A stretch of DNA of 64,000 nucleotides from an uncultured Mediterraneibacter sp. (GTDB taxonomy: Bacteria; Bacillota; Clostridia; Lachnospirales; Lachnospiraceae), in the NCBI GenBank assembly GCA_944381935.1, contig CALWMN010000008.1, positions 1 through 64,000 on the forward strand. The letters run 5' to 3'. The translations under genes were made by a program, and so were the position numbers. Shown here piece by piece: positions 1-64,000 of the stretch. The notes beneath the pieces are model-generated. The model was not told the DNA's origin, ran no database searches, and saw only the letters and a list, made by a program, of their open reading frames with translations. Each line of letters starts with the position of its first letter. Position 1 is the first letter of the stretch.

Positions 1-72
1 TGACCCCGACGGGAATCGAACCCGTGTTACCGCCGTGAAAGGGCGATGTCTTAACCGCTTGACCACGGGGCC
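1..72 (-). tRNA. tRNA-Glu (anticodon TTC)
   Basis: Read on the minus strand this 72-nt segment folds as a complete cloverleaf: a 7-bp acceptor stem (GGCCCCG with CGGGGTC, one G-T pair) and discriminator A, a D arm with AAGCGG, an anticodon stem CCGCC/GGCGG around loop CTTTCAC, and a T arm with GGTTCGATTCC. The anticodon TTC (plus-strand positions 37-39) decodes GAA/GAG. The CCA end is not encoded within the window. It ends exactly at the window edge, so it may belong to a longer tRNA cluster outside. Confidence 0.95.
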
Positions 73-80
73 ATACATAC

Positions 81-106
81 ACGGTCATCCCGCCTGAGAT
101 GACCGT
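81..106. repeat. 9-bp inverted repeat between tRNA-Glu and lipoprotein gene
   Basis: ACGGTCATC (81-89) is followed by its exact complement GATGACCGT (98-106) with an 8-nt loop. On the plus side it is followed by TTTGTT, on the minus side by GTGTAT, so it is a weak terminator at best. It separates the lipoprotein gene (ending at 155) from the tRNA gene. Confidence 0.4.
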
Positions 107-154
107 TTGTTATGATATCATAAAGCCTGTCTAAATGCAAGAGATTTTTTATTT

Positions 155-1537
155 TTATTCATAGTGATCAAGATACATAGAGGATACCAGCCCTGTCTCA
201 GCGTCAAAGTCGATCTCACACCAGCTATAGTAATCCGTATCATACCATGTATGCATATCCGTATACTCTCCTTCATATACGTCATCCGCCTCTCCGTAGG
301 CTGCCTGAACCTCCTCGCGCGTACTTCCGATCTGGATTCCTCCGGGGAAGATCACCGTCAGGCCCCCGTTTTCCTGGGAATACTGATCCACTGAGATGCC
401 TCCGATCAGACAGTCCTTTACCTCTTTCGGAGACGAATCTGGATTTATCATATCTGCCGTGATCTCATTTCCATTGCTGTCTATAAACCATACCAGCTCA
501 TATTCTCCGGCATTCACCACGTAGTTCTCCGGCGTGTAGCTTACATCCAGCCTGAGCCCTGCCGCCTCAAGGTCTGCGATCGTACATGGGAGGGTTACGA
601 CCCTGTCGTTAATCTGCACAGTATAGCTGTCCCAGCTGCTCCCCAGCTCACCGCTCTGTTCAGCCGCCCCGGCTGATGCCCCGGCTCCGTCGTCCGCCCA
701 TACATCGTCCGGTATCTCTTCCGTCACGGCATCCCCCGCGGCTGCCATTGCCTCCTCCGGCACCTTGATGGCATCCACTCTGTCAAATTCCAGGAAGGTA
801 ATCTCTATATTATACTCTGACATGGAAACCCCATCCATTCCTTCCAGGAGCACATCACTGTACGCCCCCAAATCAAGGTACATCCTTGCCGGAAGTATCG
901 TGTCCCGGTAGATATCTATCGTGCAGGGGATGTCTGTATCTGCAAGAGCCGACTCATCCACCGACATTCCCGATGTCAGGGAATCCAGCAAATCTTCATT
1001 AAATAATGCGGTCACAGTATCCCCCGGGATCTTGCCCGTCAGTTCAAAACACTCTTTTCCGTTGACCTCCGTTGTCTCCTCTGCCAGCTCCATCTCCACT
1101 ATCCGTTCATTCAGGTCAAGGATTGCCGCTTCATTAAGCATTTCCCGGGTCTCTGTGTCCACCGTTTTAGTCCACTCGTTCTCGATCATGGAATATGTCA
1201 CGTACTGTTCATCTTCCAACAGTGTATACATTTCTATATCAGTGCCGATATTTGTACCGCTCATATTCATATCGATCCTGCCCTTTCCATGGCTGGTCTC
1301 CGGGTTCATGGTCGCCTCCAGATCCATATCCAGGGAAATCCCCATCGAATCCGTACCGGCTGACAGCTCCATCGCCAGTTTCAAATTGCACAGCATGGAT
1401 TCTATCGACTCCGTATTCTTTGACATATCCTCCATCAGATTTTCCGGCGTAGCTCTTTTCCCACATCCTGCCATCGCAGAGACTGCCATGGCCATCGCCA
1501 TTCCCACTGCCGCAAGCCTGCTCCATCGTCTTCCCAT
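155..1537 (-). CDS. putative lipoprotein, LppX/DUF6612-like
   Basis: A 460-residue exported lipoprotein of unknown function. The start is placed at 1537 because ACGGAGGAAAAGGAT sits directly upstream of that ATG; the longer reading to 1585 has no ribosome site and would run into the stop of the upstream gene. The N-terminus is a basic stretch, a hydrophobic core rich in Met/Ala, and a lipobox ending SAMAGC, so Cys becomes the lipidated residue. The first half resembles lipid-binding LppX/DUF6612-type domains (my recollection of the family, not tested). The C-terminal part is acidic and contains an FPGGIQIGSTREEV segment reminiscent of SmpA/OmlA-like repeats. It follows the DUF3810-like gene with 34 nt between and is probably cotranscribed. 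Confidence 0.75.
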   Translation of the reverse strand: MGRRWSRLAAVGMAMAMAVSAMAGCGKRATPENLMEDMSKNTESIESMLCNLKLAMELSAGTDSMGISLDMDLEATMNPETSHGKGRIDMNMSGTNIGTDIEMYTLLEDEQYVTYSMIENEWTKTVDTETREMLNEAAILDLNERIVEMELAEETTEVNGKECFELTGKIPGDTVTALFNEDLLDSLTSGMSVDESALADTDIPCTIDIYRDTILPARMYLDLGAYSDVLLEGMDGVSMSEYNIEITFLEFDRVDAIKVPEEAMAAAGDAVTEEIPDDVWADDGAGASAGAAEQSGELGSSWDSYTVQINDRVVTLPCTIADLEAAGLRLDVSYTPENYVVNAGEYELVWFIDSNGNEITADMINPDSSPKEVKDCLIGGISVDQYSQENGGLTVIFPGGIQIGSTREEVQAAYGEADDVYEGEYTDMHTWYDTDYYSWCEIDFDAETGLVSSMYLDHYE

Positions 1538-1571
1538 ATCCTTTTCCTCCGTCTTAAATAATAAGCCTTCC

Positions 1572-2681
1572 TCAGACAAAGCCATGAAAGTATGCTACGA
1601 TCAGATCCACCATCCGGTCATATCCAAGCACGCCATCCGCCTGTCCGTTCACCTTAAGGTATGTATCATTTATCCGGTCCGCGGTCTCGGATATTGCCCC
1701 TTCATAGCTGTCCCAGAATACATTATTCGCTATAAGATCATTCTCCGCACTGCTGTCAAGGAGAGGTCTTACCTCACTCCAGCTCTTCTCGTCCGTCCTG
1801 TATAATGTATTCATACAGTATATCCAGCCTGAAAGATATCCGCTGTATTGGAAATCCGTACGCTCCGATCCGATACATGCGAGAAATGCGATAAAGTTCG
1901 CTTCCTTCTCTTCCATAAAGCCTCTGAGGTGGGAGAGCTCATGGCAGGCTGTAAACGGAATATTATAAGGGGCCATATCGCCATTATAGTTCGCTTCGAT
2001 TGTAAATGGCGAGTAGATTCCGCTCAATGACTGGTAGGACAGAATCTCCGACAGGATCAGCTTCTTAGGTCTCGGATAAGCTCCTGAAAGACTTTCAAAC
2101 TGTCCGCCAAGGCTTTCCATCGCTGCTGCTGCTCCCGCTCCTTCCGGCTCTTCAAGCATCATCACTCCATCCGTGTCCCGCGTCACTGCACCGCTTCTTT
2201 TATTGACCTCTTCCGTAAGCCAAATACAGATCTCTTTCAGGTCATCTGCCGTATATTCCGATGTAATGATCTCTTCTTGTTCAGAAAATGACGTCCTGTG
2301 ATAATTGATGCCGCATCCTGCCGTATAGAGGAAGGCGAGAACTGCCACCGTAAGGATCGCTCCCGAGAACCAGGCAAACAAAGCCTCTTGTATGACGCCA
2401 TATCTCCGTATCCTGCTGATCAGAAAAATGACAGATATTACCAGTGCTGCAAGCAGCAGATAGAGACAGATCTCCGCCACTGAGAAAGGGAAAATTCCCA
2501 TCAGCCGCCCGAGCCCGCCGGACAACAGCGGATATATATTCTGTACATACCACTGGGCAAACATCTGCACTCTTGCCGAAAGCATCATCGTTCCCGCACT
2601 TATGAGGAATAAGATAACCGCTGCCAGAATACGGTGTTTTGCTGCATTTTCTCTTCGGTCCTGCTTTCTTTCCCTCTTCAT
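1572..2681 (-). CDS. DUF3810-like membrane protein with zinc-protease-type motif
   Basis: A 369-residue membrane protein. Three hydrophobic segments occur in the first 125 residues (near 18-36, 68-88 and 108-123), followed by a long soluble domain. The motif TACHELSHLRGFMEEKEANF has the HExxH arrangement and a downstream Glu typical of zinc metallopeptidases and matches what I know of DUF3810. Catalysis is not demonstrated for the family, so protease activity is inference. A GAGGG ribosome site precedes the ATG. The gene lies downstream of the ABC permease gene with a gap of 148 nt and just upstream of the lipoprotein gene. Confidence 0.8.
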   Translation of the reverse strand: MKRERKQDRRENAAKHRILAAVILFLISAGTMMLSARVQMFAQWYVQNIYPLLSGGLGRLMGIFPFSVAEICLYLLLAALVISVIFLISRIRRYGVIQEALFAWFSGAILTVAVLAFLYTAGCGINYHRTSFSEQEEIITSEYTADDLKEICIWLTEEVNKRSGAVTRDTDGVMMLEEPEGAGAAAAMESLGGQFESLSGAYPRPKKLILSEILSYQSLSGIYSPFTIEANYNGDMAPYNIPFTACHELSHLRGFMEEKEANFIAFLACIGSERTDFQYSGYLSGWIYCMNTLYRTDEKSWSEVRPLLDSSAENDLIANNVFWDSYEGAISETADRINDTYLKVNGQADGVLGYDRMVDLIVAYFHGFV

Positions 2682-2829
2682 CTGTCTGTTCCCTCACACA
2701 TCTTCCCGAAAGCGTCCCCCCTGCCGGTCTTGTGTTGATCTTATATTAATCTGATTATACCCTGTTTTATATATACAGGCAATATCGTAACGTACGCAGA
2801 ATATGGAAAAATCCGTATCCGTCTGGTTT

Positions 2830-4038
2830 TCAGCCCTTGGGCGCCCTGATCCCGGTACGGTGATAGCACCGGTGTACCAACGGGAGCAGCGCTGCCGCTG
2901 CCAGTGTATAAAACAGCAGGACAAACGGAACCTGCCGGAATACCAGGGTCCCCATCTGGTAGAGATAGGAATATCTGGTGCAGTTTAACAGATTCAGAAG
3001 CTGATCCGGCGTAAGCTGGAAAAAGGTGTCAAATGGCAGCGCCCTTGCGATGAACGGCGATGCACAGAACAGGATGAAGGGAACGCAGACCGCGATACTT
3101 GCCGAGCGGGTCTTTGCCGCAGTCAGCATGCACACTGACGCGGAGAGAAGAGCCGCGATATATCCGCCCAGCACGATCAGCAGATATTCCTGCCCGCATG
3201 TCATATTATAGATACTGTATGGAAATTCGATCTGATACGGCGTGCCAAATCCGCTGACTCCCATCACCGCAAAGGAGATTCCAGAGAGCAGGAGCATCCC
3301 GGCCCAGTAGATGGCAGTCGCCATGAGCAGCCCTGACAGGATCTTTCCCCTCACAGCCTTCGATCTCCCATATCTGGCAGAAAAGAATACTGCATCCGCC
3401 CTGAAGGTAAATTCGTCCGAAAATATCCCTGCCGCCAGGAAGCCGATCAGTACCACAAGAATGATTCCGTATGTGGTGGCATATGTGTACATATCGGTCC
3501 ATGAGCCAGCCGCTTCGTAGTAGAAAGGTGTGTCAGTCTTTTCATACACTTCTCTTAAGAACTCCCTCTGTTCTGTCGTCTCACCGTATTCCTCTATGAT
3601 GTTTTCAATCTGGCCCTCCCGGATAGCATACAGATCCCCTGCCTGTTCCGGGGTGATATTCAGGATGGCACTGTCGTCATACTCCCCATCGCCGCGCAGG
3701 ATATCATTGATCATAAATTCAATATCCTGCATGGACTGGACGGTCTGTCCGTATATGGCAGCCGGAACGTCTGCGCCGTACTGGCTTGAGAGTTCCTGCC
3801 ATTTAGACGTAATCTCCGAGAGCACCTCCCCAGTCAGTTCTCCCTTCCAGCGGTTCCTGTCCTCTGCCAGTCTCCTTGCCGCATCCGGCGTCTCATGCCG
3901 GACGCCGCTGCTATCCACATAGCTACCCCCTGTCACCGCAAAGACGCTTAAGCATACGCCGATGAGCAGCACCGCCACGAGCAGGAGACGGTTCAGCCTT
4001 TTTGTAAAGATTCTTTTCAATTCATATTTTACCATCAT
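2830..4038 (-). CDS. ABC transporter permease (ABC-2 type)
   Basis: A 402-residue membrane permease. The start is placed at the ATG at 4038 because it overlaps the end of the ATPase gene (ATPase stop 4022-4024), a usual coupling; the longer reading to 4152 lies wholly inside the ATPase gene. One hydrophobic helix sits near residues 17-33, then comes a soluble extracytoplasmic domain of about 160 residues, then five or six transmembrane helices. This topology is typical of ABC-2 exporters of the Gliding/NatB kind. Its substrate cannot be read from the sequence. It is the last gene of the sigma / membrane protein / ATPase / permease operon. Confidence 0.85.
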   Translation of the reverse strand: MMVKYELKRIFTKRLNRLLLVAVLLIGVCLSVFAVTGGSYVDSSGVRHETPDAARRLAEDRNRWKGELTGEVLSEITSKWQELSSQYGADVPAAIYGQTVQSMQDIEFMINDILRGDGEYDDSAILNITPEQAGDLYAIREGQIENIIEEYGETTEQREFLREVYEKTDTPFYYEAAGSWTDMYTYATTYGIILVVLIGFLAAGIFSDEFTFRADAVFFSARYGRSKAVRGKILSGLLMATAIYWAGMLLLSGISFAVMGVSGFGTPYQIEFPYSIYNMTCGQEYLLIVLGGYIAALLSASVCMLTAAKTRSASIAVCVPFILFCASPFIARALPFDTFFQLTPDQLLNLLNCTRYSYLYQMGTLVFRQVPFVLLFYTLAAAALLPLVHRCYHRTGIRAPKG

Positions 4039-4912
4039 GATCCACACCTGCCTTCTCTCCAAAATAAAGTAAAAACGCATCCTCCAGTGTTGCTTCTTCG
4101 ATGGCTGCCCCCTCTGCAGGAGGTCGGTCTGCCAGAATGCGAAGCTCCGCACCTCCGGGTACCGTCTTCACATTGGAAACCAGGTAGCGGCCCAGGTAGC
4201 TGTCCACTGCCTTTCTTGGAACCGTACACCTCCATACTGCCTGATCCATACCGGATATGATCTCATCTGCCGTTCCGGTAAGAAAGAACTTACCCTCCTG
4301 CATAAGCAGGATCTCTCCGGCGATAAATTCCACATCCGATACGATATGGGTGGACAAAAGCACCAGCCTGTCTTCCGACAGTTCACTGATCAGATTGCGG
4401 AATCGGATTCTCTCGTTCGGATCCAGCCCCGCTGTCGGTTCATCCAGAATAAGAATCTTCGGGTCGTTGAGCATCGCCTGGGCGATCCCCGCCCTCCGCT
4501 TCATACCTCCCGACAGGTTCCGCATCTTCCGCTTTTTCAGTTTCCTGAGCCCCACCCGCTCCAGCAGCACTTCCGTCCGCTTCTTTGCCGTCAGCGGACG
4601 AAGTCCCTTGATGGAGGAAATGTACATCATATAATCCTGCACGGTAAGGTCCGGATAATATCCAAAGTCCTGGGGCAGGTATCCCAGTATTTCCCGGTAC
4701 GAGGCGTCCATTTTAAATATATCCTTCCCGTCCCACGTAACCTTCCCGTCCGTGGGCTTAAGCAGCGTACAGATCATCCGCATCAGCGTCGTTTTCCCGG
4801 CCCCGTTCACTCCGAGCAGTCCGTAAACGCCCCTTCCCATTACGCAGGAGACATGGTCCACCGCGCGAAAATCCTTAAAATCCTTTGTCAGTCCTTCCAT
4901 TCTCAACTCCAT
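4022..4912 (-). CDS. ABC transporter ATP-binding protein
   Basis: A 296-residue cytoplasmic ATPase for the permease encoded next. Walker A is GVNGAGKT (about residues 34-41), the Q-loop is YLPQDFGYYPDLT, the signature is LSGGMKRR, Walker B is ILILDEPTAGLDP and the H-loop is LLSTHI. The last 90 residues form the variable C-terminal region usual in exporters of this class. The ATG at 4912 is preferred: GGAGGTGA lies 7 nt upstream, and the in-frame ATG at 4930 overlaps that ribosome site. The start overlaps the end of the upstream membrane-protein gene by 10 nt. Confidence 0.92.
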   Translation of the reverse strand: MELRMEGLTKDFKDFRAVDHVSCVMGRGVYGLLGVNGAGKTTLMRMICTLLKPTDGKVTWDGKDIFKMDASYREILGYLPQDFGYYPDLTVQDYMMYISSIKGLRPLTAKKRTEVLLERVGLRKLKKRKMRNLSGGMKRRAGIAQAMLNDPKILILDEPTAGLDPNERIRFRNLISELSEDRLVLLSTHIVSDVEFIAGEILLMQEGKFFLTGTADEIISGMDQAVWRCTVPRKAVDSYLGRYLVSNVKTVPGGAELRILADRPPAEGAAIEEATLEDAFLLYFGEKAGVDHDGKI

Positions 4913-5658
4913 GAACGATTCACCTCCCATATTAATTCACAGTCTGCCTGTGCCTTTCTGACACAGTAAATCAAATAGAAAAAAGAGCCTGTCAGCAACC
5001 CTGCCCATACAGGCAGGGCAATCTTCTCATAAATACGGTCCTGTCCCAAGATCAGCAGCCATACCACTGCCCAGGCTCCGCATACAATCCCGGCAGCATA
5101 TTCATTCTCTGCCCTCTGGCTGCACAGAAAGCGGAAACAGATACAGCAGGAAACATTAAACGGTACGATAAAATTAACGATAAACATTCCGACAGAAATA
5201 TGCCCTGTCCCCAACGCCGCCACATAAAAAAACGTCAGCATAAGCAGATCTGCCGCGGCAAACAAAAGCAATCTCGCCGAGTAGATCTGCCGCAGAGAAT
5301 AAAAGGACGCCCCCTCGATCTCCATAGATGAAGCCCTGCGGTTCTTCCATAATTCCGGTATGATAAGGACAGCGAAAAGTGACGCCCCTGCCCCCATAGT
5401 CCGCTGCGCATAGATCCCGTCCGCATCTTTTAGAAGGAGCAGCAGGAACATGAGCACAACGCCCTGAAGCCCCCACCACCGCTTCTGAACAAACCGGGAC
5501 TGCTGATAGAGAAATTCCATGTAGGTAAGCAGCCCCCTCTCCTGCTTTATCAGGACTTCCCCGGACTTTCGGACCGTGTCCGCAACCGCAGGCTCCCTGA
5601 TACACCGTTCCCGTACAGTCCTTTTATACTCCTGTATCTTTTTTTCATAAGGTTCCAT
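4903..5658 (-). CDS. membrane protein between ECF sigma and ABC genes (possible anti-sigma)
   Basis: A 251-residue protein with about 60 charged, soluble N-terminal residues followed by six hydrophobic segments. I do not recognise a family. Its start overlaps the sigma factor stop by one base (TAATG) and its end overlaps the ATPase gene, so it is translationally coupled on both sides. Position directly after an ECF sigma gene suggests an anti-sigma or sensing role; the soluble N-terminal region would be the part able to bind the sigma factor. This function is inferred from context only. Confidence 0.7.
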   Translation of the reverse strand: MEPYEKKIQEYKRTVRERCIREPAVADTVRKSGEVLIKQERGLLTYMEFLYQQSRFVQKRWWGLQGVVLMFLLLLLKDADGIYAQRTMGAGASLFAVLIIPELWKNRRASSMEIEGASFYSLRQIYSARLLLFAAADLLMLTFFYVAALGTGHISVGMFIVNFIVPFNVSCCICFRFLCSQRAENEYAAGIVCGAWAVVWLLILGQDRIYEKIALPVWAGLLTGSFFYLIYCVRKAQADCELIWEVNRSWS

Positions 5659-6218
5659 TATATCTCCTCCTTCCCGCCGGATTCCCTGCCCTCCGGCGCT
5701 ATGTCGCTGTCCGCCAGATATGATGACAACAGTTTCTTCGCCCTGGCGACGCGGTATTTCACGAGCGGCACTTTGATGTCCAGCAGTCTTGCAATCTCTC
5801 GCTGTTTCATACCCTGAAAGAAAAAAAGCAGGGCAATTTCTCTGATTTCCTCCGGAAGACTTTCAACCGCATTTTCCACATCCATCCTAAGCTCTGCCGT
5901 ACTCATAGCCGGGTCTTCCCTGGCAGTCTCCGGGACTTCTTCCATATATTGTTCTCTTGCCTTTCTGCAGTAATCCCTACAGGCATTCAGGGCGATAGTA
6001 TACAGGAAACCGGAACACCTTCCCCTGTGCTGATACCGGCCGATGGACTGGAAGAATTTCAGGAAGGTTTCCTGCGTCAGATCCTCCGCTTCGTCCCGGT
6101 CCCGGATATGAAGGAGGCAATACTGGAAAATACCGGGATAATATTTGCGTACGAATTTCTCAACCGCAGTCTCATCCCCCTTTTTCATCTTCTGTATCAA
6201 AAAGAAATCCTGATCCAT
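5658..6218 (-). CDS. RNA polymerase ECF-type sigma factor
   Basis: A 186-residue sigma factor. Region 2 is visible as a helical segment ending DRDEAEDLTQETFLKFFQSI, and region 4 as the LPEEIREIALLFFFQGMKQREIARLLDI helix-turn-helix area near residues 125-160. The start is placed at 6218 because AAAGGAGGCACAG precedes it; an in-frame ATG at 6248 has no such site. It leads an operon with a membrane protein and an ABC transporter, a known layout for sigma factors that sense envelope stress or peptides. Targets are unknown; autoregulation is likely from the family, not seen directly. Confidence 0.9.
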   Translation of the reverse strand: MDQDFFLIQKMKKGDETAVEKFVRKYYPGIFQYCLLHIRDRDEAEDLTQETFLKFFQSIGRYQHRGRCSGFLYTIALNACRDYCRKAREQYMEEVPETAREDPAMSTAELRMDVENAVESLPEEIREIALLFFFQGMKQREIARLLDIKVPLVKYRVARAKKLLSSYLADSDIAPEGRESGGKEEI

Positions 6219-6295
6219 CTGTGCCTCCTTTCCTGCCATATGAAACATGCTTCTATTATATATAACGAATCAGAACAGAAAAAGGACAGAAAAAT

Positions 6296-6334
6296 ACTGC
6301 CGCATCCATGATTTTTCATCATAGATACGGCAGT
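6296..6334 (-). terminator. intrinsic terminator after the HAAS-domain gene
   Basis: Read on the minus strand, ACTGCCGTATCTATGAT pairs with ATCATGGATGCGGCAGT through G-U tolerant pairing around a short A-rich loop, and ATTTTTC follows. It lies 46 nt past the stop of the PadR-linked membrane protein gene and upstream of the sigma gene, separating the two units. Confidence 0.75.
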
Positions 6335-6379
6335 CCCAAAAGTTCCGGATCAGAAAAGAAATGAAATACAAACGAAAAC

Positions 6380-7495
6380 TTACCGGGTCACAGAGAAACC
6401 GTCAGAAGTATTTTTTACCCCATATCTGAGAGTATGATATACGGCCGATCCGATTTCCAGCGCTGTAACCGCTATTATAAACACCAGGAAGGCGTTTGAT
6501 ATAAGCGTCCCGTCCCATCTTGCCAGAGCCCCTCTGACCGCAGGGCTGATCTGGTCTCCGGGCTGAGCCGCTATCTCCGCTGCAAAATCCGGGTTCCAGA
6601 ACGGGAACACCTTCAGGATAATGCAAGCCAGGATAATCTGGAGGATCCCGCTGGCAATGCTGCTTATCATCACCACCTTGCAGTAGTGTCCCACCACAAG
6701 CCGAAGCGCTTCATCCGCCAGGGCAACCGCAAGGCTTAAGATAAACAGCGGCAGTATCACATCCCATTGCTCCAGATTAAATACCGGGATTATCCGAATC
6801 ACTTCCCCTTCCCTGAGCACTGCCCCGAAAATCTGCGGCACAAAGATCAGCAGTACGCCAAAGATCACGATAAATACGATCCCCACAACACTGTCCGCCC
6901 TGCTGATCACGGCTTTCTTATGCGGAATCGGGGATAAATGGTTCGGCGTCCATATCTTCTGCTTCACAGAGAAATTATCCCCCAGGTCGTTGACTGACCA
7001 TTTCTTCTCCTTTTTCATGTCCACCTTTATCTTGCGGCGTTCCATGACCGCAAATGCCAGGGTGACGCCCCCAAAGGCCGTCAGGCATGAGGCGAAAAGC
7101 TCTGTGAATCCCCGGGCAGCGCTGTAAACAACGACTGTGGCAAGCACGCCGGCATAACCCGTATCCGCCGCCAGGAATCCTTCCCTTATCCCCTGTATGG
7201 CCGACACTGCAACGACTGTGACAGATACGCAGATCAATACGATCCTGAGAAGCCATATGTAGTTATCATAATATTCCGGCCCAATCAGACAGTGTGTCCT
7301 GTCCTGATATTTCTCTGCAAATTTCGCCGGATCTCCCATCCTGGTCAGGATGTCCTCCATAGATTCTCCCGCTTCTTCCATATCACTGATCAGCTCCTGC
7401 AGTTCCATCCTCACTTCTTCCCGCTGATTTCCCGGCAGACGCCGCACGACCTGATAAATATAACGCTCCATCAATTCCCTGTCTCTGTTATTCAT
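6380..7495 (-). CDS. HAAS/DUF1700-type membrane protein, PadR partner
   Basis: A 371-residue protein. The first 70 residues form a soluble helical domain with the pattern RRLPGNQREEVRMELQELI, typical of HAAS (DUF1700-like) domains found next to PadR regulators. Seven or so hydrophobic segments follow, beginning near residue 80. Its ATG overlaps the padR stop by 4 nt (ATGA), so the two are coupled. In other Firmicutes such pairs control envelope or stress functions, with the HAAS protein possibly tied to the regulator; the exact role here is not known. Confidence 0.75.
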   Translation of the reverse strand: MNNRDRELMERYIYQVVRRLPGNQREEVRMELQELISDMEEAGESMEDILTRMGDPAKFAEKYQDRTHCLIGPEYYDNYIWLLRIVLICVSVTVVAVSAIQGIREGFLAADTGYAGVLATVVVYSAARGFTELFASCLTAFGGVTLAFAVMERRKIKVDMKKEKKWSVNDLGDNFSVKQKIWTPNHLSPIPHKKAVISRADSVVGIVFIVIFGVLLIFVPQIFGAVLREGEVIRIIPVFNLEQWDVILPLFILSLAVALADEALRLVVGHYCKVVMISSIASGILQIILACIILKVFPFWNPDFAAEIAAQPGDQISPAVRGALARWDGTLISNAFLVFIIAVTALEIGSAVYHTLRYGVKNTSDGFSVTR

Positions 7496-7836
7496 GACTC
7501 TTCCTCCTTCAACAGATTCTCCATGCCTTCAGACAGCTCCTCCCACTGAGCCTTAAGCTCTTCATAAATCTGTGTCCCATAGTCTGTCCTGTGATAGTAT
7601 TTCCTCGGCTTTGAACCGCCTGTCTCCCATCTGCTCTCAAGCAATCCCTGTTTCTCAAGCCGCCGCAGAAGAGGATATAAGGTATTCGGATCGATTGATA
7701 TTCCCTTCTCTTCAAGGCTCTGTACAAGTGAATACCCATATTTAGCCTCTTTCATCTGGCTGAGAACGCTTAGGGCCAAAGTTCCCCTTCTGAGTTCCAT
7801 CGATAAACTGCTGCGCAAATCCTTTTCCTCTCCCAC
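7492..7836 (-). CDS. PadR family transcriptional regulator
   Basis: A 114-residue winged-helix repressor. The segment LRRGTLALSVLSQMKEAKYGYSL through DPNTLYPLLRRLEKQGLLES is the PadR DNA-binding domain, with YY followed by T in the wing region (KYYHRTDYGT). The start is a GTG at 7836 with AGGAGGT seven nt upstream; the GTG at 7845 lies inside that ribosome site. It heads the two-gene unit with the HAAS protein. A promoter with an inverted repeat over its -10 box lies directly upstream, which fits autorepression. Confidence 0.9.
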   Translation of the reverse strand: MGEEKDLRSSLSMELRRGTLALSVLSQMKEAKYGYSLVQSLEEKGISIDPNTLYPLLRRLEKQGLLESRWETGGSKPRKYYHRTDYGTQIYEELKAQWEELSEGMENLLKEEES

Positions 7837-7856
7837 TTGTTCCACCTCCTGGTCAC

Positions 7857-7886
7857 ACTATACTGTATATTACACACTAATGTCAA
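7857..7886 (-). promoter_or_regulatory. padR promoter with operator-like inverted repeat
   Basis: On the minus strand TTGACA (7881-7886) and TATAGT (7857-7862) are separated by 18 nt. The perfect inverted repeat TATAC-A-GTATA (7859-7869) overlaps the -10 box. PadR proteins bind short inverted repeats of this kind, so autoregulation is a reasonable inference. Confidence 0.65.
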
Positions 7887-7904
7887 TGATAAAATATTAA
7901 GAAT

Positions 7905-8391
7905 GCTCATTCTAACTCCTCTTCTTCCGAAATCTTTCCGAAATAATCCCGGCATATTGAAATACGATCCGTCAGATGTTATCGCCACACTTGGCGGATT
8001 GATCTGGGGACCCGTAACCTCCCTTATCGTATCTGTCATCATCGCAGTCACTGAGATGATAACCGTCAGCGATACCGGTGTCATAGGCTGTGTCATGAAC
8101 ATTGTTTCCACCTGTTCCTTTGCCTGTACCGCATCTGCAATCCACAGGAAAAAACACACTTTGTCCGGCGCATTGGCTGGTCTTATATCCGGCTGTCTGG
8201 TTATGGCTGCTGTCATGATGCTGTGGAATTATGCTATTACCCCTTACTATATGGTCTATCCCCGGGAAGCTGTTGCAAAACTTCTTCTCCCGGTATTTCT
8301 CCCCTATAATCTGCTCAAAGGAGGCTTAAACGCCTCTGCCACATTTCTTCTGCATAAGCCGGTCATCTCCGCGCTCAAAAGAAACATATAA
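7905..8391 (+). pseudogene. 5'-truncated RibU-like ECF transporter S component
   Basis: The translation from about LKYDPSDV (near 7957) onward looks like the riboflavin S component RibU: a conserved DPSD-type loop, GGLIWGPVTSLIVSVI, NIVSTCSFACTA, LWNYAITPYYM and LPVFLPYNLLKGGLN, followed by a normal-looking C-terminus. What should precede it, the start codon region and first membrane helix of about 25-30 residues, is missing. The reading frame instead runs back through the padR promoter without a ribosome site. An ATG exists at 7903-7905 region but would still lack helix 1. I read it as a decayed gene; a short functional protein is the alternative. Confidence 0.6.
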
Positions 8392-8404
8392 GGAGTATCT
8401 ATAG

Positions 8405-8440
8405 AAAAAAAGAACCATTGTCCCGGATAACCGGAACAGT
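8405..8440 (-). terminator. terminator-like hairpin on the minus strand
   Basis: On the minus strand CACTGTTCCGG and CCGGGACAATG pair around TTAT, followed by GGTTCTTTTTTTC. This is a good intrinsic terminator, yet no convincing minus-strand gene ends here. It may end an unannotated transcript from the 8440-8700 region or be a remnant. Confidence 0.5.
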
Positions 8441-8514
8441 GATACATGGATGTGGGATAGGAAAATATGTGGGAACGCCCACTGCCATCCAGTAGAAAAT
8501 ACAGTATTTCAAAT

Positions 8515-8538
8515 CCGCAGACGCCTGCGGCGTTTTTC
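8515..8538 (+). terminator. short intrinsic terminator
   Basis: CCGCAG and CTGCGG pair around ACGC and are followed by CGTTTTT on the plus strand. It probably ends transcription through the ribU remnant. Confidence 0.55.
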
Positions 8539-8668
8539 CGGTGGACACGACTTTATAAAGACCGTCACCGGTTGCGGATACAAATATGTGTGTAAATAAT
8601 ACTGCCTGTCTATGGCTCCTTTGCCAGGTGGAATAGCACGCTGCCCTCACCTTTTCTCCTTCCAGACA

Positions 8669-8695
8669 TATACTGTTATCACAAACATGTTTGTG
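8669..8695 (+). promoter_or_regulatory. putative lysozyme promoter with 16-bp palindrome
   Basis: A TATACT -10-like box (8669-8674) is followed 5 nt later by the perfect 16-bp palindrome CACAAACATGTTTGTG (8680-8695), which would cover the transcription start. No good -35 box is seen. The layout fits a repressor operator for the GH25 lysozyme gene; the regulator is unknown. Confidence 0.45.
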
Positions 8696-8757
8696 CCGCG
8701 CCGTTTTTCTTTTTGGGGACGGCAGCCGACACAATATTCTGAAAGGATGTTTTCTCT

Positions 8758-9732
8758 ATGAGTATAAAAGGACTCGACGTCAGTAAATTCCAGGGGAACG
8801 TAGACTGGGAACGGGTGAAGGCGGCCGGCTATCAGTTCGCAATGCTGCGCGCCGGTTATGGCTTTGGCACTATTGACGAACAATTCCGGCGAAATGCCTC
8901 CGAGTGCAACCGTATCGGACTGCCCATCGGCGCATACTGGTTCTGTTACGCCACCAGTTCCGGGACAGCTGTACAGGAAGCCGATGGCTGCCTGAAAGTG
9001 ATTGCAGACTATAAGCTGGAATATCCGGTATGCTATGATATTGAACAGGCTACCATCGACTACGCTTCCGGTCAGGGAGTCACGATCACCCCCACCCTTG
9101 CAAAACAGCTCGTTAAAAGCTTCTGCAACAGGGTCGAGGAGAAGGGCTACTTTGCCATGTTCTACAGCAACAAAAACTTTTTGCAGCAATACCTGGGCAC
9201 CGATCTTGCGAAGCGCTACTCTCTCTGGTACGCCCGCTACACAGACACATTTGATGGGACGGACTGCAGCATATGGCAGTACACAAGTCAGGGAAGCGTA
9301 CCGGGTATCAGCGGAAACGTGGATCTGGATTTAAGCTATGTGGACTTCCCATCCGTCATCCGAAAGGCTGGGCTGAATCATCTGTCCGGCACTTCGCCTT
9401 CACCTGCCCCGTCGCCCTCACCTGCTGACGAATATATCACCTATGTCATCCAGCCTGGCGACACCTTAAGCGGGATTGCAGTGCGCTACGGAACCACCGT
9501 CTCTGAGCTCACCCGCATAAACGGCATCTCCAACCCAGATCGTATCTACGCCGGAAATACGCTCAAAGTGCCGGAGAGCGGTTCCCCTTCCAAAACCTAT
9601 ACGATTAAGTCCGGTGATACGTTAAGTGAGATCGCACAAAGATTCGGAACCACTGTCAGCGCACTGGCGAAACTAAATGGTATCTCCAATCCGGACCGGA
9701 TCTATGCCGGAACAACACTCAGGCTTCCATGA
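8758..9732 (+). CDS. GH25 lysozyme with two LysM domains
   Basis: A 324-residue peptidoglycan hydrolase. Residues 1-205 are a glycoside hydrolase family 25 (Lyc/Cpl-1 type) domain: GLDVSKFQGNVDW with Asp7, and YDIEQ with Asp94 and Glu96 as the expected catalytic acids; the WQYTSQGSVPGISGNVDLD end is also typical. A Pro/Ser linker (PSPAPSPSP) leads to two LysM repeats (YVIQPGDTLSGIAVRYG and YTIKSGDTLSEIAQRFG) that bind peptidoglycan. There is no signal peptide, as in phage endolysins, so release may need lysis or another route. GAAAGGATG lies upstream of the ATG. No other phage genes are near. Confidence 0.95.
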   Translation: MSIKGLDVSKFQGNVDWERVKAAGYQFAMLRAGYGFGTIDEQFRRNASECNRIGLPIGAYWFCYATSSGTAVQEADGCLKVIADYKLEYPVCYDIEQATIDYASGQGVTITPTLAKQLVKSFCNRVEEKGYFAMFYSNKNFLQQYLGTDLAKRYSLWYARYTDTFDGTDCSIWQYTSQGSVPGISGNVDLDLSYVDFPSVIRKAGLNHLSGTSPSPAPSPSPADEYITYVIQPGDTLSGIAVRYGTTVSELTRINGISNPDRIYAGNTLKVPESGSPSKTYTIKSGDTLSEIAQRFGTTVSALAKLNGISNPDRIYAGTTLRLP

Positions 9733-9802
9733 CAAATCCCGGTGTCGTCTTTGCTTTTTCCCGAGGATTTATTTATTATTCCTTAAATTTTTTTCTTTTT
9801 CT

Positions 9803-9845
9803 TTTAGACTTTAAACATACTTTGGACACATTTTCCGATTATACT
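9803..9845 (+). promoter_or_regulatory. promoter of sRNA copy A with 11-bp direct repeats
   Basis: Three hexamers at exact 11-bp steps, TTTAGA (9803-9808), AACATA (9814-9819) and GACACA (9825-9830), end 9 nt before a TATACT -10 box (9840-9845). No -35 box stands at the usual distance. The same arrangement, with identical spacing, precedes copies B and C. Such repeats are how OmpR/PhoB-family response regulators bind and activate promoters. Confidence 0.6.
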
Positions 9846-9851
9846 AAAACA

Positions 9852-9993
9852 CAGATAGTTGATAACACAACTATCTCCCCCCTCATAAAGTAGAGACATC
9901 TTGGGGAAACCCAAGGTGTCGCACTTTACTCTCATTCCTTTAGATAACTATAACAACACGGAACCCGTTAACCCTTGCGGTTAGCGGGTTTTC
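9852..9993 (+). ncRNA. structured small RNA, paralogue A
   Basis: A predicted 142-nt transcript not matching an RNA family I can name. Parts in order: hairpin GATAGTTG/CAACTATC (9854-9875); exposed TCCCCCCTCAT; a second stem GACATCTTGGG/CCCAAGGTGTC with GAAA tetraloop (9895-9920) enclosed by AAAG/CTTT; single-stranded ACTCTCATTCC; and a terminator AACCCGTTAACC/GGTTAGCGGGTT followed by TTTC. The second stem differs in sequence from copies B and C but keeps pairing, a covariation-like sign that the RNA fold matters. The 3' half is almost identical to copy C. The C-rich loop could bind Shine-Dalgarno sequences; this is inference. Confidence 0.75.
9962..9993 (+). terminator. terminator of sRNA copy A
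   Basis: AACCCGTTAACC (9962-9973) pairs with GGTTAGCGGGTT (9979-9990) with one U-G pair, followed by TTC. Confidence 0.8.
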
Positions 9994-10178
9994 GCCATTT
10001 ACGGCTCTTAGCTTTAAGCATTTCGGACACTTTTGGTGTATCTCCAGATAACTTTTTTTGCATAAAAAGTAAAATTTTTTAGTTTTTTAAAACCTTTTCC
10101 ATTTTCAGCCTGTCTTAGTCGTGCAGGGAGGCAAACAGCCAATCATAAAACATTTTTATGCACATGAGGAGGTACAAT

Positions 10179-10811
10179 ATGAACACACAGGAACTTTTAA
10201 ACTACTTATCTGAGAAAAAACGAATCACAGCACCCGTTGCAATTGCGCAGGATAACCTGAACAAAGCAAACCAGCGTCTTGAAAAAGCCAAAGGGAAATG
10301 GAAAATAGGAATTATCATAGTAATCGCTCTTCTGGCGCTTTTTGTTTTCGGGCTTTTCACGGGAGATACCGCTCTATTCTATTTTAATGAAAATGGAACG
10401 TTTCAGGCAGGCGGCATTGGCGGCACACTTCTTTTTGGCGCTCTCCTGGCGCTGTTGCTCTACATCAAACAGACCCGTTATGTAAAGCCGGCAGAACGGG
10501 AATCAGAAGCAGCGGCAGCCGCCCTTCAGAAAGCGCGGAACAATCCAGAATATCAAAACGGAGCCAGAGATTTTCCTGCAAAGTTTTATAATTACTATGA
10601 CATTTACCGTCTGTGGAATTTTGTCAATGAGGGCAGAGCCATAACTTTAAGGGAAGCTTATAATCTGTTGGAAACACATCAGTTCCAGGCTGACCAGATG
10701 GCAATACAGGAGGATATCAGGCGCCTTCAGAGGCAAATCGCAGCTACGTCAAAAGTAAATGCCGCGGCCTCTGTAGTAACGGCATATAATACATCCCGGA
10801 TGAGAAAATAG
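10179..10811 (+). CDS. hypothetical membrane protein with coiled-coil flanks
   Basis: A 210-residue protein I do not recognise. The start at 10179 follows GAGGAGGTACAAT; an ATG at 10158 is in frame but lies before the ribosome site. A charged helical region (about residues 20-42) precedes two hydrophobic segments (near 45-63 and 80-97) joined by a short loop, and the remaining 110 residues are soluble and helical (PAERESEAAAAALQKA and DIRRLQRQIAA look like coiled coil). It sits between sRNA copy A and a lipoprotein gene and ends with its own terminator. Function unknown. Confidence 0.75.
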   Translation: MNTQELLNYLSEKKRITAPVAIAQDNLNKANQRLEKAKGKWKIGIIIVIALLALFVFGLFTGDTALFYFNENGTFQAGGIGGTLLFGALLALLLYIKQTRYVKPAERESEAAAAALQKARNNPEYQNGARDFPAKFYNYYDIYRLWNFVNEGRAITLREAYNLLETHQFQADQMAIQEDIRRLQRQIAATSKVNAAASVVTAYNTSRMRK

Positions 10812-10822
10812 ATGTCGGATAA

Positions 10823-10846
10823 AACCCGCCCTGCAGGCGGGTTTTT
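10823..10846 (+). terminator. intrinsic terminator after the membrane protein gene
   Basis: AACCCGCC and GGCGGGTT pair around CTGCA and run into TTTTTGC, 12 nt after the stop codon. Confidence 0.85.
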
Positions 10847-10960
10847 GCATGTCTGGCCGAAGATGCTTTAAATTTGGTTAAAATATTCGCCATTATACCT
10901 TATGTATGGTAAAATAACTAATATCGCACAGTTGTGTGCAGACAAAGGGGGTTATAACCT

Positions 10961-11737
10961 ATGAAAAAACATTTCGCACTGATGCTTGCTCTCCTGATGG
11001 CGGTTTCCTTCACAGCCTGCAGTGCAGGAGGTACGCAGAGTGAACCTGCCGCATCCCAGGACGGTGCCTCGGAAGCAGAGGATACGGCAGAAAAGACAAC
11101 AACAGAGGCGGAGGCTCCGGAAACGGAGTCTGTATCCGATGCGGATCTTTCATCAGCCATTGACGCCAGTACGACAACCGATACGGATGCAGTTCCACTG
11201 GGACAATGGGCGAAAACAGCAAGATATGCAACCGAGGACGAGACCTACCACACCATTTATGTGCGCATCACAAAAGTCACAACGGCAACGGACGATGCAG
11301 ATTATGTCCAGTCCGCGATTGATCTTCACAATGAGAACAGCTCGGAGTTCAGCAAGATAGATACCTCATCCCTGGAGCTCCCGGATGATGTGGAATTATG
11401 TGTTGTGGATTATGAGGTATCCATCCCGGAAGAATTTCCCGCTCCTGACTATGGGCTTACAGAGCCGACCATATCGTTTTCCCAGAGCAATATCGGCGGC
11501 GGGGGAATCCCGTCTGCTGACGGAACCAGCACCTATATCGGACTTGGGTCCAACACTGAAGATCTCACAACAAAAGCAGAAGCCTCATACTATCCCGGAA
11601 ACACCTACTCTTTCAGCAGCCTTTTTACAATGGTAAAAGGCTATGGGGACTATGTATTTGAGTTTACATCTTATCCTGACGGCACCCAGGAGACTTCCGC
11701 TGATGTTATGTATTACGCTTATTTTGGAAACAAATAA
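10961..11737 (+). CDS. putative lipoprotein of unknown function
   Basis: A 258-residue exported lipoprotein. The signal peptide MKKHFALMLALLMAVSFTAC ends in a lipobox (FTAC). A low-complexity Ala/Glu/Thr linker of about 55 residues follows, then a mostly beta-type domain of about 180 residues with Gly-rich IGGGGIP. I do not recognise the domain. AAAGGGGG lies 11 nt before the ATG. It lies directly upstream of sRNA copies B and C, and the sibling sRNA copy A is 1 kb upstream, so the four may share a regulatory theme, but nothing in the sequence proves this. Confidence 0.75.
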   Translation: MKKHFALMLALLMAVSFTACSAGGTQSEPAASQDGASEAEDTAEKTTTEAEAPETESVSDADLSSAIDASTTTDTDAVPLGQWAKTARYATEDETYHTIYVRITKVTTATDDADYVQSAIDLHNENSSEFSKIDTSSLELPDDVELCVVDYEVSIPEEFPAPDYGLTEPTISFSQSNIGGGGIPSADGTSTYIGLGSNTEDLTTKAEASYYPGNTYSFSSLFTMVKGYGDYVFEFTSYPDGTQETSADVMYYAYFGNK

Positions 11738-11787
11738 AATATTCCGTTCTACTTTCTTAACACCTAATTAAGAAAGTTTCTGATTCT

Positions 11788-11830
11788 TTTAGAGTTTCCT
11801 CATATTTCTGTCACAATCTACCTTTATACT
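11788..11830 (+). promoter_or_regulatory. promoter of sRNA copy B with 11-bp direct repeats
   Basis: TTTAGA (11788-11793), CTCATA (11799-11804) and GTCACA (11810-11815) are spaced by exactly 11 bp, then 9 nt, then TATACT (11825-11830). Similarity to copy C extends about 17 nt further upstream (AGAAA-TTTCTG-TTC), so the promoters were duplicated with the RNAs. Confidence 0.65.
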
Positions 11831-11836
11831 ATATAT

Positions 11837-11977
11837 CAGATAGTTGATAGACAACTATCTTCCCCCTCATAAAGCAAGACATCCGAATTGATCACGGATG
11901 TCGCACTTTACTCTCATTCCTTTTAGATAACCATAAAAACGTGAGAACCCGCTGGCCGTAAGGTTGGCGGGTTTTCT
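11837..11977 (+). ncRNA. structured small RNA, paralogue B
   Basis: A predicted 141-nt transcript. Hairpin GATAGTTG/CAACTATC with ATAGA loop (11839-11859); exposed TTCCCCCTCAT; second stem GACATCCG/CGGATGTC (11878-11902) within AAAG/CTTT; single-stranded ACTCTCATTCC; then a terminator whose stem AACCCGCTGGCC/GGTTGGCGGGTT differs from copies A and C but still pairs using G-U pairs. The exposed C-rich stretch is exactly complementary over 9 nt to the ribosome site region of the MFS gene at 35607. No convincing short reading frame with a ribosome site is present. Confidence 0.75.
11946..11977 (+). terminator. terminator of sRNA copy B
   Basis: AACCCGCTGGCC pairs with GGTTGGCGGGTT around GTAA, followed by TTCTCT. 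Confidence 0.8.
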
Positions 11978-12047
11978 CTGTCCCGGCAGTTCTTTTCCTC
12001 TGCCGTAATTATACAGTTAATGTGAAATTTAGAAATTTTCTGCTTCT

Positions 12048-12090
12048 TTTATAATTCTCTCATATTTTTGTCACATTTCCTGTCTATACT
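12048..12090 (+). promoter_or_regulatory. promoter of sRNA copy C with 11-bp direct repeats
   Basis: TTTATA (12048-12053), CTCATA (12059-12064) and GTCACA (12070-12075) at 11-bp steps, 9 nt, then TATACT (12085-12090). Spacing is identical to copies A and B. Confidence 0.65.
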
Positions 12091-12096
12091 TATAGT

Positions 12097-12240
12097 CAGA
12101 TAGTTGATAGACAACAACTATCTTCCCCCCTCATAAAGCAAAGACATCCGAATTGATCGCGGATGTCGCACTTTACTCTCATTCCTTTAGATAACTATAA
12201 CAACACGGAACCCGTTAGCCCTTGTGGTTAGCGGGTTTTC
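12097..12240 (+). ncRNA. structured small RNA, paralogue C
   Basis: A predicted 144-nt transcript close to copy B in its 5' half and copy A in its 3' half. Parts: 5' hairpin GATAGTTG/CAACTATC, here with a larger loop because of an extra CAA; exposed TTCCCCCCTCAT; stem GACATCCG/CGGATGTC; ACTCTCATTCC; and terminator AACCCGTTAGCC/GGTTAGCGGGTT followed by TTC. The mosaic similarity suggests duplication plus recombination among copies. Copy C follows copy B with only 119 nt between its start and the end of B. Confidence 0.75.
12209..12240 (+). terminator. terminator of sRNA copy C
   Basis: AACCCGTTAGCC and GGTTAGCGGGTT pair around CTTGT and run into TTC. Confidence 0.8.
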
Positions 12241-12315
12241 GCCGCTTATGGCTCTTAGCCGCGGTTATGGCGGACACCTTTCGGATCCCCCGCGGGCACC
12301 TTGCAATTGCGAAAG

Positions 12316-12351
12316 AAAAAGGAGATAACTTTCATTTTGAAAGCTATCTCC
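12316..12351 (-). terminator. intrinsic terminator of the 45-codon gene
   Basis: On the minus strand AAGGAGATA and TATCTCCTT pair, with an inner GCTTTC/GAAAGT extension, followed by TTTCTTTC. It lies about 45 nt past the stop of the small gene. Confidence 0.75.
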
Positions 12352-12396
12352 TTCATTTTGCCTTCTTCTTTTGTCTTCCCATCGCTGTTTACCCGC

Positions 12397-12534
12397 TTAT
12401 TTTTTCAGCAGTGTGTAAACATTCTCAATGTTGTTGTTTCCATTGATCTCAAGCAGTCCGCATAAAATCTCTGCTCTGTACTCTTTCATGTTTCCTTCTA
12501 CGGCATCTGCAATTCTTTTTACTATTTTAATCAT
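12397..12534 (-). CDS. small protein of 45 residues, unknown function
   Basis: An ATG at 12534 is preceded by AAAGGAGAAGATAATT and opens a 45-codon frame ending TAA at 12397-12399, followed by a good terminator. The product starts MIKIVKRIADAVEGNMKEY and ends VYTLLKK; it is basic, probably two helices, with one Cys. It is divergent from the AraC regulator at 12725. The combination of ribosome site, start, stop and terminator makes a real gene likely. I know no family for it; a regulatory or toxin-like small protein are guesses only. Confidence 0.6.
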   Translation of the reverse strand: MIKIVKRIADAVEGNMKEYRAEILCGLLEINGNNNIENVYTLLKK

Positions 12535-12575
12535 AATTATCTTCTCCTTTTTTAAATCGTATGTTTTCCGTTTAC

Positions 12576-12587
12576 ATGATATATCAT
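12576..12587. repeat. 12-bp AT-rich palindrome in divergent promoter region
   Basis: ATGATATATCAT is a perfect palindrome in the region between the 45-codon gene and araC-type gene. It may be an operator for the minus-strand small gene. Confidence 0.35.
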
Positions 12588-12620
12588 ATACCTTTCTCTA
12601 TCCGTAAAACAGATACTAAT

Positions 12621-12670
12621 TTGACTTTTTGTAAGTCGATATTGACTTTTTTAATAACTTGTTTTATATT
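12621..12670 (+). promoter_or_regulatory. promoter of the AraC-type gene with 21-bp-spaced repeat
   Basis: TTGACT (12642-12647), 17 nt, TATATT (12665-12670) form a good sigma-A promoter. The 10-mer TTGACTTTTT occurs at 12621 and again at 12642, exactly 21 bp apart, the usual spacing of AraC/XylS half-sites on one DNA face. Autoregulation is inferred. Confidence 0.6.
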
Positions 12671-12724
12671 TTCTTTATAAATCAAGGTTATTTTTGTCCA
12701 AAATTGTTTTTTCAGGAGTACAAT

Positions 12725-13594
12725 ATGCAAAAACTTTACTACGAAACGTTCCGCGAAATCAGCAGCCTGGGCATCCATCTGGCATACCGGACCACCCCCG
12801 GCGGATACCGTCCCCTGCACTGGCATGATGAGCTGGAAATCCTGTTTCCGCTCAACGGGGACGCCGATATTTTTGTGGAGGGGCACCGGCAGCATCTCCC
12901 CCAGCAGAGCCTGATGGTCATTGATTCCAGGCAGGTGCACAGCACCTATGCCAAGGCGGATACCTATATGTTTGTCTGCATCCATATCTCCAAAAGGGGG
13001 ATGCAGGAATATCTTCCCGACGTGGAGCTGTATCAGGTCCGGTGTATGCCCGAAGAGATCACAGAGGAGCAGCGCCCGGCTTACGAGGATATCTGCCATA
13101 TGCTGGAAAACCTCACCCGCCTGTATGTGGATGAGCCGGTTACATTTCTAATGGAATCAGAAGGGATCATCCTGCAGATCTTTTCCCGCCTGATCCGTTT
13201 CTTTTCCACGAACACGGCGCCTCAGTCATCTAACAAAGATATGATGACTATGGAACGTCTGCGTGAGGTAATCACCTATGTGGAAAAACATTTCCAGGAG
13301 CCTGTCACTCTGCAGGATATGGCAGACCTCCTCGGCATCGGCAAGGAATACTTCTGCCGTTTTTTCAAGAAGAATATGGGGATGTCCTTTTTACAGTATG
13401 TAAACGAAGTACGCATAACCCATATTTATCAGGATCTGATCCATACGGATACGCCCGTTTATGAATTGATGGAAGAAAACGGCTTTACCAATCAGAAACT
13501 GTTCAATAAAACCTTTCGCACGCTCTATGGCTGTACTCCATCCGCTGTCCGAAAAAACGGAGGCGTCCCTGAAACCACAGAAAGTTCTTCCTGA
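12725..13594 (+). CDS. AraC family transcriptional regulator
   Basis: A 289-residue regulator. The start at 12725 follows CAGGAGTACAAT; the longer frame to 12659 lies in the promoter. The N-terminal half is a cupin-type sensing domain (HWHDELEILFPLNGDADIFV, VIDSRQVHS), and the C-terminal 100 residues hold two helix-turn-helix units (VTLQDMADLLGIGKEYFCRFFKKNMG and PVYELMEENGFTNQKLFNKTFRTLYGCTP). Such proteins usually sense a sugar or small metabolite and activate adjacent genes. Here only the divergent 45-codon gene and the sRNAs are adjacent, so the target is unclear. Confidence 0.92.
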   Translation: MQKLYYETFREISSLGIHLAYRTTPGGYRPLHWHDELEILFPLNGDADIFVEGHRQHLPQQSLMVIDSRQVHSTYAKADTYMFVCIHISKRGMQEYLPDVELYQVRCMPEEITEEQRPAYEDICHMLENLTRLYVDEPVTFLMESEGIILQIFSRLIRFFSTNTAPQSSNKDMMTMERLREVITYVEKHFQEPVTLQDMADLLGIGKEYFCRFFKKNMGMSFLQYVNEVRITHIYQDLIHTDTPVYELMEENGFTNQKLFNKTFRTLYGCTPSAVRKNGGVPETTESSS

Positions 13595-13644
13595 CAGGTT
13601 GGGACTGCCCGGGAGTTTTCTCATCTACCCCTGCACATGAAGAA

Positions 13645-13675
13645 ACAGCGTGCAGGCATGAAGCCTGCACGCTGT
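13645..13675. terminator. bidirectional terminator between araC-type and hydrolase genes
   Basis: A perfect 13-bp stem ACAGCGTGCAGGC/GCCTGCACGCTGT with loop ATGAA lies between two convergent genes. The plus side continues CTAGTATTTTCT and the minus side TTCTTCATG. Confidence 0.7.
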
Positions 13676-13704
13676 CTAGTATTTTCTGAATTGTTTATGA
13701 CAAG

Positions 13705-14640
13705 TTATTTCCCTGTTCTTCTTTCTTCCAGCCATTCCAGGATATCCTCATATACCTGCTGCCGGTCTGTCTCGTTTAAGATCTCATGCCGGTCGCCCGG
13801 ATAGAGCCTGAGTGTTACATCCTGTATGCCTGCCGCTTTATATTTCTCATAGATTTTTCTGACGCCTTTGCCGAAGTTCCCCACCGGGTCCTCCGTCCCC
13901 GATGTGAAGAGGATCGGAAGATTCTTGGGAATCATGTAGACCCCCTCTTTCTTCTGCATATGGAGCATCCCCGTAAACATGCTGTAATATGCGTTTACAG
14001 TGAACATGAAGGAACACATCGGATCCGATATATAGGAGTCCAGATGCTCCTGGTCCGTGGTAATCCAGTCCGCCCTTGTCCTGGCATGTTTGAACTTCTT
14101 ATTGTAGGATCCGATCGCCAGGCCGTCCACCATACGGCTCCGGTAATGCCAGCCTCTGAATGCCGCCAGCAGCCTGCACAGCCTTTTTCCGAACACAAGC
14201 GCCGCTTTCCTGTGATCTGCGACCACTCCCATCAGGATCACGCCGCTTAACCCGTTCCCGTACATCTGGATATACTGCCGCAGCAGAGAGGATCCCATGC
14301 TGTGCCCCAGCATGAAATACGGAACATCCGGGTATTTTTTCATGGTGCGCTGCCTGAGCGTATGCATATCGCCTACGACACAGGCATTGCCATATTTTTC
14401 ATTGAAGAATCCATACTCTGATCTGCTCTGCACGGATTTCCCGTGCCCCAGGTGGTCGTTTCCCACGACATAATACCCATTTGCGCTCAGAAAACCGGCA
14501 AACTCATCATATCGCCTGATATATTCCACCATTCCATGACATACCTGCAGGACGGCCTTTACCTCTCCTTCCGGTTTCCACTCTATCGTATGAATCTCGG
14601 TATTTCCATCCTTGGACGGGAAATAGAACTCGTCTCTCAT
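13705..14640 (-). CDS. alpha/beta hydrolase, monoacylglycerol lipase/lysophospholipase type
   Basis: A 311-residue cytoplasmic hydrolase. The nucleophile elbow GHSMGSS, the oxyanion region CHGMVEY near residue 34, a late Asp in FTSGTEDPVG and a His in GDRHEILNE complete a Ser-Asp-His triad of the serine aminopeptidase S33 / Hydrolase_4 family. Likely substrates are acylglycerols or lysophospholipids, known for the family but not provable here. It begins 9 nt after the citrate synthase stop and may be read through from it. Confidence 0.88.
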   Translation of the reverse strand: MRDEFYFPSKDGNTEIHTIEWKPEGEVKAVLQVCHGMVEYIRRYDEFAGFLSANGYYVVGNDHLGHGKSVQSRSEYGFFNEKYGNACVVGDMHTLRQRTMKKYPDVPYFMLGHSMGSSLLRQYIQMYGNGLSGVILMGVVADHRKAALVFGKRLCRLLAAFRGWHYRSRMVDGLAIGSYNKKFKHARTRADWITTDQEHLDSYISDPMCSFMFTVNAYYSMFTGMLHMQKKEGVYMIPKNLPILFTSGTEDPVGNFGKGVRKIYEKYKAAGIQDVTLRLYPGDRHEILNETDRQQVYEDILEWLEERRTGK

Positions 14641-14649
14641 CGTTACTCA

Positions 14650-16020
14650 CTACCTGTCATCTAATTTTACATAATCACGATACGGTGCGAGCGGCTTATA
14701 TGCCGGACGTATAATCTTGTCTACGTTTTCAAGCTCTTCCAGCCTGTGCGCGCTCCAACCGACAATACGCGCCGCGGCAAAGATAGGTGTGTACAGTGAC
14801 GGCGGAAGATCCAGCATGCTATATACAAGTCCGCTGTAGAAATCTACATTCGCATTTACTCCTTTGTACATCCTTCTCTTCTTTCCTATGATCTCCGGCG
14901 CCATATGCTCTACCTTCTCATAGAGTGCATACTCAGCCTCATGTCCCTTCTCTGTCGCAAGCTGCTTGACAAACTTCTTGAAAATATCCGCACGCGGGTC
15001 GGAAACCGAGTACACCGCATGTCCCATTCCGTAGATCAGTCCCTTCTTGTCGAATGCCTTTTTGTCAAGAAGCGCTTCCAGGTATGCCCTGATCTGATCA
15101 TCGTCGCTCCAGTCTGTCACATTCTTCTTCATGTCTTCAAACATCTGCGTAACTTTTATATTCGCCCCGCCATGCTTCGGTCCCTTAAGAGATGCCATCG
15201 CTGCCGCTATTGTAGAATATGTATCCGTACCTGACGAAGTAACCACATGGGTCGTAAATGTTGAGTTGTTACCGCCGCCGTGATCCATATGGAGCACCAG
15301 AGCCATATCCAGTATCTCTGCTTCCAGCTCCGTATACTGACGGTCCTCCCTGAGCATCATCAGAATGTTTTCCGCTGTGGAAAGCTCCGGCTTCGGCGCA
15401 TAAATATAAAGGTCCTCACCTCTGCGGTAGTTATACGCGTGATAACCATAGACCATGAGCATCGGGAACTGCCCGATCAGGTTCAGACACTGGCGCAGCA
15501 CATTCGGGATCGAGGTGTCGTCCGCTTTCTCATCATAGGAGTAAAGCTGAAGAATACTTCTCGTAATGCTGTTCATCATGTCGCGGCTTGGTGCTTTCAT
15601 GATGACGTCCCGTGTAAAATTGGGCGGGAGCATACGTCTCTCTGCAATCATGTCCTGGAAGTCTTTCAGTTCTTTTTTTGTGGGAAGTTCTCCGAAGAGC
15701 AGCAGATATGCCGTTTCCTCAAAACCAGGATGCTTTGCATCTAAAAATCCTTTGACCAGATCCTTGATATTATATCCCCGATAGTAAAGATTTCCTTCAC
15801 AGGGAACAGATATGCCATCAACAATTTTAGAAGCGCAGACGTCAGAAATATTCGTCAGTCCGGCAAGAACACCTTTTCCATTCAGATCACGAAGTCCCCG
15901 TTTTACTTCGTACTTCGTGTACAGTTCCTTGTCAATCGCGTTGTTGGTTTCACATTTGAGAGCTAATTCTTCAATCTGTGGAGTAATATCGAAAAAAATG
16001 CTATCAATATCTTTTGCCAT
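14650..16020 (-). CDS. citrate synthase
   Basis: A 456-residue enzyme condensing acetyl-CoA and oxaloacetate. Family motifs include DHGGGNNSTFTTHV (first catalytic His region), GPKHGGAN, GLIYGMGHAVYSVSDPRA (second His) and ARIVGWSAHRLEE (Arg for substrate binding), and an Asp in NVDFYSGL. The start at 16020 follows AAGGAGGAGATGTAC. The length suits the citrate synthase group of anaerobic Clostridia. With aconitase 4.8 kb away it supports a partial oxidative TCA branch toward 2-oxoglutarate and glutamate; an isocitrate dehydrogenase is not in the window. Confidence 0.95.
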   Translation of the reverse strand: MAKDIDSIFFDITPQIEELALKCETNNAIDKELYTKYEVKRGLRDLNGKGVLAGLTNISDVCASKIVDGISVPCEGNLYYRGYNIKDLVKGFLDAKHPGFEETAYLLLFGELPTKKELKDFQDMIAERRMLPPNFTRDVIMKAPSRDMMNSITRSILQLYSYDEKADDTSIPNVLRQCLNLIGQFPMLMVYGYHAYNYRRGEDLYIYAPKPELSTAENILMMLREDRQYTELEAEILDMALVLHMDHGGGNNSTFTTHVVTSSGTDTYSTIAAAMASLKGPKHGGANIKVTQMFEDMKKNVTDWSDDDQIRAYLEALLDKKAFDKKGLIYGMGHAVYSVSDPRADIFKKFVKQLATEKGHEAEYALYEKVEHMAPEIIGKKRRMYKGVNANVDFYSGLVYSMLDLPPSLYTPIFAAARIVGWSAHRLEELENVDKIIRPAYKPLAPYRDYVKLDDR

Positions 16021-16140
16021 GTACATCTCCTCCTTCTCTCTTATTCACTTTTTCTGTATGACCTTTTTATTATACTAAAAATGTGTAATTTATACAATTA
16101 ACTGTCTATTAAAAATTTATGAACTGGTATATGATAATTC

Positions 16141-17040
16141 TCATTCTTTTCTTGAGTTTTTCCTCTTTTTCTTTATTTCACTTAAATAGTCTGTTAATTC
16201 AGCAAATTCTACCAACGAGAGCGTCTCCCCTCTTACCGCAGGGCCCTTCCCCAGCTTGGCAATTGCCTCTTCCGTCTCCTCCTTTGTAAAGTCAAGCTCT
16301 GCGGAATTTTTCAGGCCATTCGCCAGTGTTTTCCGCCTTTGGTTAAACGACGCCCGGATGACCTGAAACAACAGCTTTTCATCTGCCGTCTCAACCGGGG
16401 GAGTCTCATATCTCTCAAGGCGGATCACTGCCGATCCCACTTTCGGGCGCGGCATAAAGCAGTTCGGAGGGACGTTTGCCACAAGATAAGGCCTGGCATA
16501 GTACTGGACCGCCAGGGACAGCGCGCCGTAATCCTTGGAACCCGGACCGGTCTGGATCCTGTCTGCCACTTCCTTCTGTACCATGACTGTAATACTGCTA
16601 AGAGGGACATTCTGCTCAAAAAGCGCCATAATGATCGGCGTCGTGATGTAATACGGCAGATTCGCCACTACCTTGATCGGTCTTCCCTGGTCCTCTTCCT
16701 CTGCCAGCTTCGCGATATCCACCTTCAGCACATCGTCGTTGATGACACGCACATTGTCATATCCCTCCAGCGTATCCTCAAGGATCGGGATCAGCCCACG
16801 GTCGATCTCTACTGCCACAACTCTGCGTGCGGCACATGCCAGGTGCTGTGTCATTGTCCCGATTCCCGGACCAATCTCAAGGACTAGGTCCTCCTTCCCG
16901 ATCTGGGCCGACCGGATGATCTTATCCAGGACATGCGTATCGATCAGAAAGTTCTGCCCGAACTTCTTCTGGAAAACAAAATTATATTTCTGAAGCACCG
17001 CGATCGTATTCTGCGGATTTCCCAATGTCGGTTCTCTCAT
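16141..17040 (-). CDS. ksgA: 16S rRNA (adenine1518-N6/adenine1519-N6)-dimethyltransferase
   Basis: A 299-residue SAM-dependent methyltransferase that dimethylates two adjacent adenines near the 3' end of 16S rRNA. Motifs: KKFGQNFLID at the N-terminus, LEIGPGIGTMTQHLA for SAM binding, and NLPYYITTPI for catalysis. The C-terminal helical domain is complete. It starts 9 nt after the tatD gene, a common pairing in Firmicutes. Confidence 0.97.
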   Translation of the reverse strand: MREPTLGNPQNTIAVLQKYNFVFQKKFGQNFLIDTHVLDKIIRSAQIGKEDLVLEIGPGIGTMTQHLACAARRVVAVEIDRGLIPILEDTLEGYDNVRVINDDVLKVDIAKLAEEEDQGRPIKVVANLPYYITTPIIMALFEQNVPLSSITVMVQKEVADRIQTGPGSKDYGALSLAVQYYARPYLVANVPPNCFMPRPKVGSAVIRLERYETPPVETADEKLLFQVIRASFNQRRKTLANGLKNSAELDFTKEETEEAIAKLGKGPAVRGETLSLVEFAELTDYLSEIKKKRKNSRKE

Positions 17041-17049
17041 TTTTCCTCC

Positions 17050-17832
17050 TTAAATCGGTCCGGCACTCCTTCCCATGCCGTACAGCCTCCTTGCGTTTTC
17101 CTCCGTCTTCTCTATGACCTCTTCTAAAGCCATTCCCTTGATCTCAGCGACAGCCTGCGCTATATACGGCAGGTTCAGGGAGGAATTTCTTTTTCCCCGG
17201 AACGGCACAGGTGCAAGGTACGGGCAGTCCGTCTCCAGTACGATGTTCTCAATCGGCGTCACCTCCACTGTCTGTTTGAGCTTTATGGCGTTTTTAAATG
17301 TGACGACGCCTCCGACCCCGATAAAAAATCCCATCTTCACGTAATCTGCTGCCATCTCGGCAGAATAGGAATAGCAGTGGATGACTGCCCGCATCCCGCC
17401 GGCGTGCCTTTTCATGATCTCCATCGTATCCGCCGCCGCTTCCCGGCTGTGTATGATAACCGGCATCTCCTTCTCTGCCGCAAGCTCAAGCTGCCTGACG
17501 AACCATTCCTTCTGGATATCATGCCCCTCTTTATCCCAGTAATAGTCCAGCCCGATCTCTCCGACTGCCACGATCTTCTCTCTTTCCAGCAGTTCTCCCA
17601 TTCTTTGGAAACTGTCCTCATCCAGCTCTCCCACCTCATCAGGGTGTACGCCGACAGCTCCGTACAGGAACGGATACTTCTCCGTTAACATGAGGATCTT
17701 ATCCCAGGAGCCGACTGTGGAAGCGGCGTTGACAATCGTCCCCACTCCGCCTGCTTCCATCGAGGCAAGGAGCTCATTCCGGTCTGTATCAAACTGTTCG
17801 TCATCATAATGCGCATGTGTATCAAATATCAT
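17050..17832 (-). CDS. tatD: TatD family metal-dependent DNase
   Basis: A 260-residue TIM-barrel hydrolase. Metal ligands are seen in FDTHAHYDD (His-x-His), GEIGLDYYW (Glu), IIHSREA (His), HCYSYS (His) and LETDCPYL (Asp). Members act as 3'-5' exonucleases on DNA. AAGGAAACGGAAAC precedes the ATG. It heads a unit with ksgA. Confidence 0.95.
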   Translation of the reverse strand: MIFDTHAHYDDEQFDTDRNELLASMEAGGVGTIVNAASTVGSWDKILMLTEKYPFLYGAVGVHPDEVGELDEDSFQRMGELLEREKIVAVGEIGLDYYWDKEGHDIQKEWFVRQLELAAEKEMPVIIHSREAAADTMEIMKRHAGGMRAVIHCYSYSAEMAADYVKMGFFIGVGGVVTFKNAIKLKQTVEVTPIENIVLETDCPYLAPVPFRGKRNSSLNLPYIAQAVAEIKGMALEEVIEKTEENARRLYGMGRSAGPI

Positions 17833-17981
17833 GTTTCCGTTTCCTTCTTACGATCTAAAATGGAAAAAGAGCCGTATCCGCGCCCTTTTCCTGAACTTTG
17901 CTTTTTTATTGTATCCTGCTTTCCCATGAATTTCAATGTTTTTCCGCCTTTTCCTTTTGCCAGGCGGCACAGACATAAGCT

Positions 17982-19988
17982 CTACAGTACGATATCCTCT
18001 ACTTTTTCAAATCCATCCAGCGTATAGGATTCTATCGTATTCTGCGTCGCCAGGTAGAAGCAGTCCCCCACATACAGTCCCCTCGCATTTCCATACGGAA
18101 TCTCTTTTACAAATTCCTCCCGGAATCCTTCTTCGGCGTCGTAGGAGAAAATATAATATTTCTGCCCGTCCCCATATGCCGTAAATCCAAAGAGATTCTT
18201 TTCCGTATCCACAAATACCGACTTGTAATTGTACACATCTGTGCCATACATATTCTCAATCACATATTTCTGCGCCTCCTGCACCTCTCCCGGCTCCGAG
18301 ATGTCAAACATGGAAAGCTTAACCCCATCGGTTACAGTGCCCGTCTTATCCACGTCCATCCCGATACCCAGAAGAAGCCCCTCTCCGTACGGATGCAGAT
18401 ATTCTGAAAATCCAGGGATCTTAAGCTCCCCTAGGATCTGCGGATTTCCGGGATCCGAAAGATCCACAGAGAACAGCGGGTCTACCTGTCTGTACGTCAC
18501 GAAATATCCGGTATTTCCCATAAACCTGGCAGAATACACGCTCTCATCTTCCGCAAGATCATGGATCTCCCCAACCACCTCCAGGTCTCCATCCAGAACA
18601 TAAAGCGAATTGGTATCCTTCCTGTCATCCTCAAAAAGCGGTACGAATCCTATCCCGCCGTTTGCCGTACCTGAGACCGTCGTCACCAGGCGGAGGTTTC
18701 CCCCGTACTCATCAATGCTGAACGAATCATTTAGGGTTCCGTCCACCTTCGTCTGTGAGATTCCTTCCAGCCTGCCGTCTTTGTATGCGATCTTCCTTAT
18801 GGATGTTTGGGTGACGTCCGAACCGTTTTCCCCATAAAGGGATTCCGTGATATAGATGTTCTCCGCGCTGACATAGCACATCTCGCTGCTCCCGAACACT
18901 GCCTTGCTGTCCGTCTCCTCACCGGGAGAGTTCATCTCAAAAGCCGTGATCACCGTATACTGGCTCCCCATTTTCATCTGAGGCATATAGATATCCTCTG
19001 CCGCCATGACTTCCCCCCGGACCTCCGGGACATACAGGGCCGTGTCTCCTCTCGCCGCTCCGCTGACCGTGTAAAATGTGCTGAACAGGTAGACATGCCC
19101 TTCTCTTACCCGCATCGTGTCATAATACCCGCTCTGTGAGATGCTGCCCAGCAGCTTTGGTTCCCCGGCACTGCTCACATCATACACATCTGCACAGGTA
19201 TACTCCCTGTAGGCATCCCCATATCCTGGTGTTCCATCGCCGTAACCAGCTTTCAGGTAGATGACAATCAGCTTTCCGTTCTCCACATACAGCTCTGTGG
19301 GCCAGCAGTCTGCCTGCATCCCGATCTCTGACATTTTTTCCATTTCCCCGTCATCCAGTGAGACGATCTCCACCGTCTGTTCCCTGACAAGGTAGAGGTT
19401 CTTTCCGTCCGTCTTGATAATATCTGCTTCTGTAACCCCGTCCGCTCTCACATTCGTATCCGAATAGGACGCTGAAGCTCCTGTATCGCTTCTTGCTCCG
19501 GACGAAGCCGAACTGCCGGACGCCTCATCTGCCGCTGATTCCGCGATTTCACCGTCCGCAGAGTTTCCCCCGTTCAAGATACCGTTCCGGTAATTCTCTC
19601 CTGCCTCGATATAATCATAGATTTCATCGTAATCCCGGGCAGATGCAATCCGAGGCGAAGTCTCCGAGCTTTCTGGCGTCGCAGCATCAGAAGCTGTACT
19701 CTGCATATCCGAGCCGGGACCTGTGCCCGGCATCGCACCGCTTTCCCTCATAAGAACATAGCCTGCCGGGATTCCCACAGCCAGGCACAGGCATGCCGCA
19801 GCCGCTCCTGCAAGATAGCGGCGAAGCTTCCCTTTGCGCTCCTTTTTCCTCTTTTCCAGCAGCCGCTCCACAGACTTTGGCTGCAGAGTCTCAGGTATCG
19901 GAGTGTCCTCTGTCAAAGAACGCAGATGTTTCTCCAGTTCCTTCTCTTCTTGCTCTGTCAATGTATGTTCACGCTCTTCCATTTCCAT
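17982..19988 (-). CDS. membrane-anchored beta-propeller protein, probable anti-sigma partner
   Basis: A 668-residue protein. The first 55 residues are charged and cytoplasmic, a single helix follows (near residues 57-80, AGAAAACLCLAVGIPAGYVL), then a Ser/Ala-rich linker of about 100 residues, then an exported domain of about 490 residues with the repeated blade pattern of the beta-propeller family PF09826 (for example SLDDGEMEKMSEIG, VDLSDPGNPQILGELKIPG). It starts 28 nt after the stop of an ECF sigma gene. The topology, cytoplasmic tail plus external sensor, fits a transmembrane anti-sigma factor, though no classical zinc anti-sigma motif is visible. Confidence 0.8.
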   Translation of the reverse strand: MEMEEREHTLTEQEEKELEKHLRSLTEDTPIPETLQPKSVERLLEKRKKERKGKLRRYLAGAAAACLCLAVGIPAGYVLMRESGAMPGTGPGSDMQSTASDAATPESSETSPRIASARDYDEIYDYIEAGENYRNGILNGGNSADGEIAESAADEASGSSASSGARSDTGASASYSDTNVRADGVTEADIIKTDGKNLYLVREQTVEIVSLDDGEMEKMSEIGMQADCWPTELYVENGKLIVIYLKAGYGDGTPGYGDAYREYTCADVYDVSSAGEPKLLGSISQSGYYDTMRVREGHVYLFSTFYTVSGAARGDTALYVPEVRGEVMAAEDIYMPQMKMGSQYTVITAFEMNSPGEETDSKAVFGSSEMCYVSAENIYITESLYGENGSDVTQTSIRKIAYKDGRLEGISQTKVDGTLNDSFSIDEYGGNLRLVTTVSGTANGGIGFVPLFEDDRKDTNSLYVLDGDLEVVGEIHDLAEDESVYSARFMGNTGYFVTYRQVDPLFSVDLSDPGNPQILGELKIPGFSEYLHPYGEGLLLGIGMDVDKTGTVTDGVKLSMFDISEPGEVQEAQKYVIENMYGTDVYNYKSVFVDTEKNLFGFTAYGDGQKYYIFSYDAEEGFREEFVKEIPYGNARGLYVGDCFYLATQNTIESYTLDGFEKVEDIVL

Positions 19989-20016
19989 CCTCCTCTCCAG
20001 ACCCGCTTTCCGGTTC

Positions 20017-20577
20017 TTACGTTCTCTCTTCTATATCTCCGGTGCAAGGAGCCAGGAGCCGCCTCATCTTCTCCATCGCCCGGCTCTTTTTTGACCGGAC
20101 CGTGGCAGGCTTCGTCCCCATGATGCTCCCGATCTCATCGCTCTGGTATCCGCCGAATACAGAAAACGCAACGATCATTCTCTCGTCCTCGCCCAGTGCC
20201 CCGAACGCCTCCCTTACATCATGCTGTCCGGCATAATCCGGCTCTCTGCTACCCGTTGTCCCTGAAAACACATCTTCTTTCCTTTCTTTATCTTTCCTTG
20301 CGCGTTCTCTGAGCATCTTCCTGCACTGATTCTTCAGGATCGTAAACATCCAGCTGCGGAAAGCTTCCTCCTTTTTAAGCCGTCCTATCTTCTCCCATGC
20401 GGTGATGACAGTCTCGCTTACCGCATCTTCCGCATCCTGCGGATGCCTCGTTGTATACAGGGCAAATTTATACAGATCTTTGTAAATCCCGGCGTACAGG
20501 CTGGAAAATGCCTTCGCGTCTCCCCGCTTCGCCTGCCGGATAAGCTCCGGTCCTGAACCGTTCTCGTAGCTGTACAT
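20017..20577 (-). CDS. RNA polymerase ECF-type sigma factor
   Basis: A 186-residue sigma factor with region 2 (LYKFALYTTRHPQDAEDAVSETVITAWEKI) and region 4 (LGEDERMIVAFSVFGGYQSDEIGSIMGTKPATVRSKKSRAMEKM). The ATG at 20577 follows GAGAGGAGGGGTGCGG; an in-frame ATG at 20595 overlaps that site. It is paired with the beta-propeller membrane protein. Just upstream of it the 9-mer GATATATAT occurs twice, separated by 4 nt (20629-20650 region), which may be part of the promoter. Confidence 0.9.
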   Translation of the reverse strand: MYSYENGSGPELIRQAKRGDAKAFSSLYAGIYKDLYKFALYTTRHPQDAEDAVSETVITAWEKIGRLKKEEAFRSWMFTILKNQCRKMLRERARKDKERKEDVFSGTTGSREPDYAGQHDVREAFGALGEDERMIVAFSVFGGYQSDEIGSIMGTKPATVRSKKSRAMEKMRRLLAPCTGDIEERT

Positions 20578-20688
20578 CCGCACCCCTCCTCTCATGCTCT
20601 GTACCTGCGCTGTCCTCTTTTCATATCCGATATATATTTCTGATATATATTAGAGTCGTCAGAAGTGGAATTTGTTGCATGAAAAATG

Positions 20689-20742
20689 AAAAAGGAGAAC
20701 CTTCTGTGTTCCCGAACGGAAAATATACAGACGTTCTCCCTT
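20689..20742 (-). terminator. intrinsic terminator of the aconitase gene
   Basis: On the minus strand GGGAGAACGTCTG pairs with CAGAAGGTTCTCC across a 25-nt loop and is followed by TTTTTCATTTTTC. It lies about 60 nt after the aconitase stop. Confidence 0.75.
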
Positions 20743-20766
20743 TTCCTCCTGTTTTGCCTGGCAGCA

Positions 20767-20783
20767 CGGATTCTGTGAATCCG
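20767..20783. repeat. 17-bp palindrome, first of two identical copies
   Basis: CGGATTC-TGT-GAATCCG just downstream of the aconitase stop. The identical 17-mer occurs at 48097-48113 inside a coding region. Confidence 0.5.
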
Positions 20784-20799
20784 CCTTCCTGTATCTGAT

Positions 20800-23073
20800 T
20801 TACAGAGTTGCCTTATAGTAATTGATCAGGCATCCGTCCAGAATGATCTGCCTCTCCACATCTGTCAGGTCGCCGAGTTTCAGATTAATCTCCCTGAGCC
20901 CGTCGCCCACGACATATGCCCTGATCACATCCGATTTCTCTTCCAATGCTTTCCTTACATCCGGCACGAAGATATAGTCCCCGTTCTTAAACGGCAGCGC
21001 TTCATGGTCCGCATCGGTTAAGAACGGAAGCATCCCCCAGTTAATCAGGTTTGAGCGGTAACGCTTTGTCGCATACTCAATGGCAATATTCGCCCAGCCG
21101 CCCAGCACCTTCTGGCAGGAAGCCGCCTGCTCGCGGGCAGAGCCGTCTCCCGGTTTCACCGCAAAGATCGTGCTGCCTACGCCGATATTACCTTTGCCGA
21201 CTTCCGGATAATCTTTTTGAATCGCTGCCATGACAGGCTTCAGCTCTTCAAGCGCATCCAGCGGACATGTGCCTGCCTCGATCGCTTTCTGCGCTGCCTG
21301 TACCTCCTTTGCACGTCCTACATATGCCGGATCCTTCCTTGAGAGCGCGAACTCTGCAAGTCCCAGCGGATTCGAGCGGTAGGAAGACGTCTCACCCGAT
21401 GGGATCAGCTCGTCCGTGGTCGTGACCGGGTCATGGATTTCAGAGACAACTTTTACGATCAGATTTTCCGGAAGCGGAGACATCTCCGGCCAGTCCTTGA
21501 TGTTCGGTCCAAACTGGATCTCTACATCCGGGTCAGCCACGCCGTGGCTGTCAAACACTCTGTTCGCATAAATATTCTTATCAAAATGATATTTCTGTCC
21601 CTTATATTCCACGTCCATTGCTGTTGCCGGAGTAAGGAATCCCTTATTTGCCGCCGTCGCTGCAATGGATCTCGCGTCCATAAGCGCAACGGATGAGATC
21701 TGCCCGCTCTGCAGCTTGCTTCCCTCACGGTTCGGGAAATTCCTCGTCGTATGGCGGATAGACAGCGCATTGTTCGCTGGGGTGTCTCCCGCACCAAAAC
21801 ATGGACCGCAGAACGCTGTCTTGACAACAGTTCCCGCCTCCATCAGGTCAGCCACCGCACCGTTTTTCACAAGCTCCATATAGATCGGCATACTTGCGGG
21901 ATATACACTGAATGTAAATGCATCTGCTCCGATATTTCTTCCCTTGATGATATCTGCCGCGGCACAGATATTTTCAAATCCGCCGCCTGCACATCCTGCA
22001 ATGATCCCCTGCTCTACATAAAGCTTCCCGTCACGTATCTTATCCTGCAGGGAGTAGTCTACCGCCCCGTCCAGGCTCACAAGCGCCTTCTGCTCTACAT
22101 CGTGAAGGATATCCTCCAGGTTTTCATTTACCTCGTCAATGGTGTAGACATTGCTCGGGTGGAACGGCATCGCGATCATAGGCTTGATCTCACCCAGGTT
22201 CACATAGACGCATCCGTCATAGTATGCGGCTGGTCCCGGATTCAATTCTTTGTAGTCCCCGCTCCTGCCGTGGATCTCATAGAACTCCCGGATTGTCTCG
22301 TCTGTTGTCCAGATAGAGGACAGACAGGTCGTCTCCGTCGTCATGACGTCGATTCCGATGCGGAAGTCAGCGCTTAACTTCTTCACCCCCGGTCCGACAA
22401 ATTCCATCACCTTATTGTTTACATATCCGTTCTTAAACACGGCTCCGATAATCGCCAGTGCAACGTCCTGCGGCCCTACGCCTTTTGCCGGTTCTCCATC
22501 CAGATAGATCGCAACCACACCCGGCATCTTGATGTCATAAGTCTTGTTGAGAAGCTGTTTTACCAGCTCCGGTCCGCCTTCTCCCATCGCCATTGTTCCA
22601 AGCGCCCCATAGCGTGTATGGCTGTCAGAACCAAGGATCATCTTGCCCCCGCCTGCAAGCATCTCGCGGGCATACTGGTGGATGACAGCCTGATGAGGCG
22701 GGACATAGACTCCGCCGTACTTTTTTGCACAGGTCAGTCCGAACATGTGGTCATCCTCATTGATCGTACCGCCCACAGCACAAAGGCTGTTGTGGCAGTT
22801 GGTCAGGACATACGGCATCGGAAATTTCTTAAGTCCCGACGCCCGCGCTGTCTGGATGATCCCCACAAATGTAATGTCGTGGGAAGTCAGCTTGTCAAAA
22901 CGGATCTGCAGGTTCTTCATATCATCGGAAGTATTATGCTCCTTCAAAATGTTGTATGCCATTGTATTAGCAGCCGCTTCTTCCTTCGATACCGGAACCT
23001 CCACATTTCCTGTATCTTCTACTATCTCGGTGCCGTTTAACAGATAGACACCACCGTCATATAATTTGATCAT
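20800..23073 (-). CDS. aconitate hydratase
   Basis: A 757-residue [4Fe-4S] enzyme interconverting citrate and isocitrate. Cluster ligands are visible in IAGCAGGG and [10 protein letters not shown]. Active-site segments include [22 protein letters not shown], and the C-terminal swivel domain ends with a [13 protein letters not shown] motif of the substrate-binding loop. It is shorter than AcnA of 900 residues and belongs to the 750-residue group found in anaerobes. AAGGAGG lies upstream of the ATG. Preceding it is a 440-nt leader/intergenic region with a large palindrome. It works with citrate synthase in making isocitrate for glutamate supply. Confidence 0.93.
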
Positions 23074-23124
23074 GTAGAAACCTCCTTGATAAAATTAATA
23101 AAATATTTGCTGTTATGACCGCGG

Positions 23125-23153
23125 GTGATCACTCCGCTCTGCGGGTGTCCCGC
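23125..23153. repeat. small palindromes in aconitase upstream region
   Basis: GTGATCAC (23125-23132) is a perfect palindrome and GCGGG-TGT-CCCGC (23141-23153) a perfect short hairpin. Both lie between the aconitase start and the 59-bp palindrome and may be part of a folded 5' leader. Confidence 0.35.
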
Positions 23154-23159
23154 CCTATA

Positions 23160-23218
23160 CAGATAATAAGGAATCGTCTGCCGCAAGCCGGCTTGCGCAG
23201 AAGGTTCCTTATTATCTG
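23160..23218. repeat. 59-bp palindromic element upstream of aconitase
   Basis: CAGATAATAAGGAA (23160-23173) is exactly complementary to TTCCTTATTATCTG (23205-23218), and the interior carries the perfect 16-bp palindrome CGCAAGCCGGCTTGCG (23182-23197). No U-tract follows on either side, so it is not a plain terminator. It would fold into a long hairpin in the aconitase leader or form a cruciform in DNA. Confidence 0.7.
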
Positions 23219-23545
23219 TGCACGGCAGAACTAAAGACATTTTATCATATTTCTGCGGGGGAGTAAAATTATAATTTGAAATCGGTTGTTTTAACCGGCC
23301 AGTATTCTTTCCCCCTGACGTATCTAATTACCTTACCGAAAACCCGTGGTTTCTTTCCCATTTTCGGATTCCATATTTAAGGCAGAAATCCGCTATCCGA
23401 TAAATGACTGATGTTCCCGTAAAGTAAATTCACATGGAAGATTCGGGCGGTACCGGACTGTTTCCTTTTTACAAAAACAGTATTGCAGTACTTTTCTCTC
23501 GGATATATAATGATACAAAATGTTTATTTGGGGGATAATATTATC

Positions 23546-24751
23546 ATGAAAGATAATATGGAAAAACGCAGAGAAAGAATTGCAGATATTATAGATGTCA
23601 GAGTTGGCACTGACCTGGCAGGGCATATTTTTGATTTTTTCTACCTTTTTGTCATTATACTTAATCTCACCGTCAGTATCATGCTTACTTATGATAACCT
23701 GCGGATGCAGTATGAAAACCTGCTCTTGACGGTTGAACGGATCACAATCACCATTTTTCTTATTGATTATATTCTCAGGCTGTGGACAGCAAAATACTTC
23801 TATCCTGAAGTTAATGAGGCTCGTGCCATCAGAAAATATATTTTTTCCTTTACCGGCATCGTGGATCTACTCTCATTTTTTCCGTATTTCCTTCCATTCT
23901 TCTTTCCATCTGGAGCGGTGGCGTTTCGGATGATGAGGATCATGAGAGTGTTCCGCCTGTTTCGTATCAATGCTTATTATGACTCATTTAAACTAATCAC
24001 AGAAGTCCTTTCCAGTAAGAAGCAGCAGCTTTTCTCTTCTGTTTTCACCATCCTTATCCTAATGCTTGCAGCCAGCCTTTGTATGTACAGCCTGGAACAC
24101 GAGGCTCAGCCGGAAGTCTTTACCAACGCCTTTTCCGGCATCTGGTGGGCAGCCTCCACACTGCTTACTGTCGGTTACGGAGATATTTACCCTATTACCA
24201 CACTCGGGAAAATGTTCGGAATCTTCATCACGTTCCTTGGCGTGGGAATGGTCGCCATTCCCACCGGTATCATTTCCGCCGGTTTTGTAGATCAATATTC
24301 TCGTATCAAGCGAATGAGCGAGTACGGCCATGAGTCAGATGTGCATTTTATTAAAATCCATCTGACCGAGCGCGATTCCTGGGTCAATCGCACCATTGCA
24401 CAGATCCATCTTCCCGAACGCGTGATCGTAGCAGTGGTAAGAAGAAAAAACCGTATCCTTGTCCCCCGCGGAAATATGCTCCTGAAAGCAGACGATGTAA
24501 TGGTACTCGGAGCAGAATCCTTTGACGATAAAGAACATATCAGACTGAAGGAAATTATCCTGCAGAAAAATAATCCGTGGAACGGCCATCGCATCCGTGA
24601 TCTGGATCTCTCCCGACATTCTATCATCGTTCTCGTCAGACGCGGGGACCGCGCTATGATTCCTAACGGAAACATGATTCTGAGAGAAAAAGACATGGTA
24701 ATAATCTATACACAATCCTTTATCTCCGACAGTACCGATATTGAAATTTAA
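23546..24751 (+). CDS. voltage-gated-type potassium channel with RCK-C domains
   Basis: A 401-residue membrane protein. Six helices in a Kv arrangement: S4 carries regularly spaced Arg (RMMRIMRVFRLFRI), and the pore helix plus selectivity filter read TLLTVGYGDIYP. The cytosolic tail has two TrkA-C (RCK_C) domains, seen in the repeats HLPERVIVAVVRRKNRILVPRGNMLL and LSRHSIIVLVRRGDRAMIPNGNMIL, which bind ligands such as nucleotides to gate the pore. The ATG at 23546 follows GGGGGAT with a 10-nt spacing; earlier in-frame starts at 23483 and 23510 lack a site. Confidence 0.92.
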   Translation: MKDNMEKRRERIADIIDVRVGTDLAGHIFDFFYLFVIILNLTVSIMLTYDNLRMQYENLLLTVERITITIFLIDYILRLWTAKYFYPEVNEARAIRKYIFSFTGIVDLLSFFPYFLPFFFPSGAVAFRMMRIMRVFRLFRINAYYDSFKLITEVLSSKKQQLFSSVFTILILMLAASLCMYSLEHEAQPEVFTNAFSGIWWAASTLLTVGYGDIYPITTLGKMFGIFITFLGVGMVAIPTGIISAGFVDQYSRIKRMSEYGHESDVHFIKIHLTERDSWVNRTIAQIHLPERVIVAVVRRKNRILVPRGNMLLKADDVMVLGAESFDDKEHIRLKEIILQKNNPWNGHRIRDLDLSRHSIIVLVRRGDRAMIPNGNMILREKDMVIIYTQSFISDSTDIEI

Positions 24752-24756
24752 CTAAT

Positions 24757-24793
24757 CGGGGACGTAGTGAAATTAAATTCCACTACGTCCCCG
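24757..24793. terminator. bidirectional terminator-like hairpin
   Basis: A perfect 13-bp stem CGGGGACGTAGTG/CACTACGTCCCCG between the convergent channel and ABC exporter genes. U-tracts are poor on both sides (AATATTA, AGTTAAATT), so efficiency is uncertain. Confidence 0.6.
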
Positions 24794-24797
24794 AATA

Positions 24798-26687
24798 TTA
24801 TGAAAGCTCCAGCTTTCCGGTATACAATTGATAGTATGTTCCTTTCAGCTTCAGCAGTTCTTCGTGTGTTCCCCGCTCGATAATCCTGCCGTGTTCAAGC
24901 ACCATGATTGCATCGCTGTTGCGGATTGTGGACAGCCTGTGGGCGATAACAAATACGGTACGCCCTTTCATCAGGTTATCCATCCCTTTTTGCACGATAC
25001 TCTCTGTCCTGGTATCAATGGAGGATGTCGCCTCATCCAGAATCAGCACCGGCGGATCTGCAATCGCTGCCCTCGCAATCGCCAGAAGCTGTCTCTGCCC
25101 CTGGGAAAGCTCCTCACCGTCCCCACTTAAGTGGGTCTGATATCCGTTTGGCAGCATCTTGATGAATCCATCCGCATGGGCCAGCCGTGCCGCCTTATAG
25201 ACTTCTTCATCTGTGGCGTCCAGCTTGCCATACCGGATATTTTCCATAATAGTTCCGGTAAACAGATGGGTGTCCTGCAGGACGATTCCCAGCGACCGCC
25301 TCAGGTCTGCCTTTTTGATCTTATTGATATTGATATCATCATATCTGATCTTGCCGTCTGCCACATCGTAAAACCGGTTGATCAGGTTCGTGATCGTCGT
25401 CTTCCCGGCCCCGGTGGAACCGACGAACGCCAGCTTCTGCCCTGGTTTCGCGTAGAGCGTCAGGTCATGAAGCACCATGTGGTCTGGAGTGTATCCAAAC
25501 GTCATATCATAGAAGCGCACGTCTCCTTTCAGCTCCTGGTAAGTGATCGTGCCGTCCGCCTGATGCGGATGCTTCCACGCCCACAGGCCGGTACGCTCCT
25601 CACACTCTGTGATATTGCCGTCCGCATCTTTCTTCGCATTGACAAGCGTAACATATCCGTTGTCGACCTCCGGCTCCTCGTCCATCATATTGAAGATACG
25701 CTCGGCGCCCGCCAGAGCCATGATGATCGAGTTGAACTGCTGCGCGATCTGCATGAAAGGCTGCGTAAAGCTTTTTGTAAACTGCAGATAGGACGCCATC
25801 ACGCCCAGCGTGATATTGCCGATCCCCACTACTGACAGGAATCCGCCGAATACCGCCGTCAAAACAAACTGCACATTGCCGATATTCCCAATCACCGGTC
25901 CCATAATGCTGGCAAAGGTATGCGCCCTTGAAGAACTCTCAAACAGATGCTCATTGAGCTTGTCGAACTCCTCTTCGGAAATCCTCTCATGGTTGAATAC
26001 TTTTACAACACGCTGCCCGTTCATACGCTCTTCCACGAACCCGGTTACATCGGCAAGGTCAAGCTGCTGCCGGATAAAGTATTTTCCGCTGTTTCCCGTC
26101 ACGATTTTCGATATCACGACCATCAGCAGAATGACCAGTACAGCCAGAAGCGTCAGCAGCGGGCTTAACACCAGCATCGCGATAAATGTGACGATAATTG
26201 TCAGTGACGACATCAGCACCTGCGGAATGGACTGGTTGATCATCTGCCTGAGCGTATCCGTGTCATTCGTGTAGAGGCTCATGATTGAACCGTTCGTATT
26301 CTGGTCAAAATAACGGATCGGCAGTGTCTGCATATGCTCAAACATCTCATCGCGGACTCTTTTTAATACCCCCTGCCCAATCGTTACCATCAGCCTGCTG
26401 TAGACAAAAGTTGCAATGACGCCGCACAGGAAAATGGTTCCCAGCACGGTAAGCGCCAGATAAAGCTCTCCGTAATCCGGATCCTGCTGCCCGATCAGTG
26501 GGATAATATAATCATCCAGAAGGAACCGAAGCGAAAGTGAAACGGAGATAGAAGCAACCGAACTGACCAGAATACAGAACAAAACTACGATAAACTGTAT
26601 CTTATATGTCCCGGTCACATAACTGAGCAGGCGCTTCGCCGTCTTGATCGTCCCGCTGCTCACTCTTGGTTTATCCTGCCTGTTCAT
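24798..26687 (-). CDS. heterodimeric ABC exporter, subunit 2
   Basis: A 629-residue fused permease-ATPase. Six transmembrane helices lie in residues 25-320 and the nucleotide-binding domain in about 390-629: Walker A VGSTGAGKTT, signature LSQGQRQ (a variant of LSGGQ), Walker B PPVLILDEATSS, H-loop IAHRLST. Such pairs export drugs or lipids. It overlaps the partner gene by 17 nt and is the third gene of the MarR unit. Confidence 0.93.
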   Translation of the reverse strand: MNRQDKPRVSSGTIKTAKRLLSYVTGTYKIQFIVVLFCILVSSVASISVSLSLRFLLDDYIIPLIGQQDPDYGELYLALTVLGTIFLCGVIATFVYSRLMVTIGQGVLKRVRDEMFEHMQTLPIRYFDQNTNGSIMSLYTNDTDTLRQMINQSIPQVLMSSLTIIVTFIAMLVLSPLLTLLAVLVILLMVVISKIVTGNSGKYFIRQQLDLADVTGFVEERMNGQRVVKVFNHERISEEEFDKLNEHLFESSSRAHTFASIMGPVIGNIGNVQFVLTAVFGGFLSVVGIGNITLGVMASYLQFTKSFTQPFMQIAQQFNSIIMALAGAERIFNMMDEEPEVDNGYVTLVNAKKDADGNITECEERTGLWAWKHPHQADGTITYQELKGDVRFYDMTFGYTPDHMVLHDLTLYAKPGQKLAFVGSTGAGKTTITNLINRFYDVADGKIRYDDININKIKKADLRRSLGIVLQDTHLFTGTIMENIRYGKLDATDEEVYKAARLAHADGFIKMLPNGYQTHLSGDGEELSQGQRQLLAIARAAIADPPVLILDEATSSIDTRTESIVQKGMDNLMKGRTVFVIAHRLSTIRNSDAIMVLEHGRIIERGTHEELLKLKGTYYQLYTGKLELS

Positions 26688-28413
26688 CCTCAGCGCCCCC
26701 TTTCACCTGTGATTCATATACTTCCCTGTAAATTGCATTCGTCCTGAGAAGCTCTTCCGATGTTCCGATGCCGTTGATCTCACCGTTCTCCATCACAATG
26801 ATCATATCCGCATCTTCCACCGAAGAGATTCTCTGCGCAATGATGATCTTGGTCGTATCCGGGATCTCCTCCCTGAATGCCTGGCGGATCAACGCATCCG
26901 TCCTCGTATCCACAGCACTGGTAGAATCGTCAAGGATCAGGATCTTTGGCTTCTTGAGCAGTGCCCTTGCGATACAGAGCCTCTGCTTCTGTCCGCCGGA
27001 TACATTATTTCCGCCTTCCACGATCATCGTGTCATATTTGTTCGGAAACTCATTGATAAATCCGTCCGCCTGCGCCAGCCGGCAGACTCTCTGCACTTCT
27101 TCGTCGCTTGCGTTCTCGTCGCCCCAGCGGATATTATCGTAAATACTTCCTGTAAAGAGCACGTTTTTCTGAAGCACAACCGACACCTGGTCACGGAGCG
27201 CTTTCAGATTATACTTGCGGACGTCGATTCCGCCGACCTTCACGCATCCCTTTGTCACATCGTACAGCCTGGGGATCAGCTGTACAAGTGTACTCTTGGC
27301 GCTTCCCGTACCGCCGATGACGCCCACGATCTGCCCGCTTTTAATATGAAGGTTCACATCCTTTAAGGACAGGTTCCCGCCCTCTCCGGAATAGCTGAAA
27401 TCCACATGCTCAAACTCAATATCTCCGTTCGGGACATCCTTGATGGCATCCTCAGAATCCACCATCTCAGGCACTTCATCCAGCACTTCGCTGATACGGT
27501 CCGTAGAAGCCTCTGCGATCATGATCTGTACGAATACAAACGTCACCATCATCAGGGAGGAAAGAATCTGGATCGCGTATACAATCACACTGGTCAGCTC
27601 TCCCGTCTGCATCGTCTCCCGGATAATGCTCTTGCCCCCGACAAGCACCATGATCAGCACAACCGCATAAACAGTGAACTGCATAATCGGGGCGTTCCAG
27701 GCAACGATCTTTTCTGCCTTTGTAAACAGTTCAAATATCTTTTTTGATATTTTCCCAAACTTCTTGTTCTCATAGTCCCCGCGCACATATGCTTTTACCA
27801 CGCGCGCCGCGTTGACATTCTCCTGCACGGTATTATTCAGTATGTCATATTCATCGAAAACCTCAACAAAGTGCGGATGTGCCTTTTTCGCAATCCAGAT
27901 CAGGATACCTCCCAGAATCGGGATCGTGATGAGCAAAAGCAGTGCGATCGGAATACTGATCGTCATCGTCATGATCAGCGAAAGAATGATCATGATCGGC
28001 GCCCTTGCCAGCAGACGGATCGTAAACATATACGCCATCTGCACGTTTGTGATATCTGTTGTCAGTCTCGTCACAAGACCTGACGTGGAAAAGTGGTCGA
28101 TATTTCCAAACGAAAAATCCTGCACCTTATAAAAAATATCATGCCGAAGGTTCTTTGCATATCCCGCCGATGCGATCGCCGCAGTCTGCCCTGCCTTTGC
28201 CCCAAAGAACAGCGCGAGCACTGCCATTGCAATAAGCAGAAGCCCCATCCTCATGATATACCCCATATTGCCCTGCGTGATCCCGATGTCGATAATATTT
28301 GCCATCAGAAGCGGAATCAGGACTTCCATCAGGACCTCAAGCGCCACCAGAACCGGCGTCTGAATCGTCTGTCTTTTATATTCCCGGACAGAACGAAGTA
28401 ATTTCCTATTCAT
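26671..28413 (-). CDS. heterodimeric ABC exporter, subunit 1
   Basis: A 580-residue fused permease-ATPase with six helices in residues 15-300 and an ATPase domain. Walker A is IGGTGSAKST, with Ala in the GxGKST core, signature VSGGQKQR, Walker B KILILDDSTSAVD and the switch position IIAQRISS has Gln in place of the usual His. Asp replaces the catalytic Glu after Walker B (LDDSTS). These changes mark this subunit as the degenerate half of a heterodimer in which only one ATP site is fully active, as in BmrC/BmrD. It overlaps the MarR gene by 8 nt. Confidence 0.93.
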   Translation of the reverse strand: MNRKLLRSVREYKRQTIQTPVLVALEVLMEVLIPLLMANIIDIGITQGNMGYIMRMGLLLIAMAVLALFFGAKAGQTAAIASAGYAKNLRHDIFYKVQDFSFGNIDHFSTSGLVTRLTTDITNVQMAYMFTIRLLARAPIMIILSLIMTMTISIPIALLLLITIPILGGILIWIAKKAHPHFVEVFDEYDILNNTVQENVNAARVVKAYVRGDYENKKFGKISKKIFELFTKAEKIVAWNAPIMQFTVYAVVLIMVLVGGKSIIRETMQTGELTSVIVYAIQILSSLMMVTFVFVQIMIAEASTDRISEVLDEVPEMVDSEDAIKDVPNGDIEFEHVDFSYSGEGGNLSLKDVNLHIKSGQIVGVIGGTGSAKSTLVQLIPRLYDVTKGCVKVGGIDVRKYNLKALRDQVSVVLQKNVLFTGSIYDNIRWGDENASDEEVQRVCRLAQADGFINEFPNKYDTMIVEGGNNVSGGQKQRLCIARALLKKPKILILDDSTSAVDTRTDALIRQAFREEIPDTTKIIIAQRISSVEDADMIIVMENGEINGIGTSEELLRTNAIYREVYESQVKGGAEDEQAG

Positions 28414-28900
28414 GGTCTGTTATCTCCTCTCCTCTACTCTGTTTCTCATTACCCAACAAGTTCTCAGACATCTGTTCCAGTACATGCCTGCATATCTTCA
28501 TATCTTTTTCCGATATGCCCTTTCGGAGTATCTTTTCCATGTCCCGTATATTGGAAAGGATCTCCTCCCGGACCCCCTCCGCTTTCGCTGTCGGGACAAT
28601 CCTCTTAAGCCTTGCATCCTTGGCGACAGCTTCCCGCCGGATAAATCCGTTCTTCTCAAGAAGCTGGAGTATCCCGCTTGCCGTCGAACGCCGGATCTGG
28701 AACTCCTTCTCGATATCCTTCTGGTAGATATCGCTCTCCAGCGTGTGAAACATCACATGATGCAGAACCCTTTTCTGCATATTGGTCAGACCGCTCTCTT
28801 CCTCGTGAAAACACATCTGACGCTTCAGCTGATGCGCCACCACATTGATCAGTCTCCCAACATCATCCTGTGCAGGATCATGCGTATCTTCTGCACACAA
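28406..28900 (-). CDS. MarR family transcriptional regulator
   Basis: A 164-residue winged-helix regulator. The DNA-binding core is DIYQKDIEKEFQIRRSTASGILQLLEKNGFIRREAVAKDARLKRIVPT. The start is a TTG at 28900 with AAGGAGGG ten nt upstream; the nearby ATG at 28907 is out of frame. It heads the operon with the exporter pair, so it probably represses it until an inducing compound binds. An inverted repeat next to the promoter fits as its operator. Confidence 0.9.
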   Translation of the reverse strand: MCAEDTHDPAQDDVGRLINVVAHQLKRQMCFHEEESGLTNMQKRVLHHVMFHTLESDIYQKDIEKEFQIRRSTASGILQLLEKNGFIRREAVAKDARLKRIVPTAKAEGVREEILSNIRDMEKILRKGISEKDMKICRHVLEQMSENLLGNEKQSRGEEITDHE

Positions 28901-28923
28901 TTTCCATACACCCTCCTTCTTCT

Positions 28924-28971
28924 TTGTTCGGTAACTAACAATATAGTATATAGAATAATTTTTATTGTCAA
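28924..28971 (-). promoter_or_regulatory. promoter and operator of the marR-ABC operon
   Basis: On the minus strand TTGACA (28966-28971), 17 nt, TACTAT (28943-28948). Immediately downstream TTGTT...AACAA (28924-28941) forms an 18-bp inverted repeat covering the likely transcription start, a typical MarR site. Autorepression is inferred. Confidence 0.65.
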
Positions 28972-29087
28972 TCCCTTAACTGATGTTTTATATAAAATGC
29001 AGATTTTTTTATGTAAACCCCCCGTTATTATTTCTATAAATGTCCGTTTTTTCCCTCAAACTTGTAGCAAAACAAAACAAAAAATTG

Positions 29088-29093
29088 TATAAT
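29088..29093 (+). promoter_or_regulatory. -10 box of the glgCD promoter
   Basis: TATAAT with a preceding TTG lies 33 nt before the glgC ATG. No good -35 hexamer is at the usual distance; TTGTAG is 20 nt upstream, which is too far for a strong site. Confidence 0.45.
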
Positions 29094-29125
29094 AAAGGGC
29101 AGTAAAATGAAAGAGAGGGCTCACT

Positions 29126-30265
29126 ATGAAGCAAAATAATATGTTAGCTATGATTTTGGCTGGTGGTCGGGGAACTCGTCTGCATGAATTAACCAAAAAA
29201 ATGGCAAAACCTGCCGTTTCATATGGAGGAAAATACCGTATCATTGATTTTCCCCTTAGTAACTGCGCCAACAGCGGCATTGACGTTGTCGGGGTTCTGA
29301 CACAATATGAATCTATTCAATTGAACAGCTATGTAGCAGCGGGACGCCGCTGGGGGCTTGACGCAAAGAACAGTGGAGTCTATGTTCTTCCCCCGCGCGA
29401 GAAAGCAGATGCAAATCTCGACGTATACAGGGGCACTGCGGATGCCATTTCCCAGAACATTGATTTCATCGACAGTTTTTCGCCTGAATACCTTCTCATT
29501 CTTTCCGGGGACCACATCTACAAGATGAATTATGCCAAAATGCTCGCTTACCATAAAGAACACAATGCCGATGCGACAATCGCCGTAATTGAAGTTCCAA
29601 TGAGGGAGGCCAGCCGTTTCGGCATCATGAATACAGATGAGACATCCCGGATCGTTGAATTTGAAGAAAAGCCGGAAAAACCTAAGAGCAACCTTGCTTC
29701 TATGGGCATTTATATATTTGAGTGGAAACTGCTCCGCAAGATGCTCATGACAGACATGAAGGACCCTGATTCCAGCCATGACTTTGGCAAGGACATTATC
29801 CCTGCCCTCATCGACGACGGGAAAAATGTATTTGCCTATAAGTACAAGGGATACTGGAAGGACGTGGGAACGATTGATTCGCTCTGGGAGGCCAATATGG
29901 ATCTTCTGGACAAGAACAACGAACTTGATTTGAACGACCCCACGTGGAAAATCTATACAGAAGATGTGACGACCCTTCCTCACTATGTGGGGCCAAAAGC
30001 AGACATCAACCGTGCTTTCATCACCCAGGGCTGTGTCATCGACGGTGAAGTCAAAAATTCTGTGCTGTTTACCGAGTCCAAGGTGGCAGAGGGTGCGAGA
30101 GTCATCGACAGCGTGCTGATGCCCGGCGCTGTTGTGGAGGAAGGAGCCGTTGTCCAGCGCGCTCTCGTTGCAGACGGAATCCGAATCGGAAAGAATGCTG
30201 TCGTCGGAAGCGCAGACAGCGAACACATCGAACTTGTCGCAAAACGTGTAAAGGGGGAAGAATAA
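29126..30265 (+). CDS. glgC: glucose-1-phosphate adenylyltransferase, catalytic subunit
   Basis: A 379-residue enzyme making ADP-glucose from glucose-1-phosphate and ATP for glycogen synthesis. The nucleotidyltransferase signature [24 protein letters not shown] is at the N-terminus, the substrate loop reads [17 protein letters not shown] and [11 protein letters not shown] are in place, and the C-terminal left-handed beta-helix (hexapeptide repeats) is complete. GAGAGGG lies upstream. It is followed after one base by glgD, its paralogous partner. Confidence 0.97.
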
Positions 30266-30266
30266 T

Positions 30267-31382
30267 ATGAATCAGGCTTTTGGAATTGTTAATTTTGCCG
30301 GAAACCACATTCAGGTAGACGGTCTCCAGGACTACCGTCCTGTCGGGGCATTTTCATTCCTCGGAAGATACCGTGTGATCGATTTCCCGATCTCCAATAT
30401 GAGCAACAGCGGGATTGATACGATCCAGGTCTACATCAGAAGAAAACCCCGTTCCCTGACCGAGCATCTCGGAACAGGACGCCACTATAATATCAACTCC
30501 AAGCGCGGCAGGCTGCATATTCTGTATACAGAATCCAACATGGTCAGCGACCTGTACAACACAGACATTGCCGCTTATATTGAGAATCTGGACGTCATCG
30601 AACGGGTCCCTTATCCCTATGTTGTGATCGTGCCAAGCTACATGGTATACACAGCGGATTACAGCAACCTCCTGCAGACACATATTGACTCCGGGGCAGA
30701 CATCACTTTGATGTATCACTCCGTTGACAATGCAAAAGAAAAGTATTTAAGCTGCTATACCCTTGACATCAACAGGCAGAAGGGCGTGGATTCTATTCAG
30801 CCAAACCGCGGAAACGCGAAGAACAAAAACATTTTTATGGACACATATGTCATGAAGAAGGATCTGTTCCTGGACCTTATCCATAAAGCACACAAGATGT
30901 CCGCCATGTATTCCCTGGTGGATATCGTGGATGAAGCGTGCCAGGAACTGGACGTCCGCGCAGTACCGCACCGCGGATACTTTGCTTCCATCACGGACTT
31001 CAGAAGCTACTACGATGCAAACATGTCCCTGATCGACCTGAAAAACGCCCAGAACCTTTTTGTCAATGACTGGCCTATCTACACCCGCACCAATGACTCC
31101 TGCCCGACCCAGTATTTTGACGGCAGCCACGTGACATCGTCGGTTGTCTCAAACGGCTGCCTTGTCGAAGGAACGATTGAAAATTCTGTCATCGGCAGAG
31201 GCTGTGTCATCAAGGAAGGGGCTGTGGTCAAAAACTGCGTGATCTCCTCCGATGTGGTAATCGGAAAAGGCGTCCATGCCGAAAATCTTGTGGTGGACAA
31301 GCACGCCCGCCTCGTACGCGGAAAGCGTGTCATCGCTCCGCCGGAGAAGCCTGGATATATCAAACGCGGCGACGCGCTGTAA
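30267..31382 (+). CDS. glgD: glucose-1-phosphate adenylyltransferase, GlgD subunit
   Basis: A 371-residue paralogue of GlgC. The N-terminal pyrophosphorylase signature is altered (IVNFAGNHIQVDGLQDYRPVGA in place of LAGGRGTRL...), so catalytic ATP binding is likely lost, while SNMSNSGIDTI and the beta-helix remain. In Firmicutes GlgD forms a heterotetramer with GlgC and tunes its activity. GGGGGAAG precedes the ATG and both genes are coupled. A terminator follows. Confidence 0.95.
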   Translation: MNQAFGIVNFAGNHIQVDGLQDYRPVGAFSFLGRYRVIDFPISNMSNSGIDTIQVYIRRKPRSLTEHLGTGRHYNINSKRGRLHILYTESNMVSDLYNTDIAAYIENLDVIERVPYPYVVIVPSYMVYTADYSNLLQTHIDSGADITLMYHSVDNAKEKYLSCYTLDINRQKGVDSIQPNRGNAKNKNIFMDTYVMKKDLFLDLIHKAHKMSAMYSLVDIVDEACQELDVRAVPHRGYFASITDFRSYYDANMSLIDLKNAQNLFVNDWPIYTRTNDSCPTQYFDGSHVTSSVVSNGCLVEGTIENSVIGRGCVIKEGAVVKNCVISSDVVIGKGVHAENLVVDKHARLVRGKRVIAPPEKPGYIKRGDAL

Positions 31383-31414
31383 TATCCGGCGTCATGACAG
31401 TTAAATAACATCAA

Positions 31415-31452
31415 AAGGGACCGTGACCACTGCTGTTCACGATCCCTTTTTC
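31415..31452 (+). terminator. intrinsic terminator after glgD
   Basis: GGGACCGTGA (31417-31426) and TCACGATCCC (31437-31446) pair with one mismatch, followed by TTTTTC. The convergent coaX gene ends shortly beyond it. Confidence 0.85.
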
Positions 31453-31475
31453 TTTATCTGTCTTCTCAGATTCCC

Positions 31476-32243
31476 TTACTTCCGGTTCTTCCTATAGATG
31501 ACCGCCAGTCCTTTCAAAAGAAGATTATCATCCAGTATAATCTTTCTCTGGCAGTGCGGTACAATCTTTTTTGCCAGCCCGCCGGTAGCGACCACTGTCA
31601 CATCTCCTTCCAGCTCACTGCAGAGCCTGTCTATGATGCCGTCGATCGCCGCCGCGCTGCTGTAAATGATACCGCTCTTCATACAGTCTGCCGTATTCTT
31701 TCCAATGATGTGCTCCGGCGCTTCCAGGCTGATCCCTCCAAGCTGTGATGCGCGGACAGTGAGGGAATCCAGCGATATCCCGATTCCAGGATAAATCATC
31801 CCGCCTATATAATTCTTATTCTTGTCGATCACACAGACCGTATTTGCCGTTCCCAGGTCAAAGATCAGAAGCGGGCAGGAATACTCCGCAATGGCTGCAA
31901 CCGAATCCACCACAAGGTCACTTCCGAGCTGGGCAGGATTATCGATCCGGATATTCAGCCCCGTCCGAATACCGGCTCCCACCACAAGCGCCTCTTTATT
32001 CAGGATCTTCTCCACCGCCATCTTTGCCACTGTTGTGATCTGCGGTACGACCGAAGAGATAATGCCGCCCTCCAAATCTGCCTTTTTAATATGGTAAATG
32101 TCGAGGACATTTTTGATGTCTATCGCATATTCCAGTTCTGTCTTTGTCCTGACGGTAGAAAGCCGCTCCACAAAGACACAGCGGCTTTTATCGATACATC
32201 CTATCACAATATTTGTATTTCCGATGTCAATAGCCAAAATCAT
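31476..32243 (-). CDS. coaX: type III pantothenate kinase
   Basis: A 255-residue kinase catalysing the first step of CoA synthesis from pantothenate. The ASKHA-fold motifs are visible: DIGNTNIVIG phosphate loop, GADLV-like LGSDLVVDSVAA, FDLGTANTVCVID and GGIIYPG-like GGMIYPGIGIS, and ATGGLAK near the end. The start at 32243 is chosen since the family begins MILAIDIGNTN; it overlaps the end of the transporter gene by 17 nt. An ATG at 32270 would add nine residues. Coupling to a pantothenate-type transporter supports the role. Confidence 0.95.
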   Translation of the reverse strand: MILAIDIGNTNIVIGCIDKSRCVFVERLSTVRTKTELEYAIDIKNVLDIYHIKKADLEGGIISSVVPQITTVAKMAVEKILNKEALVVGAGIRTGLNIRIDNPAQLGSDLVVDSVAAIAEYSCPLLIFDLGTANTVCVIDKNKNYIGGMIYPGIGISLDSLTVRASQLGGISLEAPEHIIGKNTADCMKSGIIYSSAAAIDGIIDRLCSELEGDVTVVATGGLAKKIVPHCQRKIILDDNLLLKGLAVIYRKNRK

Positions 32244-32934
32244 GTTTGAACCCCAGTCTTTCCCTGACATTCTTCTTTAACAGCACCTTCCCTATGCACA
32301 GTGTCAGGACTCCAGCCACAATTGCTTCCGGTATGCCGTTTATCCCTATGATCGACAGGATAAAGGTATAGACAGCCGAGACTGCCACATCATTTGCCAC
32401 GGCATATCCCTTCCTGAAAAATACGAAGATCAGGTTCATCACGAGCAGGGTATTAACCAGCGCCCCTGATATGCCTGCAAGCACAAGCCCGATGCCTGAC
32501 ACTCCCGCTTTCTTTCTGAAATGCGCCGCCAGCTTATAGACGTAGAAGGGTACGATCCCCACCAGTATCCTCGGGATGAAGCATATGACAATGCTCCCGA
32601 TGCCGCCGCTGACTCCGCCCACGCTGTAAAACGGGGTGAAGACAAATGAGGTCGGCGTCGGGTTCATCGTGTTATTGATAAAGCTTGTAAGTCCGAAGAG
32701 GAATCCCAGTGCTCCGCCTTTTTTGGGTCCCATAAGCAGTGAAGCGATAATGACCGGGACGTGGATGATCGTTGCCCGTGTAAATCCAAGTGGGATGTAT
32801 CCGAGAAAGGGGGTGAACGCCATGATGCAGATAACTGCACCAAATATCGCCACCTGGACCATACTCATTGTACTGATTCTGTTTCCTGCCTGCTGAGTTC
32901 CCTTTACCTGTCTGCCAGTTTCCAAATTCATCAT
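32227..32934 (-). CDS. ECF transporter S component, pantothenate type
   Basis: A 235-residue membrane protein with five or six hydrophobic segments and the S-component style RATIIHVPVIIASLLMGPKKGGALGFLFGL motif region. ECF S components bind a vitamin and share an energising module made elsewhere. Linkage to coaX and, one gene up, coaBC points to pantothenate (PanT-like). The start at 32934 follows AAGGAGGCAATT; the reading to 32985 lacks a site. Energising module genes are not in the window. Confidence 0.85.
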   Translation of the reverse strand: MMNLETGRQVKGTQQAGNRISTMSMVQVAIFGAVICIMAFTPFLGYIPLGFTRATIIHVPVIIASLLMGPKKGGALGFLFGLTSFINNTMNPTPTSFVFTPFYSVGGVSGGIGSIVICFIPRILVGIVPFYVYKLAAHFRKKAGVSGIGLVLAGISGALVNTLLVMNLIFVFFRKGYAVANDVAVSAVYTFILSIIGINGIPEAIVAGVLTLCIGKVLLKKNVRERLGFKHDFGY

Positions 32935-33054
32935 AATTGCCTCCTTAGTTATCATTCTCTTAATGAGATACAATACTTTTGGCACAGAAATAAACTGTCA
33001 TGCAGTATATTCTGTTCAATTGTCAAGTTACATTTTTTCGCTCCGCACGGTTTT

Positions 33055-34266
33055 TTATCGCCGCGAAGCCTCCGGCTTTCTCCCAGCCATAATCCTGTCC
33101 AGGATCTCCGAGGCTGCCTCCTCTTTGGTCATCTTTTCAAGTGAGACTTCCTCATTTTCCGTAATAATAGTGATTACATTCGTATCCCCGCCGAAACCTG
33201 CGCCGTCGACTTTCAGACTGTTGGCAGCGACCATATCCAGGTTTTTCCTTTTAAGCTTCTTTCTGGAATTTTCCAGTACATTTTCTGTCTCCATCGAAAA
33301 GCCGCAGAGATACTGCCCGGGACGCCTGTGCGTTCCCAGGTACGCCAGAATATCATCCGTACGCTCCATCTCAAGCTCCAGGCTGCCCTCCTTTTTCTTC
33401 ACCTTTTCTTCGCTGACATATTTCGGACGGTAATCCGCCACTGCCGCCGCCTTGATAATAATGTCCTGCTCATCTGCCCGTTTTGTGACTTCGTCAAACA
33501 TCTCTTTTGCCGTTGTCACCGGAACGACACTGACGAACTCCGGTTTATCCGCCGAAGCCGGTCCTGTCACAAGCGTCACATCTGCACCGCGGCGCATGCA
33601 TACCTTCGCAACCGCATACCCCATCTTCCCTGTGGAATGATTGGTAATGTAGCGCACCGGATCAATCGGCTCCTGGGTCGGTCCTGCCGTCACGAGTACG
33701 TGCAGTCCCTGCATGTCCTTCTCGCAGGCGATCTCCCGGAGAATATATTCCAGGAGAAGGGACGGATCCGGCATCTTCCCGCTGCCGGTATCCCCGCACG
33801 CCAGATATCCCACTGCCGGACTTATGATCTCACAGCCATAATGTTCCAGCGTTTTCAGGTTGTCCCGGACAATTGGATTTTCAAACATGTTTGTGTTCAT
33901 GGCAGGCGCGATCAGCTTTTTACATTTGCACGCCATGGCCGTGGTTGTCAGCATATCGTCTGCGATCCCATGCGCAAGCTTGCCGATCACATTTGCACTG
34001 GCAGGCGCAATCATCACCACATCCGCCTTCTTTGCAAGCGATACATGCTCTACATTGAATTCAAAATTCCGGTCAAATGTATCCACAAGGCATTTGTTTC
34101 CCGTCAGCGTCTCAAACGTAATCGGATTGATAAAATTGGCCGCATTTTCCGTCATAAGGACATGTACATCCGCATTCAGCTTTTTCAGTGAACTTGCCAG
34201 ATATGCCGTCTTATATGCCGCAATGCTTCCTGACACGCCAAGCAGAACTGTCTTACCCTTTAGCAT
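33055..34266 (-). CDS. coaBC: bifunctional phosphopantothenoylcysteine decarboxylase / phosphopantothenate-cysteine ligase
   Basis: A 403-residue enzyme for two CoA synthesis steps. The N-terminal flavoprotein half (CoaC) has GSIAAYK, the catalytic His in NVEHVSLAKKADVVMIAPASANVIGK, PAMNTNMFENP and GYLACGDTGSGKMP with the active-site Cys. The C-terminal ligase half (CoaB) has TAGPTQEPIDPVRYITNHSTGKMGYA and DIIIKAAAVADYRP. The ATG at 34266 follows GAAAGGGGGCAGACAT; the longer frame to 34374 has no site. Confidence 0.97.
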   Translation of the reverse strand: MLKGKTVLLGVSGSIAAYKTAYLASSLKKLNADVHVLMTENAANFINPITFETLTGNKCLVDTFDRNFEFNVEHVSLAKKADVVMIAPASANVIGKLAHGIADDMLTTTAMACKCKKLIAPAMNTNMFENPIVRDNLKTLEHYGCEIISPAVGYLACGDTGSGKMPDPSLLLEYILREIACEKDMQGLHVLVTAGPTQEPIDPVRYITNHSTGKMGYAVAKVCMRRGADVTLVTGPASADKPEFVSVVPVTTAKEMFDEVTKRADEQDIIIKAAAVADYRPKYVSEEKVKKKEGSLELEMERTDDILAYLGTHRRPGQYLCGFSMETENVLENSRKKLKRKNLDMVAANSLKVDGAGFGGDTNVITIITENEEVSLEKMTKEEAASEILDRIMAGRKPEASRR

Positions 34267-34413
34267 ATGTCTGCCCCCTTTCTTCTTATTTTCAGACCCG
34301 CCCGCCTGAAGATCTTCCAGGATAGGACGACTCTGTTTCCGCTTCATTATATGGCAACACCGCAGAAAAATCAAATTATTCTGCCCTTTTTATTCCCCTG
34401 TCCAACGGAAATC

Positions 34414-35607
34414 TTACCGTCCAAAGCGGACTGCTGCCCGTATGAGCAGAATCATGATTACCGGAAACAGAATCGCCGCCGCAAGACCTGCCTTTAGCCC
34501 ATATTGGGGCAGATTTTCCGCTACAACGCTGACAACGCCGGGACCGGCAGCGCATCCGACATCTCCTGCCAGTGCAAAAAATGCAAACATCAGCGTCCCG
34601 CCCCGGGGGCAGAATTTCACCGCCAGGCTGAATGTCCCCGGCCACATGATCCCAACCGAAAGACCTGCCAGTCCGCATCCTGCCAGCGCCAGCAGAGGAT
34701 TTCTCATAAAGACTGCCAGCAGATAGCTGAACGTACACAGGACTGCGCTGAATGTCATAAATTTCACCAGATTGATCTTCTCCCCCGCTTTTCCGTAAAA
34801 TGTCCGCGAACATCCCATCAGGACCGCGAACAGGCATGGACCTAAAAGATCTCCCACAGATTTCGACACCTTCAGTCCCTCTTCCGCAAACATGGACGCC
34901 CACTGGGACATTGCCTGCTCTGATGCGCCTGCACATATCATGAGCCCCAGAAACACCCAGAAAATCCCTGTCGACATAAGCTCCGATGCCGGCGTCCTCT
35001 CCTCCTCTTCCACCAGCCTTCTGATCGGAACTCTGGCAAACAGCAGGATGTTCAGGATCGGGATCACGCTCCACAGAACCGGAATCAGGTACCATCTGCC
35101 CATTCCCAACAGTGCAAACCCCAGGGTTGAGAGCAGAACCACCGCCACATACCCCCAGCAGTAAAAGGAATGGAGCAGGCTCATCGCAGCGTCCTTTGCC
35201 CGGGAGGACGGAGCCGCCTCCACAATTGGGCTGATCAGCACCTCGATCAGTCCGCCGCCGACCGCCCCAAGCGCCATCCCTGCAGCCAGACCCATATATG
35301 GGTTGTCCAGGATAAAGGGAAGGGTTCCCAGGCTGATCAGTCCTGCCGCACTGCACACATGCGCCAGCACCACACATGTCCGGTACCCGATTTTGTCTGC
35401 ATACTTCGCCGCCGCCATATCCGTCAGGATCTGTACGCCAAAATTGATGGTGATCAAAAGCCCTATTCTTTCCAGGGAAATGCCGAACTCTCTCTGGAAT
35501 GTCAGGAACAGAAGAGGGGCAAGATTATTGATGACCGCCTGCACCACATAACCGATATAACATGCATAGATCGTATAATTATAATTCTCTCCAATCCTCT
35601 TTCTCAT
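34414..35607 (-). CDS. MFS transporter
   Basis: A 397-residue protein with about twelve hydrophobic helices and the loop 2-3 motif of the major facilitator superfamily (ITINFGVQILTDMAAAKYADKIGYRT). The similarity in overall pattern is to sugar/proton symporters of the FucP-like or general MFS_1 class; substrate unknown. The start at 35607 follows TGAGGGGGATATTT, which is the closest perfect match in the window to the C-rich loop of sRNA copy B. It lies 147 nt upstream of coaBC on the same strand. Confidence 0.88.
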   Translation of the reverse strand: MRKRIGENYNYTIYACYIGYVVQAVINNLAPLLFLTFQREFGISLERIGLLITINFGVQILTDMAAAKYADKIGYRTCVVLAHVCSAAGLISLGTLPFILDNPYMGLAAGMALGAVGGGLIEVLISPIVEAAPSSRAKDAAMSLLHSFYCWGYVAVVLLSTLGFALLGMGRWYLIPVLWSVIPILNILLFARVPIRRLVEEEERTPASELMSTGIFWVFLGLMICAGASEQAMSQWASMFAEEGLKVSKSVGDLLGPCLFAVLMGCSRTFYGKAGEKINLVKFMTFSAVLCTFSYLLAVFMRNPLLALAGCGLAGLSVGIMWPGTFSLAVKFCPRGGTLMFAFFALAGDVGCAAGPGVVSVVAENLPQYGLKAGLAAAILFPVIMILLIRAAVRFGR

Positions 35608-35715
35608 AAATATCCCCCTCAAATCTTTTCTCATTTTTACCATGCCACCTATTATACTATGCCACAGCATGCAAGACAACTCCAGTATACCCGCACCGCT
35701 CAGGCACTTTGATGT

Positions 35716-35742
35716 CAGCCGCCTTACGGCTTCTGGCGGCTG
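35716..35742. repeat. GC-rich hairpin upstream of helical-bundle gene
   Basis: CAGCCGCC and GGCGGCTG pair around an 11-nt loop. It lies between divergent genes with no U-tract; a second small hairpin CCGGT/ACCGG followed by GGTTT lies near 35791-35809, before the ribosome site of the next gene. Confidence 0.4.
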
Positions 35743-35828
35743 GCGTATAAATATTGCCACGCCGGGACAATATATGAGCAGAAAATCCGGTATAAGACCG
35801 GGGTTTATTGTAGAAAGGGGTTAGGAAA

Positions 35829-36260
35829 ATGGATGAACAGACGAGAAAACTTCTGGAAGAGTGCAGCATCGGCTGCAAAATGGCTGTAGAAAGCCTGGAA
35901 CAGGTATCGGAATTTATCAAAGACTCCGATTTTCAGAAACTGATTGACGACTATACGAAAAAGCACCGCGCTCTGGAAGATGAAGCAGTCACTCTTCTGA
36001 ATACCGCTGGAATTGAGGATAAATCCCCTGGTGCAATGGCAAGTACATTCGCCTGGTTTACAACGGAGATGAAACTGACAGTCAACAGCGATAACACACA
36101 GATTGCCAAATTACTGATAGACGGCTGCGCAATGGGAATCAAAACGCTCGGGGAAAAGGTCAATCAGTTTTCCTCAGCTGACCACAAGGCCACAGCGCTC
36201 GCACAGAAAATCATGCGCACCGAAGAGGACCTGATGAAAAAGCTTCAGGAATTTCTGTAA
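35829..36260 (+). CDS. helical-bundle protein, DUF2383-like
   Basis: A 143-residue cytoplasmic protein, almost entirely amphipathic helices, with a ferritin-like or DUF2383-style layout: an acidic N-terminus, the repeated pattern of IDDYTKKHRALEDEAVTLL and a central FTTEMKLTVN. No metal motif is clear. AAAGGGG precedes the ATG and a terminator follows, so it is a single-gene unit. Function unknown; stress-related roles are known for some DUF2383 proteins but not claimed here. Confidence 0.7.
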   Translation: MDEQTRKLLEECSIGCKMAVESLEQVSEFIKDSDFQKLIDDYTKKHRALEDEAVTLLNTAGIEDKSPGAMASTFAWFTTEMKLTVNSDNTQIAKLLIDGCAMGIKTLGEKVNQFSSADHKATALAQKIMRTEEDLMKKLQEFL

Positions 36261-36278
36261 ACGGAAAACGACTCCGTA

Positions 36279-36302
36279 TAAGGGCAGGTGCATCTGCCCT
36301 TA
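36279..36302 (+). terminator. intrinsic terminator
   Basis: TAAGGGCAG and CTGCCCTTA form a perfect 9-bp stem with loop GTGCAT, followed by TATCTGTCT, 18 nt after the stop codon. Confidence 0.75.
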
Positions 36303-36319
36303 TATCTGTCTGATTGTCT

Positions 36320-36347
36320 TTGACATTTCTACAAAGTATATTATAAT
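36320..36347 (+). promoter_or_regulatory. sigma-A promoter of the exonuclease gene
   Basis: TTGACA (36320-36325), 16 nt, TATAAT (36342-36347), both perfect consensus hexamers, 50 nt before the exonuclease ATG. Confidence 0.8.
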
Positions 36348-36397
36348 AACAGGCAAAAGGTTTCCGACAAAACCGCCCCTTAAGGAGTACAACAGAT

Positions 36398-37102
36398 ATG
36401 CTGAAATCATATATTGCCTTTGACGTTGAGACAACCGGACTGAACCCTCTTGAGAATGAGATCATAGAGATCGGCGCTCTGAAAGTGCGAAACGGCAGAG
36501 TGTCAGAACGCTTCATGGAACTGATCCGGCCCCACGCGCCGATTTCACCTGAAATCACTCAGCTTACGGGAATCACCAACGAGATGGTGTCATCTGCAAG
36601 GGAGAGAAGGCAGGTTCTGTCCGATTTTCTTGACTTCTGCGAAGAAGACGTCCTGATCGGGCACAACGTTTCCTTTGACTACAGCTTTATGAAGGCTGGA
36701 GCCGCACTGGACGGAATGAGCTTTGAAAAGATGGGAATTGACACTCTTAAAATAGCCAAAAAGGTACATAAAGACCTTGATTCCAAGAGTCTCGGCAGCC
36801 TGTGTGAATACTATAAAATAGAAAATAAATCCGCCCACCGCGCTTACCATGACGCTCTTGCCACAGCGAAGCTTTATCAGACACTCGCCCACTATTTTGA
36901 AGAAACTGACCCGAAGCTCTTCGCTCCTGTGCAGCTTACATATAAGATCAGAAAGCCGCAGCCTGCCACCCCGAAGCAGCTTTCCTTCCTGGACAGCCTG
37001 AGCCGGAAAAAGGGCATGCCCCAGAACTGGGACCCGGAAACACTCAGCCGCAGCGAGGCTTCCCGGATAATCGACGGACTGTTAAAAGCGGAAAACACCT
37101 GA
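36398..37102 (+). CDS. 3'-5' exonuclease of the DnaQ/PolC type
   Basis: A 234-residue DEDDh exonuclease. Exo I is IAFDVETTGLNP (Asp, Glu), Exo II is LIGHNVSFDYSFM (Asp) and Exo III is SAHRAYHDALATAKL (His, Asp). The last 45 residues carry a small extra region (TPKQLSFLDSLSRKKG) similar to a motif in Firmicute exonucleases of this type. It probably proofreads or trims DNA or RNA ends. TTAAGGAGTACAACAG precedes the ATG. Confidence 0.9.
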   Translation: MLKSYIAFDVETTGLNPLENEIIEIGALKVRNGRVSERFMELIRPHAPISPEITQLTGITNEMVSSARERRQVLSDFLDFCEEDVLIGHNVSFDYSFMKAGAALDGMSFEKMGIDTLKIAKKVHKDLDSKSLGSLCEYYKIENKSAHRAYHDALATAKLYQTLAHYFEETDPKLFAPVQLTYKIRKPQPATPKQLSFLDSLSRKKGMPQNWDPETLSRSEASRIIDGLLKAENT

Positions 37103-37254
37103 CATATCGCTTTCCGCACATCCTATACGTGTACGGTTTACATATCCATTTGCACCAGCTTTTTTCGTTTATAATTTCTATATACCAAATGTGGTATATC
37201 TATTTGTAAATTAATGGAAGCAGATGAAGAGACCATAAAAAGGGATGTATTATT

Positions 37255-37611
37255 ATGCCATTAGTGCAGCAGAACAAAGACTATACAATTGATGATATCT
37301 ATGCCCTGCCGGATGGACAGCGGGCAGAACTGATCGACGGCCAGATGTATATGATGGCACCGCCGGGCAGGAGACATCAGCGGATCACACTGGAGCTTTC
37401 AACCATTATTAACAACTGCGTCAAAGGGAAAGGCGGCCCCTGTGAGGTTGATATCGCCCCCTTCGCCGTGTTCCTAAGCGCGGATGACCGAAACTATGTC
37501 GAGCCGGATATAAGCGTTATATGTGATACTGACAAGCTTACAGATAAAGGCTGTACAGGTGCGCCATCATACCCAAATCAAGATTACATAAGAAAACCTT
37601 TTGAATCTTAA
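37255..37611 (+). pseudogene. truncated Uma2 family endonuclease
   Basis: The first 100 residues match Uma2 (PD-(D/E)XK-like) proteins: YTIDDIYALPDGQRAELIDGQMYMMAPPGRRHQRI, then EVDIAPFAVFLS and YVEPDISVICD with the conserved Asp. Family members run to about 180-190 residues with a following DWIIEI-type segment holding catalytic residues. Here the frame leaves the family after GCTGAP and stops at 118 residues. I infer a deletion or frameshift. AAAGGGATG precedes the ATG, so the 5' end is intact. Confidence 0.7.
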
Positions 37612-37680
37612 CTCGCATTCCGGGAGCTTCATTTGGATAGAGTGCTTTTTATTTCATTGCGGATAAATTGTGAGTACGGC
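37612..37680 (+). other. degenerate sequence after the Uma2 remnant
   Basis: No gene is seen between the Uma2 stop and the queT promoter. It may contain remnants of the missing Uma2 3' part, but I cannot align it by eye. Confidence 0.3.
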
Positions 37681-37709
37681 TTGAATTTCATTCCTCTCCG
37701 TGTTATACT
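37681..37709 (+). promoter_or_regulatory. sigma-A promoter of queT
   Basis: TTGAAT (37681-37686), 17 nt, TATACT (37704-37709). The transcript would start near 37716, giving a leader of about 115 nt before queT. Confidence 0.75.
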
Positions 37710-37737
37710 ATCCCACGTTGCAAAGCCCCCAAAAAAC

Positions 37738-37823
37738 AAGGTCTATCGGGCTTGCCGCCGATTCCCGGCGTTAAATGAATCGAGTGTTCGAGACCTTCCA
37801 CTCGTAAAACAAAACTAAAGGAG
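37738..37823 (+). promoter_or_regulatory. candidate preQ1-I riboswitch in the queT leader
   Basis: The 3' part (37781-37823) matches the preQ1-I plan: stem CGAGTG/CACTCG, loop beginning TTCGAGACC, then an A-rich tail AAAACAAAACTAAAGGAG running into the ribosome site. Loop CCTT could pair with AAGG of that site, as expected for a translational off state. An alternative stem AAGGTCT (37738-37744) with AGACCTT (37791-37797) would compete with the aptamer. The loop differs from the best-known examples at one pseudoknot position, so the class assignment is tentative. The downstream gene is a queuosine-precursor transporter, which supports it strongly. Confidence 0.55.
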
Positions 37824-37832
37824 ATTAGAAAA

Positions 37833-38333
37833 ATGAAAACATTCAGGCAACTCAACGTGTCCTTCATGGCACAGGCGGCTATGATTGCCGCAATCTATGT
37901 AGTACTGACACTCATCGGCGCATCTTTCAGTTATGGAGAAGTCCAGGTCCGCATTTCCGAGGCACTGACCATCCTTCCGGTATTTACCCCTGCCGCGATT
38001 CCGGGATTATTCCTTGGATGCCTCCTCAGCAATATCCTCGGAGGCTGTATCCTTCCTGATATCATTTTCGGAAGCCTTGCGACACTGCTCGGGGCAATCT
38101 TCACGTACATGCTCAGGGAGAGAAGCAAATATCTCGCCCCGCTGCCTCCGATCATTGCCAACGCTGTCATCGTGCCGTTTGTACTGCGCTACGGCTATCA
38201 GGTTCCTCTTCCGATCCCGGTCATGATGCTCTCAGTGGGAATCGGGGAAGTGGTTTCCTGCGGCGTGCTTGGCATGATTCTCTATACGGCTTTGAAGCGG
38301 TATAAGAATGTACTTTTTAAAACCGCCTCATAA
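37833..38333 (+). CDS. queT: QueT family queuosine precursor ECF transporter S component
   Basis: A 166-residue membrane protein with five or six helices. Sequence blocks SFSYGEVQVRISEALTILPVFTPAAIPGLFLGCLLSNILGG and the GEVVSCGVLG end match QueT, the S component importing preQ0/preQ1. AAAGGAGATTAGAAAA precedes the ATG within the riboswitch candidate. It uses a shared ECF energising module not in the window. A terminator follows. Confidence 0.9.
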   Translation: MKTFRQLNVSFMAQAAMIAAIYVVLTLIGASFSYGEVQVRISEALTILPVFTPAAIPGLFLGCLLSNILGGCILPDIIFGSLATLLGAIFTYMLRERSKYLAPLPPIIANAVIVPFVLRYGYQVPLPIPVMMLSVGIGEVVSCGVLGMILYTALKRYKNVLFKTAS

Positions 38334-38344
38334 ATAAAACAGAT

Positions 38345-38397
38345 ACCCCACAGCAGGCTGCGCAAGGCAAATCCAAAGCGCATCCCGGCTGTGGGGT
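38345..38397. terminator. bidirectional terminator between queT and transketolase
   Basis: ACCCCACAGC and GCTGTGGGGT form a 10-bp stem; an inner GCGC pair extends it. The plus side continues CTTGATTT and the minus side ATCTGTTTTATTT, the latter a fair U-tract for the minus-strand transketolase unit. Confidence 0.7.
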
Positions 38398-38403
38398 CTT
38401 GAT

Positions 38404-39345
38404 TTAGCGGACGAATCCTTTTATTTTTTCATAGATACTTTCTGTATCAAGTCCATACTTTTTCAGCAGTTCTGCTGCCGGTCCCGACTCTCCGAACACA
38501 TCGTTGATGCCGATCTTCATCACCCTGGTCGGCTCTTTCTCGGAAAGGACATCGCATACGGCGCTTCCGAGTCCTCCGATCACCGAATGTTCCTCCACGG
38601 TTACGACCTGCCCTGTCTCCTTTGCCGCCGCGGTCACCAGTTCTTCGTCGAGAGGCTTGATCGTATGGATGTTGACCACCTTCGCCTCGATCCCGTCCGC
38701 GGCGAGCTTTCCGGCAGCCTCCAGGCAATTGCTGACGGGAAGTCCCGTGGCAATGATTGTCAGGTCCTTTCCCTCTCTGAGCACAACGCCCTTTCCCAGC
38801 TTGAATTTATAATCCTTACGGTCATTGATGACCGGCACTGCCAGGCGCCCGAATCTCATATAAACCGGACCCTTATGCTCATATGCCGCCCGGACAGCCG
38901 CCCTCGCCTCAATATCATCGGACGGACAGATCACGGTCATGCCCGGTATCACCCGCATCAGGGCAATGTCTTCATTGCACTGGTGGGTCGCCCCGTCCTC
39001 TCCCACAGAGATTCCTGCATGGGTTGCCCCTATTTTCACGTTCAGGTGCGGATACCCGACGGAATTTCTCACCTGCTCATACGCGCGTCCCGCAGCGAAC
39101 ATGGCAAAAGAACTTGCAAAAGGTACTTTTCCTGCCGCCGCCAGTCCTGCCGCCACGCCGATCATATTGCTCTCCGCAATGCCGCAGTCAATGAAGCGCT
39201 CCGGAAATGCTTTTTTGAAAATGCCGGTCTTTGTCGCTTCTGCCAGGTCTGCATCCAGGACAACGATGTCGTCATGTTCTGCCCCAAGCTCTGCCAGGGC
39301 ATTGCCATAGCTCTCCCTTGTCGCAATCTTTCTTACCTCTGACAT
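38404..39345 (-). CDS. transketolase, C-terminal subunit
   Basis: A 313-residue protein with the pyrimidine-binding domain (ESYGNALAELGAEHDDIVVLDADL, GAT(H)...EDGATHQC) and the C-terminal transketolase domain (LIATGLPVSNCLEAAGKL). It joins the N-terminal subunit to form a complete thiamine diphosphate transketolase. It overlaps the N-terminal gene by 13 nt. Split transketolases are usual in Clostridia and feed the non-oxidative pentose phosphate pathway with the transaldolase gene upstream. Confidence 0.93.
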   Translation of the reverse strand: MSEVRKIATRESYGNALAELGAEHDDIVVLDADLAEATKTGIFKKAFPERFIDCGIAESNMIGVAAGLAAAGKVPFASSFAMFAAGRAYEQVRNSVGYPHLNVKIGATHAGISVGEDGATHQCNEDIALMRVIPGMTVICPSDDIEARAAVRAAYEHKGPVYMRFGRLAVPVINDRKDYKFKLGKGVVLREGKDLTIIATGLPVSNCLEAAGKLAADGIEAKVVNIHTIKPLDEELVTAAAKETGQVVTVEEHSVIGGLGSAVCDVLSEKEPTRVMKIGINDVFGESGPAAELLKKYGLDTESIYEKIKGFVR

Positions 39346-40169
39346 AATGCTTCACCTGCTTTCCTCAGATCTTCCATCGCAATCCTGTACTGCTCATCGT
39401 CCGGAGCTTTTCCGTGCCATGCCACCTGGTTCTCCATAAACGAAACGCCTTTTCCCTTCAGTGTTTTTGCTATAATTGCCGTGGGCTGTCCCTTTACGGC
39501 CCTTGCCTCCTTAAACGCCGCATCCAACTGTTCAAAATCATTTCCGTCAATGTTGATCACATGGAAATTGAATGCCTCAAATTTCTTATCAATGGGATAG
39601 GGGGAATTTACTTCCGTGATCGGTCCGTCAATCTGAAGGTTATTATTATCTACGATCACGACGAGATTATCCAGCTTACGGTGTGCGGCAAGCATAGACG
39701 CCTCCCAGACCTGCCCTTCCTGGATCTCACCGTCCCCGACCAGCGTATACACCCTGTAATCTGCGTTGGAAATCTTTCCGGCAACCGCCATCCCGACTGC
39801 CGCCGAGATTCCCTGTCCCAGTGAACCGGACGACATATCGACTCCGGGGATCATCTTCATATCGGGATGCCCCTGCAGGTAAGAGCCGGTATGGCGCAGC
39901 GTCACCAGGTCCTCCTTCGGAAAATATCCCCTCTGCGCCAGCGTGGCATAAAGTCCGGGAGCAGTATGGCCTTTTGACAGAATAAATCTGTCCCGGTTCT
40001 CTTTCTTTGGATTCCGGGGATCGATATTCATCTCCTCAAAATACAGATAAGTAAATATTTCCGCGGCAGAAAGAGATCCTCCGGGATGCCCGGCTTTTGC
40101 GCTGTGCACTGCCGTCACAATGCCTTTTCGGATCTCATTTGCAGTTTTCATCAGCTCTAACTTGTCCAT
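39333..40169 (-). CDS. transketolase, N-terminal subunit
   Basis: A 278-residue thiamine diphosphate-binding subunit. The cofactor motif is GDGEIQEGQVWEASMLAAHRKLDNLVVIVDNNN (GDG...NN), with HSAKAGHPGGSLSAAEI and the GSLGQGISAAVGMA segment. AAGGAGATACTG precedes the ATG. It lies 14 nt downstream of the transaldolase-type gene. Confidence 0.95.
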   Translation of the reverse strand: MDKLELMKTANEIRKGIVTAVHSAKAGHPGGSLSAAEIFTYLYFEEMNIDPRNPKKENRDRFILSKGHTAPGLYATLAQRGYFPKEDLVTLRHTGSYLQGHPDMKMIPGVDMSSGSLGQGISAAVGMAVAGKISNADYRVYTLVGDGEIQEGQVWEASMLAAHRKLDNLVVIVDNNNLQIDGPITEVNSPYPIDKKFEAFNFHVINIDGNDFEQLDAAFKEARAVKGQPTAIIAKTLKGKGVSFMENQVAWHGKAPDDEQYRIAMEDLRKAGEALCQR

Positions 40170-40183
40170 CAGTATCTCCTTTT

Positions 40184-40840
40184 TTAATTTTCCCCGAACA
40201 CAGCAATGTAATCTTCCTGAAACTTCTTGATTCCGGCGTCCGTCAGCGGATGATGCGTCATCTGTTCGATCACTTTATACGGCACCGTCGCGATATCCGC
40301 TCCCGCAAGCGCACAGTCTGTGATATGCATCGTGTTCCGTACGCTGGCTGCAATGATCTCCGTCTGTATCCCCGAGACCCGGAAAATCTCCGCGATCTCC
40401 GCTACCAGATCCACACCCCTGACTGAGATATCGTCAAGACGCCCAAGAAACGGTGACACATATGTCGCGCCTGCCCTGGCTGCAAGAAGCGCCTGGTTAG
40501 AAGTAAAGATCAGCGTCACATTCGTCTTGATTCCCTCTGATGAAAGAACTTTGCACGCTTTGAGCCCTTCCACGGTCATTGGGATCTTTACTACCATATT
40601 CGGATGGATTTTGGCGATCTCACGACCTTCTTGTATCATTCCCTCTGCATCCGTCGTGGTTGCTTTCACTTCTCCGCTGATAGGGCCGTCCACGATCGAT
40701 GTGATCTCCGCAATCACATCTTCAAAGACCCGTCCTTCTTTTGCAATCAGGGAGGGATTTGTCGTAACACCGCAGATCACGCCCATATCGTTCGCTTTTC
40801 TGATGTCGTCCACATTCGCTGTGTCAATAAAGAATCTCAT
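40184..40840 (-). CDS. transaldolase / fructose-6-phosphate aldolase family
   Basis: A 218-residue class I aldolase of the small transaldolase (type 3B, TalC/MipB) group. The catalytic Lys is in [11 protein letters not shown]-adjacent MVVKIPMT, and the sequence starts [20 protein letters not shown]. Known members act as transaldolases or fructose-6-phosphate aldolases; with the neighbouring transketolase a transaldolase role is more likely. The ATG at 40840 follows AAAGGAGGAGCAACC. It is the first gene of the unit. Confidence 0.92.
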
Positions 40841-40888
40841 GGTTGCTCCTCCTTTACGTAAAGATATGTCGTCCACTTTCTGAATTTA

Positions 40889-40917
40889 ATTATAAATGCA
40901 AACAAATCACCGGTCAA
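40889..40917 (-). promoter_or_regulatory. promoter of the transaldolase-transketolase operon
   Basis: On the minus strand TTGACC (40912-40917), 17 nt, TATAAT (40889-40894). GGTCAGTTGACC, near-perfect 12-bp palindrome, overlaps the -35 box. Further upstream TTAATAA-CT-TTATTAA is another palindrome (about 40954-40969). These are possible operators for the LacI-type regulator encoded upstream. Confidence 0.7.
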
Positions 40918-41086
40918 CTGACCCTCAGATTTATTAACAGTTCTTTCAATTCTATTAATAAAGTTATTAACTGTTTTTTATTTATTTTAGGTAATATTTT
41001 TCAAAAAATAAGGGCTCTATTTATTACATTGTCGTATTTTCTTTCCTGAATAATATATAATCCGATTTTTATTATTAATATTATAT

Positions 41087-42196
41087 CTACTTTTTATTAA
41101 TTTTTCTTTTTTCTGAGCGCGGATACGAAGTCGTTCCACGGACAACAATCTTTGGTTCATATTCCACATGGTAGATGCTGACAGGTTCGATTTCCGTATA
41201 TTTCTTCGTCCGGGAATCGATCTTTTTCGTGATGATATCACATGCATCCATTCCTTTATAAATAACGAAATGCTCTACTGTAGTCAGTGAGATCTTCTTT
41301 ACTCTGGCAAACAGGGTGTTATCACACCCCATGACAGACATATCCCCGGGTACCTTATATTTCTCGTCATAAAGAGCATCCATAATGCCGAATGCGATCA
41401 TATCGTTTAACCCGACGACCGCAGTCAGCTCCTGATGTTCTCTCAAGAGCTCTTTTGTCAGGTCATATCCGATCCGGTATTCTGAATCAATTCCCGGCAT
41501 ATCTTTATCTGTCTGCTCATCTGCCGCCTTGATCACAACATTGTCCCCCAGTCCCGCTTCCTGAAACTCCCTGAGAAATCCCTCCACTCTTTTCGATCTC
41601 TGCTTCTGTCTTGCCGTGAGAGGAGGCGCGATATATCCGACATGCCTGTGCCCCAGCTCTATAAGGTGGTCTGCCATAATACGCCCCAGCTTTGCATTAT
41701 CCAGTTCAACGGCGTCCACATCGAGCCGCTCATTCTGGTTGTTTATCACCACCACAGGAATTTTCTTTGACAATTCTTCCACCGAACTCATATAACACGG
41801 ACTGGGATTGCAGATATAGATCACCCCCTGCGGTTTCAGTGATGCCATCATTTTCAGGTAACGTTCCTCCAGTTTCAGGTCCCTTTGCGTATTGCACACA
41901 AAGATTCCGAACCCTTTCTCTGTCGCCCTCGATTCGATCCCCTGAAGGAGCATTACATAGTAGGGGTTTGTCAGGTTCGGGCTGATGACTACCAGCAGCT
42001 TCTCCCCGTGCTCTTCCTTCTGCCTGTGCCTCCTCGGGAGTTCATACCCCAGTTCTTCTGCGGCGTCCTCCACCCTCCTGACCACTTCCTTTGAAAAGGA
42101 AACATTATACTTCTTATTTAGAACCATAGACACCGTTGCCTGTGAGACACCGGCTCTTTTTGCTACGTCGGATGACGTCACCCTTTTCCTGGCCAT
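41087..42196 (-). CDS. LacI family transcriptional regulator
   Basis: A 369-residue repressor. The N-terminal helix-turn-helix reads VTSSDVAKRAGVSQATVSMVLN with the hinge helix after it, and the rest is a periplasmic-binding-protein-like sugar sensor (LLVVISPNLTNPYYVMLLQGIE, VGLNDMIAFGIMDAL, MGCDNTLFARV). The ATG at 42196 follows GCGAGGTGTTT; a GTG six nt upstream is also in frame. It lies upstream of the transaldolase-transketolase operon on the same strand, so that operon is a natural candidate target. Confidence 0.92.
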   Translation of the reverse strand: MARKRVTSSDVAKRAGVSQATVSMVLNKKYNVSFSKEVVRRVEDAAEELGYELPRRHRQKEEHGEKLLVVISPNLTNPYYVMLLQGIESRATEKGFGIFVCNTQRDLKLEERYLKMMASLKPQGVIYICNPSPCYMSSVEELSKKIPVVVINNQNERLDVDAVELDNAKLGRIMADHLIELGHRHVGYIAPPLTARQKQRSKRVEGFLREFQEAGLGDNVVIKAADEQTDKDMPGIDSEYRIGYDLTKELLREHQELTAVVGLNDMIAFGIMDALYDEKYKVPGDMSVMGCDNTLFARVKKISLTTVEHFVIYKGMDACDIITKKIDSRTKKYTEIEPVSIYHVEYEPKIVVRGTTSYPRSEKRKINKK

Positions 42197-42210
42197 AAAC
42201 ACCTCGCAGT

Positions 42211-42807
42211 TTATAATTCCGTCCTGCCCTCCAGCGCACGGAGCAGCGTTACTTCATCGATATACTCCAGATCCCCTCCCACCGGGACTCCGCTGGCGAT
42301 TCGGCTCACCTTGATCCCCGCAGGCTTGATCAGTTTGCTGATATACATTGCCGTCGTCTCACCTTCCAGGCTGGAATTTGTGGCAATGATAACCTCATCC
42401 ACATCCCCCTGAAGGCGCTCCATCAGCTCTTTTAAGCGGATGTCCCCCGGACCGATTCCCAGCATGGGCGAGATCGCCCCGTTGAGGACATGATACACCC
42501 CATTGTACTTTCCCGTCTTCTCATATGCCGCCAGATCCCTCGGCGTCTCAACGACCATGATCGTCTTTTTGTCCCTCTCCTCATTGCTGCATATCGGGCA
42601 TACCTCACGGTCTGTAAGCGTGCAGCACACCTTACAGTACCTTACGTTTTTCCGCGCCTCCACGATAGCCTGCGCGAGCGCCTCCACCTGTTCCACCGGC
42701 ATGTTGATCACATGGAACGCCAGCCGCTGCGCCGATTTGCTTCCGATCCCCGGAAGGCGGGAAAACTCCTCTATCAGACGGCTGATCTGGTTACTATAAT
42801 ATTCCAT
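42211..42807 (-). CDS. recR: recombination protein RecR
   Basis: A 198-residue DNA repair protein working with RecF/RecO in loading RecA. The helix-hairpin-helix ([19 protein letters not shown]), the Cys4 zinc finger ([16 protein letters not shown]) and the Toprim domain ([33 protein letters not shown]) are all present. It belongs to the conserved dnaX-ybaB-recR cluster. Confidence 0.97.
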
Positions 42808-42910
42808 TGTCTTTACACCTCTGCTGAAAATTCCTAAAAAGGCCAGACGCCTTCTTCAAGGACCTCCCCTTTCAGATAGCACCTGACCTCTGATTCTTTC
42901 ATCCCCGGAC

Positions 42911-43252
42911 TTAGAACATTCCCGGCATACCGCCCGTAAATTTTGACATTGCCGCCCCTGTCTCTTCCTCGACCTGGCGCAGCGCCTCATTTACTGCCGC
43001 GACGATCAGGTCCTCCAGCATCTCGATATCATCCGGGTCAACCACCTCTTCGGAAAGCTTTACGCCGAGCAGCTCTCTTTTACCGGAAACCGTCACTTCC
43101 ACCGCACCGCCGCCGGCTGAAGCTTTGAACTCTTTTGCCTCCAGCTCTTTCTGCTGCTCTTCCATCTGACGCTGCATACGCTGCGCCTGTTTCATAAGAT
43201 TTGCCATGTTACCCGGCATACCGCCGCCGGGAAATCCTCCTCTTTTTGCCAT
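42911..43252 (-). CDS. YbaB/EbfC family nucleoid-associated protein
   Basis: A 113-residue DNA-binding protein. A Gly/Met-rich start ([33 protein letters not shown]) leads into the coiled-coil helix, then the conserved [40 protein letters not shown]. It starts 2 nt after the dnaX stop; its ribosome site GGAGG lies inside the end of dnaX. Confidence 0.95.
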
Positions 43253-43254
43253 AT

Positions 43255-44850
43255 CTAATCCTCCACTGTTATCTCCATATTGATCTTTTTCTCGATATCC
43301 ACGAAAGAATCCTCAAAGTGCCTGCCTTCCTCCACATGACGGACTTCTACTTCCACTCTTTTTCCGATCCTGTTCTCGATCAGCGTTTCCAGTTCCCTGA
43401 TGCTTTCCTCTTTTCCCACTCTGCTCTCCGAGACTTCGTCGGGAAATACGATCAGAAGCCTATTGTCCCCTCCAAGGCTGAGCCTCGCCTTTTTCAGGCA
43501 TCCCCTGATCATTCCCGAAGCCTCGCTCGCGATAGAGCGGAAATTCCTGACCACTTCCTGAACGTCCTCCGGTATGGCTGCGGGCAGCTTTGGCGCTGCC
43601 GCCGGGCGGCCGCTGTCCCGGTCCTGCCCCCTTGCATATTCCCCTTCCATTCCGGCTCCGTTCACATACACGACACGCTCCCGGACATCCTCCATCCCCT
43701 TCTCCAGCTTTTCCTCAACAGCACGGATACGGTCAAGCAGGGCGTCCTGGCTGGATTCCATCGCCGGGGTGCAGAGCTTGATCAGCGCTACCTCCAGCAT
43801 AACCCTCTTCTGCGTCGAATATTTCAATTGCCCGGAAAGCTCCGAGAAGATCCTGATATAGCGAAGCAGCATATCCGCCTCGATCATCTGTGCCTCCTCT
43901 TTGAGCTGCATCATATTTTCCGTGGATACATCCAGCACATCCTCTATATTATCAGAAGTTTTTACCAGAAGCAAGTTCCTCAGATACCAGGTGAAATCAG
44001 CGGCAAGCTGCGTAAGCTCCCTTCCCTGCATGACCAGCTCCTCCACAATATCCAGCACCCCCGGCACATCCCTGGAGATAACCTTCCGAAGAAGCTTGCT
44101 GAACACATCCGTGTCCACAGCGCCCAACACCTCCAGCACATTGTCATATGTGAGCTTCTGTCCCATATAGAACGCGATACACTGGTCCAGGAGGCTTAAC
44201 GCATCCCTCATGGAACCGTCCGCCGCCTTGGCAATATAGCGAAGCGCCTTTTCCTCTACGTCCACATGCTCCGTGTCCATCAATTCTCTCATCCGGTCCG
44301 TAATCGTCTCAATGCTGATCCTTTTAAAATCGTAATGCTGGCATCTCGAAAGGATCGTGATCGGGATCTTGTGGACCTCCGTCGTCGCGAGTATGAAGAT
44401 CACATACTCCGGCGGTTCTTCCAGCGTCTTGAGCAGGGCGTTGAAGGCCCCTATTGAGAGCATATGGACCTCGTCGATGATGTAGACCTTGTATTTTCCC
44501 TCCGTGGGACGGTATGACACCTCCTCCCGGATCTCACGGATATTGTCGACGCCATTGTTGGACGCCGCGTCGATCTCGATCACATTCATGGACGTCCCCG
44601 CAGCGATCGATCTGCACGTCTCACACTCCCCGCAGGGGCTGCCCTCTTTCGGATGCTCGCAATTGACCGCTTTTGCAAATATCTTTGCCACTGTAGTCTT
44701 TCCGGTTCCTCTCGTCCCGCAGAACAAATAAGCATGCCCGATGCGGTTTGCCCTGATCTGGTTCTGCAATGTCGTGATAATATGGTCCTGTCCCTTCACA
44801 TCCTCAAACGTGGCAGGACGGAATTTCCTGTAAAGTGCCGTATATGACAT
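43255..44850 (-). CDS. dnaX: DNA polymerase III subunit gamma/tau
   Basis: A 531-residue clamp-loader ATPase. Walker [16 protein letters not shown], the zinc-binding Cys cluster ([16 protein letters not shown]), Walker [12 protein letters not shown] and sensor motifs [18 protein letters not shown] are present, with the collar and tau-like C-terminal region. No A-rich frameshift site with hairpin is obvious, so both gamma and tau forms are not predicted. The ATG at 44850 follows GCGAGGTGTGATTTC; upstream readings to 44916 have no site. Confidence 0.96.
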
Positions 44851-44939
44851 GAAATCACACCTCGCCTGAATACTCTCGTTTATAATACATCCGGGCACAG
44901 GAGCTTTCTCCCGCACCCGGATGAGTGACTGACTTGTCT

Positions 44940-46016
44940 CTATTCATCTCCAAAGCTGATGCCTAACATCCTCGCCTCTTTGATAAGGTTACATTTCGGA
45001 TCAACTGTCTTGAGCTTTCCTGCCACGTCTGCAAGCGGAACTTTCGTCGTTTCCCCGTTCTTCATGGCAACCATGTATCCGTATTTCTCCTCCAGGATGA
45101 GTTCTGCCGCTTTCGCCCCCACCCTTGAGGCAAACACTCGGTCATACGGACACGGCGACCCGCCCCGCTGGGTATGCCCCGGGACAGTGATCCGAACCTC
45201 CTTGTCCGTCTCTTTCTCGATCTGCTCCGCCAGCTCATATGCGATAGACGGATATTTTCTCTTCGCCAGCTTTTCCTTATATTCTTTTTTCTTGAGTTTC
45301 GCGTCCTGCTTGGAGATCGCCCCCTCTGCCACTGCCAGAATGGTAAACGGCTTTCCGGCGTTGGTCCGTCCCTCAATCACTTTCTTGATCGCCCTGATAT
45401 CATATGGTATCTCCGGGATCAGGATAATGTCCGCGCCGCCCGCTATGCCCGCATGGAGGGTGACATGTCCGACTTTGTGCCCCATTACTTCTATAATAAA
45501 TACTCTGCTGTGTGATGTGGCAGTCGTATGGATTCTGTCGATGGTATCTGTCGCAATGTCAACGGCACTCTGGAACCCGAAGGTCATCTCCGTCCCCCAC
45601 AGGTCGTTGTCGATCGTCTTCGGAAGTGTAATGATGTTAAGCCCCTCCTCCCGGAGCATGTTTGCAGTCTTGTGCGTCCCGTTTCCGCCAAGGATCACAA
45701 GGCAGTTCAGATTCAGCTTGTGATACGTATGCTTCATCGCTTCCACCTTGTCAAGGCCGTCCTTATCCGGTACACGCATAAGCTTAAAAGGCTGTCTGGA
45801 GGTTCCAAGGATGGTGCCGCCGCGGGTCAGGATCCCGGAAAAGTCCTTTGATGTGAGCATACTGAAATCCGCATAGATCAGTCCCTTATAGCCGTCTTTA
45901 AATCCATAGATCTCCACATCATCCCGCCTGGAGCAGATTCCTTTTACCACGCCGCGCATCGCTGCATTCAACGCCTGGCAGTCCCCTCCGCTTGTCAACA
46001 TTCCTATTCTTAACAT
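44940..46016 (-). CDS. 6-phosphofructokinase, group III type
   Basis: A 358-residue enzyme of the PFK family. GGDCQALNAAMRGVVKG, ILGGNGTHKTANML and PKTIDNDLWGTEMTFGFQSAV are the substrate and phosphoryl-donor motifs. The residue after GG in the second motif (GGNGT) keeps Gly at the position that distinguishes ATP from diphosphate use, and the about 360-residue length and MGHKVGHVTLHAG match the mixed-substrate (group III) class. AAGGAGGAGGCGTTT precedes the ATG. It follows pgi. Confidence 0.93.
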   Translation of the reverse strand: MLRIGMLTSGGDCQALNAAMRGVVKGICSRRDDVEIYGFKDGYKGLIYADFSMLTSKDFSGILTRGGTILGTSRQPFKLMRVPDKDGLDKVEAMKHTYHKLNLNCLVILGGNGTHKTANMLREEGLNIITLPKTIDNDLWGTEMTFGFQSAVDIATDTIDRIHTTATSHSRVFIIEVMGHKVGHVTLHAGIAGGADIILIPEIPYDIRAIKKVIEGRTNAGKPFTILAVAEGAISKQDAKLKKKEYKEKLAKRKYPSIAYELAEQIEKETDKEVRITVPGHTQRGGSPCPYDRVFASRVGAKAAELILEEKYGYMVAMKNGETTKVPLADVAGKLKTVDPKCNLIKEARMLGISFGDE

Positions 46017-46054
46017 AAACGCCTCCTCCTTTACTCCACCGGCTCCTTAAAAGC

Positions 46055-46090
46055 AATAAACAGCCGGCTTTCTCCGACTGTTTATTATTA
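46055..46090 (-). terminator. intrinsic terminator between pgi and the phosphofructokinase gene
   Basis: On the minus strand AATAAACAGTCGG and CCGGCTGTTTATT pair over 13 bp with one G-U pair, loop AGAAAG, followed by GCTTTTAAG. A TATAAT immediately precedes the stem, so the hairpin may also be the very 5' end of the phosphofructokinase transcript. Confidence 0.65.
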
Positions 46091-46181
46091 TACCATGATT
46101 TCCGGGCTCATGAAAGACCCTGCCGTGAAATCTACAGGACGTCCTCGGTCCTTTTCCTTCCAAAGCCTTGGGTGGGAAAAC

Positions 46182-47528
46182 CTATAACCTCTTCAGCAGT
46201 TTTTCCCTCTCTTCCTCATACCCCGGTTTTCCAAGAAGCGCAAACATGTTCTTCTTATAGCTCTCAACACCCGGCTGGTTAAACGGATTGACGCCGAGTA
46301 AATATCCGCTTATGCCGCATGCAAACTCGAAGAAATAGAACAGCTCGCCAAGATAAAATTCATTCTGCTCCGGTATCTTTACCATGAGATTCGGGACATT
46401 TCCGTCCGTATGCGCGAGAATCGTACCGTTCATCGCACTTTTATTGATAAAGTCCACATCCCTGCCTGCCAGATAATTCAGTCCGTCCAGATCTACCGGC
46501 TCTTCATTGATGATGATCTCTTCCCTGGACTTCTCTACATTCAGAACAGTCTCGAACAGGACTCTGTTTCCGTCCTGGATGAACTGACCCATAGAGTGCA
46601 GGTCTGTTGTCAGGTCTACGGATGCCGGGAAGATTCCTTTCTGGTCCTTTCCCTCGCTCTCGCCGTAGAGCTGTTTCCACCACTCCGATACATAGTGGAG
46701 GCTTGGCTCATAATTTGCCAGAACTTCGATTGTCTTACCCTTGCGAAGCAGGATATTGCGGACTGCCGCGTACTGCATCGCATCATTCTCTGCGAACTTA
46801 TTTTCAAGAGCGGCTTTTCTTCCCGCAGCAGCGCCTTCCATCAGCTTATCAATGTCAGCCCCGCTCACTGCGATCGGAAGCAGGCCTACGGCTGTAAGCA
46901 CAGAGAAACGTCCTCCTACGTCATCCGGCACGACGAAAGTCTCATAGCCTTCCTCCGTCGCCAGATTTTTAAGTGCTCCTTTCGCCTTGTCTGTCGTCGC
47001 ATAAATTCTCTTCGCAGCTTCCTCTTTGCCGTACTTCTTTTCCAGTAATTCCTTAAATACACGGAAGGCGATCGCAGGCTCCGTTGTCGTTCCTGATTTT
47101 GATATCATATTGATGGAAAAATCCCTGTCCCCGACAACGTCCATCAGATCCCTGATATATGTGCTGCTGATGCTGTTTCCGACATAGTAGATCTCCGGAG
47201 ATTTCCTCACATCCCTTGACACGATATTCGCAAAGGAGTGACCCAGAAATTCGATCGCTGCCCTGGCCCCCAGATAAGAACCTCCGATTCCGATCACGAG
47301 GAGAACCTCGGAATCATTTCTTATCTTGTCGGCCGCCTTTTTAATACGGTCAAACTCTTCTTTATCATAGTCTACCGGAAGGTCGATCCATCCGAGAAAA
47401 TCATTTCCCGCACCTGTCTTTGAGACCAACTTTTCCTTTGCCTGTGCAGCAAGCTCGCTCATATATTCCATCTCATGTTCCTGCACAAAGCCGCATGCTT
47501 TTGAATAGTCAAATGTTACTTTGCTCAT
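46182..47528 (-). CDS. pgi: glucose-6-phosphate isomerase
   Basis: A 448-residue isomerase. The family motifs [37 protein letters not shown] and the DQWGVELGK-related ending [18 protein letters not shown] are present, with [10 protein letters not shown] for substrate binding. The length is the usual one in Firmicutes. It catalyses glucose-6-phosphate/fructose-6-phosphate interconversion, and stands with the phosphofructokinase gene. Confidence 0.95.
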
Positions 47529-47671
47529 CGTTACCCTTCCTCTCTGATATCTTCATATCACTGTCATCTTTTGCGGCATCATTCCGATGCCATATGCACA
47601 TTTTACCAAATATGCCCCTCATATTCAAGCCAATGCATTTTAACGATGTCAGAAACACGTTTCACCCAAGG

Positions 47672-48469
47672 CTATGCCAGAAATTCTTCCAATATCTGAC
47701 GGATCGCCTCCTCCCTCAACGCAGGCTTTTCTTCTTCCTCTGTCTTTTCTTTTACAGTCCTTTTGAGAGTCTGCCTTGCCGTCTCGCTCTTTTCGGCAGT
47801 TCTTGGTTCCCCCTCAATATTGATAGACAGCTTCCTCTCTTCCTTTTGCGGCGCTTTTTTCTCCGCGGGCTGGGTGGAGCTTTGAAAGACAGTCTTTGGA
47901 GAGTTTTCCTGGGAAATCACATTAATCTTCTCCCTCTCGCTCTGCCGCTGCTTCTTCAGCCGGAAAGCACATATATTTTCCAGATAGTCCACCATATACA
48001 TTTTCACCGCATTTATCTTATAGGGTTCGTCCGAAAGCCTGATCACGACTGACAGAAATATCATCTCAGCCAAACCCGCTGCAATATATTGATAAACGGA
48101 TTCTGTGAATCCGTAGGAAAGATAGTGAGCCGACGCCCCCAGCGCCGCGAGGATTCCTGCAAACCACACCGACAGCAGTTCAAGCTGACGCCATGTGTGG
48201 ATCCGGAAGAGGAATCCCCTGTATTCATATATGTATTTTTCAACAAACGCATCAATATTCTCCACAGAATCGTGTATCATACATGCGTGTTCATATTTGG
48301 CTCTCACGAGCTTTATCAGTTTATGGGTACTCTTCGGCATATTTCCTGCCGCTTTGACCAGGCTGCGAAGCGTAAGCTGATTTACTGCCTTCGCCAGCAC
48401 GCCAATCACACCGACTACTGCCATCAGATACGTGATGACATTAGTATCTGCCGCTATTTGTTTTAACAT
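47672..48469 (-). CDS. hypothetical membrane protein
   Basis: A 265-residue protein with one N-terminal hydrophobic helix (near residues 11-28), a helical soluble stretch with His and Tyr, two further hydrophobic helices (near 98-118 and 127-145), then about 110 highly charged, likely disordered residues (KKQRQSEREK, EKTEEEEKPAL). I do not recognise it. AGGAGGGTTTGTT precedes the ATG. The gene contains the second copy of a 17-bp palindrome (48097-48113). Confidence 0.7.
   Translation of the reverse strand: MLKQIAADTNVITYLMAVVGVIGVLAKAVNQLTLRSLVKAAGNMPKSTHKLIKLVRAKYEHACMIHDSVENIDAFVEKYIYEYRGFLFRIHTWRQLELLSVWFAGILAALGASAHYLSYGFTESVYQYIAAGLAEMIFLSVVIRLSDEPYKINAVKMYMVDYLENICAFRLKKQRQSEREKINVISQENSPKTVFQSSTQPAEKKAPQKEERKLSINIEGEPRTAEKSETARQTLKRTVKEKTEEEEKPALREEAIRQILEEFLA
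48097..48113. repeat. 17-bp palindrome, second copy
   Basis: CGGATTCTGTGAATCCG, identical to 20767-20783, inside the hypothetical membrane protein gene where it encodes part of GFTES. Confidence 0.5.
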
Positions 48470-48825
48470 AACAAACCCTCCTGTTTATTCATTCTCCCAC
48501 AATGTTCCCATGCAAGATGACGGTACGAATTGTGTTTGTGCACATTATATCCCAACTTTTCCCGCCTGTCCTCAAAAACCGTTCTACATATTTCTACATC
48601 CCGAAGTCCGTCCGGGCGAAAAAAGATCCCTCTCTTAACCTCTTAAAATTTTTCTGTAAACTTAAGATTTCCTCACCCTCAAAATCTGTTCCTGCCCGGT
48701 CCCGTCCTGTTCCCCTCCCCGTAAAAAATGTCGCTTCAGGGTATAAAAAAGCGAAAACTGGCACACAAAACTTTATTTTCCTTTTCCCATTTGTTATAAT
48801 GCAATAAGATTGGAGGTATACTATT
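48470..48825. other. 356-nt intergenic region
   Basis: No gene is seen. It holds the divergent promoters of the flanking genes. For the plus-strand TSCPD gene an extended -10 TTTGTTATAAT lies near 48790-48802. A small CCCG/CGGG stem with AAGTCCGT loop lies near 48600-48616. Confidence 0.4.
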
Positions 48826-49068
48826 ATGGAATACAGACCGAAAGGAGTCTGTTCCCGGCAGATTCATTTTGATATAGTGGATAACAAAGTAAGAAATGTC
48901 TCCTTTACCGGAGGCTGCAACGGGAATCTTCAGGGAATCTCCCGGCTCATTGAAGGGATGGATGTCCGGGAAGCCGTCTCCCGCATCGAGGGGATCCGCT
49001 GCGGATTCAAGAAGACTTCCTGCCCGGACCAGCTTGCCCGGGCATTAAAAGAGGCAGCCGGTATATGA
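48826..49068 (+). CDS. TSCPD domain-containing protein
   Basis: An 80-residue protein of the TIGR03905/TSCPD type. It contains the named motif KKTSCPDQLARAL at the C-terminus and a GGCNGN segment, giving several conserved Cys (C9, C30, C59, C66 approx.) that may bind metal. The domain occurs alone and in adenosylcobalamin-dependent ribonucleotide reductases. Its role alone is unknown. TGGAGGTATACTATT precedes the ATG. Confidence 0.85.
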   Translation: MEYRPKGVCSRQIHFDIVDNKVRNVSFTGGCNGNLQGISRLIEGMDVREAVSRIEGIRCGFKKTSCPDQLARALKEAAGI

Positions 49069-49097
49069 TATCCGGCTGCCATTTTACAACAGAAGAA

Positions 49098-49257
49098 AGA
49101 ACCTTTCCTGAATCCTGAAAGCAGCCGCTGTACACAGCGCCTAATTGTGGTGTTTTTCTCGGAACAGGTTACTCAATTATTTTTATATAATTTTTTTATA
49201 GGTTTCTCCTGCAGCGCTGCACCACAGCGGCTGCTTTCAAGACTCAAAAGAGGTTCT
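49098..49257. mobile_element. MITE-like element with long inverted repeats
   Basis: A 160-bp segment bounded by inverted repeats of about 43 bp: left 49098-49140, right 49214-49257. The cores TGAAAGCAGCCGCTGT and ACAGCGGCTGCTTTCA match over 16 bp exactly, the ends AGAACCT/AGGTTCT match over 7 bp, and CAGCGC/GCGCTG close the inner end. The 73-nt interior is AT-rich without a reading frame. No clear target-site duplication or transposase is present. It could instead be a very large bidirectional hairpin between convergent genes. Confidence 0.5.
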
Positions 49258-49312
49258 GTCTGTTTGTTTCCGTTATTCAGTTGTTATTCTTTTTCTCGTC
49301 GCTAAACGGCAT

Positions 49313-49816
49313 TTACGCCGCCGGGATCAGGATCCCATCCGTAAAAGAAAAGGTCTCCTCTACCGGGTCGTTTCCCTTTCTCACGATATGATCGGCATGA
49401 ACCCTGTAGTAGTATCCCCGATCCACTGTAAGCGTCTTGCCTGTATGCACGAAGTAGGTATTCTCCGCCTCCTCGATCCAGCCGTCAATCCTCCACCATT
49501 CATCCAGGTCCTCCTGATACTGATCCACATAGACGATGACAGCCAGATAGTCCACATCATGGTTCGCAGTCGTCGCCCCGTAGCAGTAGACCCGCTTTGT
49601 GCCCGCCTTTGTGATAGAGCACTCGCCGTCCATCATATGCTTTCCCCGTGTCTTGTCATTCCAGGAATAGCCGGTCGACGTCTCGTCTGTCGTAAGATAG
49701 GAGCCGTCCACCTTCCTCTGTTCGTTGTCCGACGCCTGTACGTCCGCGGCGGATACCGAGATGACGCCGCACAGGATCGCAAGGCTTACTGCCATTGATA
49801 AAATCCTTTTTTTCAC
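49313..49816 (-). CDS. secreted protein, DUF6147-like
   Basis: A 167-residue exported protein. The start is a GTG at 49816 after GAGAGGAAGGAACAGA; the TTG at 49837 has no site. A basic N-terminus and hydrophobic core end with a cleavage site near VQAS, so it is probably secreted. The mature part has paired aromatic and acidic residues (DEWWRIDGWIE, YFVHTGKTLTVDRGYYYRVHADH). The H-x-V-x-K pattern and overall length remind me of DUF6147; the assignment is from memory. Function unknown. Confidence 0.7.
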   Translation of the reverse strand: MKKRILSMAVSLAILCGVISVSAADVQASDNEQRKVDGSYLTTDETSTGYSWNDKTRGKHMMDGECSITKAGTKRVYCYGATTANHDVDYLAVIVYVDQYQEDLDEWWRIDGWIEEAENTYFVHTGKTLTVDRGYYYRVHADHIVRKGNDPVEETFSFTDGILIPAA

Positions 49817-49886
49817 TCTGTTCCTTCCTCTCCGCAACTCACCCTCTGTTAAGTAAACAACTGGGACGGAAAAAACTTACGCGATT

Positions 49887-50654
49887 TTACAAAAAAATTA
49901 AATTTTCTACGATTTTTTCCAGTTCTGACTTATCAATAATTCCTTTTAACTGATACTGCACGTCTTGGTACTCAAACTCTGCGATATACCGTTTTTCCTC
50001 CGTAGAAGACACCTGATACTCCTCCACTTCAATGGTTACATTCCCATTTACAATCTCAAACTCATCGATCATCTTGTCTAATTCCTTCTGCCCCACTGAA
50101 GAATCCGCGTCATTCATATACATGGTATATCTTATTATTTCATTTTTATATCTATAAAATAGGGTTGCTTTTCTTTGTTCTGCATCGAGAGTATACCTTT
50201 CCAGAACCATTCCCTGGGGCATATAATTCATTCGGACAGTAGATACTCCAAACGCTTGAGTGATCTCCCTGTATACCCCCATCTCATCCAGATCTTCTGT
50301 TTGCTTGGACTCCATATTCTCAACATTAATTACTGCAACGTTTTCTTCTCCCACGATTCTGTCCCATATTACCTTCCAGTACGACTTGCTTCCCACTCCC
50401 GTCATCACACTTCCGCATACCAGAATAAGAACGGCTGCCAGTGCCAGTATGATGTGGCGCCGTTTCTTCTTACGATATACAAGCTTTATTCTCTTATCGT
50501 ATTCATATTCCTGTATTTTGTTAAAAAGTGAAGCCTCCATCTCATCGGACACAGTGATATCCTGGAGATCTTCCCTGTTTTTTACTTCCTGTTCTATCCG
50601 TTCTGCTTCTTTCTCGACTTCTTTTTTCAGCGATAATTTTTTCAGATTATTCAT
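49887..50654 (-). CDS. membrane-anchored DUF4367-like protein, probable anti-sigma partner
   Basis: A 255-residue protein. The start at 50654 follows AAAGGAACAGAGA. About 65 charged cytoplasmic residues precede one membrane helix (RHIILALAAVLILVCGSVMTG), then an exported domain of about 170 residues with the DUF4367-type layout (YMPQGMVLERYTLD, a late LKGIIDKSELEKIVENLIF). Proteins of this build are usually encoded beside ECF sigma genes and act as sensors or anti-sigma factors. Here the likely sigma gene is 1.2 kb away, beyond murG. Confidence 0.75.
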   Translation of the reverse strand: MNNLKKLSLKKEVEKEAERIEQEVKNREDLQDITVSDEMEASLFNKIQEYEYDKRIKLVYRKKKRRHIILALAAVLILVCGSVMTGVGSKSYWKVIWDRIVGEENVAVINVENMESKQTEDLDEMGVYREITQAFGVSTVRMNYMPQGMVLERYTLDAEQRKATLFYRYKNEIIRYTMYMNDADSSVGQKELDKMIDEFEIVNGNVTIEVEEYQVSSTEEKRYIAEFEYQDVQYQLKGIIDKSELEKIVENLIFL

Positions 50655-50776
50655 TCTCTGTTCCTTTGCCTGCCTTATTTCTCCTTGACTTTTCATCAAA
50701 TAAGGTTAATATGATATCATAGAATCAATACATTTGATCTTAATATATCTTAGATTTTTCTGGAGGTTATCTGTTA

Positions 50777-51844
50777 ATGAAGCGAATCATTTTAACCGGG
50801 GGCGGAACCGCCGGCCACGTCACTCCGAACATTGCCCTGATTCCCCGCCTGCGGGAACTGGGTTATGATATTCAATACATAGGTTCCTATACGGGAATTG
50901 AAAAGGAACTGATCGAACCTTTTGACATTCCCTATCACGGTATCTCTTCCGGCAAGCTGCGCCGTTACTTCAGTGTCCAGAATTTTACCGATCCCTTCCG
51001 TGTTGTGAAAGGGTTCCGTGAAGCGCGCAGGCTCATCAAAGACTTAAAGCCGGATGTCATCTTTTCAAAGGGGGGATTTGTCTCCGTCCCTGTCGTCCTT
51101 GCCGGAAAGAAGTGCAAGGTGCCCGTCATCATACATGAATCTGATATGACGCCCGGGCTTGCCAATAAGCTTGCGATCCCTTCTGCCGAGAAGGTGTGCT
51201 GTAACTTTCCGGAAACTCTGAAGGTGCTGCCCGAGGGAAAAGCGGTTCTCACAGGTTCTCCGATCCGTCAGGAGCTTCTGTCCGGAAATAAGATCGCCGC
51301 TATGGACATGTGCGGGTTTACCGCGGACAAACCGGTGATTCTCGTAATCGGGGGGAGCCTTGGTTCTGTCGTCGTAAACAATGCTGTGCGTGAAGCGCTT
51401 CCCGAACTTCTCAAGGACTTTCAGATTATACATCTCTGTGGAAAAGGAAAGATCGAGGAATCTTTAGCCGGAACAAAGGGGTACTGTCAGTTTGAATATA
51501 TTAAAAATGAACTTCGCGATATCTTTGCCCTTGCGGATATCGTCATCTCCAGGGCAGGAGCCAACGCTATCTGCGAACTTCTTGCCCTGAGAAAGCCGAA
51601 TCTTCTCATACCTCTGTCTGCCAGGGCAAGCCGGGGGGATCAGATCTTAAATGCACGTTCCTTTGAGCGCCAGGGTTTCAGTATGGTGATTGAAGAAGAG
51701 GAACTGAGCAAAGACTCTCTTCTTGATGCTGTACGCAGGCTGTACAGCGAACGGGGCAGCTTTACAGACGCTATGCGCAACTCAGGACAACAGGATTCTA
51801 TTAATACGATTATCGGACTCATTGAAGAGGCTGCTCAAGCTTAA
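50777..51844 (+). CDS. murG: UDP-N-acetylglucosamine-muramylpentapeptide N-acetylglucosamine transferase
   Basis: A 355-residue glycosyltransferase completing lipid II. GGGTAGHVTPNIALIP is the glycine-rich first motif; GSLGSVVVN, KGGFVSVPVVLAGK and SRAGANAICELLAL follow in the family order. TGGAGGTTATCTGTTA precedes the ATG. It stands alone between two minus-strand genes, unlike the usual mur/dcw location, and is expected to be essential. Confidence 0.95.
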   Translation: MKRIILTGGGTAGHVTPNIALIPRLRELGYDIQYIGSYTGIEKELIEPFDIPYHGISSGKLRRYFSVQNFTDPFRVVKGFREARRLIKDLKPDVIFSKGGFVSVPVVLAGKKCKVPVIIHESDMTPGLANKLAIPSAEKVCCNFPETLKVLPEGKAVLTGSPIRQELLSGNKIAAMDMCGFTADKPVILVIGGSLGSVVVNNAVREALPELLKDFQIIHLCGKGKIEESLAGTKGYCQFEYIKNELRDIFALADIVISRAGANAICELLALRKPNLLIPLSARASRGDQILNARSFERQGFSMVIEEEELSKDSLLDAVRRLYSERGSFTDAMRNSGQQDSINTIIGLIEEAAQA

Positions 51845-51882
51845 AATGAAAGATGCCGGGGAGTGAAAACAGACCTGTCTGC

Positions 51883-52437
51883 TTATCCTTCCCGGTTCAT
51901 CTCTTCATACTCAACACCATACTTTTTCTTGATCCATTTTCTCGCCCTGCTTAACATACTATGAAGCACCTGGATACGGATTCCCATCATTTCTGCGACT
52001 TCCGCCTGAGGTATCTCCATGTAATAGGCAAGCATAATGCCTTCATACCATCTGGGATTCTTTCTCATCAGATCCTCAAATATCTTTTCATGAAGCCTTC
52101 TTCTCTCATCTCCTAGTATCCTTTCATAATATTCCTCTGCAACGTCTCTTCCTGACAGTTCTTCTGCACCTTCCGAATTTTCATTTTCTTCGTCTTTAAG
52201 TATTTCCTTCTCTGACTTCTTTTTGTAGTTCAGCGCAGTATTCTTTGCCGTCGTATAAAGCCAAGCACGAATATTATCTTTTCTGAGATGCTCATAGTAA
52301 ATATACAATTTAAGAAATGTATCTTGAGTTATGTCTTTCGCTGTCTCGTAATCACCTGAATAAGTATATGCTGCTTTCAGAACGAGATTCTTATATTCTT
52401 TATAAATCCCGTTAAATTCATGATTACCTGTCAACAT
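51883..52437 (-). CDS. RNA polymerase ECF-type sigma factor
   Basis: A 184-residue sigma factor with region 2 (YSGDYETAKDITQDTFLKLYIYYEHLRKDNIRAWLYTTAKN) and region 4 (NPRWYEGIMLAYYMEIPQAEVAEMMGIRIQVLHSMLSRARKWIKKK). GGAGTAACT precedes the ATG. It converges on murG; the DUF4367-like protein beyond murG on the same strand is its probable partner. Confidence 0.88.
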   Translation of the reverse strand: MLTGNHEFNGIYKEYKNLVLKAAYTYSGDYETAKDITQDTFLKLYIYYEHLRKDNIRAWLYTTAKNTALNYKKKSEKEILKDEENENSEGAEELSGRDVAEEYYERILGDERRRLHEKIFEDLMRKNPRWYEGIMLAYYMEIPQAEVAEMMGIRIQVLHSMLSRARKWIKKKYGVEYEEMNREG

Positions 52438-52450
52438 AGTTACTCCGGTA

Positions 52451-52858
52451 CTATTTTATCTTTTCCAGTATTTCTTTTTTATCTTCATCTGTCAGCTCTC
52501 CCATATGCCAGCCTAACCCGACTTTATCCCCCTTGTACCTAGGAATCAGATGCATATGGAAATGGAATACCGTCTGCCCTGCTGCTTCCTCATTGTTCTG
52601 TACAATATTATATCCGTCACAGCCAAGCGCGTCTGTCATTTTCTTCACCATTCTTTTTGCCAGAACCATCGCTTTTGACGCCAGTCCTTCTTCGATATCA
52701 TACAGATTTCTGTAATGCTCTTTCGGCAGGATAAGGGCGTGTCCCTTTGAGGCAGGGCCCTGATCCAGAATCACCCGGAAATCGTCATCTTCATAGAGCG
52801 TTGCAGAGGGGATCTCTCCTGCCGCTATCTTACAAAATATACAATCTTTTTCTCTCAT
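52451..52858 (-). CDS. HIT family protein
   Basis: A 135-residue nucleotide hydrolase/transferase. The histidine triad is HFHMHLIP, and CIFCKIAAGEIPS at the N-terminus holds the zinc Cys pair typical of HINT-like members. The ATG at 52858 follows AGAGGAATGGCT; longer readings to 52948 lack a site. Likely a purine nucleoside phosphoramidase. It ends 13 nt before the sigma gene. Confidence 0.93.
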   Translation of the reverse strand: MREKDCIFCKIAAGEIPSATLYEDDDFRVILDQGPASKGHALILPKEHYRNLYDIEEGLASKAMVLAKRMVKKMTDALGCDGYNIVQNNEEAAGQTVFHFHMHLIPRYKGDKVGLGWHMGELTDEDKKEILEKIK

Positions 52859-53045
52859 AGCCATTCCTCTTTTCCACATTATTTTATACTGGTAGTATAT
52901 CCCATTTCTTTGAAAAAGAGAAGTTTTTTCTCCCGGATGTCGAAACATGTCATCCTGATTTTATTGAACCGGGATGAACGTCATGCTAGACTGAAGAATA
53001 GAAAATATACTCCCATTATCAGGAAAGAAAGTGAGGTATTACAAC

Positions 53046-53774
53046 ATGCTGAATCATATAGATATCAATAAAATGAACCGCCTGATGGAGGAAAACAGGG
53101 ACGCCAAACAGATCATTACACAGCTTCTGGAAAACCACCAGACTGCCGTGTCCACGATTGCACATGAGATACGCAACCCCCTTACCCTGGTATCTTCCTC
53201 TCTTCAGATCATGGAAGCACAGCATCCTGAAGTAAAAGAGTTTTTCAACTGGAAGCAGACAATGGATGACATCCAGTTTATGTGCGGACTTCTCAACGAG
53301 CTTTGTTCCTTTAACAATGGAAGTATCTTGCACCACTCTGTATTTTCCATTGAAAAACTGCTCAAGAATATCTCCGTCTCCTTTGCAATCTCTCTTGACG
53401 CCGAGGATACGAATATCGAGTTTTCCTCCCGGATTGCCTCCGGAATGGGTGATTTTACAGGTGATAAGATAAAACTTGAAGAGGTTATCCTCAATCTCCT
53501 GCGAAATGCAAAAGAAGCCGTAGGTCAAAGAGGGCATATTTTTCTGTCTGCCCAGAGAGACCACAACCGCATCATCATCAAATGCCAGGATGACGGGTGC
53601 GGCATCCCTGATCATATCATAGATACCGTCTTTGAACCTTTTGTAACCGACAAAGAGGGCGGAACCGGACTGGGTCTTTCTCTCTCCCGCCGGATTGTGG
53701 AAGCCCACGGAGGAACGATATCCGCAGAATCTTCCGATAAGAAAACCATCTTTACTGTAAATCTTCCGGTCTGA
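53046..53774 (+). CDS. soluble orphan sensor histidine kinase
   Basis: A 242-residue kinase. The dimerisation helix carries the phospho-acceptor HEIRNPLT, and the catalytic domain has the N box (ILNLLRNAKEAV), G1 (DDGCGIP), the F box FEPFV and G2 (GGTGLGLSLSRRIV). There is no membrane helix and only about 30 residues of N-terminal region, so the input domain is minimal or in a partner. No response regulator gene is adjacent. The build resembles the catalytic core of Spo0A-phosphorelay kinases; that role is inference. An in-frame GTG at 53031 is an alternative start. Confidence 0.88.
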   Translation: MLNHIDINKMNRLMEENRDAKQIITQLLENHQTAVSTIAHEIRNPLTLVSSSLQIMEAQHPEVKEFFNWKQTMDDIQFMCGLLNELCSFNNGSILHHSVFSIEKLLKNISVSFAISLDAEDTNIEFSSRIASGMGDFTGDKIKLEEVILNLLRNAKEAVGQRGHIFLSAQRDHNRIIIKCQDDGCGIPDHIIDTVFEPFVTDKEGGTGLGLSLSRRIVEAHGGTISAESSDKKTIFTVNLPV

Positions 53775-54414
53775 TACTGTCATACTGCCGGGGAGGATTG
53801 TGCATATTTTCATGTTTCTTTTTCCGGTAAAGAAGCACAGCCGACAGGAATCCGCACACCAGTCCTCCTATGTGGGCAAGATTGTCAACCCCGCTTCCGA
53901 TAAAACCGAAATAGAGACTCAGCGCAACGAGTATTACCATGCCCCTGCCAGAAAGGCGTCCTAGCCTTCCCCTGTTAGCAATCACAACATAGAGCAGCGC
54001 TCCCATCAGTCCGAATATTGCTCCCGAGGCGCCCGCGGAAACAACCCATACGCCCTGATTTATATTCCAGAAAAGTGAAAACAGATTGCCCCCTATTCCG
54101 CTTATAAAATAAATAAGAAGAAATTTTATCCTGCCTGTCTCATTCTCCAGATTCCATCCGAGCGCACCGAGCATTACCATATTGTTGAGCAGATGCTGGA
54201 TGCCAAAGTGCAGGAAAAGACAGGTCATAAGCCTGTAATACTCGTGATACTCTGTGATCAGGGGTTCGTACATCGCCCCGTGCCGGAGCATAAAGTATGC
54301 GTCTTCCGTAGGTCCCAAAACCGACAGGACAAGGAACACAGCGATATTCATAAGAATAAGAAATATTGTACAGACTGCTTTCGGTTTATCTCTCACGTCA
54401 GGCCTTCCTTTCAT
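53752..54414 (-). CDS. rhomboid family intramembrane serine protease
   Basis: A 220-residue protein with six hydrophobic helices. The catalytic Ser is in GASGAIFGLMGALL and the His in NLAHIGGLVCGF, with LLNNMVMLGALGWNLE carrying the usual Asn/His-rich loop region. It overlaps the histidine kinase gene end by 23 nt on the opposite strand. Its position just downstream of the pilus locus could make it part of that unit, although its substrate is unknown. Confidence 0.92.
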   Translation of the reverse strand: MKGRPDVRDKPKAVCTIFLILMNIAVFLVLSVLGPTEDAYFMLRHGAMYEPLITEYHEYYRLMTCLFLHFGIQHLLNNMVMLGALGWNLENETGRIKFLLIYFISGIGGNLFSLFWNINQGVWVVSAGASGAIFGLMGALLYVVIANRGRLGRLSGRGMVILVALSLYFGFIGSGVDNLAHIGGLVCGFLSAVLLYRKKKHENMHNPPRQYDSIRPEDLQ

Positions 54415-54429
54415 CTGTGGTCCTTTCTA

Positions 54430-55233
54430 TTATAAATGTCCTCCCTCCTCCTGTCCATCCATTTCTGTGATCAGGTCATCCCAGTCTCCCCACCTTCCTG
54501 TCCTGATCCTTCCCATCATCCTTTTCAAAGGTCCATACCTTTTCTTCTCTTCCATTATAGCCGTATTATCAGACCTTATATGATATGAGGTTTCTTCTGT
54601 CCCGGATATTGTATCTTCCTCCAGTGAAAAGACCGTTCCTTCCGTAAGACTCTCTTCTCCGTCTTTCTTCGGCTCCCTGTTCTTTTCCTCTCTGTGATAT
54701 TCTTCCATGATCTCTTTGATGTTATAACTTTCCTGCAGTGTCGCCCTGTGAAGCATGTGTGCCAGAAAAATGCCTTCTGTATCTCTGTAATCTAGTTTTT
54801 GCAGGAAAAATTCCGTCATTTCATGGAAAGAGCGGTACAGGCTCCTGTGTGAAACCGGAAGATAGCAGAACCTATATTTTCCTTCTTTTTCAAAAATATA
54901 TTCCGGTCCGATCAGGATGCAGTCCGGGTCAAGCATATGATTTCTTACTTCCTCCACCACATCTGTGAACTGTGTGACAAAGGATTCTATTGTCCTTTTA
55001 TCCAGGACAGCCTTCTGATATTTTTTCTCTAATGAGATTCCTCCCTCCGTGTAATATGTGTACCTGCTCTCTCCCTCCCTTCCGCTCCCCGAGACCTTTA
55101 TAATCCCTTTCATTTTATTATGCTTTAACATCCTCATCTGATAATTTTCTTCATAAGGAGCCGGGATATCAATATAGATATATGGTTTATTCCAGTCCTT
55201 TTCAAATCTCATTTCTGTTTCTATCTGAACCAT
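54430..55233 (-). CDS. pilus-locus protein, DUF6382-like
   Basis: A 267-residue soluble protein with no signal or membrane helix. The first 170 residues form an alpha/beta domain (FVTQFTDVVEEVRNHMLDPDCILIGPEYIFEKEGKYRFCYLPV) that I associate with DUF6382, which often precedes a forkhead-associated domain. Here the FHA domain is missing and a charged 80-residue tail replaces it. It is the last gene of the Flp locus, overlapping the TadE gene by 13 nt. Confidence 0.65.
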   Translation of the reverse strand: MVQIETEMRFEKDWNKPYIYIDIPAPYEENYQMRMLKHNKMKGIIKVSGSGREGESRYTYYTEGGISLEKKYQKAVLDKRTIESFVTQFTDVVEEVRNHMLDPDCILIGPEYIFEKEGKYRFCYLPVSHRSLYRSFHEMTEFFLQKLDYRDTEGIFLAHMLHRATLQESYNIKEIMEEYHREEKNREPKKDGEESLTEGTVFSLEEDTISGTEETSYHIRSDNTAIMEEKKRYGPLKRMMGRIRTGRWGDWDDLITEMDGQEEGGHL

Positions 55234-55613
55234 CTTATTTTTTCCTCCGGTTTTGCTATGACTGCTTTCTGGCAGACACTTAGTTTCATCATCGATCTCC
55301 TGGCTGAGACTTCCACTGTAACCTCATTGTTCCCCTTTATCACCGATACTCCCGGGTCCGTCATGATAATGAGTTTCCCTTTTGTTCTCTCCAAAAAAAA
55401 GGCTTCCATGTCATATTCTTCCGCCCCTTTTTTTCGTTCTAGCTGTGCCCCCAGCACTGCTGTCTCACATGCCGCCCCATTGAGAACCGCCTTATCGTGA
55501 AAGTAGAATACCGTATGTATGATAAGGACAAAAAGGAACAAAAACAAAGGCATGATATAGGACATCTCGATTACCGTACTCCCCGTTACCTCTCTCTTCC
55601 TAATACCATCCAA
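55221..55613 (-). CDS. TadE-like pseudopilin
   Basis: A 130-residue minor pilin. The start is a TTG inside the end of the prepilin peptidase gene. A basic start is followed by the class III type signal region TGSTVIEMSYIMPLFLFLFVLII with Glu at position +5 from the likely cleavage site, as in TadE/TadG. The remainder is a small exported domain. It would be processed by the neighbouring prepilin peptidase. Confidence 0.75.
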   Translation of the reverse strand: MDGIRKREVTGSTVIEMSYIMPLFLFLFVLIIHTVFYFHDKAVLNGAACETAVLGAQLERKKGAEEYDMEAFFLERTKGKLIIMTDPGVSVIKGNNEVTVEVSARRSMMKLSVCQKAVIAKPEEKIRWFR

Positions 55614-56073
55614 TCAGCATACCTCCTATATATGCCGCTGTCAGAAAAGGCACAAACGGCATAGAAGACTTTCTCGTGAAACGTTTTTTCACAAGCATGA
55701 TCCCCGAAAAGACTGCTGCCATAAAAAATGCCGCGACAAGAAGACATAATACGCTCCAGAATCCCAACAGTATGCCTAGTATCATAATCAGGATACTGTC
55801 CCCATAGCCGAACGCTTCCTCTGTAGCTTTGCTGATAATAAGGAAGGTGATCCCCACTGCTGCCCCTGCAAGCAGAATAGCTGCGGGAATATCCCGGGAT
55901 ATCAGACGGACTGCTGTCACAATGGGAAATCCTGCCAGCAGTATCCCCAGCCTGAGCTTTCTTTTCCTGATATCCGTTACAGACAGAAAAAGAAGGTATC
56001 CCGTAAATACAACCTGATATAGTATCCACATATTTTCCTTTATCACAAAAATCATATTTCCTACTCTGTACAT
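55600..56073 (-). CDS. A24 family prepilin peptidase
   Basis: A protein of about 157 residues with five or six helices and the two catalytic Asp in SVTDIRKRKL and GYGDSIL, as in CpaA/TadV-type peptidases without the N-methylation domain. The start is uncertain: ATG at 56073 has GGGGAGG nine nt upstream, 56082 and 56055 are alternatives. It processes the type IVb pilin and pseudopilins of this locus. Confidence 0.85.
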   Translation of the reverse strand: MYRVGNMIFVIKENMWILYQVVFTGYLLFLSVTDIRKRKLRLGILLAGFPIVTAVRLISRDIPAAILLAGAAVGITFLIISKATEEAFGYGDSILIMILGILLGFWSVLCLLVAAFFMAAVFSGIMLVKKRFTRKSSMPFVPFLTAAYIGGMLIGWY

Positions 56074-56858
56074 TTTGAACATCCTCCCCTTCCTCCTGCC
56101 TCCGATCTCGGAACAGTTCTGATTGTCCTCTTAAGTCCGCTGCAATTCAGTGAATTGTGATATTTATTTCCATATTGTGTTATGTAAACTCCTGCCATTT
56201 GGGAACTGTATACGCATTTTTCGCATTTATAATATTTTCCTCCATCCTCATTGCGGAGCCCTGACACTCCGGTATAGGGAACAAAACGGATGGATAACTG
56301 AAGATACGGGCACTGTATATCCTCATGATATACAACTCCGTTCTCCGTAATATAAACGACATCACCATCCCCTGCCCCCATGCCGCCGTCTTCATAGCCT
56401 GTCCATGCACTGAGCCGGAACTCTTCTTTCAGGGTGAGAGCCGGACTTCCCATAGCCGGGAGAGGAAGTTTTACCCTGTATTCGATCTTGATATTCATTT
56501 CCCCCGTGATCGGTGATATATAAGACTGCCAGCAGTTTATTCCTGAGCTTCCTTCTTCTATCACACTTCTTGACAGCCTGTCCTCCCCGATATTTTTCAC
56601 AATATCTGACTTAAGCTTTATACTGTTTAAGACAGGGACTATAGCAGTTTCTTCCGCTGCACTTTTTGCTGCGCTCTGCGCCGCATTGCGTATACTGATC
56701 CGGATGCTTTGTATTTCTATGAGGTAGATCAGGCAGAGGGCGGCAAAAAGAAACAGGGGAATGGCAAAGGATGCTTCTATTGTCACGCTGGCTCCTGCCT
56801 CCGGTGCAGATGCCCTTTCTTTATTTGGATTGGGTGTGTTTTTATCCGATTGTGTCAT
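56061..56858 (-). CDS. TadE-like protein with tandem Cys/His modules
   Basis: A 265-residue protein. After a short polar leader comes a pilin-like ASVTIEASFAIPLFLFAALCLIYL segment with Glu, then an exported region and two C-terminal modules. Each module has the plan YH-x4-C-x3-L ... CxxC: GVVYHEDIQCPYLQL...KCEKC and NKYHNSLNCSGLKRT...CSKC. This layout resembles the small zinc-binding modules related to Ada and to extracellular nuclease tails. Their presence on a pilus subunit is unusual. Role inferred from the locus only. Confidence 0.75.
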   Translation of the reverse strand: MTQSDKNTPNPNKERASAPEAGASVTIEASFAIPLFLFAALCLIYLIEIQSIRISIRNAAQSAAKSAAEETAIVPVLNSIKLKSDIVKNIGEDRLSRSVIEEGSSGINCWQSYISPITGEMNIKIEYRVKLPLPAMGSPALTLKEEFRLSAWTGYEDGGMGAGDGDVVYITENGVVYHEDIQCPYLQLSIRFVPYTGVSGLRNEDGGKYYKCEKCVYSSQMAGVYITQYGNKYHNSLNCSGLKRTIRTVPRSEAGGRGGCSKCTE

Positions 56859-56963
56859 CGCAGTTTTTTCCTTTCTTAATATTTGAGGGGATTACACGAA
56901 TAGTGTATTGAAGATGAAAGGGCATCTGCGCCGGAGGCAGGTCTTTCTCATTGTTGAGATCTT

Positions 56964-58397
56964 CTACTCATATCCGAAGCTGACAGGAAACTGGTATGTA
57001 AGATTTCCATATATCTGTACAGTATTTTGCAGCTCCAGCCTTGAGACACATTGGTCCGCCTTAAAAAAATCCATATTGTCCTGCCGGGAAATATTTTCCT
57101 CAACTCTGTCCAGGGTACGCATCGTAACATTATTTGTATTTTCAAGAAACAAGAGAATCCTCAGATAATCTTCATAGGATAATCCGTCCTGTGTTCCTCT
57201 GCCCTCCATATTGTCCTGTTCCGTTCCCAGATTAAACAGTCCCCAAATAGACAACTGCCAGTTCTCTGCATTTTTCATGAAAGCTGCCCTCTGCCCCGAA
57301 AGAAGCGTACGGATATCGAGTATGCTCTCTCCTGCCGCCCATACGACCAGGATGATCTGCTTTACCGCCTCAACCGCTTCCGGCATGAGAAGAAGGGCAG
57401 ATATTGCCAGGGCAGCAGTTTGCGCCTCCCCCTGCTTCACAGTATCCTTCATAAGATATACATAGTTTAATGCCATCCTTATCAGAAATATCCTGAAAAG
57501 TACCGATTCCAGATTATCCTTGTCCGATGCTTTTCCTGCAAGAATATATTCCACTTCGTAATCCAGTGACCGTTCTTCCCCTGAGAGGATATCCTGCTCA
57601 GGATCTGTCTCTTTCATCGCTGCATTTCCAAATTCTTTCAGTATATATTCGCCAAACAGCAGCTTTTCCTCAATGCCGTTCATATTGCTTCTTGAAGGAA
57701 AGGATCCCCGCCCTGTCCTTAGATTCCTGTAGGAGACCTGGCTGTCTATATCCGTCTCTTTGCCTGACAGCGTCATTTCTTTTGGAAGCACAACAGACAG
57801 GATCCCTTCATTCTCTATTTTCTCCATGCATGTAAACGGGTTCCCTTCACTGACGGCAAGCTCTGTACTGCTCTGTCCTTCTGTATTTCCTCCATCCGTA
57901 ATCTCCGGGATATCTCCCAGTGCTTCTATTTCCCGCATCACATACTCCTGTTTTTCCCCCATCTCTTCTCCCTGGATCTGCTGTTCCTCCCATTGGGCAG
58001 TCATTCCCGACAGTTCACGGATCAGTTCTATTCCGTACCTCTGTTCCATATATTCCAGAACCTGCTCCCTGAATGTCTGTCCGTTATTGTCCGTCAGATA
58101 CTGAATCCCCGTAATCTCATGCTGTATATTCTCATTACCATAGTAATGCATCCGTCTGATCAGAGAATCCTCTTCATAATCCCCTGTCCCATAACTGCCT
58201 TCAATGGCAAATATGTGGTATTGCTCTAATAACTGTTTCTGATATTCTCCGAAAATAGAATAGATCGCTCTGTCCGTATCAAGTCTGCTTAAATTCTTTG
58301 AAACCTGTATGGCAGACGCTTCAATGATTCCTGAAATGAAAGATAAAAGAAGTACGAAGACAAGACTTAGAAATGCTGTTATTTCGCCTTTTCTCAT
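56964..58397 (-). CDS. pilus-locus exported protein, DUF5702-like
   Basis: A 477-residue protein. One N-terminal helix (ITAFLSLVFVLLLSFISGIIEAS) follows the basic MRKGE start, then an exported region rich in Glu/Asp/Tyr, and a pair of hydrophobic segments near residues 330-365. I associate this layout with DUF5702, common in Lachnospiraceae Flp loci. The ATG at 58397 comes one base after the pilin stop, so the two are coupled; the longer reading to 58433 lies inside the pilin gene. Confidence 0.75.
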   Translation of the reverse strand: MRKGEITAFLSLVFVLLLSFISGIIEASAIQVSKNLSRLDTDRAIYSIFGEYQKQLLEQYHIFAIEGSYGTGDYEEDSLIRRMHYYGNENIQHEITGIQYLTDNNGQTFREQVLEYMEQRYGIELIRELSGMTAQWEEQQIQGEEMGEKQEYVMREIEALGDIPEITDGGNTEGQSSTELAVSEGNPFTCMEKIENEGILSVVLPKEMTLSGKETDIDSQVSYRNLRTGRGSFPSRSNMNGIEEKLLFGEYILKEFGNAAMKETDPEQDILSGEERSLDYEVEYILAGKASDKDNLESVLFRIFLIRMALNYVYLMKDTVKQGEAQTAALAISALLLMPEAVEAVKQIILVVWAAGESILDIRTLLSGQRAAFMKNAENWQLSIWGLFNLGTEQDNMEGRGTQDGLSYEDYLRILLFLENTNNVTMRTLDRVEENISRQDNMDFFKADQCVSRLELQNTVQIYGNLTYQFPVSFGYE

Positions 58398-58398
58398 A

Positions 58399-58620
58399 TC
58401 ATATCCCGGAACTCTCCGATGTGATCTTATCAAAGATTGTATTGATCAGGCTGATAAGCTGGCTCTTAAAAATGAGGAGCAGCGCTATGATTATGACAAG
58501 AATCAGAACCATCTCGATCACTGTTACGCCGGAAACATACTTATGCTTTATAAGAAAGCTTTCAAATCTGTGTATACTGTCTACAATATTCTTTCTGAGC
58601 TTTTTCACTTTTATGATCAT
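58399..58620 (-). CDS. Flp1-type IVb pilin
   Basis: A 73-residue prepilin, the presumed major subunit of the pilus. After a basic 30-residue leader comes GVTVIEMVLILVIIIALLLIFK: the Gly before the cleavage point, the Glu at +5 and the 20-residue hydrophobic helix are those of Flp-type pilins. The mature part is about 42 residues. It lies between tadC and the DUF5702-like gene. Confidence 0.85.
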   Translation of the reverse strand: MIIKVKKLRKNIVDSIHRFESFLIKHKYVSGVTVIEMVLILVIIIALLLIFKSQLISLINTIFDKITSESSGI

Positions 58621-58679
58621 ACCTGTATCCTCCTTTATATTTTATACTATTCTCTTCCCTTAATCCTGTTCCCGTTTTT

Positions 58680-59945
58680 CTATATCTGAATCGTGAAAAA
58701 TGCGGGAACCGTCACTATGATAAATACAATTGCCAGCATCATAAACATGGGGATCATCATTTTCGTCCCTGCTTCCTCTCCGAGCTTCTTCGCAAGATTC
58801 TTTCTTTCTTCAAAGGCTTCCTCAGCTTCTCTTCTCAGAAGCTCTGTCAGTCCCCTGGAACCTTTTCTCAAGTTCTGGGAAAGCAATGTCCCGAATTTCT
58901 TATATGGTGAAAGCCGGCATCTTATTCCATATTCCTCATAACACTCCCCCTCTGCGCCTCCTCCCTGTATTTGATGAACCGTATACATCATTTCTTCATA
59001 GGCATATCTTTTTCCAGTTCTTTCCCTGTCTTTTTCATAATCCTGCGCAATACAGAACCATGCTTTTCTGATCGTCATCCCTGAACTGATATACATATTG
59101 AACTTGTTGATAATCTGAGGATAATCGATACTCATCTGCCTTTCTCTTTGTTTCTTTCGTTCCTTTCCTTCCCTTTTCCCGGAATATATCATCATAACCG
59201 AGGCTCCGATTCCAAGAAGAAGGATTCCAAATGCTCTTGTCCTGGGACCATATCTCCATTCGATTTCCCTTCCGTCAATCTCATCCGGCAGAATAAGATA
59301 ATCTTCTGTCCTTGTCTCTTCATCATACTGTTCAATCTCAAGATTGAGATTTTTTAACAGCCTCTCCCTGCTGTCCATCTCCGGCGGATATATCTTTACA
59401 TAAAATTCATATGCCGCTCTCTCTTCCTCGTATGACAGATTGGCTGTCAGCTTTAATTCTGTCCCTTCTTCTGTTACTTTTTCTTCTTTGATCTTGCCCT
59501 GTATATCCATGACATCATAATTGTCCAGCTCCCATGATACAGAAATGCCTTTCCCCGGTATCTCTGTGATCAGGTCAAGTTTATGTCTGACAGATTCCAG
59601 ACTGTCATTCTCCCCCAGTATCAGCCTCTCAAGATCTTCAGCCGCGATTTGAAATACCTGGTCTATCTCTTCACCGGAGTATGTCTTTTCAGAAACCGTT
59701 ATCTCAAAATTTTCTGTCCGGTCTCCAATTTTTGCTTCCAGCTCCTCTGTAGATTTCCCCTCCCCCTGCCTGTTTCTCTTAAGGATACTTCTGCCTTCTT
59801 CATCTTTCTCTACCTTTATACTGTTATCTGATATGAACACACAGATGAAGCATACGATGGTAAGAAGCAGCAGTATTCCCGCCTTTTTATATACACGTCG
59901 TTTCTTTATAATGTCTCTTAGCCTGTTCATATATATCGCCTTCAT
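58680..59945 (-). CDS. TadC-like type II secretion system F protein with extra exported domain
   Basis: A 421-residue inner membrane protein. The C-terminal 190 residues are TadC-like (YPQIINKFNMYISSGMTIRKAW, RREAEEAFEERKNLAKKLGEEAGTKMMIPMFMMLAIVFIIVTVPA). Before this, one helix near residue 25 and an exported domain of about 200 residues with a duplicated pattern (FEITVSEKTYSGEEIDQVFQIAAEDLERLILGEN) have no counterpart in ordinary TadC. The exported domain may contact peptidoglycan or pilin. It overlaps tadB by 4 nt. Confidence 0.85.
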   Translation of the reverse strand: MKAIYMNRLRDIIKKRRVYKKAGILLLLTIVCFICVFISDNSIKVEKDEEGRSILKRNRQGEGKSTEELEAKIGDRTENFEITVSEKTYSGEEIDQVFQIAAEDLERLILGENDSLESVRHKLDLITEIPGKGISVSWELDNYDVMDIQGKIKEEKVTEEGTELKLTANLSYEEERAAYEFYVKIYPPEMDSRERLLKNLNLEIEQYDEETRTEDYLILPDEIDGREIEWRYGPRTRAFGILLLGIGASVMMIYSGKREGKERKKQRERQMSIDYPQIINKFNMYISSGMTIRKAWFCIAQDYEKDRERTGKRYAYEEMMYTVHQIQGGGAEGECYEEYGIRCRLSPYKKFGTLLSQNLRKGSRGLTELLRREAEEAFEERKNLAKKLGEEAGTKMMIPMFMMLAIVFIIVTVPAFFTIQI

Positions 59946-60697
59946 ATCTCAATCTGTATCAGTTTTTTCCCCATTTTGTACGCCGTAATATACAGTATGA
60001 GGCAGACAGTCATTATCAGATTTCCCGCAGTATTTTCATATAGGACTTCCAGAAATTCTCCGAATGTCAGTTTCATATACAAAATAATTCCAAACGGTAT
60101 CACACACATGATCTGAAACTCGAATTTTTTTGATGCCAAAATCGTCTGAATTTCTTTTTCCGTATCAATCTTTTCGCTTATGATTTTCACTGCGTTTCTT
60201 ATGACCCCGATGCTGTCGCCGCCGCTTTTCTTTGCCGTTGAAAAAACATTTACAAAATCTCTTACATCTTCCTGCACCGCCCTCTGTGAAAAATCATCCA
60301 GAATCTGTGCGGTCGGAATGTTCACATGAAGCTGTCTGATCATAATATCCAGTTCCTTCATGATCCTGGTATCTTTCCCGTACATGGACTCCAGATCCTT
60401 CCTTGTCTCTCTTATGGAATTTTCTGCGGAATAACCGGCTTTTAGTGCGGCGGACATTGTCTGTATACAATCCCTGAACTGCAGCCTGAACTCCATCTCT
60501 TTTTTCCCTGCCATATCCTCTGCCCATTCCTTCATATACAGAATCCAGACGGGAAACAATATGGGAGCGGGAAAGAGCGACTCGTAAAAGAGATACAGAA
60601 TAAGTCCGAAAAACGCTGTTCCCGCAGCAACCCCAAGTACAAGCTCACGCCTTCTGATATCCTGCAGCCACGAGCTTTTCTTTATTTGAGATATCAT
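59942..60697 (-). CDS. TadB-like type II secretion system F protein
   Basis: A 251-residue membrane protein. FRDCIQTMSAALKAGYSAENSIRETRKDLESMYG and the central RAVQEDVRDFVNVFSTAKKSGGDSIGVIRN are the T2SSF signature, with two helices on each side. It forms the platform with TadC. Its ATG overlaps the cpaF end by 53 nt. Confidence 0.9.
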   Translation of the reverse strand: MISQIKKSSWLQDIRRRELVLGVAAGTAFFGLILYLFYESLFPAPILFPVWILYMKEWAEDMAGKKEMEFRLQFRDCIQTMSAALKAGYSAENSIRETRKDLESMYGKDTRIMKELDIMIRQLHVNIPTAQILDDFSQRAVQEDVRDFVNVFSTAKKSGGDSIGVIRNAVKIISEKIDTEKEIQTILASKKFEFQIMCVIPFGIILYMKLTFGEFLEVLYENTAGNLIMTVCLILYITAYKMGKKLIQIEI

Positions 60698-61868
60698 GAA
60701 CCTTCATAAGATTCCCTTTAATTTTTTCATTTTTGATTCCCTCCTCCTGAAATTCATATAAGATCCTTGTCTGAATCATTTCATTTTCATATCCTGTTAC
60801 CTCGGCGATCTGAAGAACCTTCCTGCTCTTATCTCTGAGTCTCCCGAGATGAATGATAATATCGAGTGCAGAGGCGATCTGCCTTTGGATCGCCTGCAGG
60901 GGAAGATCGATTCCCATTAACATCATCGTCTCCAGTCTGTGAAGCATATCTGTCGGATTATTGGCATGTCCTGTCGACATCGAACCGCTATGTCCGTTCA
61001 GCATCGCGGAAGATATCATATCCACTGTCTCATCCCCGCGTACCTCCCCCACAATGATCCTGTCAGGTCTCATTCTCAGGGCCGATTTGATCAGGTCACG
61101 TATGCTAACCTCCCCTTCTCCCTCCAGATTGACCCCTCTTGCCTCAAGCCTTACCAGATTTTGTATGCCCTGTATCTGCAGCTCCGCATTATCTTCTATC
61201 GTAATGATTCTTTCATCCTTCGGGATATAATCAGACATTGCGTTGAGAAATGTTGTCTTTCCTGCTCCTGTTCCCCCGCTGACAAAAATATTATATTTTG
61301 CACACACGAGTTTCTGGAGAAATTCTGCCGCTTCCTCTGTCAGGCTGCCTTTTCTTATGAGCTGCTCCATTGTAATTGCCCTTGAAGGAAATTTCCGTAT
61401 CGTCATAATCGGTCCGTTCACAGCGACAGGTTTCAGGACGACATTAACCCTTGATCCGTCTTTCAGCCTTGCATCTACGATAGGCGACGCTTCATTTACA
61501 TACCGGTTTGTCTCTCCTACGATCTGCTGTATAACATCCGACAGCCTTTCCTCGGAAAGAAACCGCCTGTCTGATCGGTACAGCCTTCCCTCTTTTTCAT
61601 AGAAGATATTCTCTGTCCCGTTTACCATAATCTCCGTGACGGTGTCGTCCTCGATCAGTTCCTGCAGGACGTCCAGCTTGCGGAATGCATTGAACAGATC
61701 CCGGCTCATTCGTATCCTCTCACTTAAAGGGATATACTCTTCCCTCCCCGCTTCTTCCAGAACAATATGAATCAAATCCTGCAGTTCTTCGTCATCCGTC
61801 TCCTTTGTCATATCCATACGGAACATGATCTGCTCGTACAACTGTTCCGCTTTTGTCATTCCCTGCAC
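60645..61868 (-). CDS. cpaF: CpaF/TadA family pilus assembly ATPase
   Basis: A 407-residue ATPase powering pilin polymerisation. Walker A GGTGAGKTT, an Asp box ERIITIEDNAELQI, Walker B-like PDRIIVGEVRGDE and the His box GSMSTGHANNP are in the family order. It overlaps the CpaE-like gene by 13 nt. It has no membrane helix and is expected to dock to TadB/TadC. Confidence 0.93.
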   Translation of the reverse strand: MQGMTKAEQLYEQIMFRMDMTKETDDEELQDLIHIVLEEAGREEYIPLSERIRMSRDLFNAFRKLDVLQELIEDDTVTEIMVNGTENIFYEKEGRLYRSDRRFLSEERLSDVIQQIVGETNRYVNEASPIVDARLKDGSRVNVVLKPVAVNGPIMTIRKFPSRAITMEQLIRKGSLTEEAAEFLQKLVCAKYNIFVSGGTGAGKTTFLNAMSDYIPKDERIITIEDNAELQIQGIQNLVRLEARGVNLEGEGEVSIRDLIKSALRMRPDRIIVGEVRGDETVDMISSAMLNGHSGSMSTGHANNPTDMLHRLETMMLMGIDLPLQAIQRQIASALDIIIHLGRLRDKSRKVLQIAEVTGYENEMIQTRILYEFQEEGIKNEKIKGNLMKVHDISNKEKLVAAGYQKA

Positions 61869-62935
61869 CCTCTTCTCTCTGAAGACTGCCTGCCTCTTGT
61901 GACCCTTCTTTTGACCGTATGGTTCAGGACATCCGAATATCCTGCTTCCCTGAGATTCTCTTCATACTGCTCCAGCTTGGCCAGCGCTGCTTCTTCCTCT
62001 ATATAAAGGGTATAGACTCTGTCGCACTTTCTGAGAATCTCATAGATTCCCTCTATCCCCTCTCCCAGGTCAAGGATCACGGCTTCATAGATGCATTTGT
62101 CCATAATCGTATCAAAAAGCTCCAGCCATTCCGTCCCTCTGACTGTCATAAGATCCCTCTCGTGCCGGATCGGCATCAGATAATCCACACCTTCATACTG
62201 CCCTGCCATAGTACTGATTCTGATACCCGGGTTGATCTTATCCTGCTTCATATAGCAGAGCAGGTCTTCTATACTCTGCCCTGTCCTGTCAGGAAAATAA
62301 TAATCTCCGCCGGAATATCCTTCCAGATTCAGGTACAGTACCGGAATCTTCTCCGCGAGCTGTCGCCCAAGCCTCAGGGCAAACCTTGTCTTTCCGATCC
62401 TATGGACAGGGGAATAAATTCCGATCAGCCCTCTTGCCATCAAATCAGGAACCTTTCTCCTCTGTTCTCTGAAAGGCATCCCTGAAGTTTTAGGACTTCC
62501 CTTCCCTCTGCAGCCTGAAATATATTCGGCAATCCCATCGGCTGCCTGGTACCGAAAGAGCCCTTCCTCGTCTGAAGAACCAAAAGCATTTTTCCTCTCC
62601 GTCAGAATGATCTTTCTTTGAGCAGGGATATCATCCCTTTTTTCTCTCTCGTACCCTTCTGAAATCAGGAGAATGCCGATCTCATTCTTTTCCGAAAATG
62701 ACTTCAGTTTTTCGATGTTATGGAACAAGTGTATCTGATAATCACCCGAAATTTTTTCCGGCAGGACCCTGATCAGATTTTCTGAATAATCTTTCTGATT
62801 ATCGCAAACCACAAGGTTCCCGGAGATACTTCTACCCTCCTTCTTTTCACTTGACATGTCTGAAATAATGCCGCGACCCGCAGCACAGATAAAAACACGT
62901 GACGGCCGGATTACATCACCGGTACCAAGACGCAT
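61856..62935 (-). CDS. CpaE/TadZ-like localisation protein with altered P-loop
   Basis: A 359-residue protein, first gene of the pilus operon. The N-terminal half is receiver-like (LVVCDNQKDYSENLIRVL), and the C-terminal half is MinD/ParA-like: GLIGIYSPVHRIGKTRFALRLGRQLAE holds a P-loop without the usual first Lys of the deviant Walker A, and YEAVILDLGEGIEGIYEIL is the Walker B area. CpaE/TadZ proteins place the pilus machine in the cell. GAGGGAATACTG precedes the ATG at 62935. A strong promoter lies upstream. Confidence 0.8.
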   Translation of the reverse strand: MRLGTGDVIRPSRVFICAAGRGIISDMSSEKKEGRSISGNLVVCDNQKDYSENLIRVLPEKISGDYQIHLFHNIEKLKSFSEKNEIGILLISEGYEREKRDDIPAQRKIILTERKNAFGSSDEEGLFRYQAADGIAEYISGCRGKGSPKTSGMPFREQRRKVPDLMARGLIGIYSPVHRIGKTRFALRLGRQLAEKIPVLYLNLEGYSGGDYYFPDRTGQSIEDLLCYMKQDKINPGIRISTMAGQYEGVDYLMPIRHERDLMTVRGTEWLELFDTIMDKCIYEAVILDLGEGIEGIYEILRKCDRVYTLYIEEEAALAKLEQYEENLREAGYSDVLNHTVKRRVTRGRQSSERRGCRE

Positions 62936-62991
62936 CAGTATTCCCTCGATTAACTGATGCTCCAGCAGGCGACCTCTGCTGTGTAAAATGG

Positions 62992-63020
62992 ATTATAAAG
63001 ATCTCGCTTTGGTTTGTAAA
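62992..63020 (-). promoter_or_regulatory. sigma-A promoter of the Flp pilus operon
   Basis: On the minus strand TTTACA (63015-63020), 17 nt, TATAAT (62992-62997), 57 nt before the first gene. The operon would run about 8.5 kb toward 54.4 kb, through ten closely spaced genes. Confidence 0.8.
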
Positions 63021-63056
63021 GATAAAAAAACAAGATTTTGGATTTTTGTAAAAATA

Positions 63057-63266
63057 TCACAAAATATTGTAGTACATAATTCCATAAAGAAGGCAGACCC
63101 CAGGAATACCAAGGCTTCCGGATGTCAAAAAGGAAATGAGATTCATTCCCACATTAATAGAAGAATCATCAGGGAGCACATACTGATCTATAAAAAAGAT
63201 CAACATCATGCCGACAGCTGCCCTTATAAAAAAATTGATGATCACAGACATCCATTTTTTCTCCAT
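63057..63266 (-). CDS. BofA-like small membrane protein
   Basis: A 69-residue protein with two hydrophobic helices (near residues 9-29 and 46-66). The second contains NLISFLTSGSLGIPGVCLLYGI, the LGIPG block typical of the BofA family. BofA proper inhibits pro-sigma-K processing during sporulation; short relatives occur widely in Clostridia. GAGCACAG-type upstream sequence gives only a weak ribosome site. It precedes the pilus operon on the same strand. Confidence 0.7.
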   Translation of the reverse strand: MEKKWMSVIINFFIRAAVGMMLIFFIDQYVLPDDSSINVGMNLISFLTSGSLGIPGVCLLYGIMYYNIL

Positions 63267-63307
63267 GAACTGTGCTCCCTTTTTTCAAGTTCTAATCCAT
63301 TCTATTC

Positions 63308-64000
63308 TCAAAATCCATTTTTTATTCCAGAATCCCCATTCCATCTTTCTGCCGACATGACAGCCTGTATGGCTGAAAGGTTCCATGTCCTCAGATTCAT
63401 ATCCCTGTATCTGAATCTGATATTCTCAAAATATACTCTGACTTCTTCCTGGGCACCGGCTCTTCTGATCTCGTTCCTGTCAAGTCCGGCAAGGGCAGGA
63501 GCCGCATCATCACTTAAGCAATCCGTCACATACAGGATATCCTCATAATCCGGTGTTCCTGACTCCGCCAGATTATATTCTGCAATAATACGGTCTGTAT
63601 GGCTGAATGAAAGAATAAGATACGCTGACGATAAAACAATCATGATATATCGGAAAAGCCTGAATGTTGATCTGAAAATACTGTAGATAACACCGAAGAA
63701 GATGATCATCAGCACACAGAGAAACCAGAGCACGAGGATTCTTAAAAAGGTGAGGTTGTATTCTTCTACATACAGAATCATGCGATATGCCGCAGAAAGT
63801 ATCATAATGCATGTACAGCAGGATATCGCACAGAGAAGATAATTCAGCACTTTATTTTTTTTAAAAATAACAGAGCAAATATTCACTGTGGCAAAATTAA
63901 TCATACTGACAAACAATAACTGCCAGAATCCTTCATGTGCATACTGTGAATAAGTCATATCATCCGGCAGAGAACCCATCCTGAGAAAAAGGCAGACAAT
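63308..64000 (-). CDS. membrane protein, DUF4153/DUF4173-like, 5' end outside window
   Basis: The frame is open from the window edge to the stop at 63308; the part seen is 230 codons. The segment SQYAHEGFWQLLFVSMINF and the four following helices, then a soluble tail (DYEDILYVTDCLSDDAAPALAGL), match the C-terminal half of DUF4153/DUF4173 proteins as I know them. An internal ATG at 63979 has no ribosome site, so the real start lies beyond the edge. Function unknown. Confidence 0.7.
   Translation of the reverse strand: MVCLFLRMGSLPDDMTYSQYAHEGFWQLLFVSMINFATVNICSVIFKKNKVLNYLLCAISCCTCIMILSAAYRMILYVEEYNLTFLRILVLWFLCVLMIIFFGVIYSIFRSTFRLFRYIMIVLSSAYLILSFSHTDRIIAEYNLAESGTPDYEDILYVTDCLSDDAAPALAGLDRNEIRRAGAQEEVRVYFENIRFRYRDMNLRTWNLSAIQAVMSAERWNGDSGIKNGF

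Follow-up and report, generated by a model that had tools for sequence, protein, structure and literature searches.

A multicopy small RNA family of Lachnospiraceae, probably the RNA branch of a cell-envelope stress response, with a putative promoter box also found before htrA and ftsH

The described systems closest in plan to the RNA genes reported here are the csRNAs and LhrC; set apart from these, the envelope stress regulators Cpx and sigma-E drive HtrA-type proteases and work with sRNAs in Gram-negatives. The csRNAs, part of the CiaRH regulon of Streptococcus, are multicopy, their promoters carry a direct-repeat CiaR box that repeats every 11 bp and sits some 10 nt upstream of the -10 element, the RNAs fold into hairpins that leave anti-Shine-Dalgarno and CAU stretches exposed, and htrA is under the same regulator (PMC3091779, PMC12826053). 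LhrC1-5 of Listeria monocytogenes are multicopy C-rich sRNAs of the UCCC type that depend on LisRK, are induced by envelope stress, and pair at the Shine-Dalgarno site; the same source gives the LisR binding consensus as not known as of 2014 (PMC4132741). LisRK is also tied to htrA, and CssRS of Bacillus is an envelope or secretion stress regulator that drives HtrA-type proteases (PMC12826053).

We analyzed a 64,000-nt stretch of DNA from an uncultured Mediterraneibacter sp., here called the window. It carries three copies of a structured RNA gene of about 140 nt, all on the plus strand and clustered within 2.4 kb: copy A at 9853..9995, with its 5′ end placed by the -10 element and family conservation and its 3′ end by the 3′ hairpin, copy B at 11838..11980, and copy C at 12098..12243. 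A sequence-only reading had proposed three paralogous segments, and they are present, with 5′ ends within 1 nt of those it gave. All the parts that it listed, a hairpin GATAGTTG/CAACTATC, a C-rich TCCCCCTCAT, a second hairpin, ACTCTCATTCC, and a 3′ hairpin, were found in the window copies, and helix 2 and the 3′ hairpin do, as it held, vary in sequence among copies with pairing kept. In copy A, the near-invariant helix 1 (9854..9875) is followed by exposed region 1, TCCCCCCTCAT (9876..9886), by helix 2, in which AAAG...CTTT closes a covarying inner stem (9887..9927), by exposed region 2, ACTCTCATTCCTTTAGATAACTATAA and onward (9928..9957), and by a terminator-like hairpin identified by folding (9960..9993). 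The terminators of the earlier reading stand as strong 3′ hairpins; the T run is short (TTTTC), and a terminator consensus scan flagged none of these hairpins on the plus strand. We read them as terminators because of their place, folding, and conservation, the 3′ tail folding at -8 kcal/mol or better in all 69 full-length relatives tested.

Folding z scores against dinucleotide shuffles are -8.1, -5.4, and -5.2 for the three copies, and for each copy none of 200 shuffles folds as well. When 42 sequences were aligned with MAFFT, double changes occurred in 6 of 19 pairs, every one of them within helix 2's inner stem, and the covariation score beat 500 of 500 shuffles; of five measures, the one on further pair types did not exceed shuffles in this alignment (209 of 500 as high). 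With 89 members aligned to the model, an alignment that leans to the model, 96.8% of cells are paired and double changes reach 16 of the 19 pairs. Helix 1 is conserved in sequence and not in pairing alone, since 7 of its 8 pairs are invariant across the 42 sequences. An unpaired value of 0.7 or more is reached by region 1 in 64 of 67 members and by region 2 in 65 of 69. Both exposed segments are nearly invariant in full-length members, with members coming from 47 genomes; for region 1 this is partly a matter of selection, since 46 loci were collected with a pattern that fixes it. We considered whether the 5′ arm of helix 1 pairs with the conserved tail AUAACUAU and dropped the idea: judged by eye, L151, whose 5′ arm is changed, retains the tail.

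With a covariance model, 54 of 396 Lachnospiraceae genomes, from 44 of 280 genera, gave one to four matches each, and in the same genus as the window 56 genomes had matches; the carriers include [Ruminococcus] torques ATCC 27756 and Faecalicatena contorta. At the class level, the one positive among 393 was the window genome itself. Rfam 15 at the gathering score gave only tRNA for the window, with no family for the sRNA copies, and only tRNA and FMN for 17 fetched loci; relaxing E to 10 gave chance-level matches only. No description of the RNA was found in the literature at the level of listings, and the main text of a candidate-RNA paper (PMC8040213) contains neither "Lachnospiraceae" nor "sRNA." The suggestion of the sequence-only reading of an undescribed multicopy sRNA family in Lachnospiraceae agrees with the missing Rfam match, the wide spread, the compensatory changes in helix 2, and the exposed C-rich segments; the family appears to be widespread and apparently undescribed.

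Each copy had also been credited with its own promoter. It has one, but what is conserved there is a direct-repeat box that goes with TATACT and not a sigma-70 -35. The box is an 11-bp direct repeat, ACAYA-N6-ACAYA, 9 nt upstream of the -10 (full pattern, ACAYA-N6-ACAYA-N9-TATAMT). The promoter of copy A (9815..9845, plus strand) matches it exactly, with ACATACTTTGGACACA at 9815-9830, 9 nt, and the -10 TATACT at 9840-9845. On the same strand, copy B has a diverged box, TCATATTTCTGTCACA, with three mismatches (11800..11830), and copy C has TCATATTTTTGTCACA, with two (12060..12090), both with TATACT. Among full-length members, 70 of 71 have the box within three mismatches and 61 within one; the 71st, L157, has it at four, and the reversed pattern never falls below four mismatches in the 70. 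A search of 200 Lachnospiraceae genomes gave 57 exact matches to the pattern and 0 to its reversed control. By our reading, 53 of these boxes precede small-RNA-like genes (31 of the window family, 7 of a short form, and 15 of other sequence), 3 precede htrA, and 1 precedes ftsH. Within the window's own genome, looser patterns showed no enrichment: the repeat alone at two mismatches gave 21 sites versus 31 in the control, and the box plus -10 at three mismatches gave 13 versus 10. Of these 13, three are the sRNA promoters and two more belong to htrA and L236; the rest, as far as inspected, look like chance. A sigma-70 consensus scan returned 6 promoters versus 5.0 in shuffles; one of the six, at 12068-12096, overlaps the box of copy C.

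The box lies within three mismatches upstream of 19 of 30 htrA genes and is absent at that threshold from the other 11; the reversed control reached three mismatches in 3 of the 30. None of 662 other upstream regions has it within three mismatches, the 663rd being copy A's own promoter. For the window genome, the best htrA has the box at two mismatches, and two further htrA-like genes have none among the own-genome sites at three. The HtrA and FtsH identities of the box-led genes were examined and count toward the explanation given below. As far as their upstream sequences tell, the sRNA promoters share a putative switch sequence with protein-quality-control protease genes.

We propose that the three segments are genes of one family of trans-acting sRNAs of about 140 nt. 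A VanR-like response regulator of the OmpR family, with a large sensor kinase, would bind the 11-bp direct repeat just upstream of the -10 and, under cell envelope stress, turn on the sRNA genes together with htrA and sometimes ftsH. Between its 5′ hairpin and terminator hairpin, the RNA would present the exposed C/U-rich segments UCCCCCCUCAU and ACUCUCAUUCCUUUA, which flank the second hairpin. These would pair with the Shine-Dalgarno or start regions of mRNAs, probably for exported and envelope proteins, and lower translation while the proteases remove misfolded protein. The three genes and their relatives would thus probably serve as the RNA side of the cell's response to envelope stress. 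We consider it likely that a two-component system controls HtrA/FtsH proteases along with multicopy C-rich antisense sRNAs that act in trans on mRNAs, csRNA/LhrC-like in working and unrelated in sequence. The basis lies in sequence: structure, conservation, the box, its place before htrA and ftsH, the neighborhood, and co-occurrence with the regulator. Transcription, binding by the neighboring regulator, and the inducing signal are what we infer from it, and the identity and sign of mRNA regulation are the least supported part of the explanation.

Copy A lies downstream of a gene for a GH25 lysozyme with LysM domains (8758..9732, plus strand) and points in the same direction, as would suit cis-acting leaders or processed 3′ ends of neighboring mRNAs. 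We find that reading very unlikely, given a promoter box of their own in nearly all full-length members, the stable 3′ tail, and neighbors that vary from genome to genome. Proteins of the cluster to which this lysozyme belongs are encoded no more than 3.5 kb from the sRNA genes in 13 genomes, counting that of the window; the window also has an AraC-family regulator nearby (12725..13594, plus strand). It is still harder to believe that mobile or repetitive DNA with no cellular role accounts for the segments. Three copies in 2.4 kb and a varying copy number would fit, as would the likeness of copies A and C for about 45 nt beyond the 3′ hairpin (by eye), so that the duplication was recent or extended beyond the gene. 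However, each copy is a single unit of promoter, body, and 3′ hairpin, covariation is accompanied by near-invariant exposed segments in members from many genomes, plasmids gave no match and phage records two, BLAST found no further copies in the window genome, leaving a total of only three, and one regulator recurs as a neighbor.

That neighbor, an OmpR-family, VanR-like response regulator, lies close to the RNA genes in 21 of the 33 genomes looked at, 78-100% identical to two queries that are themselves among the 21. VanR models score best for it, below their cut-off; for the regulator of L152, NCBIfam VanR-ABDEGLN gives 282 bits, below the curated 350. All 29 genomes with the RNA have a close homologue versus 83 of 171 without it, counts that ignore phylogeny. 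This recurrence speaks against the idea that a different regulator, such as an OmpR-family paralogue, binds the box and that the neighboring two-component system is a frequent genomic neighbor only. We hold that idea to be rather improbable, but among 41 genomes carrying an exact box, 8 have no close homologue, and the regulator gene itself has no box: a box precedes 1 of 20 regulator genes, where it belongs to the adjacent sRNA gene, and the other 19 are at five or more mismatches. The window genome, moreover, has an 88% identical regulator on another contig, not adjoining the RNA genes, among 19 matches of which the second best is 61% identical. There is a similarly small chance that the RNAs are real and regulator-controlled but mainly bind a protein, be it a ribonuclease, a translational regulator, or an RNA chaperone, by way of the two CUCAU-containing segments and the near-invariant 5′ hairpin, rather than mRNA by pairing. 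The conserved sequence of helix 1 would fit, and the near-invariance of both exposed segments exceeds what loose anti-Shine-Dalgarno pairing needs. Predicted pairing to 582 start regions of a single genome does not clearly exceed that of shuffled RNAs (region 1 at -18 kcal/mol, 12 versus 5.0, sd 4.1; region 2, 12 versus 14.0). Against protein binding, the segments are C-rich and exposed like those of the mRNA-pairing csRNA, LhrC, and other UCCC sRNAs (PMC4132741, PMC3091779), and other sRNA-like elements behind the same box differ in sequence. The RNA has an exposed CCCCCCUCAU. A search for the complement of region 1 within two mismatches, set aside as evidence, gave 44 sites in the whole own genome versus 28 for the reversed control. 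Three of these are the sRNA genes; 27 of the other 41 were inspected, and 12 have an open frame starting nearby, including what we take to be tagaturonate-reductase-like and ABC-permease-like genes.

The proposal may reach beyond one RNA. We give about an even chance to a family-wide Lachnospiraceae envelope-stress regulon, built independently of those under CiaR and LisR. A single direct-repeat box would there drive HtrA, FtsH, and several unrelated sRNA families with a common layout (a 5′ hairpin, then an exposed C/U-rich segment, then another hairpin with another exposed segment after it, and lastly a terminator). This promoter and layout would be conserved while the RNA bodies are exchanged from one genus to another, and the RNA of the window would be a fusion of two modules, target-binding segments that are also found singly. 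Lachnospiraceae is a dominant gut family, and little seems established about post-transcriptional control in it. If the proposal is true, it supplies a ready-made regulon, complete with its regulator, a box that can be read, proteases as targets, and a group of sRNAs, and open to testing in the named species that carry the RNA.

The sequence-only reading likened the plan to streptococcal csRNAs and listerial LhrC, and at the sequence level the likeness of multicopy RNAs with hairpins and an exposed C-rich stretch holds. The predicted parallel is deeper than plan, extending to a response-regulator-type box shared with htrA and, in many relatives, to a two-component system encoded close to the RNA genes. 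With csRNAs, the family shares multiple copies, a direct-repeat box with an 11-bp period near the -10, exposed stretches between hairpins, and a box shared with htrA. However, the CiaR box is TTTAAG-N5-TTTAAG and that found here is ACAYA-N6-ACAYA, so that geometry alone agrees. The Lachnospiraceae RNA also has one more helix, which covaries, and a pair of near-invariant exposed segments, belongs to a different bacterial family, and is accompanied by a regulator nearest, among the models scored, to those of VanR; csRNA targets are known, whereas pairing here is predicted. With LhrC, it shares a multicopy C-rich RNA and, as predicted here, an htrA-linked two-component system, but the architecture is other. 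LhrC has its UCCC motif in two loops and a single-stranded stretch, whereas the window copies have UCCCCCC in the single-stranded stretch and none in the loops of the three. The missing Rfam match separates the family from csRNA and LhrC only if Rfam holds models of these. The RNAs and promoter elements of CssRS and Cpx/sigma-E should be unrelated to those of the window family. If our explanation is true, CiaR/csRNA and LisR/LhrC would be joined by one more independent example of multicopy C-rich sRNAs allied to a two-component system that is linked to htrA, and the recurrence of the pattern itself would then need explaining.

We located all three of the paralogous structured RNA genes that the sequence-only reading had proposed, on the + strand at 9853-9995 (copy A), 11838-11980 (copy B), and 12098-12243 (copy C), with a promoter, body, and 3′ hairpin common to all. 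Their neighborhood holds a GH25/LysM lysozyme gene, an AraC-family regulator, and two ORFs with no Pfam match above cut-off. Each copy folds into a 5′ hairpin (helix 1), an unpaired C-rich stretch (region 1), a second hairpin (helix 2), an unpaired ACTCTCATTCCTTTAGATAACTATAA (region 2), and a stable 3′ hairpin; the folding z-scores are −8.1, −5.4, and −5.2, and for each copy none of 200 shuffles was as good. BLAST of copy C against the window's own genome gave three places at significant E-value and no further significant match. Judged by eye, the likeness of A to C extends for about 45 nt beyond the 3′ hairpin (9995-10040 and 12243-12290) and is not seen in copy B, which may reflect a later duplication or exchange involving these two. 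The Rfam comparison that the same reading called for returned no family: in the window, the sole Rfam 15 match at gathering score was a tRNA at 1-72, and at E up to 10 the sRNA copies gave chance-level matches. The tRNA gene (− strand) was found by Rfam and missed by ARAGORN.

By BLAST, the family is present in 56 of 58 same-genus genomes, and a pattern scan of named genomes gave 46 stretches, with carriers including Mediterraneibacter species, [Ruminococcus] torques ATCC 27756, Faecalicatena contorta, F. orotica, Muricomes intestini, and Schaedlerella arabinosiphila. We then built the covariance model that had been suggested as a check from 42 sequences selected from 112 nhmmer hits, leaving out 5′-truncated, cut-off, and near-duplicate hits and setting the coordinates of one locus (L037) by hand. 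The model matched 54 of 396 Lachnospiraceae genomes (44 of 280 genera, 1 to 4 matches per genome); in a 393-genome draw of the class, the window genome alone matched. A plasmid search gave no match to the family, and a phage collection gave two, both in unannotated faecal records. Family sequence was seen at 10800-10817 of a viral contig (L204) and, in an unannotated faecal phage record, at MT839987.1:4386-4563; these could be host DNA or copies carried by a prophage.

The fold appears to be conserved beyond its sequence. In a MAFFT alignment of the 42 sequences, 6 of 7 pairs of the helix 2 inner stem changed on both sides, the covariation score was 0.148 vs 0.091 (sd 0.006) for shuffles, with 0 of 500 as high, and pairing fell from 98.7% to 33-49% once the partner was slid. 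One of five measures, further pair types, was not above shuffles (209 of 500 as high). When 89 members, drawn from 47 of the 54 model-match genomes, were aligned to the model, 16 of 19 pairs showed double changes and 96.8% of cells were paired; such an alignment is biased toward the model. The sequence of helix 1 hardly varies (7 of 8 pairs are constant in the 42). Regions 1 and 2 are nearly invariant among full-length members, although part of the starting set came from a pattern that fixes region 1, and they are predicted unpaired at 0.7 or above in 64 of 67 and 65 of 69 members tested, respectively.

Weak model matches included 14 short RNAs (in L158 and L161-L172, two in L172) in which helix 1 and CTCCCCCCTCATAA or similar lead directly into a terminator-like hairpin; L157, with both exposed segments, is a full-length member that has diverged. 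At up to 1 mismatch, the string CTATCTCCCCCCTCATAA was found in 85 of 396 Lachnospiraceae genomes, and its reversed control in 4. At L123:15693-15785 and L135:3921-4013, the second segment alone (TCCCTCATTCCTTTAGATAACTATAA) stands behind an unrelated hairpin, with no promoter box (8 and 9 mismatches); this segment may serve as a target-binding module common to RNAs that are controlled differently. Since forms with one segment alone exist among the weak matches, the window RNA looks like a two-module RNA.

Upstream of the RNA genes is a conserved box in which ACAYA is repeated at an 11-bp spacing, 9 nt ahead of TATAMT. It is present with at most 3 mismatches in 70 of 71 full-length members (at most 1 in 61; L157 has 4), and the reversed pattern never fell below 4 in the 70, from which two members without region 2 (L126:6365 and L145:4599, with 3 and 0 box mismatches) were excluded. 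Among the short forms, 13 of 14 have the box with at most 3 mismatches, and 2 of 14 the reversed pattern. In 200 Lachnospiraceae genomes, the exact box occurs 57 times in 41 genomes and the control not at all. We classed all 57 sites by what lies downstream: 31 covariance-model matches to the window family, 7 short forms, 3 htrA genes (L212, L213, L278), 1 ftsH gene (L280), and 15 RNAs of other sequence, assigned from visible hairpins and terminators with no search model. These 15 are 8 of the same plan, 2 of a further sRNA-like type (L225, L232), and 5 single sRNA-like elements (L207, L209, L210, L214, L229). The 8 same-plan RNAs are a second family (L223, L224, L227 with two copies, L234, L277, and L279, from other Lachnospiraceae genera, plus the more loosely related L211, placed here by eye) with a 5′ hairpin TATTAGC..GCTAATA, TTTCATAACTCAC, a second hairpin, CTCCCTCAAA, and a terminator. 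Alignment and folding of the first seven predicted 27 pairs, of which 11 showed double changes, and Rfam had no match to this family in the three loci scanned (L223, L224, L227). The L225/L232 type reads as hairpin, CTTTTTCATACTCA, hairpin, and a run of C. The window genome has a single 1-mismatch box site, on contig 11 (L236:1501-1640), followed by a hairpin and, with it, a short C-rich element, TTTTTCATAAACTTTTTCCCCC; an ECF transporter gene with an FMN riboswitch upstream lies on one side and another ORF on the other. The regulon may thus include a fourth sRNA here, of another type.

For htrA (INDEPENDENTLY), we took the best homologue to L213 in each of 30 genera regardless of box. The best upstream box match had at most 3 mismatches in 19 genera (one mismatch in 2, two in 10, three in 7), four mismatches in 6, and more in 5; the reversed pattern reached 3 in 3 of 30. 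A background of 663 frames (stop-to-stop, at least 200 codons, about one-fifth of the window genome, many not genes) gave none at 1-3 and five at 4, the sole lower frame being copy A's own promoter. The window genome's best htrA, on contig 14, has a 2-mismatch box just upstream. All three box-linked HtrA proteins have Pfam trypsin domains, and two have PDZ (L212 is truncated where the locus ends); L213 and L278 match the NCBIfam Do/HtrA models below cut-off, and the FtsH of L280 matches above cut-off. The ftsH promoter (L280:1392-1480) has an exact box and, just downstream, an inverted repeat resembling CIRCE, the HrcA site. Judged from sequence, this would be one protease gene with two stress inputs.

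A recurrent neighbor of the RNA genes encodes an OmpR-family response regulator (receiver and winged-helix domains) with 78-100% identity to two query regulators that belong to the set; its best NCBIfam model is VanR, at 282 of 350 bits, below cut-off. Of the 33 genomes with full-length members, 21 have it in the fetched locus at 0.1-4.2 kb from an RNA gene (21 of 34 counting that of L157; 47 of 54 model-match genomes were fetched), and in 17 loci it is accompanied by a large kinase of one family within 3.5 kb. Close homologues (E at most 1e-100) occur in 112 of 200 genomes: 29 of 29 with a model match vs 83 of the 171 lacking one (Fisher p 8e-9, uncorrected for phylogeny), and 33 of 41 exact-box genomes (p 3e-4). 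Regulator and box counts are treated as one 200-genome draw; the listed handles agree, and 68 no-match genomes are unlisted. Contig 13 of the window genome encodes an 88% identical homologue, and the next frame resembles the N-terminal part of the kinase, for which Pfam gave no match. We found no box at the regulator gene, and thus saw no autoregulation through it.

The weak step of the proposed mechanism is repression of mRNAs at start regions. Duplex energies computed against 582 of the window genome's start regions were not clearly above shuffled controls, and a genome-wide complement search gave 44 sites vs 28 in the control. The main rival is that the conserved segments act by binding protein.

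Four strings from regions 1 and 2 appeared in no paper of the literature searched by text, and search listings on Lachnospiraceae sRNAs and on htrA/two-component systems gave no description of this RNA; PMC8040213 predicted thousands of structured RNAs from the gut. According to PMC3091779, PMC12826053, and PMC8186281, CiaR drives csRNAs and htrA from a direct repeat with an 11-bp period located about 10 nt upstream of the −10, and anti-Shine-Dalgarno and CAU sequences are exposed in csRNAs; according to PMC4132741, LhrC copies are LisRK dependent, respond to envelope stress by induction, and use UCCC stretches for pairing. At the sequence level, the window RNAs resemble the CiaR/csRNA system in a direct-repeat box shared with htrA and in exposed C-rich segments. 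By box or Rfam match, the family is neither a csRNA nor an LhrC. The likeness to csRNA and LhrC drawn at the outset holds for the overall pattern, which agrees with both published systems, and because of this agreement we take the window RNAs to be candidate envelope-stress sRNAs that would repress mRNAs. In our reading, by analogy, the family would work like csRNA and LhrC.
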